This document shows, piece after piece, positions 1-64,000 of a stretch of DNA of 64,000 bases. A program made the position numbers and the translations under genes. Each line of letters begins with the position of its first letter. Position 1 is the first letter of the stretch. Origin of the DNA: Malus domestica (lineage: Eukaryota > Streptophyta > Magnoliopsida > Rosales > Rosaceae); assembly GCF_042453785.1 (NCBI RefSeq), contig NC_091675.1, forward strand, positions 47,502,501 through 47,566,500, in the 5' to 3' direction. A model generated the notes under the pieces. The model made no database searches. It was given only the letters and a program-made list of their open reading frames with translations, and was not told the DNA's origin.

Positions 1-2181
1 TCCTCTGCATGACAAGCAATATTCCTGCGACAGGTAGATAAATTAAACACCAACAATATTATTTGCATCAATCAATTTACCAAAATACTCCTCATTGGGA
101 ATCAAGTTAAACCTTGATTATTTGGCCGGATCCTTTACACGTACTGCATGTTGATGTGAATGGAGGAATTGTAACCTGGTAGGAGATTAAACGTCAGAAC
201 AGACTATTGTAGTTAATAATTTGTCGCACTAGTAGAATGAAACATATAAAATAATCATCTGCTCAAACTGACTCCTTTTAGAAGAAATATTCCCATAATC
301 ATAATCAGCGTAGATCTTTAAGACTTACTCTCCCAATACCTCTACAAGTAGGACAAACTTTGGTCTTGGCATTTAGTGGATAGCCATGCCCATCTGCATT
401 ATGAAATATAAGGTACTAGAGAAATTACTTATAACAAGGGACTAATTGATCATGAAAACAAACAATGCAAAACTATGAATCCAAAGATGTGTGCAAACTT
501 TTCGACAATAATCTTGTTTGAATTATTGTTTGTCATTCCGATTAAAGAGCGGAGTTATTCGTCACTCTCCTGATAGCAGGGTTTTGCTTAATACCATCCG
601 AATACAATCTTTCTGCCATAATGATTCTAGTTTACAGTCATTTCTTCTTTCACACATGTTCTTTTCTATCCTAGGTGATGATAGCATGTCGCTAGTGTAC
701 TTTGTTTGGGAACTTAAGATCAGATTTGTGATTTGGGGAGGGAACTTTAAAATGGATTGTAGAAGTTCAAAATCTTATCTTAAAGTAGACCAAGATAGCT
801 GTTAATCCAGAATTCAAAGATAATGGGACTTTAATAGCCAGAACGTTGGACTCTGATCACACCCAAACCTCGAAACCCTAACAGTTGACTCCCAAGTCCA
901 TAGATGCCCAAGCCGTGGACCCTAGAGCGCAAAAATCAGACCTTATGCACAAATCCCACACGATAAACTCAAACCTAAACCTCATAAACTGAACACAACA
1001 TCCCAAACATAAACCCTGGATTTCAGACACAAACCCCGATGTCCAGCCAGACCCCTGAACTGGGACACATATTCTAGACCCTGTAACCTGGAATCTGAGC
1101 CCAGACCAAACAAGAAAGAGAAATTCCAACACACTTCCCATCGTGAAATATCATAGTAACACATAATGGGAAATATCAGAGTCCAAAAAAGTGGTTCCTT
1201 CTACGACCAAGCAACAGAATTTATGCTAAACACTAGCCATGATTCTTAATTTCTATACAACCAAATAATATAAAATTAAATTAAAGAAAAAGAGTATAAA
1301 AGAAATCCATTACCAACCTTCCATATAAAAGAGTAAATAAATAGTGGTCATCTTTATGGTCAAAAGTTTTCAAAAGACACAATGATAATTTTTTAGATCT
1401 ATATTATATTTAGAGATTTGCAATTAAAACCCACAATCGGATCTTAAAATATTTAATCTACTCACGGCAAGAATCACAGGGAACATGTGAATTGACAGAG
1501 AGATGCTTTGTGCATCCTTTAACAGCTTCAGAGAAAGAAAGTGACAACTCCACCTATGAAACACATTAAAAACATTAATCATTTCATCTTGGAAATACAG
1601 AAGGTGAACCACATGAGAAGTGTGACCATAAGCGAACCAAGCTTACCTGGATATTTGATCCAACTTGATCAAACTCATGTTCAAAGATCTGCAGTATCAA
1701 GTGTCTATCAGAGTAACGAAGATTAACGGTTTCAACAAGCTGCAATTAAGTTTGATGATAGAACAGGCACTGACATACCTCTTGGAATATTTTATGGAAT
1801 GAACTGGAAAAATTAGTTTCAAAACCATATCTAAACCCCTCTGCACCAGCAGTACCGTGACTCTGATTCTCATACCTAAACCCGTCTGCACGTCCAGCTG
1901 TATATCCTACGTTTTCTGACCCACTTGAACGCTTCTCCATTGGACAGAAAGAACAACTGAGTTAGATCTAAAAACACTATATGGGATTAAGGATTTTTAT
2001 TGCAAAGAAGCTATAAAACTTTTGATGGAAAAAGCACAACATGCACACCACTTTCTTCCATGTACAAGAAAAATAAAAACTGAAAAAAGGGAGAATAATC
2101 GAAGATGAGTACTCACTAAACAGATTCAACTTTTTTTACTACAAAAACTAGCTAAAACAATGTGTAGTGTTTGTGTGGGTA

Positions 2182-2234
<53 letters not shown>

Positions 2235-3570
2235 CAGAGAGACAGAGAGACAGAGAGACAGAGAGACAGAGTTATTACCCTGTCATATTGCGCCCTCTTT
2301 TCAGGATCTTGCAAAGTCTGGATTTAACAATGAAAAAATAAGATTAAAGGAAATCCTACACATCAAAATTTATGATTGCTTAAAAAATATTACAAGTTTT
2401 GGTAATTATGGGATTACTAAGCAGGGTGACCAGTTTGAAAAATTCATTCAGAAACAGAATTTGGGTAAAATGCAACCCGGCCACAAGTCAAACCTCATAG
2501 GCATCTCTTATCTCTTGAAATTTTCTTTTAGAAGAAGGATTGTCCCTATTTGCATCTGGATGGTATTTCTTGGCAAGCTGCATTCATAATAGTGTAAAAA
2601 ATTAAGATACTTTTATCATGGAGAATTACGCAACAAGTTACTATATAATCAGATAAAAAGAGTGGAAAGAAACACGAAATGGGAAATGACATGACCAGCA
2701 TTATTGCACATTTTACATTCCAACTTAATACTTCGTACAATATTCATTTGTGTCGAAAAAGCTGCTCCGACTCCACATCCAACCAGAACATTTTTCTTTC
2801 GAACAAGCAAATGCATTTTAAACTGAACCAGATGCTGAATTAACATATTAAATTATCAACATTGTTCCTACAATGTATATGGTGAATACTATATGAAATG
2901 CAATAGCTTTAGCCACGGCATTCCTTCTATTCAATCCAGACCTCAAAATTACACCCAAAATCCTTTATAGAACTACATACATGCAACTGAAAATAAAACT
3001 GACCATGCGAAATGCTTTTTTAATCTCATCTCGGCTTGCATTTTTCGAAACACCAAGAGTCTCATAATAATCTCGTTCAGCTGCTCGGCAAAACCCTGCA
3101 AAGATATCAACTTTAAGCCATAAACCCAAAAGATTCTGTTTCCTACTCCCTGCTAGAGAGAGAGAGACAGAGAGAGAATGTGCGAAAACCTGAGGCATGG
3201 AAATAACGAATTCCCAATGTGCTAGCCAAGCCAACCACCGACCCGCCGGAGCTCGAACCTAAGTTCAAAGATCATAGAAATTAAGACCGATTGGGAGTTC
3301 TCCTAACCACAAAACAATGGGGTAAGAACAGGAAGTTGATGAAGCTCACCAGGTGTTCGATAAAATGCCTCACTGAGCGAGGAGAGGCTCCGGGTCCAAT
3401 CTGCTTCATCAATGGGCGATTCTGCCGCCACCGACGACACCAGCCGCCTCCGAAGCTGCATTTCCAATACATATATAAACTCTACGAATAAAGCAAAATT
3501 CATGAAGAATAACAGAATCAGTGGTCGAGTTCGCGTCGCTCACCAGGCCGAGGAAGCTTGAGCTTCGCAT
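1..3570 (-). CDS. Mitochondrial-type DnaJ (Hsp40) chaperone, 3' end outside window
   Basis: Co-chaperone that would deliver substrates to, and stimulate the ATPase of, organellar Hsp70. I traced twelve exons with GT-AG borders: 3570-3544, 3455-3350, 3258-3190, 3095-3004, 2577-2494, 2317-2279, about 1931-1779, 1688-1647, 1553-1466, 393-329, 175-113, and 24-1 (continues off the edge). All junction phases agree, giving about 284 residues in the window. The J domain spans about residues 75-139 with the HPD motif at 104-106. Four CxxCxGxG zinc-finger repeats follow: [24 protein letters not shown] and the start of CLSCRG at the window edge. The basic N-terminus fits a mitochondrial presequence. Gene layout and motifs fit the plant ATJ1 type (dnaJ 1, mitochondrial). 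The C-terminal substrate-binding domain is outside the window. The exact acceptor of exon 7 (1931 or 1934) is uncertain; both keep the frame. Confidence 0.92.
2193..2271. repeat. GA/GACA microsatellite in intron 6 of the DnaJ gene
   Basis: A run of GA dinucleotides passes into repeated 8-base GAGAGACA units. On the gene's sense strand it is a pure CT tract that starts a few bases after the exon 6 donor at 2278. It produces spurious open frames on both strands. Confidence 0.9.
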
Positions 3571-3896
3571 TTTCGAGAGGCGTTTGGATCGACTACTGTG
3601 ATCGATGAAGCTCCAAATACTTTAATTTTGGGATTTTTGTTTGCAATTTGCTAGAAGAAGAAGAATCGGAAAGCGAGAGCGACGGTCCAATTCGGGTAAT
3701 TTCACCCGCCACCGACGGGGTTTTGTTTCAACACTTTGCGTGCCCGGGGGGGTTTATGTCTTTAAAACCACGAAAACGGTGCCGTTTGGGGTAACATATT
3801 CTGGGACTGGGACCCACCAAGTACAGTCCTTGCCCTTCCTTAAACCCCAGCGGAGACTTGGAGGACTTGCTGCGAATTCCGCCGTCTTGGACTTCC
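3571..3896. promoter_or_regulatory. Short divergent promoter between DnaJ and PPR genes
   Basis: Only 326 bases separate the two start codons, which point away from each other. The stretch must hold both 5' leaders and the core promoters. I see no clear TATA box near either start; the part next to the PPR gene is GC-rich. Both products are predicted to be organellar, so shared control is possible but is only an inference. Confidence 0.6.
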
Positions 3897-5626
3897 ATGG
3901 CTGGCCGTGAAATCTTCGCCGGCATGAGACGATGGGTCCCGCATTTTGCAAGCTCGGCAAGGCGGAGGCCGCTGTCATCTGTCTGCTCTTCGTCTTCGTC
4001 TTCGTTATCGTCGGCGGATAGGCGCAGAGACGACGAGCTTCAGAGCAAGATTATGGGGCTGAGAAAACCGGACCGGAGCGCAACCACAGTGATTCAGAAT
4101 TGGGTCGACGGAGGCCACAGGGTCTCCGTTCTCGAACTCCGCTGCGTCTCCGTTCAGCTCCTGAAGTCTAAGCGCTTCAACCACGCTCTCCAGGTATCAA
4201 TTTTTATCATGTTGGCCCAAAATGTTCTTGAAGTTTGTAAATCAGGACTCTCTGCAGATATTTTAAAGTTAAAGTCCTACATCTTTACATGAAAATTTGG
4301 AAACTTTGTCAATTTAGAAGGAGAAGAGTTGCATAATCCATGGTTGAATGGGGTAAGTTTTGAATTTGTAGATTGTGTTTATGATGATATCAGGTGCTAA
4401 CATGGATGGAAACCCGAAGCGATTTTCGAATGTCGCCGGGTGATCATGCAATGAGGTTGCAGTCAATCATAAATGTGAATGGTATGTTGGAAGCTGAAGA
4501 GTATTTTGAGCAACTTAGCACTGCTTCAAAAAAAACTGCTTGTCTCCCCCTTCTTCATGGTTATGTTGTGGAGAGGGACACAGAGAAAGCCGAGGCGCTC
4601 ATGCTGAAGCTTGGCGGGTTGGGGCTCATTGTGAACCCTAACCCGTATAACGAGATGATGAAGCTGTATATGTCCACATCTGAATATGGGAAAGTGCCCC
4701 TTGTTGTACAGCAGATGAAGAAAAACAAGATACCCTTAACTGTTTTATCCTATAACCTTTGGATGAATGCGAATGCAAAGCTATCCGGTTTTGGTTCGGT
4801 GGAGATGGTTTATAAAGAAATGTTGAATGATAACAACGTCGAGGTTGGATGGAGCACTCTGTCTACTTTAGCCGGTATCTATATGAAGGCAGGGCTTGTT
4901 GAGAAAGCCAGTTTCGCCCTGAGAAGTGCTGAAAAGAAGCTGTCTAATTGCAATCGCCTTGGTTATTCTTTCCTCATTACACAATATGCGTCTTTAAATA
5001 GTAAAGAGGACGTTCTGCGACTTTGGAAAGCTAGTAAAGCGGTAGCTGGGAGAATTCCATGTACCAATTACATGCAGATACTGTTGTGCTTGGTGAAGTT
5101 AGGTGATACTGTGGAAGCCGAGAGGATTTTTATGGAGTGGGAGTCCAATTGCTTTAGTTATGATATTCGAGTCTCCAACGTCCTTCTTGGTGCATATATG
5201 CGGAATGGAATGACTGAGAAAGCTGAGGCATTGCATCTACACACATTGGAGAGAGGCGGTCAACCAAATTATAAGACATGGGAGATCCTTATGGAAGGAC
5301 GGTTGAAAAGCCAGAACATGGACAAAGCCGTTGAAGCGATGAAAAAAGGGTTTTGTATGTTGCAAGATTGTCATTGGAGGCCATCGGAGGAAACTGTAAT
5401 GGCCTTTGCCGATTATTTCGAAAAGCATGGGAACATTGAGTATGCAAATTGGTATATCAGAGTTATACGTTCATTCGGTTTTGCAAGTTCGACATTATAC
5501 AAATCACTGCTTAGAATGCACCTTTCTGCTCAGAGATCAGCCTCTGACATCCTGAAGATGATGGAGGAGGACAAAGTCGAGATGGATGAAGAGACTTCTG
5601 CCCTTGTTCAAGCCTTCAGGGTGTGA
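3897..5626 (+). CDS. P-class pentatricopeptide repeat protein, probably mitochondrial
   Basis: RNA-binding helical-repeat protein; P-class members act in organellar RNA stability, splicing or translation. Two exons: 3897-4193 and 4394-5626, with donor CAG/GTATCA and acceptor ATCAG/GTGCTA in phase 0, giving 509 residues. The start is the first ATG (Met-Ala-Gly); the frame is open upstream to about 3858 but has no ATG there. The N-terminus is rich in Arg and Ser, including a run of serines near residues 40-50, as in mitochondrial presequences. Degenerate 35-residue repeats run through exon 2, for example around YNEMMKLYM, SYNLWMNAN and VSNVLLGAYMRNG. No E, DYW or SMR domain follows the repeats. 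It resembles the Arabidopsis At2g20710/At4g21705 group; the target RNA cannot be inferred. Confidence 0.88.
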
Positions 5627-7622
5627 CTATAATTGTAAACAGCATAGTTAGTAAAATACGAAACAGGTATAGTGCGTGAATACCTGTATTATTCGGCAAC
5701 TTTGCTAAAATAATACCTTGAAAAATTCGGCGAGTATTTTTTAATTTTAATATTTATTTATTCATTCAAACCTAATTATACAAATATGTTTATAATATGC
5801 GTATTATATGCGAATTTACTAACTATGGTAAACATTTCTGCATGGTAACTTAGGCTTCCTGTGAAGGCTCAAGGGACAGTATAATGCTTCTTTGACTGTT
5901 TGTGGGTGAATCAAACTCAAAGTAGCGATTGTTCTTCGTTACTTAAAGTGGGAGAGAAACATTGATCCTAGTCTCTCCAGTTTTCTCATTGTTCATGAAC
6001 TTTAAGGTTAATTATCCCTGCTATTATCTCTTTAAAACGCTGCTGAAATGCAAACATTTTACTCATATTTTACGTATTTATTTGTTTATGCTATCCTGAA
6101 CTGAGCTGATGCCCATGTTATTCCTCGTACATAACCAGTTTTGTGAATGAATTGGTGATAAAAATATGCAGGGACCAGTGAGAGATGCCATCGAACTCTT
6201 CAACTTGATGGTGCTGTCAAGATCTTGTGAAAGGCTGAAAGCCTCTGTTGTGCTCCAGCAATATTTCTTGAGGGGCCAGGCATTGTTTGAGAACAGGAGC
6301 CTCGCGAACTCTTCCAAACCAAGCGTTGAGCAGTGGCAGGGTCTCAGTATCAATTAGGTTTCAGTAACGAAGAACAATGATTGCCGGCAGCTATGTACAC
6401 AAAGCCAATTGTTTCTCCTCCGAATAAGTTCTTTCCTGCAAGTGCACTTTCCAAGATCTTAGGTTCTGTCAAGCTTCTTCAGCAACATTCTCTTTGTCCT
6501 CCCCTTTCTTGGTGAATGCACTCATAATTGCCGTCACACACTGAAACAAAGAACAATAAATGGTCCTTAGTTCGTCAAGAGGATGACCAAATTTTGAATG
6601 CTTGTGTTTTTGTGGAAATTACAAAGTCGTCGTGAGCTTTTCTGTCGTGCAAGAAATTTCCTAGTAGTCCTGCATTTGAATGCTAGTTAAGCCAATTGGT
6701 GCTTGTGAATTGTATGAATGAAACATTATTGCTCATTCGGTTACCTATTCATCTGCAAATTTGGCCCAGAAGCGTTCACGTGCCCTTTGTGTGTGAATTT
6801 AATTATATGTGAATTAAAATAGGTACTTTACTTTTTATATTGGCTAAATTGGATTAATGGTCCCGATGCTAATAGGATAATCGAAAGATAGCATTTTTGG
6901 TGAAAAAATCGGATTTAAAACCATCATGGTGAAGTCTGTTAGAATTCATGCCCAAAATTAATCTTTGTTCCTCAACCATAATGAATGCTTTAAATAGATG
7001 GAATTAGAAACTTAATTACCTCTAAAACTTGTGTTCATATCAAGTTTGGGAAAGAAATAACCATGTTCATATCTAATTTGAGAGATAATCGTTCAAAAAC
7101 AAATATAAAAGGCTAAATTAGATTAATGATCTCCATGATAATAGGGTAATCGGAAGATAAGCTTGTGGTGAAAAAATTTGGATAAGTCTCCGTTAAGTCT
7201 ATTTAAGTCTCTCAAGTTAGATATGAACATGCTTAACGGGGCTCAACGCCTTTCCACCATTGTGGTAAAAGGCTACTTACGCATAATGTCGATTTTGTAC
7301 TAGGTCAGAAAAAACAAAGGTTAATTTGGTAGTTATTGTAACGGAGGAACCAATAATATAAGGACTCATGACATGTAAGTACGCAAGCACACTCGAAGCA
7401 AAGCTTATGGCAGCCTAAAATGCTTTTGGCTTAATTATACCCAGTAGTACCTAGCCTATTGATGGATACAAGCCACTGGTTAAACCCCTAACCCTAGAGA
7501 CAATATCCATGAAACAGCACAACAAACTGCATCCAATCATTTCGGATACTTTCCTCTTTCGGGTGGAAAGGAAGGGTTAACTCAATTCCAGTACAAAATT
7601 TGTTCTTCTTCACACTACCAAG
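5627..7622. other. Intergenic spacer between PPR and PUR7
   Basis: Holds the 3' ends of both flanking genes. An imperfect direct repeat of about 75 bases lies at 6842-6915 and 7111-7186. A 16-base motif at about 5929-5944 recurs inverted at 6364-6379. A 63-codon plus-strand open frame at 6166-6357 follows an AG but has no recognised family. No gene is supported. Confidence 0.5.
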
Positions 7623-7853
7623 TTATCGAGCCAGAGATGACAACGCCCGCGCAACATTTCGTGATATCCGATCATGTATTGGTTCCTGAATGAAAAAGTC
7701 AAAAATTATGTTACAATAATCTCTACAAAATACACGTAACATGTTAAATTAAGTATGTTTATTTTTTACCTCTGTGGAGGGCAACTTGAATTTTGATTTT
7801 GTTATTGTCTCGTACAGGAAAATGTATCTGTCATCAAAGAATAATATCAGTTT

Positions 7854-7886
<33 letters not shown>

Positions 7887-10800
7887 GTACAAAAATCTTG
7901 AAACTTCGACACTTCTGTACGGAGCTTATCAAACAATAACACAATAAGGGCAAGGGTAATTCTATTTAGATACAAGGGGAAGACAGATAGGGGAGGAGGA
8001 AGAGAAACCCAGGAAAGCGAGGGAGGAGGGAACGAAGGATGAATTGACATCAGCGAAACATTCCTAATCACAATATGAGCAGAGGGACGAAGGATTAAAA
8101 GACAATACATACTAGTACTACTGTCAGATACCCGTCCATGTTTTGCTTAGACAGAATACCCTAACAAACCCCTCATCAACAAGGTAGGAAAATCAGATGT
8201 CTTTCAATTAAGATGATATTCCATCATAAAATGCATTACCAAGTACAAATTTCTAACAAGTCAATTAGTAGTTTTTATCAAGTATTTTGGGATTTAAGTG
8301 GCTCGAATCAAGCCTACAGGTGCTCCTGACCTGCTGGATCGGCTGGCCGGATTAACACTCCTTGTTTACATCCATGAAGCATGTAGAAGGCATTATAATA
8401 GAGTATATGATAAATTATGATAAGGCACAGTAAAGAAGTGACATACCGCCAAGCTAGTTCACAAACAAGTTCCTCAGGAGCATCAGGGAGGACCTAAATT
8501 TTTGAATCATCACAGTGAGATTTGAAATTTTCACATGCAAACGCAAAAAAGAAATATAATTGAACTTCATGTGCCTACCTCATCTTCGTAAGGATTGCAG
8601 TGATCTTTGAACCACAACCTCAAGAACTCCTAAAAATTAAAGATATAAACATCAGACAAAATGTAATTTGTCTATAAGATCATAAGATTAAAAGTGCGAA
8701 TAGAACATAACAGTATCAATGCATTGCATACTTTATCAACATTTTCAGGTTCAAGACCATTCTGAAATCGCTCCTCATAAGTATGTGCAATCCAATATCT
8801 ACTTGAATCAGGTGTATGCACCTACAATGGAAAGGAGTGGAAATCAACTCTCATTACATTCTTTGAAAAAGTGTAGTATGAGTCCGAGAGAACTATTAAA
8901 CTTTACAGAAGAGAAAGCTAAACCTCATCAATCAAAAGAATGGAACCATCCTGGCCCTTTCCGAATTCATATTTTGTGTCTACCAATATCAAGCCATGTT
9001 CCAATGCCACATGCTGCAGCATGAAGTAAATGGTATAACTGGTAAGACTGGCTGATAGTCAAGAACTTGATTCGGTCAGTATCTGAACTCAATTATGATA
9101 ATTCCCCACAAAAACATACAGCTGGTTACCTTGGCCAATTTTATTTGGATTGCTCAATGTTTATGCTCGATAAACTTACACTCACACACACACAAAATCC
9201 TTGGTAAAGGAAGCAGTACACCAAATACAAAATTAAAGACCAAGATCAAAGCATACAACAAAGAGTTGTGACCCTACATGATCAATAAGGAACCAGAAAA
9301 AAAAAAAAAAAAAAAAAACTGAAACAAGAGGGGAAATAAATTAAAAACTTTTCAAACTGATCAAAAGAATTTTTTTAAGGCTGGCTCTTGTCTCAATATG
9401 TTTTCAGATATTACATTTTAAGAGGTTCATTCCAGTAAGACGATAAGAAGAAAGGCGATTTACCTGTCCGTACTCAAACAGGCTTAGTGCTTTCCTGCTT
9501 ACTTCATCATACTCAGCTTGAGTCATTAGTCCGCGTTCAATTATCTGCGAGAAAATTGCATGAAGCTATATTAATACATTCAAACCCACTAGAAAAACCA
9601 GCACAACATAATGACCTAGTTCCATCTACAACACAAATTGATTATCCGATATTAGTATTACGATACTCTTTTCTCCTTCCCTTTTTGTCCGAGTTAGATA
9701 ACAAATGATATCAAAGAGAGCAAACCTCATCTGGGGTAACGGGAACATCATGATCTGCAGCCTTAGTTGTCGGTGTGAGTATATTTGCAGGAAGCTTTTG
9801 GCTTTTTACCAAGCCTAGAACATGAATAAACAATGAGACAAAATTTTGTTTTAAATTTTAAAAAAAATAATAATAATTAATAATCAGAGAGCGCACCATC
9901 TGGGAGTACATTGCCACAGTAATTTCGAGCACCATTTTTGTAGACCGTCCATAATGACGTATCAGTACTTCCCGTCACAAAACCTCTGACTACAAAATTA
10001 GCAGCAAAAGTAGTGCAACGACTTTATAACTTAATGAACGTATGAAATTTTTGACTCAACAACTACTAACTTTACGTGACAAGGAAAGAAAAAAAGCAAG
10101 CCAATTCATCACCAAAATTTTATCTGCAGTATTAATTAAAATACTTTCCTTCATAATTATGAGAAGAAGTAAAGAAAAAGGTTTAAGCTATCATACTTTT
10201 CCTCCATAATTATGAAGATGAAAGACTAGGCAGATGCATAAATAGCTAATTTAAAAAGTGCTAAACACAATGAATATAATATCTTACCCACAAACTCAAC
10301 GGGAAAAACAGAACATTTCTTTGCAATTGTTACATTTTCATCTGGAGCCGAAACAACTGCGTTCGAAGTTATGTGTTGAGTTTTGTCAAACCACCATAAA
10401 CTTGTCTCATTAAGGACCTAAATATCATAGAAACAATGAAATTTCAGATACTACTACTAGTTATCCATCAACCATGTATTGACTACTGTATTTTCGATAA
10501 CACATTGTGTGATGACTCTTTTTCCGTAACAAATTCAACTAAACGCAATACAGAAAACTCACATATAAGAAATTTACTTCCTTTGGGGTATGAACTGGGA
10601 ACACACCTGTCCTTTGAAGGGAATGGAAGCAAGAATTCTGTCAAATGCACTCTGCCTATCCGTCGTAACCATAACTAGATAATCCCCATTGTCATAAACA
10701 TCTCTAACCTGTAAAACAGAGAATTACCCCTATTCCCATTTAAATTAAAAAAAAAAACCCAAAAGTTGGTTTCTTGAGAAACAAAATCCCAAGTTATATG

Positions 10801-11215
10801 TGAAGCAAAATCCACTACAGACATTGAACAAATATATGAAAAATAAATGAAGCAAAAATAAAAAAAAGTCATCTTTTTTTATTTGGGTTTTTCATACCTT
10901 GCCTCTAATTTTGGATTTGAGGCCAGGAACTGTGAGGTGGAGGTTGGTTTCGGAGAGGCAGTGAAACGACGAACTCTTGATAACGCCAAGCACCTCTTCT
11001 TTGCGAGCACCGTTGATTAGAGCTTCCAAGGACGGCGGTTCCTGGTAGTGCTGCTGGTTTTGGGCCGCCGTGACTGACATGGAGAATTTTGGGAAGTTAA
11101 TGGATTTGGGTTTTGGGGTTGTGAATGTTGAGAAGGAAGAGAAAGAGGGATCGGGATTTGAGCGCTTGAGGATTAGGGCTTTGGGAGGGTTTAAGGTTGG
11201 AGTATACTGGGCCAT
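7623..11215 (-). CDS. PUR7: Phosphoribosylaminoimidazole-succinocarboxamide synthase (SAICAR synthetase), chloroplastic
   Basis: Catalyses ATP-dependent ligation of aspartate to CAIR, a late step of de novo purine synthesis, in plastids. All twelve exons were traced: 11215-10898, 10708-10607, 10417-10288, 9989-9897, 9814-9726, 9544-9464, 9013-8924, 8821-8732, 8629-8579, 8493-8447, 7827-7770, 7685-7623 (stop TAA). Total 1212 bases, 403 residues, the usual length for plant enzymes, with all splice phases consistent. Both family signatures are present: [14 protein letters not shown] and LVDTKYEFG. The Ser/Thr/Pro-rich first ~50 residues look like a plastid transit peptide. No stop or frameshift was seen, so it appears functional. 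The microsatellite at 7853-7885 lies in the last-but-one intron. Confidence 0.96.
7853..7885. repeat. Trinucleotide (AGT) microsatellite in a PUR7 intron
   Basis: About eleven perfect AGT units inside the intron between exons 10 and 11. It yields a run of tyrosine codons in a spurious minus-strand frame. Confidence 0.92.
9298..9320. repeat. Poly(A) tract in a PUR7 intron
   Basis: More than twenty consecutive adenines in the intron between exons 6 and 7. No target duplication or element body was recognised next to it. Confidence 0.85.
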
Positions 11216-11408
11216 TTGCGGCGGTTGAAATTGGAGTCTCGCGGTGGCCGCAGATTCGGCCGTTGCGCTTTTATGTACTGTCGTTGGTTTTTACTTTTTA
11301 ATTGCGTGAGACATCAGCCGTTGGTTTTCAACGGTTAGATTTGTATGCTCTGATCTAAAGGATCAGAAAACTTGGAAGAAGAAAAACGAATAAAAATCAA
11401 TTGAAAAA

Positions 11409-12414
11409 AAGTAAATCGTCAAAATGATCCATGAGATTTACATAACACATCACTTTGGTCCCTGAGATTCCAAATCAATAAAAGTGGTCCCTCAATTTGT
11501 CTATCATCCATCATTTTAGTCCTTCCGTTAAAAACTCTGTTAAGTGTCCTGGAACTCTTGGTCGGAAATTTGGGCAATTTTCAAAGCTTCGTAACTCAAT
11601 CGTTTCTTAACCAAATTCGACCCATAATAAATCAAAATGAAGATAGGAAAGTGTAGAATAAGATTATACCTATTTCGAAGCCCAATGGTTGCCGGAGATT
11701 GCCGGAAAATAGTCTCAAAGTTGACAGGTCCGAGTGAAAACTTGAAAACTCGCCGGAAACTAGGTAAACTTTAAACGTTCAAAACTTCTTCAATACTCAA
11801 AGAAATCAAGTGATTCAAAAACAAAGAGAATGGTGCCTTTTTTTTACAGCTAACTCGCCGTGATTTGGCCAAAAACTGTTTGAAAGTGGCTATCTTGGTC
11901 TCGAGATAGTCACTTTCGAGCCATTTTCTGACCAAAAAAGGGCGAGTTAGCTGTCGAAAAAGGTACCATTCCCTTCGTCTCGTCGAGAAGTATGATTTTC
12001 GTTTTTAAATCACTTGATTTTGTTGAGTATTGAAGAAGTTATAAACGTTTAAAGTTTACCCAATTTCCGGTGAGTTTTCAAGTTTTCACTTGGACCAGTC
12101 AACTTTGAGGCTATTTTCCGGCCATCTCCGGCACCCATTGAGCTTTGAAATAGGTATGATATTATTCTACACTTTCCTATCTTCATTTTGATATAGTATG
12201 GGTTGAATTTGGTTAAGAAACGATTGACTTACGAAGCTTTGAAAATTGCCCAAACTTCCGGCCAAGAGCTCCGGGACACTTAACGGAGTTTTTAACGGAA
12301 TGACCAAAATGATGGATGGTGGACAATCTTAGGGACCACTTTTATCGATTTGGAATCTCATGGACCAAAGTGATGAGTTATACAAATCTCAGGGACCATT
12401 TTGGTGATTTACCC
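11409..12414. mobile_element. Foldback (Mutator-like) element, about 1 kb near-perfect palindrome
   Basis: The two halves are inverted copies of each other over almost the whole length. They meet at a short loop around 11896-11903, flanked by arms reading GAAAGTGGCTATCT and AGATAGTCACTTTC. The right tip reads GGGTAAATCACCAAAATGG in inverse; the left tip is a slightly diverged copy. A perfect 9-base target duplication ATTGAAAAA flanks it (11400-11408 and 12415-12423), typical of Mutator-type transposition. No transposase is encoded, so it is non-autonomous. It lies about 190 bases upstream of the PUR7 start codon. Confidence 0.88.
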
Positions 12415-13942
12415 ATTGAAAAAAGCTTGCGGCATCGAGGGCGGTTGGGAATTCAAAATTTGAAGATTTGGGGCGGTTGTGGGTGGTTTGCGAATATGGG
12501 GGGCGACTGAAGAAGACTAGAAAGGTGGAGGTTGGGGTGTGGGTTCAAGATTGGGATAAGCGATGGAGAAGGGGAAGGCACGATGACGATGACTGCATTA
12601 ACAAACTATCAGACAAAAGCTCGGTTTGGAAAGAAAGCAACTTATTAATCAATGAATTAATGTAATTTTACAAATTATAAGTGACACCTAACTGCATTTC
12701 ATCGAAGCTGGTTCGTATGATTAATCGAAGAATGGTTATTGATGCGAAACTGGAAGATATTTTGCACGATATATGGAACCTTGCAAGTGGTATGGAATCT
12801 GTGGAGTTTGTGTTTTTTCATCAAGAAACCAACAGAGCATCGCACGCTATTGTAGCTTTCATGCAATCTGTAGTGGAAACTTTTATTTGGAATTGTATTG
12901 GTCCCGATTTTTTTTTTTTAATATTCTTGCCGAGGATGTGAACTTATCAATTAGACTTGATTGAATAAAATCTTTAGTTTGACCAAAATAAAAACAAAAC
13001 AAAACAAAACAAACCGCATTTCATCATTATTCTAATTAGTAGAAGTATATGTGAACTAATCATCATACTCTTTCAAATCTTAATGGTAGTTTACAATGCA
13101 AATCAATTTTTTTTATCCATATTGCAATCAAGATTTATGTGATAGGAATTTATGTCAAAACACATGTTGTCATCTATGATTGCTACAACGTATCTCATGT
13201 TGAAGCAAATCTTACAAACAGAGCTTTATCAACAAGTATTTCGGCTGAAGATTTCTGAGATGAATCTTCAAGTGGTTTTGAGTAAGGCTGGGTTTAGTAC
13301 GATTACCGTACCAAAACCATTATATCAATTACTATACCAATTTTTTGGCATCTCAAATCAATTACCATTGTCATGTCAAACTTTTGGTATATTTTTCGAT
13401 ATATCAAATAAATCGGCTGGTATGATATGGTAATAGCATAAGATACCGATGATGTATTAGGTCTGAGCGATCAGTGTTTAATGAACTTGTTCAACAGACA
13501 AGCATTTGTACATTCATCATGTGTCCAACACGTAACATGATACCATGTTAACATTAATGCAATACACATTGGCCTTTCCAGGTAGTCAATGTCCACTAGG
13601 ATATTGAACCAATGTTCTCTCATAATTCTCATAAATTTTGTAACTTTTGTGCACATTCATTTTTAATTAATAGAGAAATGAATCTTTAGTAGCCTATTCG
13701 ATAAAAAAATTTTGATGTTATTACTCCAAAATTTCTATATTAGTCTCGGATAATTTCGCATGAAGACTTATTTTTTGCATTGCCTACTGGTTCTTATACT
13801 ACTGGTGAAACGAAAGTATTTTTGAATAGGATTTTGCTCCCCTAATGACCCAAAATATGTGATCATTACCTACTTGAAAGATTGGCTACGGGCGAATATG
13901 GTTTCTTTTGTAGAACCTCTTTGAACACATGTTTTTCTTCAT
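12415..13942. other. Spacer with no recognised gene
   Basis: AT-rich sequence with a short AAAAC run near 13000. At about 13290-13440 there is a stretch rich in GTACC and TATACCAA motifs that resembles short hAT-type MITE sequence. Several short open frames occur, but none has a recognisable family or splice context. Confidence 0.4.
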
Positions 13943-14434
13943 TGGGAACCTCCGCCTGAGGGTTGGGTAAAGCTTAATGTTGATGGGTGTTACAAGGGAG
14001 AGGTCAACTTCATTAGTGTTGGCAATGTCCTCAGAAACTCATTAAGGGCATAGGTTTCTGATTTTTGTGCTAATCTTGGTCGGGGTGAGATTCTATGTAT
14101 TGAAGTTTGAGGTGTTTTTATTGGGCTACAACTTGCATGGAATAATAGAATTAAGAAGATTATGATAGAATCATATTCTACTCTTGCGGTTCAATTGATT
14201 TCAAATGCAAAACTGGATAATGACCCTCTCGGAAGTTTAGTACTGAATTATCGTGCCCTTATGCACCAAAGTTGGTCTTGTGAAATTCGTCATATCTATC
14301 GTAAAAGAATTTTGTTGCTGATGATTTGACTCGTTTGAGTTTGTCATGCAATTTGGGTTCAGTGTTTTTTTAGCAAGCTCATCCTTTTTGTCATCAATTG
14401 CTAGTTGCATATATAGCTGAGGACTCGTGATATT
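13943..14434 (+). pseudogene. RNase H-like (RVT_3) fragment of a LINE-type element, copy 1
   Basis: Translation around 13943-14000 gives a typical plant RVT_3 RNase H start (WEPPPEGWVKLNVDGC). It is followed by the IESYS and HIYRK blocks near 14165 and 14285. In-frame stops and a frameshift just before the final active-site block show it is dead. The copy ends abruptly at about 14434, where the retroelement fragment at 14456-16020 begins. A near-identical copy lies at 18167-18621. Confidence 0.75.
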
Positions 14435-14455
14435 TGAAAACGCGAACAATTAGCC

Positions 14456-16020
14456 TTCAAAACCAGATTTGCCTTCAAAACGAAGCTGTAGTCAGCCCAA
14501 GCCTTCATCCCTCTCGAGACAAGCCTTCATCCCTCGCAGGATAAACCTTCACTCAAACCTTTGTTATAGCTCTGCTACCTTGTTCAACCTTGCTGTAGTA
14601 TCGATTCACCTTTTGTAATCTCTCTCTCTATAAAGCTTTCAGACCCTTGATAAACTATAAAGATAGGAACCTGCAAGACGATCAGCCTTACCCGACAAGG
14701 TTAAACCTTGCCCGACCTTCTTTGTTTTTGTCTTTTCATTCATTAGCCTAGCAATATGTTGTATACTTCCAGTTATATTCAAGTTATTTCTAGCAAGATG
14801 ACTATTAAAAGGTTTTCTTAGTACTCGGATCCGATTTGAATATATCTTCAGTGTTCAAACCAGATCCAAGTCCTAAGCCCTCGGGCATGCAAATCTGATT
14901 AGTTAAAAGTCTTTGGCCTTAAGGCATAAAAAAGAACCTTATGTGAACTTAACCCATCCACGACAATCCTTGAGAAACGAGAAGTCCGAAATTACTTGGG
15001 GCGCAAGTAATCGACCTACCTCTTAGTCTTATTTCTATTACATTATGATTATCATATAACGCTTAAGCATGGAATGGATTCTGATAGGAAGCCTCAAGGC
15101 CTACACCTAAGGCCTCACGAAGGCACCTATTTGGATTCATTCCGTTCTGCGGTCTAGAACGTTTGAGCATAAGAACGAACTCTAATGGGAAGCCTCAAGG
15201 CCTACATCTAAGGCCCTACAAAGGCACCTATTTGGGTTCATTCTACCTCTCGGACTCGGGTAATCAGAAGTATAATAGTTATAAGACTCATGCAATCACG
15301 AGAACAAATATGATGTGTTCGAGCACTGGTTTAGTTATTGATAGGAAGCCTCAAAGCCTACACCTAAGGCCCCACGAAGGCACCTATTTGGATTCATTCC
15401 GTTCTGCGGTCTAGAACGTTTGAGCATAAGAACGAACTCTAATGGGAAGCCTCAAGGCCTACATCTAAGGCCCTACAAAGGCACCTATTTGGGTTCATTC
15501 TACCTCTCAGACTCGGGTAATCAGAAGTATAATAGTTATAAGACTCATGCAATCATGAGAACAAATATGATGTGTTCGAGCACTGGTTTAGTTATTGATA
15601 GAAAGCCTCAAGGCCTACACCTAAGGCCCCACAAAGGCACCTGTCATAACTAACACGGTTTCTCGGGTATATACATATATACAACTAAGACTCGACATCC
15701 ATTTCACATCTGCCATACTGAAGATGGCAGTGGCATGCCTGAGCACCTAAAAGTTAACCTTGATTGTGAGCCTCAAGGCCTACACCTAAGGCCCCACAAA
15801 GGCACCTCTCAAAGTTAACTCTGTCCTTCTTTTTCAGCCTTACCTGACGAGCCTTGCCCGAAGAGTCTTGCCCGACAAGACTTGCCCGACGAGACTTGCC
15901 TGACAAAGCCCGACAGTGAAGCAGAAGCCCGACAGCAGCCCTCAACCGGCGCCAACCTCCCAGGGAGCTGTGTGCTCGTCGGCCAGGAAACATCCCCGAC
16001 GGAAATTCCTGACGCGAACA
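14456..16020 (+). mobile_element. Truncated LTR, same family as the solo LTR at 48363-50049
   Basis: It aligns by eye to the right four fifths of the complete solo LTR and ends at the same GACGCGAACA terminus. The first ~390 bases, including the TATA region, are missing. It carries repeated blocks reading CCTCAAGGCCTACACCTAAG and, near 15840-15910, 15-base TTGCCCGAC repeats. A 257-base internal segment is tandemly duplicated (units beginning near 15159 and 15416); the 48-50 kb copy has only one. The 11-base string ACGCGAACAAT occurs at both ends (14440 and 16012). Confidence 0.8.
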
Positions 16021-16787
16021 ATATATATATATATAGGCGATTTCACACGTTTTTGAAAATTTGACGCGTACATCTTGTGGCGGCGGGGATCGGGTGCGTG
16101 CCGACCTATTACAATTGGGATCTACAAGCCATTTGTTTGAAACTGTGGGCTGTCAACAGCGAATAAGATGTGGAAACGTGGAAAGAGATAGTGAGGTGGG
16201 GCGTAGGGGATTTGTATGGACAAAAGGTGAAGATTTGTGCTGGCCTGAAAGGGGAAAGTTAAAAGGATTCGAATCCGTAACGATACAGATACAGTTGGGT
16301 TTGGGAGAATAGGATTACCAGTTACCTGATTTCGCGCGTGGATTAATTAAGTAAAATAAAATTTTTGTTTTCAAATCGGATTTGGGATTTTGTTTCCCGA
16401 ATTTTGATGGGAGATGAAATCGCGTAGATAAATATCCAAAACAAGTGATGTATATGCATAGGTCAACTATTTAAATAACTGAGGTAAGCACCCATGTCTC
16501 ATTTTCTTGTTCTAGAAAAAGTTTCGTGTAATTTATGCTACGAAATGGGTTCAAATTTTGACCCATATTAAAAATAGTTGTTTTATTAAAATATGTTCGA
16601 TTCTTTGAGTTTAGGACTATTTTATTACTAATAATCATCGCTTTAAAATGTAGCATACGAATTAAACCTCCTTCTAATTATCTCTTTAATTATTTCTTCT
16701 TATAGCCCTATTCATATATGTTATTTCTTAATTGTATTTATCTATCAATATGACATTTTTTTTTTTGTAATCAAACATGTGTTCATG
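16021..16787. other. Spacer with no recognised gene
   Basis: Starts with a short AT run (16021-16036). The rest is unique-looking sequence with short open frames only. I recognise nothing in it. Confidence 0.4.
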
Positions 16788-17216
16788 GACAGAGCCACCA
16801 TGGGTTAGGGGGCAGATGCCCCCACTCATTTGGTTGCAAAAAAAATGAACATGCTTCTGACATTAGCAAAGTGTATCACTAGTTTATTTGCTTGTGATAT
16901 TAGCATTAATCGTTCTAATTGATACTGCACATTTTCACCCAAGAATTTTGGAAGAATAGATTGAGAAATCAAATAGGTGACTAATGGATAAATGATAACA
17001 TGATTATTTTTTTTATAGATAGAGAGATATTTGATTGTGTTAGTAATGAAGTTGTCATGCAACGCTTTTAAAATATGAAAATGAGTCGAGGGATATTGTA
17101 ATGAAATTTTTTATGTATTAATATATAAGTATTTGGTTTAGTAATTCTTTAGCTTTTTTAATTTGTGATTTTATTGTTTAAGTATTGCCCCCATCCATTG
17201 AATCTTTGGCTTTGTC
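16788..17216. mobile_element. Non-autonomous hAT-like element
   Basis: Short terminal inverted repeats: GACAGAGCCA at the left and the complement of GACAAAGCCA at the right. Both ends also carry a run of C/G (GGGGGCAGATGCCCCC on the left, TTGCCCCCATCC on the right). The flanking 8-mers TGTTCATG and TTTGCATG match at six of eight positions, consistent with an old 8-base target duplication. No transposase is encoded in its 429 bases. Confidence 0.6.
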
Positions 17217-17328
17217 TTTGCATGTATCACAAATTAATTTTAATAAGCACTACGTAGTGTCCTTCTCTTTGTTGAGAATGTCTAAATAGCCTCATTATCT
17301 TTCCACTAAATCTCAATTCGATTCGCTT

Positions 17329-17766
17329 TGTTGAAAATACTGCTGGGTAGTGAATGCCCACAGTACCTTGGAAGACTTTCCAATTCTCACACAGAATGGG
17401 TTTTCAACTTTGGCATAAGTTTTCAATACCCATGAAAATGGAAATTAACTTTGGATGCAGGAGATCGTTTTTCTACATTGGGTGTTGTAAATGTCAAATT
17501 GTAATAATACGAGTTGCTCTATAAATAGAGCACTCGAATGCAATAAAAAAAAAACATACAGAGAGACTCACGGTAGAGAGAGAGAGGAAAGAAGAGGATA
17601 GGAGATAATAGAGAGAGTTATCTTTGTACTCTTATTATTGCAGATTACAATGAAAGCATCACTGCTGCCCCGAATATGTACTTCAGTCACACTGACTGTA
17701 GAGGAACCTCGTAAATTTTGTGTCCTGTTTATTTATTCCACTGCACCCACTGTCGATTTTACAACA
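17329..17766 (+). mobile_element. Ty1/copia-type LTR with adjacent primer-binding site
   Basis: It begins TGTTGAAAAT and ends ATTTTACAACA, giving the TGTTG/CAACA inverted tips of an LTR. It has a TATA box within CTCTATAAATAGAG near 17518. The next bases (from 17767) read CGTTATCAGCACGA, a common plant copia primer-binding site, so this was a 5' LTR. About 400 bases of leader-like sequence follow, without a recognisable gag and without a second LTR. The element is truncated. Confidence 0.8.
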
Positions 17767-18166
17767 CGTTATCAGCACGAAAAGCTCTCATGTTAGTGGA
17801 AAGCACAACGACATAAATCCGGTGAAACATTACCTACCTCCCACCTCTGCTAGCCAAAAATCTCACATAATAAAATGTATGTCCATTTTCTGTATCTCCC
17901 ACCGCGCCAGAAGCGCCCCATTGAATTTCGGTGAGAATTGAAATTTACAACGACCTGTAGTCGTCACGAGATAAGAAAACTCGTACCTGACAATTGGTTT
18001 CCAGAGATCCAGAAGAATCTCATCAGGCTTGGAAACCCAGATCGCGTCATTTTCGACGGATCTCGAGAACTCCCATGAATACTCGGTTGTCTGAGATGGT
18101 GATGGCAAGACTGACTCCACACAGGCCTCCCTCTGTTGTACCTTCATCAACCCCGCTGTTATCTAT

Positions 18167-18679
18167 GTTACAAGGGAGAGGTCAACTTCATTCGTGTTGG
18201 CAATGTCCTCAGAAACTCATTAAGGGCATAGGTTTCTGATTTTTGTGCTAATCTTGGTCGGGGTGAGATTCTATGTATTGAAGTTTGAGGTGTTTTTATT
18301 GGGCTACAACTTGCATGGAATAATGGAATTAAGAAGATTATGGTAGAATCAGATTCTACTCTTGCGGTTCAATTGATTTCAAATGCAAAACTGGATAATG
18401 ACCCTCTTGGAAGTTTAGTACTGAATTGTCGTGCCCTTATGCACCAAAGTTGGTCTTGTGAAATTCGTCATATCTATCGTAAAAGAATTTTGTTGCTGAT
18501 GATTTGACTCGTTTGAGTTTGTCATGCAATTTGGGTTCAGTGTTTTTTTAGCAAGCTCATCATTTTTGTCATCAATTGCTAGTTGCATATATAGCTGGGG
18601 TCTCGTGGTCTCGTGATATTCTATTGTAATCTTCCTTTTCTTTCGGGTCTATGCCCTGTTGTCAACAAAAAAAAAAAAC
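18167..18679 (+). pseudogene. RNase H-like fragment, copy 2, with poly(A) tail
   Basis: About 450 bases match 13989-14434 with only a few differences and share the same stops and frameshift. Unlike copy 1 it continues through a 3' tail to a run of about twelve adenines (18667-18678), the expected end of a LINE-type retrocopy. Its left edge is abrupt at GTTACAAGGG. Confidence 0.75.
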
Positions 18680-19985
18680 TTTAACAGTGCAAAACAAATG
18701 TTTAAGAGGAAATTGTAGCAATAGACCCTCTAACCCAATTAGAGTAATGATCCCTTTACTAAAAATTCATGACCATTGATCCCTTAACTTATCAAAACAT
18801 ATAGCTATATTTTAACAAACAACATAGTGTCTAAAAGATGTGTTTGCTGATAGTAGATTATTACTTAAACATTAATTAACATCTTTATATTTTATTAATG
18901 ATATATTATTTAATTTACAAATTTAATTTTTTAAACGTTAATATCTCTAGCATTATCTTTAATAAATAAATTAACGTAATACTATACAATTTAGGACATG
19001 ACTACCACGTGTAGGTGGCACCCACTCCAAACAACTTTTCACATCACATGCGTCAAAAGTTCACTGCTTCCCAAAAGGTGTCGTCAAAGTCACACCAATT
19101 CCACCGTCTCATTTCCCACCTTCACCGCCGTACTCCCGCCCGCACCCGATCTGCCCCAATGCACACTCCATTTCTACCCCTCGGATTCCGAATCCAGTCG
19201 TATAAAGAGGACACGTCGGGAGAGGTAAAAAGGCGCAGAACACTAAAACCCCGACCAAACCTTTTGACGTAATAAATAAATAAATAAAAATATTTAATAT
19301 TCTCTCTTCTTCTTATTATTTTTGTTACCAAATAAAACATTGGGAATTTCCCTCATCAAATCTTGCAACCCGGGATTTCTAGGGTTTCTGGTTCGATCGA
19401 TTTCTCGATTTCTCAGTCGCGGGTGTTCGCCGCTCCTCGCTCACGAACGCCGCTGGCTGTTTCCGATTTGTCGGTTTCCTTCCGATCTCTCTGTACAACT
19501 CTGAAATGTGACCGATATTGGGTGAGTTAACTCAAAGCTTCTTTCTTTTTCCCAATTGTTCAGAATTTTTTTTTTTCGATTTGTTGGTCATTAGAAGAAA
19601 ATCGTGGATTTGGGTTTTGGTTTATTTGCTCGGAATTTTTTTATTTTTTATTTTTTTTGCCTTGTGATTGAGTTTTAAATTTTACTTGTTGGATTTACTG
19701 GGTATAATGTAGTCGCGGAGTTGAGTGAGATTTTCGTCTGTTTTTTTTACTCGAAATTTGATTCTAAGACAGTTGAATTCTCTAGATGTTGGATTTCTAT
19801 TCTGGGTAGCCAAAAAAATGTGTAATTTAGTTGATTGAACTGAATTTTGTATTGCTTTTTTTGTTTTGATGCGAAAAACAAAAAGAAATTTTGGTTATGT
19901 AGGAACAAAACCCAGAAGCGTGAATTGCCATTACAATGTACTGATTTTGTGCTTCTGGATTAAAGTAGTTTGTTACTCTGAATTG
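18680..19985 (+). promoter_or_regulatory. Promoter, leader and probable leader intron of the PEPKR2-type kinase gene
   Basis: A TATA-like CGTATAAAGAGG lies at about 19200, next to GGACACGTCGG, a G-box/ABRE-like core. A leader intron with donor GG/GTGAGTTA (from 19522) and acceptor TATGTAG/GAAC (to 19902) is likely because it is T-rich and has consensus borders. No promoter data support this beyond the sequence. Confidence 0.5.
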
Positions 19986-22900
19986 ATGAGGAAGAAGAGG
20001 AAAGGCGGTGAGGCTGACCCGTACCCAGATCCATTGGAAGATGTGACATCACAGGCGGAAGATGTGACATCGAAGTCATGCAATTCTAGATCATCGGCCC
20101 TTACATCGCATTATTCTCTAGAGGATTTTACAAGGTTGAAGAAGCGGTGCAAAGAAGATGATGCAAGCACTGAACCTGTGGTGTCGCATACAAGTAGGCT
20201 TGCAGGCATTGCCACTGCTCCGCCATGTGGGACTTCGTCTTTGGTTGCACCTGGAAGAGGTATCAAGAGGAAGATAGGGTGTATAGATGTTGCTACCCAG
20301 ATGGGTAGGAAGAATAAGATTGAAGAAGATTATGTTTCGGGTGAAACACTTGGGCATGGAAAGTTTGGGTCGGTTTGGTTGTGTCAGTCCCGGGTTAGTG
20401 GTGCAGAGTATGCATGTAAGACTCTGAAGAAAGGGGAGGAGACTGTTCATAGGGAGGTGGAGATAATGCAGCATTTGTCTGGTCATCCTGGGGTTGTGAC
20501 ATTGCAGGCTGTGTATGAGGAGTTGAATTGTTTTCATCTTGTGATGGAGTTGTGCTCTGGAGGGCGCCTAATTGATCAAATGATTCAGGAGGTTCAGTAT
20601 TCAGAGCAACGGGCTGCTAATATATTCAAGGAAGTAATGCTAGTTATCAAGTACTGTCATGATATGGGGGTAGTGCACAGAGACATAAAGCCAGAGAACA
20701 TACTTCTCACAAAAGCAGGAAAAATAAAGCTAGCAGATTTTGGGCTGGCTATGAGAATATCAAATGGTGAATACCTTACCCCTATTTCAAGGATATTATT
20801 ATTTTCTACTTTTTTACTGTATGTTTTTGTTTTTCTTAACTGTTTTCCGATCGTAGAGCATCCTGATTCTCTATAAAATGTTTTAAAATCCATGTTCATA
20901 TTATCAACAACTATCATGAGCACACTGTAAGGGTGTGAGGATAGGGTCAGTCAAGGAAGACTTTTTTATTTTTTTATTTTTTTAGAATGTAGCATTCTTA
21001 GTAAGATGGTACCTTTCAGTTACATTTAACCTCACACAATAATGAAATATTAAATCAGGAAATGTATCCTTCTGGAGGATAAGCTAAACTTCAACCTGTA
21101 TATAAGAAGTATTTATGCAAGATCTGTGACTGTGCTTGAGCAAGCCATATGACTGTATCTTGTTAGACAGAGAAATTTTTTCAGACTTTTAGTGCTCTTA
21201 TACAGGTTCTTATCTTCTGCGGGTAGACTTTCTTACTGAACTTTATGTTTATAATCATACATGTTTGTCTGCCAGTTCCATGCAGGAAAGACCTAAAATC
21301 AAAGGATATCAAGGCTTTAGTATTATCTTTTGGCTGCGTGCCTGGGTCCATCATTGTGAAATGATACAACTTCCAGAGCCCTGTTCTAGATTGAATTACT
21401 GTATTTAGTTTATATTAAACCTTTAAGCTTATGTATCTCTACTACAACTGTGAGATCTTAACATGTACTCCGGTGCTTGGTTCTTGTACCCAGGTGACAT
21501 ACATCTATCATCTGTTATCATTTTATTGGGACGCCCTTTCTATATTTCTTTATAATTATTTTACTAGAAATGTGCTAATATGTCATTTACAGTTCCTGGT
21601 CTCATTCCAATTTCTGTTGATGCTGCACTCTCTCAACTTTAGGTACTTAAAATTGTTAGATCTAGTGGCAGGGGCTTGTAGCTTTCTATATCAAATTTTT
21701 GACGTGATCCAATATGTAGTGTGATAGTAATAAGTGGGAGCCTGAGTTCCTATTGTGATCATTCATTTATGAATATTGTGTCCAAGTATATCATTAAAGA
21801 GCGTTGTCTTTATTGGTAATTTTGTAAGATATCGGCATGTTTCTTTGGAATCTTCATAGTACTTTGTATCCTCTATTTTGTATATTGATTAGCTGATTGC
21901 AATGTTTTCTCATGCTTCTGCAGGTCAAAATCTGACTGGTTTGGCTGGCAGTCCAGCTTATGTTGCACCAGAAGTTTTGCTAGGAAAGTATTCTGAGAAG
22001 GTGGACGTCTGGAGTGCTGGTGTCCTCCTACATGCACTCTTGGTTGGCATTCTTCCATTTCAAGGAGACTCCTTAGAAGCAGTTTTTGAGGCAATCAAGA
22101 ACGTGAAACTTGATTTCCATTCAGGGATATGGGAGTCAATTTCGAAACCTGCTCGGGATCTTATTGGGAGAATGCTGACAAGGGATGTTTCAGTACGGAT
22201 AACAGCAGATGAAGTACTAAGTAAGTTTGTGGTCATGCCTAATATGAGAAGTTTTAACTATGTGCAACCTCTTTGATTAGGTTTATGCAACCCCTTTTCA
22301 CACATGTTTGTAAAAAGTTTCATATTCATTATCTGGGACGTGCTTATATGCGATCTGTTTTGTGTTGGAGGAAAAGTACAACTAATTAGCATGTCGATGG
22401 ACGTTTACTTCTATAACTTGTCAACCATTGCCTTCTATATGATGCTTGTTCTCAGATATGTGTCATCTATAGTGTTTTTGAAATATATTAAGATGCCTTT
22501 CTTTCCCTCCTCCATTCTTTACAATTATGCACATGCTGGTTGACTAGTTACGGTAGTACTTTTGGGACTTTTTAAGGAATGACCACCTAGCAGACTGAAA
22601 TGAAATACTGTATGACAATTTTTTATTATAAATATAGTTAGAAATAAATTATGTTACTTGTTATTTTTATTTTGGTTTACCAAAATCTTTCTTTTCTCTT
22701 ACAGAGTATTTATTCTTCATTTTTCTTAAATACTTCAATTGGTACACGCATGAAATTGGCCAATTTGGCAGCTTTTTGCTCAATTTCTCGTGGAGAGAAA
22801 TTATTATCAGTACTGAGTCAAGTGTTAAGCCAACCCTGATTACTCAACATTTATAATACTTTGTCCTTGTTACATCTCTCTCTTGACATTGCAACAAAGT

Positions 22901-23352
22901 GTATTGTGTTTTCTGTTGATCTTTATGTTATGTATTTCTTTTGCAAGTTTTAGTGGTCCAAACGAATGACACATATTTGGGTTTTCTCAGGGCATCCATG
23001 GATATTGTTTTATACTGAGCGAACACTAAAGGCACTACCCATTAAATCAAGATTGAAGAACCAAGCAGGAGAACCTTCTCGCCAGCTTGTCATTCCACCC
23101 AGACTCAAGGCATGTCTAAACCAGTCAGAAGATGGCTCTCTCAGTGAAACTTCAGGTCTCCTTTCGTCTTCTGATAGCTGCAAGTCAGAAGATGAGGACG
23201 ATTCTGGTTTGGTGGACGCACTTGCCACTGCAGTTTCACATGTGAGAATTTCTGAGCCAAAACGGAGCAGGGTATGCGGTCCGACAGGTCGTCCAATCGA
23301 GCAGCAGTGTTCATCTAACATGAAAGCTAACAACCTCTGTAAAGCGTTTTGA
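19986..23352 (+). CDS. PEPKR2: Serine/threonine protein kinase, PEPKR2 type (CDPK/PPCK-related)
   Basis: Three exons: 19986-20766, 21924-22220, 22991-23352 (stop TGA). The junction phases agree and give 479 residues, close to Arabidopsis PEPKR2. The kinase domain spans about residues 116-370. It has glycine loop GHGKFGSV (123-130), catalytic Lys 145 in [12 protein letters not shown] (231-238), DFG (251-253), APE (275-277) and HPW near 361. The N-terminal 115 residues are charged and likely disordered (start MRKKRKGGE). The C-tail is Ser/Asp/Glu-rich without EF hands, so it lacks the calcium-binding part of CDPKs. An ATG at 19869 is in frame upstream but lies in the inferred leader intron, so 19986 was chosen. 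The substrate is not established from sequence. Confidence 0.93.
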
Positions 23353-24543
23353 CCCTGCTGACAACCTGACACCTTCAATCATTATCTCCACTGTTTTTAA
23401 GCTGGGGAATTGAAAGTAACCTCCCGGGTAATTTTCAGTGAGCAAAGATAACAACTTGACATATGTCGACTGGATCGAGGTAGTAGTTTGGGTGTCGTTT
23501 ACAATATGCCTGTGAAATCTCTCCGCAACTCTTCTTTCTCTTTCATATTTCTTTCCTTCAACCTAATAATGATTCTAACCTGATGAAGTGAGAGAATCCA
23601 TGTACAGAATGAATGTGTAAATAGGATGCTGCATTGTATTTTGATATGTTTTCTCATCACTTGTATAATAGGTAAGAATATGCTAGTTATTCTTGGTGTT
23701 TGAAAAGGTGTGTTTTCTTGAGCGAAGGCCTTCCACCTGTGAGTTGTTCACACATTGTGATCTTAGTATAGCAGTGTAGGTAAATGATCTCATTTTTATT
23801 CCTGCACCATTATTTTGTGTTATTGTTATTAAAATGCCACGCATGAAAATTAAAATGCACGGCATGTTATTGGTTCGGAAGGCCACGGTGGCATCCCTTG
23901 AGCGCAGGTTATTATTTCACCTTCTATCTATGGTCATTTCTATGGGTTTGTAGCATATAGGTGTTAATGCTGGGCACTTTTAGGCCCAAGTAGTGGTGCA
24001 TGCCATAAAGGGGTCATGAAATGCCCAAAAGAGTTTGAGAAGCTCAAAGACCATGGGATGGGCTTAGAGGAAGATACTTCCGAGAGCTAGATCCGACATC
24101 CTATAAGCTCAGCCCAACCAGAATGTGCGAAGATCTTGGCGAGCGCCAAGGGCATGTGGGTCACGCTGACAACTTTATGATGTGTGTCTCCAAGGATAGG
24201 TCTACTCAAACGTCAATCAAAACATGTGGCGATCCTCTATTAGTGGCAGTATCTAACCCTCTTGGCCTTGAAAAGGCGCGCCATCTTTGACTGAACACAT
24301 GTCATTTCACTACCAAATATTGGATGGATAGGTAAAAATGTGTCAGGACGCTAGTCTACATTAGCTAATTAAATGCCACATGGGGAAGATCCAAGGCTGG
24401 GGGTTCATTGAGGACCTATATAAAGGGGCTAAAGACTTATGGAATGGGGATCGAAGAGAGAGAGAGTTAATGCATTAGCCGAGCACTATTTTCTTAACCT
24501 TGCAATCAATATAATTAGAGTACCATAAAGGGATGTAGCCTAA
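23353..24543. other. Kinase 3' region, then an LTR-like fragment
   Basis: The first ~500 bases are probably the kinase 3' UTR and terminator. From about 23960 the style changes: GGCCCAAG-rich sequence, a TATATAAAG at 24417 and an AG-rich stretch resemble the U3-R part of an LTR. It stops where the Tat LTR begins at 24544. No matching second half is visible elsewhere in the window. Confidence 0.45.
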
Positions 24544-25761
24544 TGTTGAGGGTGAATGCCCTAAATCTTTGTGTCCATTTCATTTTAGCTCATATTCCAA
24601 GCCCACCAAGGGTGTACTATTTTAATTTTTTTTCCTCCAAGTTTTCAGCTGTTTGGGCCCAAAGTAATATTTTAGGCCGAGCTGAGAGTCATTCTAGGCC
24701 CATTAACATTCATCTAGAATTTTGTCATGGGCTGTCCAGTCAAGGTCGGTCGAATCCTATTGCTAGAAGGATTGGTTTAGATAAAGGAGAGGTAGTCGAA
24801 CCCTAGTACAACAATGAGTCTTAAAGCTAAAGGTGCTTAGAATTAGGAATGAATCTGGTTTGTTAAAGAGCGTGGTTCAAAGTCCTATAGGAGTTAGGAT
24901 TGGTCGAAACCTGATCAGATTGTGATGAGGAGTTCTAATTCAAGTACATCTCTATTTCGGTATAAATAGATAAGGGAGAGCATCATTCAAGGCCCCTTTA
25001 AAATCAACACACAAATTGCCTTGCGCAAAGCTTCTTAACAACCTTGAGATTTTTCTTCTTCCATTTTCTTCCCGCCAACATATATTCAGTTTGATAAACA
25101 ACACTGTGAAGGCAACCAACAACATCTTCAGTTTAGATAGACAGCACTGGAGCCGCATAATCAGCCTACCGAGGAGCACTTTCAATTTGGATAGACAACA
25201 CTGCTTTGAGGCCGATTGGTTATTTATCAAAGTCTCGGCCAATAAAGGTTTTTGAGTCCTTGTTGGTGGAGGTCATCTTATTAGCCTTCTCGGTGAAGTG
25301 AGGTGTTACGAGTTACTAGGCTCGGTACATTAAATGCCTAGTTTTATTTTATGATTGGATATTCACAAGTACATTTTAAAGTTCGGCATTCCGACGGTCG
25401 AACCACATTTACTCTCAAGACATTTATCTCTTTCAAGAATTTATGTCTGTATAGTTCGATATTGATTCATCATACTTATACTCTCATGAATATAATGATC
25501 GAGACCGAACCCAGTGCCAACTATTTGTGAACTTCGCAGAACTAGCAGCTTTGTCGTCAGGCTGTAGACCCATTCCTTCCTCGGCTGTAGTCGCAATATT
25601 GAGAAATTAGCAAAGCACTCTACGTGACATCAACATATTTTACCCCTCGACCGAGCTCGGCCAATGAGTTGGCACGCCCCACACACAATCAAATGACATA
25701 GTTAGCTTATTAGTTACTCGGCATGCACACCATGTAGGCTTGGTAGTTTTTAAGATCAACA
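24544..25761 (+). mobile_element. 5' LTR of the Tat element
   Basis: Begins TGTTGAGGG and ends AAGATCAACA, with 6-base inverted tips TGTTGA/TCAACA. TATAAATAG lies at 24961. Directly after the end comes TTTTGGCACGCCCAGTGAG, the usual leader just downstream of Tat/Ogre 5' LTRs. With no second LTR in the window, the borders rest on these signals only. Confidence 0.7.
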
Positions 25762-25807
25762 TTTTGGCACGCCCAGTGAGACCCATTGCTAAAACTACGA
25801 AGTTCAT

Positions 25808-26870
25808 GACCATTGAAACACGATCAGTAAAAAAGAAAGCAGTAATGGGTAAGTCAACAACTAATCTTCCACTAACAATCCAAAACCCAGGACATGATGG
25901 TTTGCCACAGGCACAAAATCCTTCCGCTGTTGTGACACTTGAAGCCATAAGTGCAACACGCTGAGAAAAAGAAGTTAATCTCGGCGGTCAGACCCGTGAT
26001 GTAGAAATCCCTACCAAAATGATAAAAGGCATTTTTGTCGAAGGATTAGTGGAGGATTGTGACGAGGACGGTGATGAGGCCTCCGATCCACAATCTAGAT
26101 CTTTTCTCCAGCGACGATTTGAAGAACAATCCTGGTAATTTGAGCAAATTTTCAGCCGAGAAGTAAATAGCATACTTGAAGAAATGTGTGATAATAACGT
26201 TGTGCATAATAGATTGCTCGAAGTTCTAGTTAGTAAAGTCCATGACATTGGACCCACTGATCGATCCAGGCAGCCTCTTCTAAAGAATAACCCCCTGCCA
26301 GCGATAACAGGCTGAGACAGGATTTGCTCGGCTCAAAATGATTGCCTTAGAGAAAAATGGTGAATCAAGTAGCATATCGAACAAATTTGACCAATTAGTA
26401 GAAACAACATATGTTGACATGGTCGAAGCCCAGATGATGATTGATTCGACCTTAAAAAAGGGGCCGAAGTTTCCAAAGTTCATTCACCTATACCTAGCCT
26501 TTATAGAAATGTTTGAGTATCCTAAGGTGTTCAAGATTCCAGACTTCAACCTTTTCACTGGAGAATTATCCTTATCCTTATTAGAACACGTGACTCGATT
26601 CACTGCTCAATGTGGAGATGTCAACAATGACTTTAATAAACTACGACTATTCAATTTCTCGTTGACCGACTCAACATTCGCATGGTACATGAACCTCCCA
26701 CCTAACTCTATCCAAAGCTGGGAGGAATTAGTCGAGAAATTTCATGAGCAATTTTATCGGCCAGGGATGGAAATGTCAGTCTCTTATTTGGCTAAGATAA
26801 TTCAATCATCCGACGAGTCACCAACGGACTATCTTACGAGATTTAAGTCGGCACGAAACTAGTGCCGAGT
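25808..26870 (+). pseudogene. gag remnant of the Tat element
   Basis: An ATG at 25808 opens a frame with early stops. A retrotransposon gag (capsid) domain is clear in the 174-codon frame at 26338-26862, with the WYMNLPPNSIQSWEEL block typical of plant gypsy gag. Further gag/linker sequence continues in fragments to about 28860, broken by stops. Confidence 0.75.
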
Positions 26871-28865
26871 ACCCCTCCCTGAAGTCGAGTTTTTTTTTAA
26901 TTTTTTTTCTCGAACTAAAGTTGAGTTTGTTAGGGCAGTAGAGTACAAAACGAAATTCTTGGGGGCAAACTTCCGAGATATGTACAAATTGGCTTAACAT
27001 GTTGAGCAATATGATTACAGAGAAGATCTCAAAGTCCCCAACCCGAGGGACAATCTACAAGAACCCAACGGTAAGTTATGCATAGGTCGAAGGTGAGGAG
27101 TCTCAATATGCCAGTATAGATGCAGCCGAGATAGTCATTGACAAACCGTATGTGTGCAAAGCGTTGGCTCACGCTAGCTCTAAAGATGTCAAAACCCACT
27201 CGACCTTTGTGGAAGCCGCTGTCAAGACATCAAAGGTCTATACTTTCGACATCACCAAGGCCAACGCTATCTTCGACCAGTTGTTACTTGCAAAAATTGT
27301 CAAGCTTTGGCTAAGGCATAATATTCCTAAGGCCGAATATTTGAAAGGAAAAATGTATTGTAGTACCATAACTCAAACAAACATACGATAAACAATTGTG
27401 TCGTATTTCGTGAAGCCATCCAGAGCTGGATCAACAATGGTAAACTTAAGTTTCCCAAAAAACAAATGATCGTAGAAGTCGATCATTTCCCTTCGGCGAT
27501 GGTAAGCTTGGTAGATACTCTACTACCCAGGGACAAGGGAAAAGGAAAAGCCGAGTTCATCCCAATGCAGTTCGTCCTTAAGCGAAACTTTTGGCCACGA
27601 TTGAAAATTGATCTATCTGCCAACGGGCCACCTAAATACTTTTCCAACCTAGCTTATGTCAAGTCAATGTCGGACTCCAGTGCAGAGGAAACTAACGGGC
27701 CGATGGTTTTATGTAGTCGGTGAAAATCAAACGTCATCTTAACGGAGCCAAAAGAAAAGCCATGTCTGGTTCAAACATCGCAACCAACGTTTGCAACTGT
27801 AACATCTCAAAAAGTGCTAGGTGCAGGCCAACACCAGAAAGTTTTCGACAGGTTCGCCCTCAAACATAGAATAGTAAGCCGTATTTGGCCAGACTGTGAC
27901 TTGATTTCGACATGCCATTTTACAATGAAGAGTGTTATACGCGCAACTCTTGAAGAATCCGAGAAGCGAATCAAACTCATTCTTCGACCTAGGGAGATAT
28001 AAGCTCGCCTTGAGCACTTCCGGAAGGAAACCGAGAGCAAACTCCCTTCATTACCCCCATAAGAGCTATTAATTAAAGTCCAACGGAATCTCCACTCGCT
28101 GTTTCTTGGTGAAGCTTTGTAATACATGCTGGAATTTCACAAGAAGCATTCGGTGAATGACTTGTACAACTCGCCAAAAGCATGACAAAAGGCTCTTGAT
28201 CTAGCGCTAGCTTGCCCTGATGCTAAGCAGATCATCTAAAAGACCACGGATCTAGGGATGAAGGCTAGGTTCTAACATATACGCGAGGCCTGAGGTCTCA
28301 TCTTTGAGGTAGACCCATATACTGATATTGATGCTGCCGATCTCCCTTTCTCTCTTACGGCTGATGAAAAAGAACGCGTGGCACGATTAGACGTTTACCT
28401 GGACATGAGAGACGTCCGCATCGCATATCAGTAGCAGACTCGTAAGGTTTCACAAGAGCAAGACCAAGTCCTAAAGCTGAGCAAGCCTGAGATCGACATT
28501 GAGAATGAAATGACTTCAACAAACATGCCGCAAGAACGTATTCTCACGATAGCCAAAAAGATCAAACGAGTAATGCCTATGAGCAAGATACCTTGCCCGA
28601 AAATCCAGAGGACGAAGATCACGACCCGATGGGCCATTCGGTCAACATGGAAATCAGCATGGTCCATGTCTTACCTAACGAGTTCCGGCCAACCACATCC
28701 CAACCAAATTTCCTAGACGGCGACGTGGTTGTCGAGGAGGCCACGCAAGTTGATTTTGTGGCCACCGAAGAGATTGAACAAGTAAGCAAGGAGGATAAAC
28801 TTAGAGAAGCTTTCGTCGAATTGTTTACCCATTCTTCATCCGTTAATCTTCATCATTTGAAGTAG

Positions 28866-29108
28866 TTGTATGTCACAACCCATATTAAAGGATACTCGAT
28901 TTCCAAGATTTTTGTCGACTGTGGAGCAACAGTTAACATCATGCTTGTTTTTATCATGAAAACACTATGTCGCTCTAACGACGAACTCATTCCATCAAGG
29001 GTAACCATAAGTAGCTTTGTTGGCGACAAATCTCAGACTAAGGGAGTGATTCTTTTAGAGGTGAATATAGCAAGTCGAAATCACATGATCACGTTTTTTT
29101 ATAGTTGA
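28866..29108 (+). pseudogene. Retropepsin (aspartic protease) remnant of the Tat element
   Basis: The translation contains FVDCGATVNIM, the retropepsin active-site block with DCG where DSG/DTG is usual. It is followed by a hydrophobic strand region and a stop at 29108. The frame upstream ends in a stop at 28863-28865. Confidence 0.7.
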
Positions 29109-29705
29109 TTCAAAGACCGATTATAATGCATTGCTCGGTTATGACTAGATTCACCAAACTAGCTGTATCCCTTCATCATTATATCAAGTCCTCATCTTCT
29201 GGGATGGTAAATTGGTCGTAGTTCATATGGCCGACAATCAGGCGTTCGAAGTTAATATGATTCAAGCTTGCTATTACGATGACCACGTCGGCTACATCAC
29301 CCTGCAAGGTTTTAACGAAGAAGGACGACCGACTCGGATTTTAGTTCAGAAGGCCATCAAGGTTGGCGTTAAGACTGTGCAGCAGGATTCAGCGAGACTT
29401 GGGTTGGCTAACCTAATTGATGATCCCGATGTTCTGATACCAAACAAGATAGACGTCAGGAAGCGATTTCATCTATCATGAAATGTTTGCTGGCCCATTG
29501 GTATACTCTTTCCAAACAATCAAATTCTGGTGTGAACTTAGTAGAGTTCTTCGCCGAATGAGACAACAGTCCAGTTCTGTCACTTGATAAAGTCCAAGCT
29601 GCCCCAACCAAGCTCGAAGACAGTCGGCCCCAAGTCAAAGATCCATTAGATAAAATAAATGTTGGAACGGCCGATGACCCTCAACCTTTATTTATTGGTT
29701 CTTTA

Positions 29706-30615
29706 TTGCCCCAACCTATGAAACCCGAGCTTTCTAAATTACTCAAAGAATTTGAAGATTGTTTTGCTTGGATTTACCATGAGATACCTGGCTTAGACCG
29801 AATGCTCGTTGAGCACGAATTACGCATCAAGGTTGGTTGTAAACCTTTCCGCCAACCCCCCCGACGATTCTTGACCAAAGTTCAACTCAGCATAAAAGAT
29901 GAACTCGTTCGACAACTTTTAAAAGTCAGTTTTATTCGTACAGATTGATATGTCGAATGGTTGGCGAATATTGTCCTAGTTTTAAAGAAAAGTGGTGCTC
30001 TACGGATGTGCGTTGATTTTTGGAATTTGAACTTGGCAATCCCTAAAGACGAATATACAATGCCAATTTCAGACTTGTTAATCGACGCTGCAGCAAACCA
30101 TGAGATGTTATCTTTCATGGATGGCTATGCTGGTTACAACCAGATTTTCATTGCTGATGTTGATGTCTATAAAACTACATTTCGTTGCCCCGGGGCACTC
30201 GGGACCTACGAATGGGTCGTCCTGTCTTTTGGACTTAAGAACGTTGGTGCCACATATATGAATACTATTTTTCATGACCTGATTGGCACAATCATTGAAG
30301 TATATATCGATGATGTTGTGGTCAAATCGAAACACCGCCGAACATATTTAGATGATATTCAGCAAGCTTTCCTTCGAATGCGCCAACATAACCTTAAAAT
30401 GAACCCTGCCAAATACGTCTTTGGCGTGTCGGCAGGTAACTTCTTGGGTTTCTTGTACATCATCATGGCATCGAGGTGGATGAGAATAAAGCTCGCGTAA
30501 CCATTGATGCTCCAGCCCCGATAACTAATAAGCAATTACAATCCTTACTCGGCAAAATCAATTTCCTCTGCCGTTTCATTTCTAATTCGGCGGTAAAAAT
30601 GAAGGCCTTCTCCAC
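29706..30615 (+). pseudogene. Reverse transcriptase remnant (first part) of the Tat element
   Basis: Shows the RT blocks in order: LRMCVDFWNLN, FMDGYAGYNQI, the polymerase block with YIDDVVVKS at about 30300-30330, and the following FLGF block. A stop at 29946-29948 interrupts it. The frame breaks exactly at 30615, where the nested element inserted; the rest resumes at 42723. Confidence 0.85.
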
Positions 30616-30974
30616 TGTTTATACCATATTTAGGGCCTCGTATTTAGACCTTGTATAAATACTCGGGGGATTTAAATGTAATTATATAATAAAGAAAGGG
30701 GCAAATATGTAATAAGTGAGGAGTCCTTATTCTATAAAAGGACCCTTCACCCTCACAATTAGGGGAGGCCATTTCTAAGGCCAATTCCTAGGCTCTCTCA
30801 CCCTGAGAAGCTCTCACACTCTCTCCCTTATAAATACTCTCAGATAAATACAATCAGTGTGGACGTAGCTCAAACCTTGGGGTGAACCACGATACATCTT
30901 GTGTTATTTACATTTCTTGTAGATTCACGGTCGGATTTACGTTGTTCCAAGACCTCTGGTTTTGTGCATCAACA
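30616..30974 (+). mobile_element. 5' LTR of the nested element
   Basis: Begins TGTTTATACC and ends GTGCATCAACA. TATAAAA at 30733 is the likely promoter. By eye it differs from the right LTR at about 20 of 359 positions, mostly transitions. Confidence 0.93.
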
Positions 30975-31080
30975 TTTGGCACCGTCTGTGGGAACGACAC
31001 TTATTCCTACTCTCTTCAGCTTTGCTAAGCTGGTTTCCACCATTCGTACACTCTCTTTTAACCAGGCATCCCTCTCCAAC

Positions 31081-32484
31081 ATGGGGAGCGAAGGAAGCCA
31101 CATCACACAGAATGACACCCCTCTTGCACCTAGTGTGAAGCAACGAAAGAAGGAAGGAAAAAGGGTTGCTCTTCAAGCTAAAGTCGATAAGCTAGAAGCT
31201 AAGAACAACAAGATAGCAATAAAGAATGAGGTCCTCCAGGAGCAGTATGAGAAGCTCTTTGAGACGCTCCACGAAACTAGGCGTACTCAAACACGCGAGC
31301 TCGTTGCCCCTGTGGACATCAACCATCATCTGGGTACCCCTCAACACGGAGGGTCACCTCCTTTTGACATGGGTATCCCTGATGAAGAGCGAGCTAATCA
31401 TTAAAACATTAATCAACATGAGACTTCTCTCAATCAACAGGAGAAGTGGAGGAAGACACCATCTTGCAGAAGGGTTAGAAGGATCAAAAGCCGTTTATCA
31501 TGACTACCGAGACTTCCTAAAGCAACGTCGAGAGAATCCCCTCCATATATGCTCGAAGATCAATGACCCAAGGGGCGATAGAGACTTACGAAAGAAAATT
31601 CCAGTGGTACATGGCTCCACTCAAGACCCCCTTGTCCTATAGCTTTTTGAAGAAGTAAACAAGTTGAAGGCCGAACGTCAGGCCGAGATACCTGACTGGA
31701 ACCAACCCAGGCCTGGCCTTTTCACAAGGAGGATCCTCGACACCCCCTTCAAGCGAAGACAAAACAAAAGCTTGGTTTACAACTATATATTGGAAGGGAG
31801 GACCCAATCAAACACCTTAACCTCTTTGAGTCCACCATGGCATATCGGATGCACACCGACGAAGAGCGATGTCTTCTCTTCCCCTCCACCCTCTCTGGCG
31901 GAGCTCTGAACTGGTATTGCCGTCTTCCACCTGAGACAGTAGACTCATTTGAGGAACTGATGAAACTGTTTGTTTTTCAACACATCTTCCAAACCGATCG
32001 CTTGCATTCTATAGATGACTTGTACACTATTCGCCAAAAGCCGGATGAGTCACTACGAGAGTATGTCGGTCGCTTCAGCCATGAGTATTCTCGCTAAGCT
32101 AAGGCAGGTGACAAGATCGCCTTCAAGGCCTTCACGGCAGGCCTACGTGATTGTTTCTTCAAGTACATGATCAATGCCAACATTTGGAAGACTTACTCTG
32201 AGGTGATGGCACATGCTTACAATCATGCCTCCGCCGAAGCAAGGACATACCAAGGGAACCCCCATATGGTTAAACCCTATCAACAAGTGGGAAGTGGAAG
32301 TCAAGTTCTACCAAGTGAGGAGATCTTGGCCATTCACACACCCATTGCATCATCTTCTGCCTCATTTAGCTACTCGCTAAGTCACCAAACGTATCTGTCT
32401 CTTGGTAAGAGGAAAGATTTTTACTCTCAGCAAGCCCATTACAACAAGAGGGATAAAAGTTCGTATCAAGACAATCAGGGGTGA
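31081..32484 (+). pseudogene. gag remnant of the nested element
   Basis: An ATG at 31081 (MGSEGSHITQND) opens a 108-codon frame with a Lys/Glu-rich coiled-coil stretch. Frames at 31837-32097 and 32098-32484 carry the capsid core with FPSTLSGGALNWYCRLPPE and a typical following helix block. Stops and shifts separate the pieces (for example after 31401 and 32094). No zinc knuckle or protease follows. Confidence 0.75.
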
Positions 32485-33049
32485 ACATACCATCGACTAT
32501 TATGACTATGGGGCCAAGCCTCACTCTTTCAAAGTGGAGGACTAGGTACTGAAGGAAATGCTATTATAAGAAGGCATTACACATTACAAATATTTTGACT
32601 CTCAACCGCTTGAGATCTTTTGTCACACAAGCCATTCGGTAAATATTTAAAGAAGAGAGAATTTAGACAACTTCTTCTGAGTTTTTTGCGTTCCTAGCAC
32701 TGGAACACTTGGTCTACGTTGACATACCCTTATTCTCCAACTCAGAGCTTCAACATGCGTACTTTGACACAAAGTATGTGATACTAAGTGTTACAACCAA
32801 CATGGCTCACATATCAAAAGCATGGATCCCTTCATGCATAACAAAACATTCATAAGCATCACTCATATCAATCAACATAAACATTATACATTCCAACACA
32901 TTCATACATAAACATCATACATTCCAACACATTCATACATAAACATCATACATTTCAACACATCCATACATAAGCCAACTGTGCTTCGAAAGGGTTCAAC
33001 ATACTTTGTGTCTTCGACACTTGCTACAATGTGGCTCGACACCTTGCCC
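32485..33049. other. Non-coding interior of the nested element
   Basis: No protein signal. Near 32870-32970 a unit of about 33 bases reading CATACATTCCAACACATTCA is repeated about three times. Confidence 0.5.
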
Positions 33050-33450
33050 TTATTCTCACCAACCAGGTGATGAAATGTGAAGAAGGAACTCATCTTTATG
33101 CCACCAACCGGATGATGAAATGTACAACCCGTACTCTCCTTCATGCCACCAACCAGGTGATGAAATGTACAACCAGTACTCTAATATCATTTGGTAACTT
33201 GCCACCCATGCCACCAACTAGGTGATGAAATGTACAACCCGTACTCTCCTTCATGCCACCAACCAGGTGATGAAATGTACAACCCGTAATCTAATATCAT
33301 TTGGCAACTTGCCATTCATGCCACCAACCAGGTGAAGAAGGAACTCATCTTCGTGCCACCAACCAGGCAATGAAATGTGATGAAAGGTGATGAAGAAACT
33401 CACCTTCGTGCCACCAACCAGGCGATGAAAGCAACTCACCATTCATTCCA
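33050..33450. repeat. Tandem array built on CCACCAACCAGGTGATGAAA
   Basis: The core recurs about eight times with 45-60 base spacing and alternates with two spacer types (GTACAACCCGTACTCT and GAAGGAACTCATCTT). Related units reappear at about 41160-41260 in the same element. Confidence 0.8.
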
Positions 33451-33699
33451 CCTACCAGAAGACGAGTGGTACAACTTGTACATGTGAACTCCTAGCATTC
33501 ACAAATAATCAAAAACCCTTAAGCTTGACAACTCATCTAGGGGAACACTTATGCCCAACAAGAGTTACAGTCACCAACAAAGTCTTATTGCAAGCCAACA
33601 ACAACTTCAGTGCATGGCATACAAAGATCAAGCTATTCAGTCCTCTTGCATCTGCTTCAGACATTTCCCCTCTGTAACAATGCAAACACTACAACTCGT

Positions 33700-34370
33700 A
33701 GAAAGCTTCACACTCTTGATCAAGACAGTGAAGCAAAACCAATTTATGGTGCCAACAAGAGCTTCATCAAAGGAGTTTAATCACAATTCTCAAAAGCTTT
33801 ACACATTCTTGATCAAGACAGTGTGAAGCAAAACCAATTTATAGTGCCAATAAGAGCTTCATCAATGGAGGGCAACCACAATTCTCAAAAGCTTCACACA
33901 CTCTTGATCAAGACAGTGTGAAGCAAAACCAATTTATGGTGCCAATAAGAGCTTCATCAATGAAGGACAACCATAATTCTCAAAAGCTTCACACTCTTGA
34001 TCAAGACAGTGTGAAGCAAAACCAATTTATGGTTCCAACAAGACCTTCATCAAAGGAGTTCAACCACAATTCTCAAAAGCTTCGCACACTCTTGATCAAG
34101 ACAGTGTGAAGCAAAATCAATTTATGGTGCCAACAAGAGCTTCATCAATGGAGGGCAACCACAATTCTCAAAAGCTTCACACACTCTTGATCAAGACAGT
34201 ATGAAGCAAAACCAATTTATGGTGCCAACAAAAGCTTTATCAATGGAGGATTCTCAAAAGCTTCACACACACTTGATCAAGACAGTGTGAAGCAAAACCA
34301 ATTTATGGTGCCAACAAAAGCTTCATCAATGGAGGGCAACTACAATTCTCAAACCTTCGAAGCAAATTCA
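33700..34370. repeat. Tandem array of about seven 95-base units
   Basis: TTGATCAAGACAGTGTGAAG recurs near 33718, 33809, 33904, 33997, 34092, 34187 and 34273, about 95 bases apart. Each is followed by GCAAAACCAATTTATGGTGC. Open frames here are products of the repeat. Confidence 0.88.
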
Positions 34371-34589
34371 AGACTGTTCGAAGCAAATTCAATTTATATC
34401 GTTCATCCAAACCTTCGACTACTACAAGGTGTGGCTTGCATCACAATCTCTTGGTCAACAGTGTGGAAGCAAAATTTGTATATGTTGTCTCTCCCACATT
34501 TTCAAATTTCTAGTTTCCAAAAAAAAAAAAAAGAAGGGAAATTCAACAAAGCTTCATCAATGGAGGACAACTACAAATTCTGAAAAGCT

Positions 34590-35250
34590 AGTGTGAAGCA
34601 AAATCAATTCATGGTACCCAACAAAAGCTTCACCAACAAAAGCTTCAACTCCAAAGCTTCACCAACAAAAGCTTCATCAATGGAGGACAACTACAAATTC
34701 TCAAAAGTTTCACACTATCTTGATCAAGATAGTGTGAAGCAAAATCAATTCATGGTACCCAACAAAAGCTTCAATTCCAAAGCTTCACCTACAAAGCTTC
34801 AACTCCAAAACTTCACCTACAAAAGCTCACCCATAAAAGCTTCACCAACAAAAGCTTTAACTCCAAAGCTTCACCAACAAAAGCTTCATCAATGGAGGAC
34901 AACTACAAATTCTTAAAAACTTCACACTATCTTGATCAAGATAGTGTGAAGCAAATCAATTTATGGTACCCAACAAAAGCTTTAACTCCAAAGCTTCACC
35001 TACAAAGCTTCAACTCCAAAGCTTCACCTACAAAAGCTTCAACACAAAAGCTTTAACAAAAAAACTTCAACTCCAAAGCTTGACCCACAAAAGCTTCACC
35101 TACAAAGCTTCAACACCAAAGTTTCACCTACAAAAGCTTCACATTATCTTGATCAAGATAGTGTGAAGCAAAATCAATTCATGGTGCCCAACAAAGCTTC
35201 AACCTCAAAGCTTCACCTACAAAGCTTCAACACCAAAGCTTCACCTACAA
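34590..35250. repeat. Short-unit array of AAAGCTTCACC type
   Basis: Many 14-28 base units such as AAAGCTTCACCTACAAAGC, each with a HindIII site (AAGCTT). Diverged 95-base units (TTGATCAAGATAGTGTG) are interspersed, so it seems derived from the array to its left. A related AAAAGCTTCATTTACA array lies at about 41450-41660. Confidence 0.85.
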
Positions 35251-35823
35251 AGCTTTAAAATATATATATATATATATATTTTTTTTTTTCGGAAATTCAA
35301 AAATTCAAAAATTCAGAAATTTGAAAATTCAAAAATTCGGAAATTCAAAAATTAGAAAATTCGAAAAAAAAAAAAATTGCCTAGGCCTCCTCTTCTTTGG
35401 GTCTAACAACTTTCATAACAAATATATATGAAGAAGGAGTTTTGGGCTACCACTTAGAAAGGAAATGCCTCATTCGTCAACTCCCTCGACCGGAGATTTG
35501 GGGGACTCCTACCATATGATACTACACCTTGATACTCGGAAGTCTCACGACCACTCAGTGACTTGGATTTTTCAAGTCTCCAAACGAGAAGTTTTCCTCA
35601 CTTGGAAAATTAAGGGAGCACTACCTCAACCTACATGCTTCACTCACAAAGCTTCAACATACAAGCTTCAACAAAAGGAAAAATTCAAAGAACTTAGTGA
35701 AGAAGGCCTTGGTGTATTTAACACAATACGTTGAAATAAAGCAAAGTTTGTTTATTGATATCTCCGATAAGTTACAAATATGTACATATACATGAATCAA
35801 AATAAACAAACAAGAGGGAGCCT
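35251..35823. other. AT run and polypurine-like segment of the nested element
   Basis: A TA run at about 35260-35280 is followed by AAATTCAAAAATTCG-type repeats. At 35580-35625 the sequence CTTGGAAAATTAAGGGAGCAC closely resembles the segment directly left of the LTR at 38884. An LTR-adjacent region was therefore duplicated here without its LTR. No gene is supported. Confidence 0.5.
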
Positions 35824-36498
35824 TCACAAAGGTTGCTCATGAGAAGTCTCAGCAGTCGGCAGAGCCCCATAAAGAGTAGGCATCGAAGGGTGATCATTCG
35901 AAGCCTCAGTACTGGGCAGAACCCCAGAAGGAGGAGGCACCAAATGTTGATCATTTGGAGCTTCATTACGCGGTACAGCCCCAGAAGACGAAGGCAATAA
36001 ATGGCTTTGGAATAAACCCACAAACCTCTGATGATCAAGTAAAATCTGACCATCAGATTCCTGCAGCTGGTCAAGCTTCCTATTCATGTTTGTAGCATAG
36101 TCATGTGCGAGCTTGTGCAACTGTTTATTCTCATGCTTGAGCCCTCTGATATCCTGTTTGAGACTTATCACTTCAGCCGCCAATGATTCAACTTGGCGGG
36201 TTCGAGCAAATAGGCGTTTGGCCATATTAGACATAGAACCTGCACACTGAACACTGAGAGCCAGAGAATCCTTAACAGCCAACTTATCAGACCGTTTGGA
36301 AAGTAGTCTGTTATCTTTAGGAGTGAGAAGGTTCCTGGCCACCATCGCAGCAGTCATATCATTCTTCATTACAGAGTCCCCAACGATAACAGGACCAGTA
36401 GGGGATAAGAAGGATGAGTGCCATATGTTGTCTTAAGAAGGCATGGTTGTCTCTTCACCAAAGTTCAAGTCAAAACGACGGTCGGATGGGCCAGACAT
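35824..36498 (-). CDS. Antisense coiled-coil ORF of the nested retroelement
   Basis: On the strand opposite to gag, an ATG at 36498 starts MSGPSDRRFDLNFGEE. The frame then runs 224 codons to the stop at 35824, with a single in-frame stop (36433-36435). From the Met at 36369, 181 codons are uninterrupted. Its middle (about residues 70-140) is a heptad-rich coiled coil (VESLAAEVISLKQDIRGLKH). The C-terminus holds Pro/Ser-rich repeats of an SSSGAVP type. I recall similar antisense ORFs in plant Tat-type elements; their function is not established. It may be translated only from an antisense transcript. Confidence 0.65.
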
Positions 36499-36929
36499 TT
36501 TCAGAAATGATGAAGGAGAAATGAGGTGCAATAAATCTCTGAAGTAAGGGGAAAATTCCTACAAGCAATAACTCTCTGAATGTACTTTTTGCACACAATT
36601 GTTGCCCTTATAAAAGAAAGGGCAACAGGGCCGTTGGTTCAAAAATCGAAGAGGCACCACTATCCGGATTCCGAAGAGGCACCACTTTCCACATGCAACA
36701 TCAGCTCATCGGGTACCATAGATAACTTTGCCAAAGATATCTGACAAAGTTTAGACACATAAATTTTGAAGGTCCAGCTACCCTACTATTACCCACAAGG
36801 GTAAAGGAACATCACCACTGCTTGATAACTAAAAAGTCCTAATGTGTGTCAACCTCCATGCTCCGTGGCAAGGTAGACTGGCAAAAATGCATAACCTTTA
36901 CTCACATTCGAGAAAACACTCCCAACAAG
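36499..36929. other. Possible antisense promoter region and first array unit
   Basis: On the minus strand, CTTTTATAAGGGC at about 36597-36609 sits roughly 100 bases before the antisense start codon and could be its TATA box. One diverged 63-base array unit (AAAAATCGAAGAGGCACCAC) lies at about 36642. No other signal. Confidence 0.4.
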
Positions 36930-37560
36930 ATTGCTTGCTCAAAAATCGAAGAGGCACCACCCTCCGAATTTCGAGAGCCAAACTCCCAATAGGATTACTT
37001 TCTCAAAAATCGAAGAGACATTGCTCTCCGAATTTCAAGAGTCAGACTCCAAACATGATTGCTTTCTCAAAAATCGAAGAGGCATCGCCTTCCGAATCTC
37101 GAGAGCCAGACTCCCAACAAGATTACTTTCTAAAAAATCGAAGAGACACTGCTCTCCGAATCTCAAGAGTCAGACTCCCAACAAGATTGCTTTCTCAAAA
37201 ATCGAAGAGGCACCCCTCTCCGAATCTTGAGAGCCAGACTCCCAACAGGATTACTTTCTCAAAAATCGAAGAGGCATCGCTCTCCGAATCTCGAGAGGCA
37301 GACTCCCAACAAGATTACGTGCTCAAAAATCGAAGAGGCACCGCCCTCCGAATCTCGAGAGTTAGACTCCCAACAAGATTACTTTCTCAAAAATTGAAGA
37401 GGCACTGGTCTCCGAATCTCAAGAGTCAGACTCCCAACAAGATTGCTTTCTAAAAAATCGAAGAGGCATCGTTCTCTGAATCTCGAGAGCCAGATCCTCG
37501 ACATAATTGCTTGTTCAAAAATCGAAGAGGCACCGCTCTCCGAACTTCAAGAGCAAGATT
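36930..37560. repeat. Tandem array of about ten 63-base units
   Basis: CTCAAAAATCGAAGAGGCAC recurs about every 63 bases from 36938 to 37515, followed by CTCCGAATCTCGAGAGCCAG and ACTCCCAACAAGATT. Because 63 is a multiple of three, all frames stay open for long stretches (up to 203 codons). These are not genes. Confidence 0.9.
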
Positions 37561-38883
37561 TCCTTGGATAAAGCTTGCCTGCAATCTTCACATGCAACAT
37601 CAGCTTTCTAGATACCACAGACCATTTTTTCAAAGTTCTCTGACAAAGTTAAAACATGTGAAGCTTGTAGCTCCTACTACATTACTATGACCAAGAAGGG
37701 TAAAGGAATAACACTACTACTTGTTGTTAGGAAGGCTCCTATATATGTCAACCTCCATCCTTCACAGTCAGGCAGACCTGCAAATATAAAAAAAATGCTT
37801 AACTTTTGTTCACATCCGAGAGGGCACTCTCAGCAGAGTCTCTCGAAATACTCATCTTCTTTTCCTCCCGATAATACCTCTGCAAATAAGCCACACCAGA
37901 GCAAGAGTATCTCATATCATCAGGGTTAAAAGCAAAAGGATCCCATATCATGCTTTTTCCCTGTATTTTCCTTTGGCATTGTTCTTACCTGCAAGACAAG
38001 AAGAAAGAGAGTAATCAGTCATCACTTGGAATCAAGTTTCCAGTCAGGAACTGACTGCTTAGAACCCCTTGCCTGATTACTTACCTGACATTGCTCTCGA
38101 GTACTCATCTTCAACATCTTATCCTTCCAAAAAAGATACTACATCTGCCTAAGGAACAGATAGGGCAAGTGAGAAGGATACAAGGAAGCATGTGGAGACA
38201 AGCGTAATAGAACACGTGCCGATACATCCACTACTTTGTCAACAGCAAAAGTATCCCATATCATCAGGGTCGAACGTACCCTAGATTTGATGGACTTGTT
38301 TTGACCATCAAATTCTTGAGTCAGCCTTATACTCTGGAGGAAACCAGAAAACCCTCCAGCCCAGTTCAAGAATAAGCCTATGGAAAGTTACTTATTCAAA
38401 AGAAAAAGTATCTCATATCATCTATTCTCCATTTGCTTCTCCTTATCCTTGTTGCTGTTTATGACACAAGGAGAATGAGAACAATCAACCGGCAGCCGAA
38501 GTCAAACCTCCGATCCAGGTTGCTTGCTTAGAAGTCTGATTGCTTACCTTGTCTGTTACCTCTTTCGATAAATCTCCTAGCTCGACGACTTGGGGGACTC
38601 CTACTATAGGGTTTTGTATCGCACTTGACCAAGCCCGAAACTCCAAGTAAGCTTCAAGTGAAATTGAAACATTACCTTGTGCATCTTTATCGGTTAAAAA
38701 TACCACCCCTGGATGGAGGAAAAGTACTTCTAGAGAAGATGCCACATCTACGTATGAGACAGATAAGGCAAGTGAAAATGATACCACACTTCGGTACTTA
38801 GAAGTTTCGTGATTACTCAATAGCTTGGATCTTGCAAGTCTCCAACTAAGGAGCTTCTCTCACTTGGGAACTTAGGGGAGCAC
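37561..38883. other. Non-coding interior of the nested element, ending in a polypurine tract
   Basis: No protein signal. The phrase AAGTATCTCATATCATC recurs near 37900, 38250 and 38405. The right end, ACTTAGGGGAGCAC (38870-38883), directly abuts an LTR and looks like a polypurine tract. Confidence 0.5.
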
Positions 38884-39398
38884 TGTTTGTACCATACTTG
38901 ACCAATCCCGAAACTACTGAGCACTGGTCAACGTTATACTGTCAAGGACCCAGAAGAGTTTCCCTCTAACCAGGAGGCCAATCACAGCGCGACACGTGTC
39001 GACATCAGAAGCCAATCATAGCGTGACACGTGTCAACATCAAAAGCCAATCACAACACGACACGTGTCAATGTCAGAATGAAACTAGAAACTCTCTTCTA
39101 TAAATAGAGATCATTCTCTTACAATATTTCTGAATGTCATTTGTACTAAATCATTCACTTGTACTCACTAAAGGAGAGCTTGAACCTATGTACTTGTGTA
39201 AACCCTTCACAATTAATAAGAACTCCTCTACTCCGTGGACGTAGCCAATCTGGGTGAACCACGTACATCTTGTGTTTGCTTCCCTGTCTCCATCCATTTA
39301 TATACTTATCCACACTAGTGACTGAAGCAATGTAGCGAAGGTCACAAACTTGACATTTTCTGTTGTACCAAAGTCCTCACTGATTTTGTGCATCAACA
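38884..39398 (+). mobile_element. Additional LTR inside the nested element
   Basis: Begins TGTTTGTACC and ends GTGCATCAACA; same family as the solo LTR at 50831-51356. It has a polypurine-like tract on its left and a leader TTTGACGCCGTCTGTGGG on its right, so it is placed like both a 3' and a 5' LTR. Three perfect GACACGTGTC palindromes lie at 38991, 39025 and 39059, ahead of CTATAAATAGAG at about 39101. No target duplication flanks it. It may come from recombination between related elements. Confidence 0.8.
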
Positions 39399-39692
39399 TT
39401 TGACGCCGTCTGTGGGAATCGACAAGAAAAACTATGTCGGTTCTCTTTCATTTTTTTCACCTCCGCCGTGAATCTGCAAACCAAAGCTTTCCCAGATCCC
39501 ACACGAGAGAAAGATATGATCACTTGCAACAACACCAAATCCCAGATCCCACACAACCCTCTAAAGTTGCTCTGCTCGTTATTAGATTTGATTTGTCGAT
39601 CGAAAACAATAAGCAACAAGGGAATAATGATGGGAAATTTGTACCCAACGAACAGGACGTTCTGCAGATACTTGTAGCATTCCTTGACAGGA

Positions 39693-39811
39693 ACCACGTT
39701 GGTGTTTACTCTCGCGGCAAAGAAAAAAAGGTTTGATGTGGTGGTGTTTGAGAAGGATTTGAGCGCTGTGAGAGGAAAGAGGCGGTATAGAGGTCCTATT
39801 CACTACAGATC
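39693..39811 (+). pseudogene. Captured fragment of zeaxanthin epoxidase
   Basis: About 40 codons read as the N-terminal FAD-binding region of plant zeaxanthin epoxidase (xanthophyll cycle, plastid): FTLAAKKKRFDVVVFEKD followed by YRGPI. It joins directly to the next fragment with no intron-like sequence. It cannot encode the enzyme. Confidence 0.75.
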
Positions 39812-39910
39812 TGGCTCTCCACCGTCATCCTCGCCAACCCCAACCACCGCATCGTCGGCCTTGACATCGAGTGGCGCCCTAACTTCAGCCGCAACTTTAA
39901 CAACCCGTAA
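39812..39910 (+). pseudogene. Captured fragment of a WRN-like 3'-5' exonuclease
   Basis: 32 codons ending in a stop match the start of the plant WRN-type exonuclease domain, including IVGLDIEWRPNFSRN, where D and E are catalytic. Joined without a gap to the zeaxanthin epoxidase fragment before it. Confidence 0.7.
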
Positions 39911-39971
39911 CTTTGGGATTGGGCATCAACGACACTGATTATACAATGAGGATTTACAATTCTGATGGGAG

Positions 39972-40585
39972 TGAGTCCAAGTACCTCCAGAATGACCCAC
40001 CTGACATCATCCCTCAAGAGGACCGAGCCGTCAAGCACGTGCTCGATTCCCTGCTGCCCTTTAGCACCACCATAGGAGGTGGTCCCGTGGTGATCAACCA
40101 CGAGCCTATTTCCCCAGCAGAGGCAACGTCATTGTGGAGTACCTAGAAACTGTTCCAGGGAAGATCTTGTCCTTTGTTGGCTGTCACATGGACGCTTGTC
40201 ACTGCTAATCCCAAAAGACTGGGAATTTGATCCATTCTCATTGAGCATCGAATGAGATATACTTCGTGGCTGTGGAACCACTGATTGCTTGGGTCATGTT
40301 ACACTTCTAACTAAGCTCATGAGAAGGCTGGCTGAGACAAAGCCAAAATAAAAATCAACTGTGGTCGCAATCTTTATAGCAAATGAAGAGAATTCTTCCA
40401 TTTCAGGAGTTGGTATGGATGCGCTCATGAACGATGGGCTAGTCAGTAAGCTAAGGGATGGTCCTTTGTTTTGGATTGACATGGCAGATAAACAGCCTTG
40501 CATCGGTACTGGTGGAATGATACCTTGGAAGCTTCATGCAACTAGGAAGCTTTTTCATAGTGGTTTAGCACACAAGTTGCTGAAC
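39972..40585 (+). pseudogene. Captured, rearranged fragment of acetylornithine deacetylase
   Basis: Blocks of the plant M20 peptidase-family arginine/ornithine pathway enzyme appear in order, in different frames: ESKYLQNDPPDI and IIPQEDRAVKHVLDSLLPFS, then VPGKILSFVGCHMD (with the metal-binding His and Asp), then ANEENSSISGVG and KQPCIGTGGMIPWKLHA. Frameshifts and stops separate the blocks. I saw no introns, so a cDNA-like origin is likely. Confidence 0.8.
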
Positions 40586-40710
40586 AACAATGGCCTCTGT
40601 GACCATACCGCCGGTGCTTACATCCCCTATAGACGGGATCAGATCAAGGTCAAATCGGATCCAGGGTCTCGGGTTGCGACGTTTTGCTTTGCTGTGATTC
40701 TGTGAAGTTG

Positions 40711-40815
40711 CGAGAAATCAACACAGAAGGCACTGTTTTGCAGGGTTCTGGATGGGTAGGGCTTGCTTTAGACAAAAAGTTGAAGGAACTCGTGGTTGAA
40801 ATCACTGCAAATTAG
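40711..40815 (+). pseudogene. Captured fragment of Mn-superoxide dismutase
   Basis: 34 codons plus a stop match plant mitochondrial Mn-SOD around [20 protein letters not shown]. The usual Trp after GWV is Gly here. The sequence between this and the deacetylase fragment (40586-40710) is open but not recognised. A short run of ten adenines lies further on at about 41071-41080. Confidence 0.75.
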
Positions 40816-41080
40816 ATAAGGGGAAGCGCATGTTACTACCATGCTCATTTTCTGAGAAAGCCACGACAAAAGCAAAAGATAAAGTTACTGTTTGCCAGGA
40901 AAATAAAGAGAAAAGGAAAAGATGAGCTCTCAAGTAGGCGCAGTGAGCACCAACAACACGCAACTGTCAACCACTCCCCTAACGACTGCTTTATTTATTT
41001 ATTTATTTTAATGATGTGATTTACTTTTCTTATCTATTGGAGACATCTGTATAAACCCCATCAGAGGTTAAAAAAAAAAA

Positions 41081-41784
41081 GGCAAGCCCAAAATAATAGG
41101 CCGCAATGTCATGTGGAGGGCGAAGGCCCATATGCCCAAAAGAGCCAGACCCTCTATTATCACCAACCAGGTGACCAAAAGTGCGCCCAGTACTCCAAAA
41201 ATTATTCGGTAACCTGCTGGTATTACCACTAACCAGGTGATCAAAAGTACGCCAAGTACTTCAAATCATACATGAGCATTACTCATGTCAATTATACATA
41301 AACATTCATGAGCATGACTCATCCAATCATACATAAACATTCATGAGCATCACTCATGTCAACATTCATGAGCATCACTCATGTCAACATCCATGAGCAT
41401 CACTTATGTCAATCAACATAAACATTCATGAGTATCACTCATGTCAATCAGCTTCAAAAGCTTCATTTACAAAAGCTCTAGCTTTACAAGCTTCATTTAC
41501 AGAGCCTTAGCTTTAAAAGCTTCATTTACAAAAGTTCTAACTTTAAAAGCTTCATTTACAAAAGCTCTAGCTTCAAAAGCTTCATTTACAGAGCCTTAGC
41601 TTCAAAAGCTTCATTTACAGAGCTCTAGCTTCAAAACTTCACTTGCAAAAGCTTCACCTACAAAGCTTCAGTGCAAGGTATACAAATACCGCATCTGAAC
41701 AACCACCATTTCGGCCCATACATGGATTCAATTTGAAGTCTCTGGCCAACGGACTCTATTGACCGAAGACTTGGGGGACTACAC
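41081..41784. repeat. Mixed short repeats of the nested element
   Basis: Resumes the CACCAACCAGGTGA repeat (about 41160-41260). Then come CATGAGCATCACTCATGTCA units (about 41270-41450) and AAAAGCTTCATTTACAGAG units (about 41450-41660). No coding signal. Confidence 0.75.
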
Positions 41785-42150
41785 TATACACGATATATTG
41801 GGCCTCAACTGGGCCTTATGAAAAATACTCGGGGGACTTAGCCCATCACTTATGTATTGAGGAGCGAGCCTTTATTCTATAAAAAGGACTCCCTCACCAT
41901 CATTAGAGAGCATCAACTCTAGCCCGTTATCCATGTATTGAGGAGTGAGCCCTTATTCTATAAAAGGGACTCCCTCACGATCATTAGAGAGCATCAACTC
42001 TAGCCCGTCGTTTATGTATTGATGAGCGATCCCTTATTCTATAAAAGGGACTCTCTCACCATCATTAGAGAGCATCAATTCCAGCCCATCATCCATGTAT
42101 TGAGGAGTGAGCCCTTATTCTATAAAAGGGACTCCCTCACCTTTAAACGC
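41785..42150 (+). mobile_element. Degenerate LTR with four tandem TATA-bearing 81-base units
   Basis: Preceded by GACTTGGGGGACTACAC, like the tract before the right LTR, and opening with a diverged copy of the LTR's first 60 bases. Four 81-base units then start at 41854, 41935, 42016 and 42097, each with TTATTCTATAAAA and GGACTCCCTCACC. The corresponding segment occurs once in each normal LTR. Confidence 0.7.
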
Positions 42151-42358
42151 CACAAGCCGAGCCAACCAAGGCAACATAAGCCACGAGCGGAGCAGCCTCG
42201 CAGCGTGTGCTACTTCTAGTTGAGCATCATTTCAGATTGAGCACCGCCTCATATCGAGCATCAGTTCAAGACAACATCTAGTTACTTCGGCCCACACATG
42301 GACTGAATTTCAAGTCTTCAGCCAAAAGACTTTCTTAACTGAAGACTTGAGGGACTAC

Positions 42359-42717
42359 TGTTTATACCATATTTAGGGCCTTGTATTTAGACCTCGTATA
42401 AATACTCGGGGGGACTTAAATGAATTATATAATAAAGAAAGGGGCAAATATGTAATAAGTGAGGAGTCCTTATTCTATAAAAAGACCCCTCACCCTCACA
42501 ATTAGGGGAGGCCATTTCTAAGGCCAATTCCTAGGCTTTCTCACCCTGAGAAGCTCTCACACTTTCTCCATCAGAAATACTCTTAGATAAATACAATCAG
42601 CGTGGACGTAGCCCAAACCTTGGGATGAACCACGATACATCTTGTGTTATTTACATTTCTTGCAGATTCATGGTTGGATTTACCTTGTTCCAAGACCTCC
42701 GGTTTTGTGCATCAACA
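42359..42717 (+). mobile_element. 3' LTR of the nested element
   Basis: Begins TGTTTATACC and ends GTGCATCAACA, followed by TCCAC, the second copy of the target duplication. Same length as the left LTR. Confidence 0.93.
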
Positions 42718-42722
42718 TCCAC

Positions 42723-43190
42723 GCTTTTGAAACTTAAGGATTCTAACAAATTCGAATGGCGCGAAGAACATTAAGACTTTTTCACGCAAATCAAAGTCTT
42801 CCTTAGTACCCCACCTATCTTTATGCCACCTTGGAGCGGTAAACCTCTTAAGTTATATATCTCGGCTACTGAAGAATCCATTAGTTGTCTTCTTGCACAA
42901 GACAACAACACTGGGCGGGAACATGCTATTTTTTATATTAGCCAAAATCTTAACCAAGCTGAGATAAATTATTCAGCCGTCAAGAAACTCTGTTTGGATT
43001 TGTTCTTTGTTGCGTTTAAGCTTAGGCATTACATGCTCATTTCTGTTACTTAGGTCATCGCCCAAACAGATGTTATTCGTTATATGGTCACTCGGCCAAT
43101 AGTAAAAGGAGGAATTAGGAAATGGACAATGGCACTGCCAGAATTCAATTTGCAATACGTGCCCTAAAAAGCTGTTAAAGGAACGACGCT
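42723..43190 (+). pseudogene. RT connection and first RNase H remnant of the Tat element
   Basis: Resumes the reverse-transcriptase frame broken at 30615. It then gives the gypsy RNase H blocks KPLKLYISATEESISCLLAQ and FYISQNLNQAEINYS. Stops occur at 43051 and after it. Confidence 0.8.
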
Positions 43191-43254
43191 GGCCGATTTC
43201 TTAGCTTAACATCCCTCCCTATACGATTTTGGTGGCAACGACGTTGAAATTGGC

Positions 43255-43644
43255 ATGGTTGAAACACGTGATAATTATTGGACGATGTATTTTGACGGCT
43301 ATAGTACCTCGACCTCGGCCGGTGTTAGAATCGTCAACCAGTCCCCTAATAACTACCGATGGTATTTTTCTCTTAAGTTGAATTTCGACTGTACAAATAA
43401 TCAAGCCGAATATGAAGCCTTGATCATCGGCCTTAATGTTCTTCACGACTTGAGGGTAGCCTGCGTGCTCGTCCTTGGCGATTCAGAACTTGTGATTAAC
43501 CAACTCAATGGTACTTTTCGTTGTATGAGTTATACTCTGGCACCCTATCATATGGTTGCCAGCTATTTAGCCGAATTGTTTGCAGGCATTACGTTTAAGT
43601 ACATCTCACAAGTTCAAAATACCGATGCAGACGAGTTGGCTTAA
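43255..43644 (+). pseudogene. Second (archaeal-type) RNase H remnant of the Tat element
   Basis: Contains WTMYFDGYSTSTSAGVRIV, then NNQAEYEALIIGLN and LVLGDSELVINQLNG, the D-E-D layout of the extra RNase H found in Tat elements. The frame is open for 129 codons and ends in a stop. Confidence 0.85.
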
Positions 43645-43698
43645 ATAGCCTCTAGAGCATAACTTCTAGGGGGCGAACTAGGCCGGGTTATACCAATA

Positions 43699-45094
43699 TT
43701 GCGACACCCATACTCGGCCTTGGTTAATCAACAAGTTCTCCTACACAACCACATAATCCGTACACAAGTTATGTACCTACCTTCGTTGTTGGAACGAGAT
43801 AATCCTATAGATATTTGCACGGTCAAGACATTACTAGACAGCTGGAGAAGATTAATTATGCAGTATCTCGATAATCCCAGTGGCAAACACGACCACAAAA
43901 CAAGGGTACACGCCACGAACTACATAATGTATCAGAATGAACTATACCAAAAAGGTGAAGACGGTATGTTGTTATTGTGCCTAGGCCTAGAAAAGGCTGC
44001 CCAAGCTATTACAGAAGTACACGAAGGAATATGCGGGGCTTATCAATCCGGATGCAAAACACGATGGTTGCTTCGCTGACACGGTTATTTTTGGCCAAGT
44101 ATGTTGAAAGATTGTATTAAGTACGCGTGAGGTTGTGTACAATGTCAAATCCATGGGCCCATATAGAGGGTCCCGGTCGAATTACTTCACTCAGTCACCA
44201 AACCATGACCGTTTAGATGATGAGCTATGGATGTAATTGGTAAAATTACGCCATCTTCCGGATCCGCAAAGCATGTATGGATACTCGTAGCGACTAACTA
44301 CTTTACCAAGTGGGTCAAAGCGAAATCATACGCCGAGTTAACATATAAAGAAGTTTGTAATTTTGTAGAAGAAAACATCGTGACAAGATTTGGTGTACAT
44401 AAAACAATTATAACGGACAACGACACGATTTTTATAGCCGACATGTTTAAAGAATACATCGCGATTTTGAAAATTCAGCTCGATCAGTCCATGCCGTATT
44501 ACCCACAAGCAAACAAATAGGCCGAAGTAAGTAATAAAGTTTTAATCGTTATCCTTGAAAAAATGATGAAAGAAAAGCCTGGTATATGGCATTTGAAGCT
44601 AATCAAGGCAGGCATATCAAACTTCACTCTATTCAGCAACATGGATGATCCCATATACGTTAACTTACAAACACGACACGATACTACCAGTCGAGCTAAG
44701 CGTAAACTTGTTACGAGTTATCAAACAAAGCAACTTGTTTAGTTCCGAGTATAGTTAAGCGATGAGGCAAGAGTTGGAAGATTTGGAGGAGGCTTGGCTC
44801 GATGCTTATAACTTACTATTGGAGCAGAAAAAGATTGCCGAACGAGTTTATAATCGACGAGTTAGGCAAAAAACATTCAGTGAAGGTGAGTTAATGTGGC
44901 AAACCGTGTTACCAGTTGATATTAAAGATCCCATATTTGGGAAATGGTCTCCGAATTGGGAAGGCCTGTTCATTGTCCACAAAATTCTAGACAATGAGGC
45001 ATACCACCTCAAGGATCAAACTCGTTTGATTCATAAATTACCAATCAATGGGAAATTCTTAAAGAAATATTATCTGGTCACTTGGGAGATCTAA
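43699..45094 (+). pseudogene. Integrase remnant of the Tat element
   Basis: The zinc-binding region lies at about 44000-44150 (EVHEGICGA, later GCVQCQIHGP) with a stop inside. The catalytic core is the frame 44227-44520 with FTKWVKAKSY and TDNDTIF. The C-terminal part lies at 44762-45094 (WSPNWEGLFIVHKIL), where FGKW is the usual GKF/L block. Stops and shifts separate these pieces. Confidence 0.85.
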
Positions 45095-45179
45095 GAATAA
45101 AAAATTCATTTCATTAATTTTCAAAGGGCCTACAATCAAAATTACAAAAGTCTACCAGCCTACAAATAAAGACAAAATC

Positions 45180-45714
45180 CTAAGGAGTCGAAGGAAGAAA
45201 AGCATCAAGAGCAGCTTTCAATTTTAACCACTTCACCTCACCCATTGTAACCTCGGCCTGTTGCGTTCTTTTGTCAAACTTTAGCTATTGTATCCGTTTC
45301 ACCCCAGCCGCGTATTCTTCCAGTCGAGGTTTGTTCGACTCGAAATCTTTTTTAAGCTCATAAGCAACGACCGACCTCTGACGTTGAAGATCGGCGATTT
45401 GACGGTCAAGGTCAGCTAGTCTTTCCTTCTTCGCCTTTATTGCCTCGAGCTCTGGTTGGATAGCTTCGTGAGCGACCATTGTAAACTTGAGGTCGTCATC
45501 TGCTTTCCAGGATAGATGACAAATGAACAACATACTCGTTGCTGAACAGGCCGTCGGATGTAAGGTCATTCAGGCAATCTCCTACATAGTTAAGACCTTT
45601 GCGTTGTAGGATTTGCGAGGCCGAGAGAAACAGAAGCTCTTGCATCTTGGCGAGGGCGCTAGACTTGGCCACGATTGCAGAAGGCTTGGCCGTGGATGCA
45701 GAAGGCTCAGCCAT
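45180..45714 (-). pseudogene. Antisense ORF of the Tat element, decayed
   Basis: Starting at an ATG at 45714 (MAEPSASTAKPSA) on the minus strand, the coding signal runs through QELLFLSASQILQRKGL. It shifts frame near 45520, continues as a charged coiled coil (ERLADLDRQIADLQRQRS), meets a stop at about 45285 and ends at about 45180. Its position and coiled-coil make-up parallel the antisense ORF at 35824-36498. Confidence 0.65.
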
Positions 45715-46623
45715 CTCAGAAGTGCTGGAGAGGAGGGTGTTGAGCTCGACCTTCCATGAAGGCTGCACCAAAAAGAATTGGTAGATAAAAGAATTCAAAA
45801 AGATGGCAAAGAAGGAAGTTGTGTTAGACCAACCAAGAAGAAACTTAGGCCATGTCTGCTGGTTCATTGCTCGAACCTAGAGAGCTTAATGACCGAGCCC
45901 AGTGTTTAAGGAAAACTTTTAATTCATGTGGCCGATGAAGGTTATCTACGTTTGATGGCCACTAGGGTGGCTAAGAAATATAAATAACACCTTTCGGCGC
46001 ATAGAATTTTCAGTGAAATGAGCAATTGGGCACCTGACATTTAATGTTTTTCTTGGTTTAAAGTTCTAAGGCAGGAAATTAATAAAAAGAAAATGATGAT
46101 GAGTCTTACAAAGGTCGAAGTGACCTTCTAAATAGTATCTGACGAAAACTGACCACACGATGTATGATGAATGGACACGATTTGAGGATCCCAAAATCCT
46201 CACAAAGAGGATCCAGAGAGGATCCTCATTCATATTTATTTACCACATCTTCCACAGAGATGTATCTAGCTATGGGGTTGGGCTACAATACTCTAGAGTA
46301 TTGAATACTACGTCACTTAGATAAAGCGTTTAGATCGAATATAACGGTTGACATTCGTCAGTTTGAAACTAATGGCTCTAAGTAACGGAGTATTCAATCT
46401 CAGAAGTATGGTGGGTTTTTCCGTATATGTGCACTAAGTTTATTTCTGATTTAGAACATATATTTTGGTAGTACGATAACATTAGTAGGTTAGATAGTTA
46501 GTTGTTCGTGTATAGGAATGATTATTTTTCGTCACTACCGTAAAGCACCATCTGCAATTCAAAACGTGTTATTTTCAAGAATTACTATGATCAATTAAAT
46601 GTGATGCTATTGCTATTTTTCAG
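45715..46623. other. Spacer between Tat remnant and NPF pseudogene
   Basis: No 3' LTR of the Tat element and no upstream NPF exon was recognised. It includes a GAGGATCC-rich stretch at about 46180-46235. The 5' exons of the transporter are either missing or too decayed to see. Confidence 0.45.
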
Positions 46624-46797
46624 GGGTTGCTGGTTTGACCATATCCACAACTTACAAAATGAGGTCTCGCCTTCAATGTTGTTTTGCTCCCTCCATTTGA
46701 TTTCACTAGGTCAAGGTGGCTATAGCCCGTCTTTTCAAGCATTTGCAAGAGATCAACTAGAAGGAAGCGACCCCAGCAAGGAGAGCTTATTTTATAA

Positions 46798-46945
46798 GGG
46801 GTGTGCTATCCACACATCCCTTTTTACTTCTCACACATCCCTTGTTAATTTATATCCGTTGATCTTCTTTAATTCATCCGATCCTACGGTCGAAAGCCAA
46901 AAATTTGTGAGAAAAGTAAAAAGGGGTGTGTGGATATCACACCCC
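46798..46945. mobile_element. MITE (148 bp) inside an NPF exon
   Basis: Terminal inverted repeats of about 23 bases, left GGGGTGTGCTATCCACACA and right ending GTGGATATCACACCCC. Flanked by a perfect 9-base duplication ATTTTATAA (46789-46797 and 46946-46954). The 9-base duplication suggests Mutator-type mobilisation. A second copy lies at 61580-61706. Confidence 0.92.
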
Positions 46946-48362
46946 ATTTTATAATTGGTCATACTTTGGTATTTGCTGTGGCAGCCTCTTTGGGATCTCA
47001 CCCTTCTGTCCTACTTTCAGGAAAGTTTTGGTTGGACAGTGGGTTTTGCCATACCTACATTATCATTGGTTACACCAGCCACAGTATTCTTGTGTGGGAG
47101 GCCAATTTATACATGCATACGTAGACACAGGAATAATTCTAGTACTTATGCCCTAGCTAACATTATGCTTAAAAACATCAAGGCAACAACATCATATTTA
47201 ACGAATTGCAGATTGCAAAATGAAGATGTTGTTGCTGAACAAGAGTAAGCTAATTTCTTCCCAACCTAACTTGTTCTTACAGAAAATTAGAGAATTGGTC
47301 ACGAAATGTTAGCCGGCTTAATTGGAGCTTCAGTCCCCAAACTAAAAATGATTATTGATCGTGAACATATCCATAACATGAAGCAATGATTTTAAAAGAC
47401 AGATGAGAGACATGAAGTTCTAACATACTTAGCCAAAATGACCATTGTTTTGTGTTGCAACAAGTTCAGTATACCCACAAATTTTTACTTCAGGGATCAA
47501 AACTTCTATTAGGCCAAAGTTAAAAACCAATGCTCAAATTATCTTTTGTGTTTAATTGTCAAGAAAGGTAGTCCATTCATACAATTTACAATTAATTAAT
47601 AATGTTTTGGTTGGTTATGTAGGCATGAACTGTTGCCTGATCAACAAAATTCCAGTGGCAACAAGGGATTAGATCAGAATCCGGGCGATGGAGTGCGTAT
47701 AAATTTGCTTGAATTTGCAAAAGTTTCGCTGAGAATATTACCTATATGGACAATGGTTCTATTTTCCGCAGTGGTCATGCAACAACCTGCGACATTGTTC
47801 ACCAAACAAGGCATGACAATGCAGAGGAACATTGGAAGTCATTTCCAGATTCCACCAGCAACCCTACAGAGTGCTACCACACTGACCGTAATCCTCTTGG
47901 CGCCTATTTACTCATAAGTCTTAATTCCCATTTTGACGAAGATTAGTTGCAACGAAAGAGGCATCACTGTTATGCAAAGGATGGGAATTGGTATGCTTAT
48001 TACAGTGATAACCATGATCACTGCAGCACTTGTCAAAACGAAAAGGCTACAAATAAGTAGAAAGATGAAGATGCTAGGAACTCAAACTGATCAAAGAGTT
48101 CCATTGAGCATCTTTTGGTTGCTGCCCCAGTACATTCTATTAGGGCTTGCTGATATCTTCACAGTTGTTGGGATGCAAGAATTCTTCAACTCTCGAGTTC
48201 CGACGGAAGGGAGATCACTGGCCTCAGGAATGTACACCAGTGTGTTTGGGGTGGGAAGCTACTTGAGTGCTATTTTGATCACAGCAGTGGAAAATATTAC
48301 GAGTTCCAAGGGAGGCCGGTGCTGGTTCTCTGACGACTTGAGTGAGGCTCGACTCGACAACT

Positions 48363-50049
48363 TGTTTGGATCAAAACTAGAACTTTGGGCTCAGGAAAGG
48401 GGCTGGCCCAAAAGGATGCCTAAAGGAAGAGTCGGCCTAAGCCTAGCCAAAACACAGAAAGCAGAAAAGGGCTTTTCTGACTTGGTGCAGCTCATGAAGA
48501 CCACTTGCTCACCTACCCAAAGGCCAAGTGGTATAGACTGACCAACTATACAGTCCATAAAGTACTTTATAATGGCAGGACAAGTAAAATAGCTGATGAG
48601 TCACTGCCTCTCAAGTTGCATTCGGGCAAGGCTGCTGCTACAAGAGGCCAAGCTGAGTTGTCTATAAAAGAAGAAAGAGAAATCAGGAATAGGGACACTC
48701 AATCAAACAAACAAATGCAAGCACAAACTCTGCTCAAAGCCAGATTTGCCTTCAAAACGAAGCTGTAGTCAGCCCAAGCCTTCATCCCTCTCGGGACAAG
48801 CCTTAACTCAAACCTTTGTAATAGCTCTGCTACCCTGTTCAACCTTGCTGTAGTATCGATTTCTCTTTGTAAACTCCTCTCCTTACCTCTCTCTAAAGCT
48901 CTCAGACCCTTGATAAGCCACAAAGATAGGGACCTGCAAGACGATCAGGCTTGCCCGACAAGGTTAAACCTTGCCCGACCTTATTTGTTTTTGTCTTTTC
49001 ATTCATTAGCCTAGCAATATGTTGTATACTTCCAGCTGTATTCAAGTTATTTCTAGTAAGATGACTATTAAAAGAATCTCTCAGTACTTGGATCCGATTT
49101 GAATATATCTTCATTGTTCAAACCAGATCTAAGTTCTAAACCCTCGGGCATGTAAATTTGATCAGTTGAAAGTCCTTGGCCTCAAGGCATAAAAAAGAAC
49201 CTTATGTGGACTTAACCCATCCACGATAGTCCTTGATAAACAAGAAGTCCGAAGTTACTTGGGGCGCAAGTAATCGACCTACCCCTTAGTTTTATTTCTA
49301 TTATATTGTGATTATCATAGAACGCTTAAGCATGGAATGGATTCTGATGGGAAGCCTCAAGGCCTACACCTAAGGCCCTACAAAGGCACCTATTTGGATT
49401 CATTCCATTCCGCGGTCTAGAACGTTTGAGTATAAAGAACGAATTCTGATGGGAAGCCTCAAGGCCTACACCTAAGGCCCCACAAAGGCACCTATTTGGG
49501 TTCGTTCTATCTCTCGGATTCGAGTAATCAGAAGTATAATAGTTGTAAGACTCCTGCAATCAATGGAACAAATATTATGTGTTCGAGCACTGGTTTAGTT
49601 ATTGATGGGAAGCCTCAAGGCCTACACCTAAGGCCCCACAAAGGCACCTGTTATAACTAACATGGTTTCTCAGGCATATATATATATATATATACACAAC
49701 TAAAACTCGACATCCATTTTACATCTGCCATGCTAAAGATGGTAGTGGCACGCCTGAGTACTTAGAAGTTAATCTTGATTGTGAGCCTCAAGGCCTACAA
49801 CTAAGGCCCCACAAAGGCACCTCTCAAAGTTAACGTTGTCCTTCTCTTCCAGCCTTGCCCGACAAGCCTTGCCTGACGAGTCTTGCCCGACGAATCTTGC
49901 CCGACAAGTCTTGCCCGACAAGCTTTGCCCGACAAAGCCCGACAGTGAAGCAGAAGCCCAACAGCAGCCCTCTACCGGCGCCAACCTCCCGGGGAGCTGT
50001 GTGCTCGTCGGCCAGGAAACGTCCCCGACGGAAATTCCTGACGCGAACA
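48363..50049 (+). mobile_element. Complete solo LTR (1687 bp) in the last NPF exon
   Basis: Begins TGTTTGGATC and ends GACGCGAACA, with the 5-base target duplication CAACT at 48358-48362 and 50050-50054. TATAAAAG lies at about 48663. Four to five blocks of CCTCAAGGCCTACACCTAAG and 15-base TTGCCCGAC repeats occupy its right half. No internal region remains, so the LTRs of the parent element recombined. A truncated relative is at 14456-16020. Confidence 0.93.
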
Positions 50050-50173
50050 CAACTACTATTGGCTTTTAGCCTTTTTGAGTGCGGTCGCCTTTGTACTTTA
50101 TGTAATTTTTTGTAGATTATCATTAGACTCTTGTTGTAGTAATTTGGATAATAGAAACTCTAAGGAAGATTAA

Positions 50174-50830
50174 GCAAATGCCAAACAGAAAGTGTGCTAC
50201 TATCTTATAGGAATAACGTAATTGTATGATTAACCATTATCGTGGTATAACTTTGTTGTAAGTGAATTATCTTGTAATAAACATCCTACCGTTTGTCGAA
50301 AAGGAAAAAAAATCAGCAGCATGAATATCGACATTCTCATTTTCCACATTCCTTATAGGATTCTATCAACATCTGAATTCATTTCAGCTTCGCTCAACCG
50401 TTTTCTTTTGCTAGCTATATTGAAATTTTATTAATGCCTTTCATTTTCTTTTGCAAATTATGCTCCTTTGCGTTTTGATCCTTTTTTCTTTCCTGGCTTT
50501 AGTGCCAGCATCACCAACGAAACTGGAAAACCAATTGACAAGAATATTACAAATCACACCACCAGTTGCTCAATCAAATTCAATCCCATAAATCCCCCTC
50601 TTTGTATCAATTTATATTTGCTGTCATTGTAGATTTCTTATATTTATTTACTTGTCTTATTTGGCTATACATCCGAACGTGTATAATTTGTATAAAGCAA
50701 AGGCTACACTGAAAATTCAAATCAAGAAAGTAATTTCTCCAATTCTCCAATTCTCTGTACCAATACAGCTGGTCCAAACCATTTCTCAAGAGGTGATGAC
50801 TTAAAATGGGGACTAATTACTTTACAATTG
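50174..50830. other. Spacer downstream of the NPF pseudogene
   Basis: AT-rich sequence, probably the old 3' UTR and downstream flank. Nothing recognised. Confidence 0.4.
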
Positions 50831-51356
50831 TGTTTGTACCATACTTGTCCAATCCCGAAATTATCAAGCATTGGTCAACTTCATACCTTCAAGGGCCCAC
50901 TAAGGGGTTCATGGTGGGCACCCCTGCCGAAGCACAAGAGTTTCCCTTCACACAGTAGGCCAATCACAGCACGACATATGTTAACGTCAAAATAATGCTC
51001 ATAAAGTCCCACATCGACTGCAAATAAAAGCTGGAGACTCTCCTCAACTATAAAAGAAGACCGTTCTCCTACAATTAATCCCTAATGTCATTATTGTACT
51101 TAAACTCATCATTAGAACCCACTAATGATGACTATGCTTGAACCTATGTATTGTGTAAATCCTTCACTATTAATGAGAACTCCTCTACCCCGTGGACGTA
51201 GCCAAACTTAGGATGAACCACATACATCTTGTGTTTGCTTCCCTATCTCTATCTCTTTACATATTACCCTCACTAGGTGACCGGAGCAACCGAGTGAAGG
51301 TTACAAACTTGACATTTTACGTTGTTCCAAAATCTTATTGATTTTGTGCATCAACA
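50831..51356 (+). mobile_element. Solo LTR, same family as the LTR at 38884
   Basis: Begins TGTTTGTACC and ends GTGCATCAACA, flanked by the duplication AATTG (50826-50830 and 51357-51361). TATAAAAG lies at about 51050. It has only one, degenerate form (ACGACATATGTT) of the G-box unit that is triplicated in the 38884 LTR. Confidence 0.93.
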
Positions 51357-51791
51357 AATTGAATATGCAGTTTGATTCGAACTTGGTTATTTTCTTGTGT
51401 TTATTTTCTTTTCTTTTTTCAACGATATGATGTTTATAACAAAAGAATTTACTACAAATACTCGATGTTTATAACAAAATAATTCAACCACAACAAAGTT
51501 ATGCCATGCTGATAGTCTAGCCGGCCAACTTGGCTAAACTCAGTGTACAATTGTTTTCAATTTGGATGTGCCAAAGATCATTTTTTGGTGTAAACATAAT
51601 CACTCTATAGAGTATAACTACATAAGATTTATTGTATAGACCAATGACTTTGTGAGACTCCTTATTTTTAGAAAAATACATATTATTGTAGTGGATATTC
51701 TTTAATTGTGATTGTGTAAATCTTAGATATATTTTATTTCTAGATTATCTACTACTCTAGTCATTCTTTCCTTATAAGATTGTATTTACTT

Positions 51792-52798
51792 GGGTAAATT
51801 ACATAGTAGCCCCTCAGGTTTGAGGTCTATTGTAATCTTATACAACATCTTTAAAACATTTCACTTTCATACCTTAAGTACTATTTTATTTCAATTTCAT
51901 ACAACCGTTAGATTTTCCATCAATGGATCTGTTAAATGCTGACGTGGCTGCCACATATATGACACGTGGCTGCCAAATGTCTACCACGTGGCAAATAAAA
52001 TAATTTTTTTAATTTTTTTTTAAAAAAACCCGAAATTGGAAGAAGAAAAAAAAAAGAAAGAAAGGGACCGAACCCAGAAGAAGAAGAGAAGAAGAAAGAG
52101 GAGGGAGGAGAAAGAAGAAGAAGAAGAAGAAAAAAAAAGAAAAAAAAAAAGAAAGGGGTCCGAACCCAGAAGAATGAGGAAGAAGAAGAAAGAGGAGGAG
52201 GAGGAGGAGGAAGAAGAAGAAGAAGAAGAAGAAGAAGAAGAAAAAAAAAAAGAGGGACCGAACCCAGAAAAAGGAGGAAGAAGAAGAAGAGAAGAAGAAA
52301 GAGGAGGAGGATGAGGAAGAAGAAGAAGAAGAAGAAGAAGAAGAAGAAGAAAAAAAATAAAGAAAGGGACCCAACCCAGAAGAAGAAGGAGGAAGAAGAA
52401 GAAGAGAAGAAGAAAGAGGAGGAGGAGGGAGAAGAAGAAGAAGAAGAAAAAAAAAAAAAAAAAAAGGGGTCCGAACCCAGAAGAAGAAGAAAGAGAAAGA
52501 GAAGAAGAAGAAGAAAGAGAAAGAGAAGAAGAAGAAAGAAAAAAAAAAGTGGCAGATATGTTTTTTTTTTTTTTTAAATTAAAAAATTATTTTATTTGCC
52601 ACATGGTAGACATTTGGCAGCCACGCGTCATATATGTGGCAGCCACGTCAGCATTTAACAGATCCATGGATGGAAAATCTAACGGTTGTATGAAATTGAA
52701 ATAAAATAGTACTTGAGGTATGAAAGTGAAATGTTTTAAAGATGTTGTATAAGATTGCAATAGACCTCAAACCTGAGGGGCTACTATGTAATTTACCC
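51792..52798. mobile_element. Foldback (Mutator-like) element with GAA-rich core
   Basis: Inverted arms of about 225 bases begin GGGTAAATTACATAGTAGCC and end with its complement. A perfect 9-base duplication TATTTACTT flanks them (51783-51791 and 52799-52807). The 1007-base length nearly equals the other foldback element (1006). The core is a GAA-rich tandem array. No transposase. Confidence 0.92.
52020..52560. repeat. About 100-base GAA-rich tandem units inside the foldback element
   Basis: A non-GAA marker (GGACCGAACCCAGAAGAAG or close variants) recurs near 52064, 52156, 52254, 52366 and 52467, so the array is built of roughly 100-base units and not simple GAA alone. Open frames here encode only Lys/Glu or Ser/Phe runs and are not genes. 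Confidence 0.85.
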
Positions 52799-53012
52799 TA
52801 TTTACTTGGAGGACAAGTTAATCCTCTCCTCTTATTCTACTATAAATAAAGGTATTGCATAGGAAGGAATACAACATAAGAATCTCCAAGCATTCTATAA
52901 TTTCTCCACTCTCTCTTTTGCCGTACCTCTTCTCTTTCCCTCAATTAATTATAGGCCACAACAATTGTACTTTTATTTTTGAAAATTTTCTATAATTATG
53001 TTATTTGGTTTG

Positions 53013-53015
<3 letters not shown>

Positions 53016-53082
<67 letters not shown>
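53016..53082. repeat. (AT)n microsatellite, about 33 units
   Basis: Uninterrupted TA/AT dinucleotides. Confidence 0.95.
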
Positions 53083-53086
<4 letters not shown>

Positions 53087-55800
53087 CATCTTCTATATTT
53101 ATATTATTAAATCAGAAGGCCTTTCAAGTTAGTTTGGGATTGCTGTGTTTTTTTGTTTTTTTAACTGCTTCTGCTGTAATGTGAGAATAAAAAAATATGA
53201 AAAAAGCATGTAAGTGTTGGTAAACTGTAGTGCTAAAAGTGCTTTTAGCAAAAAAAGTAAGATAGGGGTAGAATTGTCCTATAAAAAAGGCTTTTTTGAG
53301 AAGCTCATTCTACTTTCTGCTATTTTACACCCATGATTTTGAAAGAAAAAAAATCATTTACCAGATTTGATGGTTTATATTATATATGATACCAAATTAC
53401 GTAGTTTGAAACCTTCTTGGTTCCTGCTTTAATAGTTCTAAAAGATCAGTCTTCTCTCAAAGACTCAAGCTTTGATTTTAATCTAAACTAAATCATGTTA
53501 TCCAAAGCAGGATCGGCGACAGACCAATCATCCAGAGTGAGTAAAACCCTCAAACAGTAATCGAAATTACTGCTTTTATTGAAACAACATGAGCATATCC
53601 GGGTAATTCTAGTTTACCTATGTGCAAAACGACACTTTCTTGTTTTGCTTCTTTACAAATTGTAAAATACCCCTTCGACACCAGCGGCTACTTAAGTTAA
53701 CAGATGGCATTTAGATCAAGATCTTATTTCCTTTTCATCTTAAACCTTGGCATACTCTATTCATCAAGTCCCACAAGGCATTCTTCCTCTGGCCATTTGC
53801 CCCAAACATTGTAGTCTTCAAGCTCAGCACTTTCTTGAAGAGCAAGTAAACTACTCTTGCTGCATTGGGATTGAGTAAATGGGGCACAGTTGTGGCACAT
53901 GAACGGGCAAACAAATAAAGTAGCCCTATATTGGAATTTGACAATACCATACTGAAGTTGCCCAATTCAAAATTGTATTTCAAGTTGACGGGTTAGTGTG
54001 AGCTTATCCATGCGGTTATGCACTCTTCGAATAGTTCAGAAAGGTTATCGAGATTACCAATCTTTTTAGTGGGGATGAATAGTGCGGGAAAGGAGTGAGA
54101 CCAAGCTGAGCCATTTTATTGCTTTTAAGAGTTCCTTACTCACAAGTAGTTAGGAAATAAAACCTTTTTTTAATACATCAAAAAAAAAAAAACATTTCGC
54201 TAAGCGTATATAATAAAATAGAGTGAAAGGGTCCACCCCAAAACCAAGGGGGTTTTAACTTCCTGACTTTACTTTCCTAGCTACCAAGCCTTTCTTCAAA
54301 CTTTTGCCAAAATGACGAAATGAAAGATTCTTCGTTATAACGCCTGAATAACTGGTAATTTTCGTTTGACTTGAAAGGAGCCTTGTTCGGCAGGTGCGCA
54401 ACTTGTCATGATACAACGATTACTTTGCAGAGTTTTGTAGACATGCAACCTTAAGGCTAAAACTAATGTGATTAGTCATATTAATTATAATTTTGGCCTC
54501 AAATCCCTTCGCAATGGCAAGTGAAAGCAGGAAAAAGACGACGAAACCCTTTTTCTTTCTTTGTCAGCCGACTTGGAAGGTGCTCTCAACACAATTTTAG
54601 CCCCTTCTTTTAAAAAGCTGTTCTTCTAAAACTTTAAGCAACCCCGAATCAGCCCTTCTCCTTAAATCTCTTAGTAGCCTTTATCTTTTATTGATTCTCA
54701 TTTTTTCTATATTCGTATAATCACTACCTAGATATATTGATACGCCCTCGTATGTTTTTTTTCTTATCAAATAATTACATTAGGGTTTTACAGGTGGTGA
54801 TTACGGGAGGGAGGATGGAAGTCGAGAGAGAAAAACTAATGCGGGAGGCCCAAAAGATCGGAACGATGGTGTTGTACGTCGTCTTCCTCAATCTCTATGT
54901 CCCTTCAGACACCATTAACGACATGAAGTCATCGTAAAAAAAACAAAATTGCCTCTGACATCTACAATCTCGTCACCACACCTGCACGTATGATTTTCAA
55001 GAATTTTAGTTTACAACCATCATCTCCTTCACGACAACATTTTCTCCAACGTCAAGCTAGAATCTCAAGGGTACACGGGTGCAAAGCATCATCCCTGATT
55101 GATGTCGTCGCATGTAATTCCCAACAATTTTAACAATGGTGGTGGTGGACAATGCTTGGCTTAAAAAGTTAGTCATGGTATCAGAGTAAGCTATTCTCTC
55201 GGCACATCCTAGGCTCAAGTTACTAGGCTCGAATCTACTTCCTTAAGTTGAGCCTTCGAAAAAATGGGCTAGCTCTAACTTAAGGTATTGGGTGTTTGGG
55301 CCTTCAAAAAGATTGGTGTTGGCTCCAATGATTGAATACTAATTGGGCTTTCGAAAAGATTAGCATTGGCTCAAATGACTAAAAATATCAACAGCACGGC
55401 CCTTCAAAACATTGGCGTTAGCTCGGGAATAATGACTTGAATAGCTCCCGATGCGAAAATTGGTTTCTCTTGTGATCACGTGTGAGACTACTCGTGAAGG
55501 GGCATGCTGAATAATAGGATTCCACATTAGGCATATGACAAAAAATATACAATTAACATATGGGAAATTTCACTCCTGATATCACCGAGACTTTTTGTGA
55601 TAAAACCCAACACCTAGTATAATGCATGTGATCCAATATCCTAGTAGATAGAGTATTGGGTTTTTACTCATATGCCCCCCGGTTCGAAACTCTCTTGGCC
55701 CTAAATTATTGTAAGAATTCTAAATCATCCCCCTTCCCCTTAGAAATAATAATTTTCTTTAAAAAAAAAGTTGAGACAATATCGATCTGTGATGTTGGTG
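53083..55800. other. Gene-poor spacer
   Basis: A minus-strand frame of 82 codons at 53735-53983 has an ordinary protein-like composition but no family I recognise. The 54200-54730 stretch resembles mitochondrial intergenic DNA in style. At 55140-55640 diverged units with TTCGAAAAGATTGGTGTTGG repeat about three times, near a TGGTATCAGAGT string that resembles an initiator-tRNA primer-binding site. None of this is decisive. Confidence 0.35.
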
Positions 55801-55814
55801 ATGGCCATGCTAGG

Positions 55815-56553
55815 CTTAAAGGGCCCATTTGGTGGGCATATCAAGATGGGATACAATCCACTAAAATGGACTTGAGTCTCAACTACTGTTTTTGTTTGAT
55901 GGGATTAAACAACATTATTGATGGGACACATTTGTTGGATTGAAATCCAAGATAACAGGGGTTCTGTAACCCATCGTTGGATATGGGTTACAAGTCCAAC
56001 AAGAAGGCTCACGCCTCCTTTTTGATATTTTCTCCTTGATCACTACATCATCTTCTTCTCCTCACTCCATCATCTCTCTTTCTCCCTCTCTGGATCGAGT
56101 CTTTTCTCATATCTAGGTCGCGTTATCTGGGGTGAAGATCGTGGGTTATGGTGTTATCAGGTCGTCATTATGGGTGGTGATTGTCGGTTTGATACTTGAT
56201 CATCGTTGTTGGTTGCAATCTGGCAAGCAACGATCTTGTTCTTTCTCTTTAGGTCTCGTTGTGAGCAGCTTTGACATCGTGGGGTCATCGGAATGGCACT
56301 GTGGGATCGCATGTAGTCAGTAGGAGTAGTGGGTGGGTGACGAGCGTTATGGTGTCATGGGTTGTTTGATGGTTCTGTTGTGAGAGTGATCGATGCTCCT
56401 AGCATTTTTTTTTTTACGATTTTTATTTTATTTTATTATTTAACGTTTAACCTATCTCAACTTATCCAATTGAGTTGTTTACACCAAAGAATAGACCAAT
56501 ATCTCAACTGATCTCTTCCTATCCCATCTTAAAAACATCTTCAATGAGGGCCT
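55815..56553. mobile_element. Possible inverted-repeat DNA element
   Basis: The left end AGGGCCCATTTGG...AAGATGGGAT is partly mirrored by ATCCCATCTTAAAAACATC...GAGGGCCT at the right. The inverted ends match only in part and no target duplication was found, so the call is tentative. Confidence 0.35.
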
Positions 56554-57510
56554 GATCCTCCTTGGGCTCCTACATTTGTAACTCTAGTGAAAAAAAAAAT
56601 TCATCCCCAATGGGCCAGAAAGTGGGATTACATCCACCATATGGGCTAGCAGCTTTACTCTTTGGGTAGGAAAAAATTAGGCTACATGTAGCCCAAAAAA
56701 GTAATGGGACCCGCACCAAATTAAGGGCATTACAATTTTGTTATTTGAAAGCATATACAAGCAAATGGATCTAAATTGTAAAGTCATTACAATGTAATTT
56801 AAATGCTACAAACACAAGAATTAGCCTCTCTGTGCATATTCATTTCACTCGTGTACAATCAATTTATTTCGGAGGGCGAGGTAGGCATTTGTATTTTCCA
56901 CTATACTTCGTTACTAACTTGCTTCAATTAGGGAATAACGCAGATGGATCAATTACGCTGGGCGCCTTAATATAACCTTGTTTGAATTCATTTCTAGAGC
57001 ATAGCGTAGCGCAACTCTCAACGTCCAATTATGAAACTAGACCAATATCATATAGTTCTAGTGAGGCTTTACTAGCTTTGGATGGTGAAATTAGCGACCT
57101 TGTTTTCTTTGTTTCTTGAGCTTCGTTCTGGCCTTTTTCTTCACATGAGCGTGGGTCAGAAGGACATCCTTATAGACTATATTGAAGAGTAAGGAAATGG
57201 CTTCCATGACAATGAGGTCCTTCTTGCATGGTGTTATAGGGCCTGGCTTGTTAGGCTTTGGAATCGACGACTTGTGCATCTCTGATAACTAAAAGCGCAG
57301 AAAGCTTAACGCAAGCGACATAGGTAATCCAGCAGCAATTGAGAACCGAAGGTCTGATTCCACCTAATGGCCAATTCAACCAACACAAAAAACAACCCTA
57401 GCCCTTAGCGCAAGCACTCAGTAGGTAAACTACCTTGTATCGAAGTTAGTTGCTTGGCATGAGTAGCTTGGCTTGCTTATGCGAAAATAAAGTAACTAGG
57501 GAATTCATAT
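56554..57510. other. Spacer, partly of mitochondrial-like style
   Basis: The left part is GGGCC-containing repeat-like sequence. The stretch 57050-57510 includes a minus-strand frame at 57091-57279 with a Lys/Arg-rich tail, not recognised. It continues in style past the Cassandra element, which therefore probably inserted into a larger block. Confidence 0.35.
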
Positions 57511-58142
57511 TGTCACATCCCGACCCGAGCCCCCACCACATCCAGGGCTCGACTCCGTCGTAGCACGATATTGTCTGCTTTGGATCCTAGCCACGCCCTC
57601 ACGGTTTTGTTTTTGGGAACTCACACGAGAACTTCCCAGTGGGTCACCCATCATAGGATTGCTCTCACGTGAACTCGCTTAACTTCGGAGTTCCGATGAA
57701 ACCCGAAGCCAATGAGCTTCCAAAAGGCCTCGTGCTAGGTAGAGATGAGAATATACATATAAGGCTTACATGATCCTCACCCCTGGGCAATGTGGGATCT
57801 TACAATCCACCCCTCTTAGGGGCCTGATATCTTTGTCGGCACACTTTTGGTCAGGGATTGGCTCTGATACTAAATTGTCACATCCCGGCCTGGGGCCCCA
57901 CCACATCCCGGGCTCGACTCCACCGTAGCACGATATTATCCGCTTTGGGCCCCAGCCACGCCCTCACGATTTTGTTTATAGGGAACTCACACGAGAACTT
58001 CCCAGTGGGTCACCCATCATGGGATTGTTCTCGCGCGAACTCGAAGCCAGTGAGCTCCCAAAAGGCCTCGTGCTAGGTAGAGATGGGCATGTACATATAA
58101 GGCTTATAGGATCCTCACCCTTGGGCGATGTGGGATCTTACA
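57511..58142 (-). mobile_element. Cassandra-type TRIM retrotransposon carrying 5S rRNA-like sequence
   Basis: Two LTRs, 57511-57804 (294 bases) and 57876-58142 (267 bases), surround a 71-base interior. The target duplication CATAT flanks them (57506-57510, 58143-58147). On the minus strand each LTR starts TGTAAGATCCCACAT and ends GGGATGTGACA. The primer-binding site reads TAGTATCAGAGCC. Minus-strand 57600-57740 contains 5S rRNA-derived blocks GGAACTCCGAAGTTAAGCG and GATGGGTGACCCACTGGGAA, the hallmark of Cassandra. The LTR at 57876-58142 lacks 27 bases that include the GAACTCCGAAGTTAAGC block. Confidence 0.92.
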
Positions 58143-60216
58143 CATATACTAATCTTCTAATCTAGCTAAAGAAGTTTTTTTTTGTTTATTTAAAAGTAGA
58201 TCAGGAGTTTAGGTAGATGTTAAATTAGGGTGAGCTTGACTATTATAATCTACATGCCACTTAGCTAAACGAAATCCTGAGTATCAACTGTCGTGTAGAT
58301 GCTTCTGTTGGTAGGAGCTACTTCACTTTTGGTGTTCAACGCTCATTTCGAACTAAGATCCAAAGATTCCCTGTAACATGATGGTTTGACATGAAGGTTT
58401 ATAACATATTTTGGTGAACCCGCCGTGGCAAGCGGGTTGGTTCCTTTGTCGTCGCCGGAGAGCTCTTAGGCGGAGACTTAGGATAAGTTGCTAAAACAAA
58501 CGGGAAGGGAGGATCGACCCATTCAGTATAATTCTGAAGAAAGATTGTTGGAAGCAGGTGCCAAAACCGTCGCCCGTTTCCTTATTTCTTCGATAATAGA
58601 GTTGGCTATCTTTGTGGCGTCTATTGTACAATGGGTTTTCTCAATAACTAAAATGTGGATCGTGCCTGAATCTAATTGGGGTTCACAATGGTGGAGGAAC
58701 TGGATCAGAAAGAAGAAGGCTTCTAATTGTAAGATATCTAATGTAACCGTCGATAGAATTGAGATCTCAATAAAAGAAAGATAAGGCAAAACTAATGGCT
58801 TCTTGGTCACAACTAGCTAAAGCTAAGGTTCCATTAAAGAACGTTTCTACAGGGTGGAACCTCCTCAAGGAATATAAGGTTTTCACAAGGTTGATCTTGA
58901 GCCACCATCTAAGCACAAATACCTTCAAGAATCGAAGTTGATTTGCTTTATAAAAAAAAGATATCAATGATCATTGAAATGGTTTCACGGTCTAGTAACG
59001 AACTGTTCTGATTAGTTGATAATATTAGTTGATAGTTTTGTGAAAGACTCCTTCGAAGAGTTTCATTAACTTCATAATTTATGTCGAGTAGACCTTGTTC
59101 TTGTGAGAGCTTTTTCATCATACTATAACGAGTGAAAGTGGAGGGATTTTTCGATATTAAGATAAAAGGGTAGGTTTAATTGTAACCACCACATGAGTAT
59201 GACAATGAGTTTCTTTGCCCCCGACTTGAGATGAAGAGAAATGTCTATCTATTTTCTTTAGTTATTCAATTAAACCAATGAGTTGTTATTGTAGCAGATA
59301 GCAACAACCATTTCATCCAACATGTATAATTTTTATTTTTCCAATGGATTTACATCTTTCATTTATGGAAAATCTTTGAAGTAGTGAGTAATAGCTCTAA
59401 TGGTTCTTCTCAACAGATTAAGCTACTTACTATAGTTAGGGTATTGAACAATGGGTGGCAACTTGCCCAATAAGAAAAGTCGCTCGAGTGAAAGAGACTA
59501 ACAAGCGAGAAACTTGACTTGGAGAAAGAAAGGGGCGCCCTAGCTTACTAATAACATAGGGCTTTTTCCACTTGATCAGAATCTATTCTATGATTGAATA
59601 GCAGAAGTGCTACTAAGTAGTAGAAACTCAGATAGACACCGTTTTTTCTTTGTTTTTTTTAGAAAGAATAAGTAAAAGAAGAAAAAAAATAAAGGAGGGG
59701 TATGGATACTTGCTTACTGCTTGCGCTAAGGGCTTATACCCAAAAAATATGACACGCACTAGATGTAATGGGACGGACAAGATGAAACCAATAAAGAAAA
59801 GACTATAAAAGAAGATAACTAAAAAGATGGATTTGCCCACAGAGTGGTGAAATTACTTTCTTTCGAGTGATCTTATTCATCAATAGGGGACCATCCCATA
59901 CCATAGGAAGTTGCTTCTTGGAATGTCGTCATTCAAGCACATGCTGACCAAGTTATCCACGCAAACGAAGAAGAAAAGATCGTAGAAGAACAAGCTTGCC
60001 TGCGAAGTAGTCAAGGGCTTTAGCGCTCATGTCATAAAAACATCCCCTAGTGATGTATATCATGGTCCCAGAAGTAGTACGGCCTCCTAGTATATGAATA
60101 GATCCCAGAAAGACTAAAAGAAACTCATGTATTGGTTCGAGCAAATCCATTATATGTAAACTAAGAGATAAATAAATAGAAATGCTTTTCATGACCTTAT
60201 TGAGACTTGACCAGAG

Positions 60217-60253
<37 letters not shown>

Positions 60254-60860
60254 TATATAAGGGATCTTCCTCACAAAGCCATAAGTATTAATAGCTTTAA
60301 TTGTAGTTAAGGGGCTGTTGGAAATCGGACACTTCCTCAGCCCAGCATGTTGAGACCAGAGCGTGTCTAGGAAGTGGGTTCTTAAAAACTCCCATTTTAT
60401 TGTTGGGGTTCTTAGGAGCTTCCTGTATCCACCACTTTGATTTTTCCTTCTTCTATAAAATCATGGATTTTTTACTTACAAGTCTTCAATGACAAAGATT
60501 TCACTACACTACTTGTTACGTTAAACATTCATCTTTCTACATCTGACTCTCGCACGGATAAAGATGGAGGTCGGGATTCCCACAGCACCGTGGCAATTCA
60601 ATGAGCGAGAACTTCCACTCAATAGTAGAACAATGAAAGAAGTAGTGGCGCTCCCCATACTTAGATGGTCTAGCTAAGCCTTGTTCTCCCTTTTCTCTTG
60701 ATTTGCTTGCTCAAGGAAATGTATTATGATTCCCCTTTCTTTTTATTAGTTTTAGGGTTGGATCTGAGAATTGGAGAAAAACGAGATACCTACAGGGTCG
60801 GCTGGCCTTACTCTATCTAGAGGAAGCGTTGGTAGGGATTTGGAGGACCTTGATTAGATA
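58143..60860. other. Probable nuclear copy of mitochondrial DNA (NUMT-like) and spacer
   Basis: Base composition, GAAAGAAAGGGGCGCCC-type wording and scattered open frames resemble plant mitochondrial intergenic DNA. One frame, 58488-58784 (98 codons), has a hydrophobic helix ([19 protein letters not shown]) and a basic tail, but I cannot name it. A minus-strand frame at 59628-59840 is also membrane-like. A TTTA microsatellite lies at about 60217-60251. No standard mitochondrial gene was identified, so this is a tentative call. Confidence 0.4.
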
Positions 60861-61579
60861 TTGATTCAGTGTTGCATGATCTCAGTCAGCTTCACTTGGG
60901 GCTTCCTTCACATGAAATGAAATCTTGTGGTTGTTATGAAATGAAATATTATCTTGTTTGATTTCGAAGAATGTGCCAATTAGATAAATAAACCAACGGA
61001 TGAGATTGAGATTAGATAATCCAATCCAATGGTTGTTATGAAATGAAATCTTATCTTGTTTGATTTCAGATCAAAACAAACAAACATATGCGATTGAGAT
61101 AAGAAAACTTAATCTAACGGTGCATAACTAGCATAAGTGATGAAATCTAACTTTGTCAGAATTTGAATGTTTTTAGGTTGAAAAGTTCATAAAAAAATTA
61201 AGACAATACGTCCAAAAATCAACTTAAGAAAAGTTAAGATAAAAATAAATTTACCGCGTAATCAAATACTACATAGATAAATATATAGCCCATATAGAGT
61301 TTGAAAAGTATATAGCCTCTTATTGGGTGAGATTCTTTTATAGAGCTCCAAAGATTCCTCAAAACTCTAAATTGATTATATCCACCATTTTTTTAGTCCT
61401 AGATAGAACCTCTCATTGGAGATTTTCTAACCAATCCTAAATATAATAACATATCCTATCCTGCCCATCGAACATGCCCTAAAAAGTTTATCACTCATTG
61501 GTAACACGGTCAGGCCGCCGGCGCCCCATCATACAAGGAAGAAATGAACAAACTAATGTGTTGTTTTCGGTTAATCTTA
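60861..61579. other. Spacer with a short diverged repeat
   Basis: GAAATGAAATCTTATCTTGTTTGATTTC-like text occurs twice (about 60945 and 61035). Nothing else recognised. Confidence 0.4.
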
Positions 61580-61706
61580 GGGATGTGCTATCCACACACC
61601 TCTTATTAATTTCTATCTATTGATCTTCTTCAATTCATTCGATCCGACGACCGAAAATAAAAAAGGTGTGGGAGAAGTAAAAAAGGGTGTGTGGATATCA
61701 CACCCC
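61580..61706. mobile_element. Second copy of the MITE found in the NPF exon
   Basis: Same ends (GGGATGTGCTATCCACACAC and GTGTGGATATCACACCCC) and similar interior, 127 bases. Flanked by TAATCTTA on both sides; a ninth base differs. It lies about 210 bases upstream of the GT61 start codon. Confidence 0.85.
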
Positions 61707-61913
61707 TAATCTTATTGCCCATCCATAAATATAACCACACGATTGTATGCATATCTACCGTTGACCCCAAATAATATAATCACACCCATTTATTGCTATC
61801 TTAATATTTAAATCAATCCCTAAATCTCAATCTCGATGTTAAATTTTTATTTTAACTTCTTAAATCCTCTCGATGTGCCCCTTTCTTGCCATTCACTTTG
61901 AACACAAGAAATT

Positions 61914-63681
61914 ATGGAAGTGGAAAGCAAGTCCATGCTGTTCACAAAAAAGAAGAGGTTTTCTCACTCAACCATTCTCAGCACCATTTCCCTCTTCTCA
62001 CTATTTCTGATTCTTATCCTATTTCACGCACAACCCTCTCCTTCCTTCTCTCCTGCCTCAAAACCCGGAGACTCGAAACTCCGAAACTCGGTTACATTTC
62101 TTCCTCTCAAAGACACAAGGTTTGCCAACACTGCAATGGAGGGAAACACTTGGTTCATGAGCTCCTTGAGTGACACATTTGAAGAAAATGAATCCGAATA
62201 CCTTCATTTCCCTTCGGATGCATCCAACGGAAGGCTACTGTGCATCAAAGGGAACGACATAAAAGATGGCACCAAAAACTCATATGCCTTGGCATATCCT
62301 GAAGGTTTACCAAACTCCACCACGTTCTTGAAAGGCCTTGCGTTTGTGTCCGACACATTCTATGACTACGGAAACTTGTGGCACGGGTTAACCGCCATGA
62401 TGCCTTTCGTCGGTTGGTCTATGAAAAATGGATGCGCAAAGCCGGCAAGATTGGTACTTTTCCACTCGGGAGAGCTGAGAGTTACAGAGAAAATGGGGTT
62501 GTGGATTCAGAATTTGATGCAAGCGAATTTCGGGCAAGTGCAGGTCGAAGAGTTCGAGAAGGGAGAAGGGCCTTATTGTTTCGAGAAGGCGGTTGTGATG
62601 AGGCACAATGTTGGGAAAATGGGGAAGAAGAAGAAGCTTCAAGTGTCCGACTTGTTGAGATGTAAAGCAAGAGAGTTTTGTGGCATAAACCCTAATGGCA
62701 GACGCAGAGAGGTCAATGTGAGAGGGGAGCCAAGCATTAGGTTGACGTTGCTAATGAGGAGAGGATCAAGATCGTTCAAGAATCCGACGGCTGTGACTGC
62801 TGTGTTCTCAAGGGAGTGCGTGGCAGTGGATGGGTGCACGTTAAAGGTGGTTCAGTCTGAAGATCTGGATTTCTGTGATCAGGTTTGCTCTCTCTTCCTC
62901 TAGCAAGTTGTTTTCATTTTTCATTTCTTTATTCTGAAGAGCCAAAGTTCTAGGGCTAAACTTGTTGCGTTGACAATGACTAGGTGAACTTAGATGGGAA
63001 TGATGACAGATATTTCAAAATATTTTAGCGCTAATTGATAATTTAAGTTTGACCAAGTATATGTGTTATGATTAGTGAAAGTGATCACGAAGATCGTGTT
63101 GTTATTACATGTATTGTGTGTTAAATGAGTATTCTGTATTTCAAGTTAGAGGAGTGTTAGTGTCAGTCGTACGTAAATACGTGACATGTTCAGAGGGAGT
63201 CGTGCACTACGCTCGTGTCCAATCCCACGCTAGAGCTACCTAGTTAAAGTTTGTAGCTTAACATAACAAACTCGGTGTTCTTAAACAGGTTAGACTAATG
63301 ACAAACACAGACGTCCTTGCATCCCCGCATGGAGCCCAGCTAACAAACATGCTCTTCATGGATAGAAACAGTAGCATAATGGAGTTCTTTCCCAAAGGAT
63401 GGCTGGAGCTTGCAGGGATAGGTCAGTATGCTCATCACTGGATGGCCGATCAATCCGGTATGACGCACCGGGGTGCTTGGTGGGATCCCTATGCCGATAA
63501 AGAATGCCCGGAACCTAACAAACAACTCGAATGCTTTCTGTTTTACAAAGACGGCCGAGTTGGTCACAATGAAACCTACTTTGCAGAGTGGACACGAACT
63601 GTCCTCAAACAAGTAAGAACAAGCAAGTTAGAACAAGACATCGAGAGTTCGCAGAGAGATTCAAACGTTTGCCTATGCTAG
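61914..63681 (+). CDS. Family 61 glycosyltransferase (DUF563), Golgi type II membrane protein
   Basis: GT61 enzymes add xylose or arabinose to xylan or N-glycans in the Golgi; the acceptor cannot be told from sequence. Two exons, 61914-62882 and 63289-63681 (stop TAG), with donor CAG/GTTTGC and acceptor AACAG/GTTAGA in phase 0, giving 453 residues. Residues 1-19 are basic and cytosolic. Residues about 20-37 form one signal-anchor helix (ILSTISLFSLFLILILF). A Ser/Pro stem follows. The catalytic region starts around FLKGLAFVSDTFYDYGNLWH (about residues 140-160) and includes SPHGAQLTNMLFMDR near residues 335-349, the conserved GT61 C-terminal block. No lesion was seen. It is close to plant proteins often annotated as EGT- or xylosyltransferase-like. 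Confidence 0.92.
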
Positions 63682-64000
63682 CTAGCGAAAGATTTCACTA
63701 CTTTGTAACCTTATATATCTGTAACAAACATTTGATGAGAAATATTGCATCGTTTCGTTCTCCATACAAAAATTGAATAGGGTATAGAAAAACAAAGATA
63801 AAGAGAAAGATGTGACATCCCGCTAACATGATTATGGGGTTGTTTTACAGTGACAGAACAATGTTCTTTCCCAAATGGATAATTTCTCCCCTAGTGTTGC
63901 TCTAAGCACAGTACTTTGAGAAGCTCGAACGAAGATTGTAAAGATGTTCAACGTGTTTAGTAACATGAACATGTGGATAGCCTTACAATGAAACAAGTAC
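63682..64000. other. 3' flank of the GT61 gene
   Basis: Likely 3' UTR and downstream spacer. No further gene is visible before the window ends. Confidence 0.5.

Follow-up and report, generated by a model that had tools for sequence, protein, structure and literature searches.

A chain of host-gene fragments in the apple genome as probable template-switch cargo of a non-autonomous LTR retrotransposon family

How did pieces of several unrelated host genes come to lie in a row, within 1.1 kb, behind a retrotransposon LTR? The question is raised by a patch (39693–40815) in a 64,000-nt stretch of the Malus domestica genome (C15:47502501–47566500), hereafter the window. A first-pass annotation had named four fragments in the patch, from zeaxanthin epoxidase (ZEP), a WRN-like exonuclease, acetylornithine deacetylase and Mn-superoxide dismutase (SOD), and had placed them all on the plus strand, free of introns, behind an LTR and leader.

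Donors, introns and joins of the chain

A search of the patch against the whole genome (651 Mb, 19 contigs) returned 45 matches, and at least seven host-gene pieces can be recognized in 39698–40815, each with a parent in the same genome (Table 1). Numbered with 39693 as base 1, the match blocks are 6–117 (C2, 90%), 119–215 (C11, 96%), 229–289 (C7, 93%), 281–546, 530–777 and 776–884 (the C6 tandem genes and C16, M20 peptidase), 883–943 (C8, 97%), 945–1026 (C13, 94%) and 1017–1123 (several element copies). All four fragments named at first are real and have parents in the genome, but the count was too low: the epimerase, annexin and muniscin-like pieces had been missed.

Table 1. Features of the fragment chain and of the element that carries it (positions in the window)
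Feature	Position	Strand	Remarks
LTR A, outer 5′ LTR of complex element	30616..30974	+	Preceded by target duplication TCCAC (30611–30615)
LTR C, directly 5′ of gene-fragment unit	38884..39398	+	Other LTR type than 3′ LTR B
PBS-like start and conserved family leader	39399..39480	+	In 27 loci besides the window and the C2 copy
Leader extension, possibly more captured sequence	39481..39697	+	Donor not found
ZEP fragment (name assumed)	39698..39809	+	Coding, early part of protein; 90% to C2:14601503–14601615
WRN-like 3′–5′ exonuclease fragment	39811..39907	+	96% to C11:37444663–37444759; parent Pfam DNA_pol_A_exo1
Diaminopimelate epimerase fragment	39908..39975	+	39921–39981 93% to C7:8548064–8548124; parent Pfam DAP_epimerase
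M20 peptidase/acetylornithine deacetylase-like cDNA, three exons	39973..40576	+	C6:4076670–4086528 and C16:35617580–35619692, exon by exon
Annexin 5′UTR, start codon and first codons	40577..40635	+	97% to C8:23210893–23210953; parent Pfam Annexin domains
5′ leader region of muniscin-like (muHD) gene	40637..40712	− (antisense to gene)	94% to C13:27563445–27563526; parent Pfam muHD
Mn-SOD cDNA, two exons	40713..40815	+	Gene L059 at C7:30912059; PDB 4c7u, E 3.4e-7
Family 3′ non-coding tail, tandem repeats, purine-rich end	40994..42358	+	Common to C2 copy and other members
LTR B, 3′ LTR	42359..42717	+	Followed by target duplication TCCAC (42718–42722)

We take the first piece to come from a zeaxanthin epoxidase gene; its parent matches only NAD/FAD-binding families in Pfam and nothing in a PDB sequence search. 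Acetylornithine deacetylase is likewise our presumptive name for the M20 peptidase parent, a gene with the Pfam Peptidase M20 family, to whose copies on C6 and C16 the exons in the window match at 87–97%; a PDB sequence search with the window peptidase segment gave no match. The start of the epimerase piece (39908) was set by comparison with both the gene and the other copy of the chain, on C2, which also retains bases that an internal deletion has removed from this piece in the window. The SOD region matches at 85–90% elsewhere in the genome, and the C7 gene was seen by two shorter matches. No Pfam family was found at E ≤ 0.01 in the ten stop-free segments of the window unit (39404–41016), probably because the pieces are too short.

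Two of the seven donors are informative on introns; the other pieces sit in a single exon or a 5′ leader. The M20 peptidase piece consists of three exons fused at the GT...AG sites of the parent, with two introns precisely gone, the first of ∼0.65 to 3.8 kb in three gene copies and the second of ∼75–85 bases. The SOD piece consists of two exons fused where the C7 gene has an intron. With all three crossed introns precisely absent, the intron-crossing pieces must derive from spliced RNA. The claim that the patch lacks introns is thus borne out at every intron crossed, and the observations named beforehand as speaking against the proposed template-switch capture were not encountered: the peptidase and SOD parents do have introns, and parents exist for each of the four fragments.

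Bases common to both donors occur at three of the six joins, namely GAG at the epimerase/peptidase join (3 nt; 5/6 bases over GAGYCC), AG at the peptidase/annexin join (2 nt) and AGAT at the muniscin leader/SOD join (4 nt). The ZEP–exonuclease, exonuclease–epimerase and annexin–muniscin joins each hold one base found in neither parent. Trans-splicing was considered for the peptidase/annexin join, where peptidase exon 3 stops at its donor site and TAG precedes the annexin segment in the gene. It was rejected because the annexin cargo of another family member (L022) retains upstream annexin sequence, with the TAG altered, which argues that the TAG of the gene is probably no acceptor; the two common bases account for this join.

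Six pieces are in sense and one is antisense, a ratio that is not significant alone (p 0.125). The assignment of the whole patch to the plus strand therefore stands for six of the seven pieces and fails for the muniscin-like piece, which is antisense to its gene and comes from just upstream of the muHD start codon. A divergent transcript could have been its source.

The carrier element and its second copy

The LTR and leader reported in front of the fragments are both present (38884–39480). By reading, a PBS-like sequence (TTTGRCGCCGTCTGTGGGAA) lies after the LTR and a purine-rich one (GACTTGRGGGACTAC) before the 3′ LTR. The window unit itself is bounded by unlike LTRs, C and B. Farther upstream lies LTR A, and 30614–30975 is 94.2% identical to 42357–42718, the region of LTR B. 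Given this likeness of A and B and the presence of TCCAC on both flanks, we read 30611–42722 as a complex element with the layout LTR A – unit 1 – LTR C – unit 2 – LTR B, in which two units share LTR C and a single TCCAC duplication encloses the whole. The basis for this reading of the sequence is the likeness of the LTRs together with a duplication of 5 bases. The complex element seems, from continuity judged by eye, to have inserted into an element with a gag ORF (26338–26859) and an RT ORF (29961–30497). The ORF behind LTR A was considered as a further gag and rejected, since it has no Pfam match. No gag–pol, as carried by autonomous LTR retrotransposons, was found in the ten stop-free segments of the window unit, and no autonomous partner was found.

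A second full copy of the chain, with LTR, leader, chain, tail and LTR, lies on C2 (C2:19289302–19293128, joined stretch). This 3827-bp copy has LTRs that are 91.9% alike and is flanked by the target duplication TACCT. In the region of the leader extension it has ∼112 nt of extra sequence with a short ATG reading stretch.

Three other features of the window may be recorded here. A solo LTR of type C lies at 50831–51356 with AATTG on both sides. A 181-aa ORF without a Pfam match (35827–36369, minus strand) runs antisense to the retroelement, and the DNA around it (∼35502–36215) recurs in family members L053 and L047 and partly in L018. At 36790–37665 a 64-base unit is repeated in tandem about ten times.

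A large family with changing cargo

When up to three mismatches are allowed, a pattern of 35 leader bases matches the genome 261 times, and its reversed control 0 times. From a query with the leader, 40 of 2142 initial candidates were scored. Cargo was compared in 27 copies (L032–L058), each with 1.5 kb following the leader; these are the copies whose leaders match that of the window most closely, and hence a non-random sample. In 23 of the 27, the leader is immediately preceded by a correctly oriented B-type LTR of ∼300 nt or more, the exceptions being L038 (C type, second half), L047 and L048 (partial LTRs) and L056 (inverted LTR). Three full-length members measure 3786, 3827 and 3911 bp. 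Besides the C2 copy, L052, L027 and L054 are full-length members. The same 5 bases flank L052 (AGGTG) and L027 (GAACT) on both sides, and L054 has AGACT/AGATT (4/5 bases); a pair of LTRs with a 5-bp target duplication is thus present in L052 and L027 as well as in the C2 copy.

The tail was reached in 15 of 34 copies, and in these the cargo is enclosed by the same leader and tail. The distance from leader to tail in these copies is 1235–2568 nt, and the idea of a constant cargo length as a packaging limit was accordingly rejected. Over bases 83–1150, the first 1.1 kb of cargo, the 27 sampled copies hold 25 different cargos: only L040/L057 (97.6%) and L055/L058 (89%) are alike along their length, and what other pairs share is no longer than 91 bases and falls within ∼200 bases of the leader start, apart from one 61-base stretch in L042/L044. 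When all available cargo is compared, L033 and L053 also share a 363-nt piece at 92%, either a common module or a second capture of one donor; shorter shared stretches are mostly at or near the tail. The 363-nt piece overlaps the RRM match in L053.

Captured host genes in this sample lie predominantly in sense. At E ≤ 1e-3 in Pfam we counted 15 host genes in 214 sense ORFs and 1 in 188 antisense ORFs (two-sided sign test, p = 0.0005; p = 0.0018 once PUNUT in L039 and Ank in L052, which fall short of Pfam's own cut-off, are removed). The sense matches are AAA_34 (which we take to be strawberry-notch-like), OPT transporter, DUF1604, DUF4408, cytochrome b5, CASP, PUNUT, zinc alcohol dehydrogenase, homeodomain/HALZ, ribosomal L12, Fes1, DUF538, DUF1635, RRM and ankyrin. 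Nine of the 15 were traced to copies (L033, L035, L037, L039, L044, L046, L052, L053 and L054), and six (OPT, DUF1604, Homeodomain/HALZ, Fes1, DUF538 and DUF1635) come from pooled tables only. ADH_N and ADH_zinc_N, both in L046, were counted once, as were Homeodomain and HALZ. The count omits RVT_3 in L033, which was not taken for a host gene, and families with E between 0.001 and 0.01; the ORFs of L057 (9 sense, 8 antisense) were excluded because L057 repeats L040. The only antisense host gene at this threshold is an ELP1 beta-propeller piece (L035:586–1107, E 7.4e-20). In L033, a single ORF (2312–2782) runs through an RVT_3 (RNase H-like) piece and then a cytochrome b5 piece.

Several donors of the window chain recur in other members, and judged by sequence comparison three of the seven (ZEP, peptidase and annexin) seem to have been caught there independently. 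The ZEP piece in L016 adjoins a thioredoxin-like piece, follows the C15 gene L015 (the other homoeolog) and is without the changes common to the window and C2 copies, yet it ends at the same base as the window piece (39809, TACAGA), possibly a hotspot for jumps. In L027 the peptidase piece resembles gene copy L012 (97.4%) more than the window (93.8%), with which it has one derived site in common, and the annexin piece in L022 is longer and closer to the gene. The SOD cargo, common to at least L025, L026 and L028, may have been inherited.

The peptidase donor itself can be narrowed down. A one-base deletion in exon 1 is present in the window, in the C2 copy and in L012, and absent from L011 and L013. 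This points to L012, whose own exon 1 is frame-shifted, as donor, though a single base is thin evidence; the captured RNA may have come from a transcribed pseudogene. L011 and L012 are tandem M20 peptidase genes at C6:4.07–4.09 Mb, and exon 1 of L012 holds a stop in addition to the one-base deletion.

These comparisons bear on the most serious alternative to repeated capture, in which the chain was built by exchange of ready-made cargo between members, through recombination or template switching among co-packaged element RNAs. Exchanges of some kind are suggested by the mismatched type of the 5′ LTR in the window. The spread of SOD cargo, the presence of ZEP, peptidase and annexin each in single other members, and the 363-nt piece that L033 and L053 share far from the leader amid otherwise different cargo would all fit such a process. 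A swap of ready-made pieces is unsupported, however, for ZEP, peptidase and annexin, which look like independent captures, and we regard assembly by exchange as possible but doubtful.

Origin of the chain

Capture by template switching is favored because three introns were precisely lost, six of seven pieces are in sense, the joins show either bases common to both donors (three of six) or one unmatched base (three of six), and the second copy is bounded by LTRs and a target duplication. We conclude that the patch is very probably the variable cargo of a non-autonomous LTR retrotransposon, filled by reverse transcriptase switching templates among co-packaged host mRNAs. This upholds the earlier proposal of RNA-mediated capture by repeated template switching, and extends it to at least seven donors and a large gene-capturing family. 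In the scheme we envisage, the element RNA would be packaged together with spliced host mRNAs, an autonomous partner supplying the enzymes. Reverse transcriptase would jump from RNA to RNA, with few matching bases at half of the joins, and return to the element RNA. The outcome would be a row of short fragments without introns, most of them in sense, enclosed by a fixed leader and tail. The chimera would then integrate and be recopied as an ordinary element. Simple mRNA capture does not readily explain the antisense muniscin-like piece in the window, the antisense ELP1 piece in L035 or the half of joins that have no common bases; to account for the antisense pieces, something more would be needed, for example an antisense transcript or a switch of the enzyme to the second DNA strand.

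This scheme has precedents. LTR-mediated retroposition, as set out in passages of PMC5408686, involves an mRNA in the particle, jumps at microsimilarity and short pieces, with several jumps theoretically possible; our scheme repeats these steps, and those passages contain no large plant family with cargo turnover. Transduced sequences are usually in sense, according to a passage of PMC7264820. The maize Bs1 LTR retroelement holds pieces of three unrelated host genes (PMC13317346, in part), exons only (PMC4717578, in part), and the patch resembles it in carrying several unrelated host-gene pieces, exons only, in an LTR element, here from seven donors with 3/3 introns gone. Unlike in Bs1, at least seven donors are packed into 1.1 kb and 25 cargos are found in 27 sampled copies; Bs1 is moreover described in this literature as giving a transcribed and translated chimeric gene.

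Passages of PMC4717578 report 30 gene-carrying TRIMs in seven subfamilies (one in Medicago, six in soybean), with intron-free pieces, 5-bp target duplications and mostly two or more copies; GmaRetroS15 holds pieces of three genes, and two TRIMs have exons of more than two genes. The apple family is similar in being made up of non-autonomous LTR elements with intron-free pieces and 5-bp target duplications, but the gene-carrying TRIMs in those passages measure 1,172–1,449 bp whereas the apple members, with their long tandem-repeat tail, measure 3,786–3,911 bp and exceed the size of TRIMs. Passages of PMC3726574 count 672 genes inside LTR elements in rice and 1343 in sorghum, annotated genes within full-length elements, as distinct from the short chained cDNA pieces described here. 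Complex LTR insertions in which two elements share an LTR are described for Triticeae in passages of Sabot and Schulman (PMC1950507), where abnormal template switching or recombination is offered as explanation; the A – C – B arrangement in the window, as read here, is of this kind, except that its second unit is gene-capturing.

Multi-gene capture by LTR elements is therefore a known kind of event, so far from few elements, and what is notable here is its scale and the turnover of cargo within one family. Among the titles and abstract openings of the open-licence papers surveyed, none describes this element family or any other large family of plant LTR elements whose cargo turns over. On balance, we favor the view that one large non-autonomous LTR family has acted as a serial cDNA trap, in which leader and tail are constant, the middle differs in nearly each lineage, spliced transcripts are chained, and the same donors (ZEP, M20 peptidase and annexin) are caught repeatedly. 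If so, the family is a record of the mRNAs that enter retroelement particles and of the sites at which reverse transcriptase jumps, and its hundreds of insertions with many cargos could provide statistics on mRNA packaging, on the choice of template-switch sites and on the frequency of chimeric transcripts in plants. It is also a warning for annotation, because what looks like a short stretch of a genuine gene may, at many sites in this genome, be retroelement cargo.

A transcribed chain might in addition be a source of small RNAs directed at the donor genes. The chain does combine, behind an LTR, sense pieces of several genes with one antisense piece, and unique small RNAs are reported at 85 (rice) and 812 (sorghum) LTR-captured genes in passages of Jiang and Ramachandran 2013 (PMC3726574). 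The pieces are only ∼85–97% like their donors, however, and we consider such regulation improbable.

Still less probable is an assembly of the chain at the DNA level, in the manner of a Pack-MULE or Helitron, with later placement in an LTR element. Capture by DNA elements typically yields numerous short fragments from numerous genes, and the two antisense pieces (muniscin-like and ELP1) would fit this. It is opposed by the precise removal of three introns, by the sense bias in the family sample and by the constant retroelement leader and tail that enclose the cargo in all copies where the tail was reached. Pack-MULEs carry exons and introns between terminal inverted repeats, whereas the patch lacks all three introns that its pieces cross. 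Helitrons have TC...CTRR ends with a hairpin and insert in AT without duplication, whereas this family is bounded by LTRs and 5-bp duplications.

That selection maintains the chain as a functional chimeric gene is scarcely credible and largely contradicted: the family leader does carry a start codon and a short open stretch, but the patch has stop codons in all three forward frames, in line with the initial judgement that it is not a protein-coding fusion, and in the peptidase part the window and C2 copies share two insertions and one deletion, each of 1 nt, so that the reading frame was lost before these copies separated and the chain was copied as a non-ORF.
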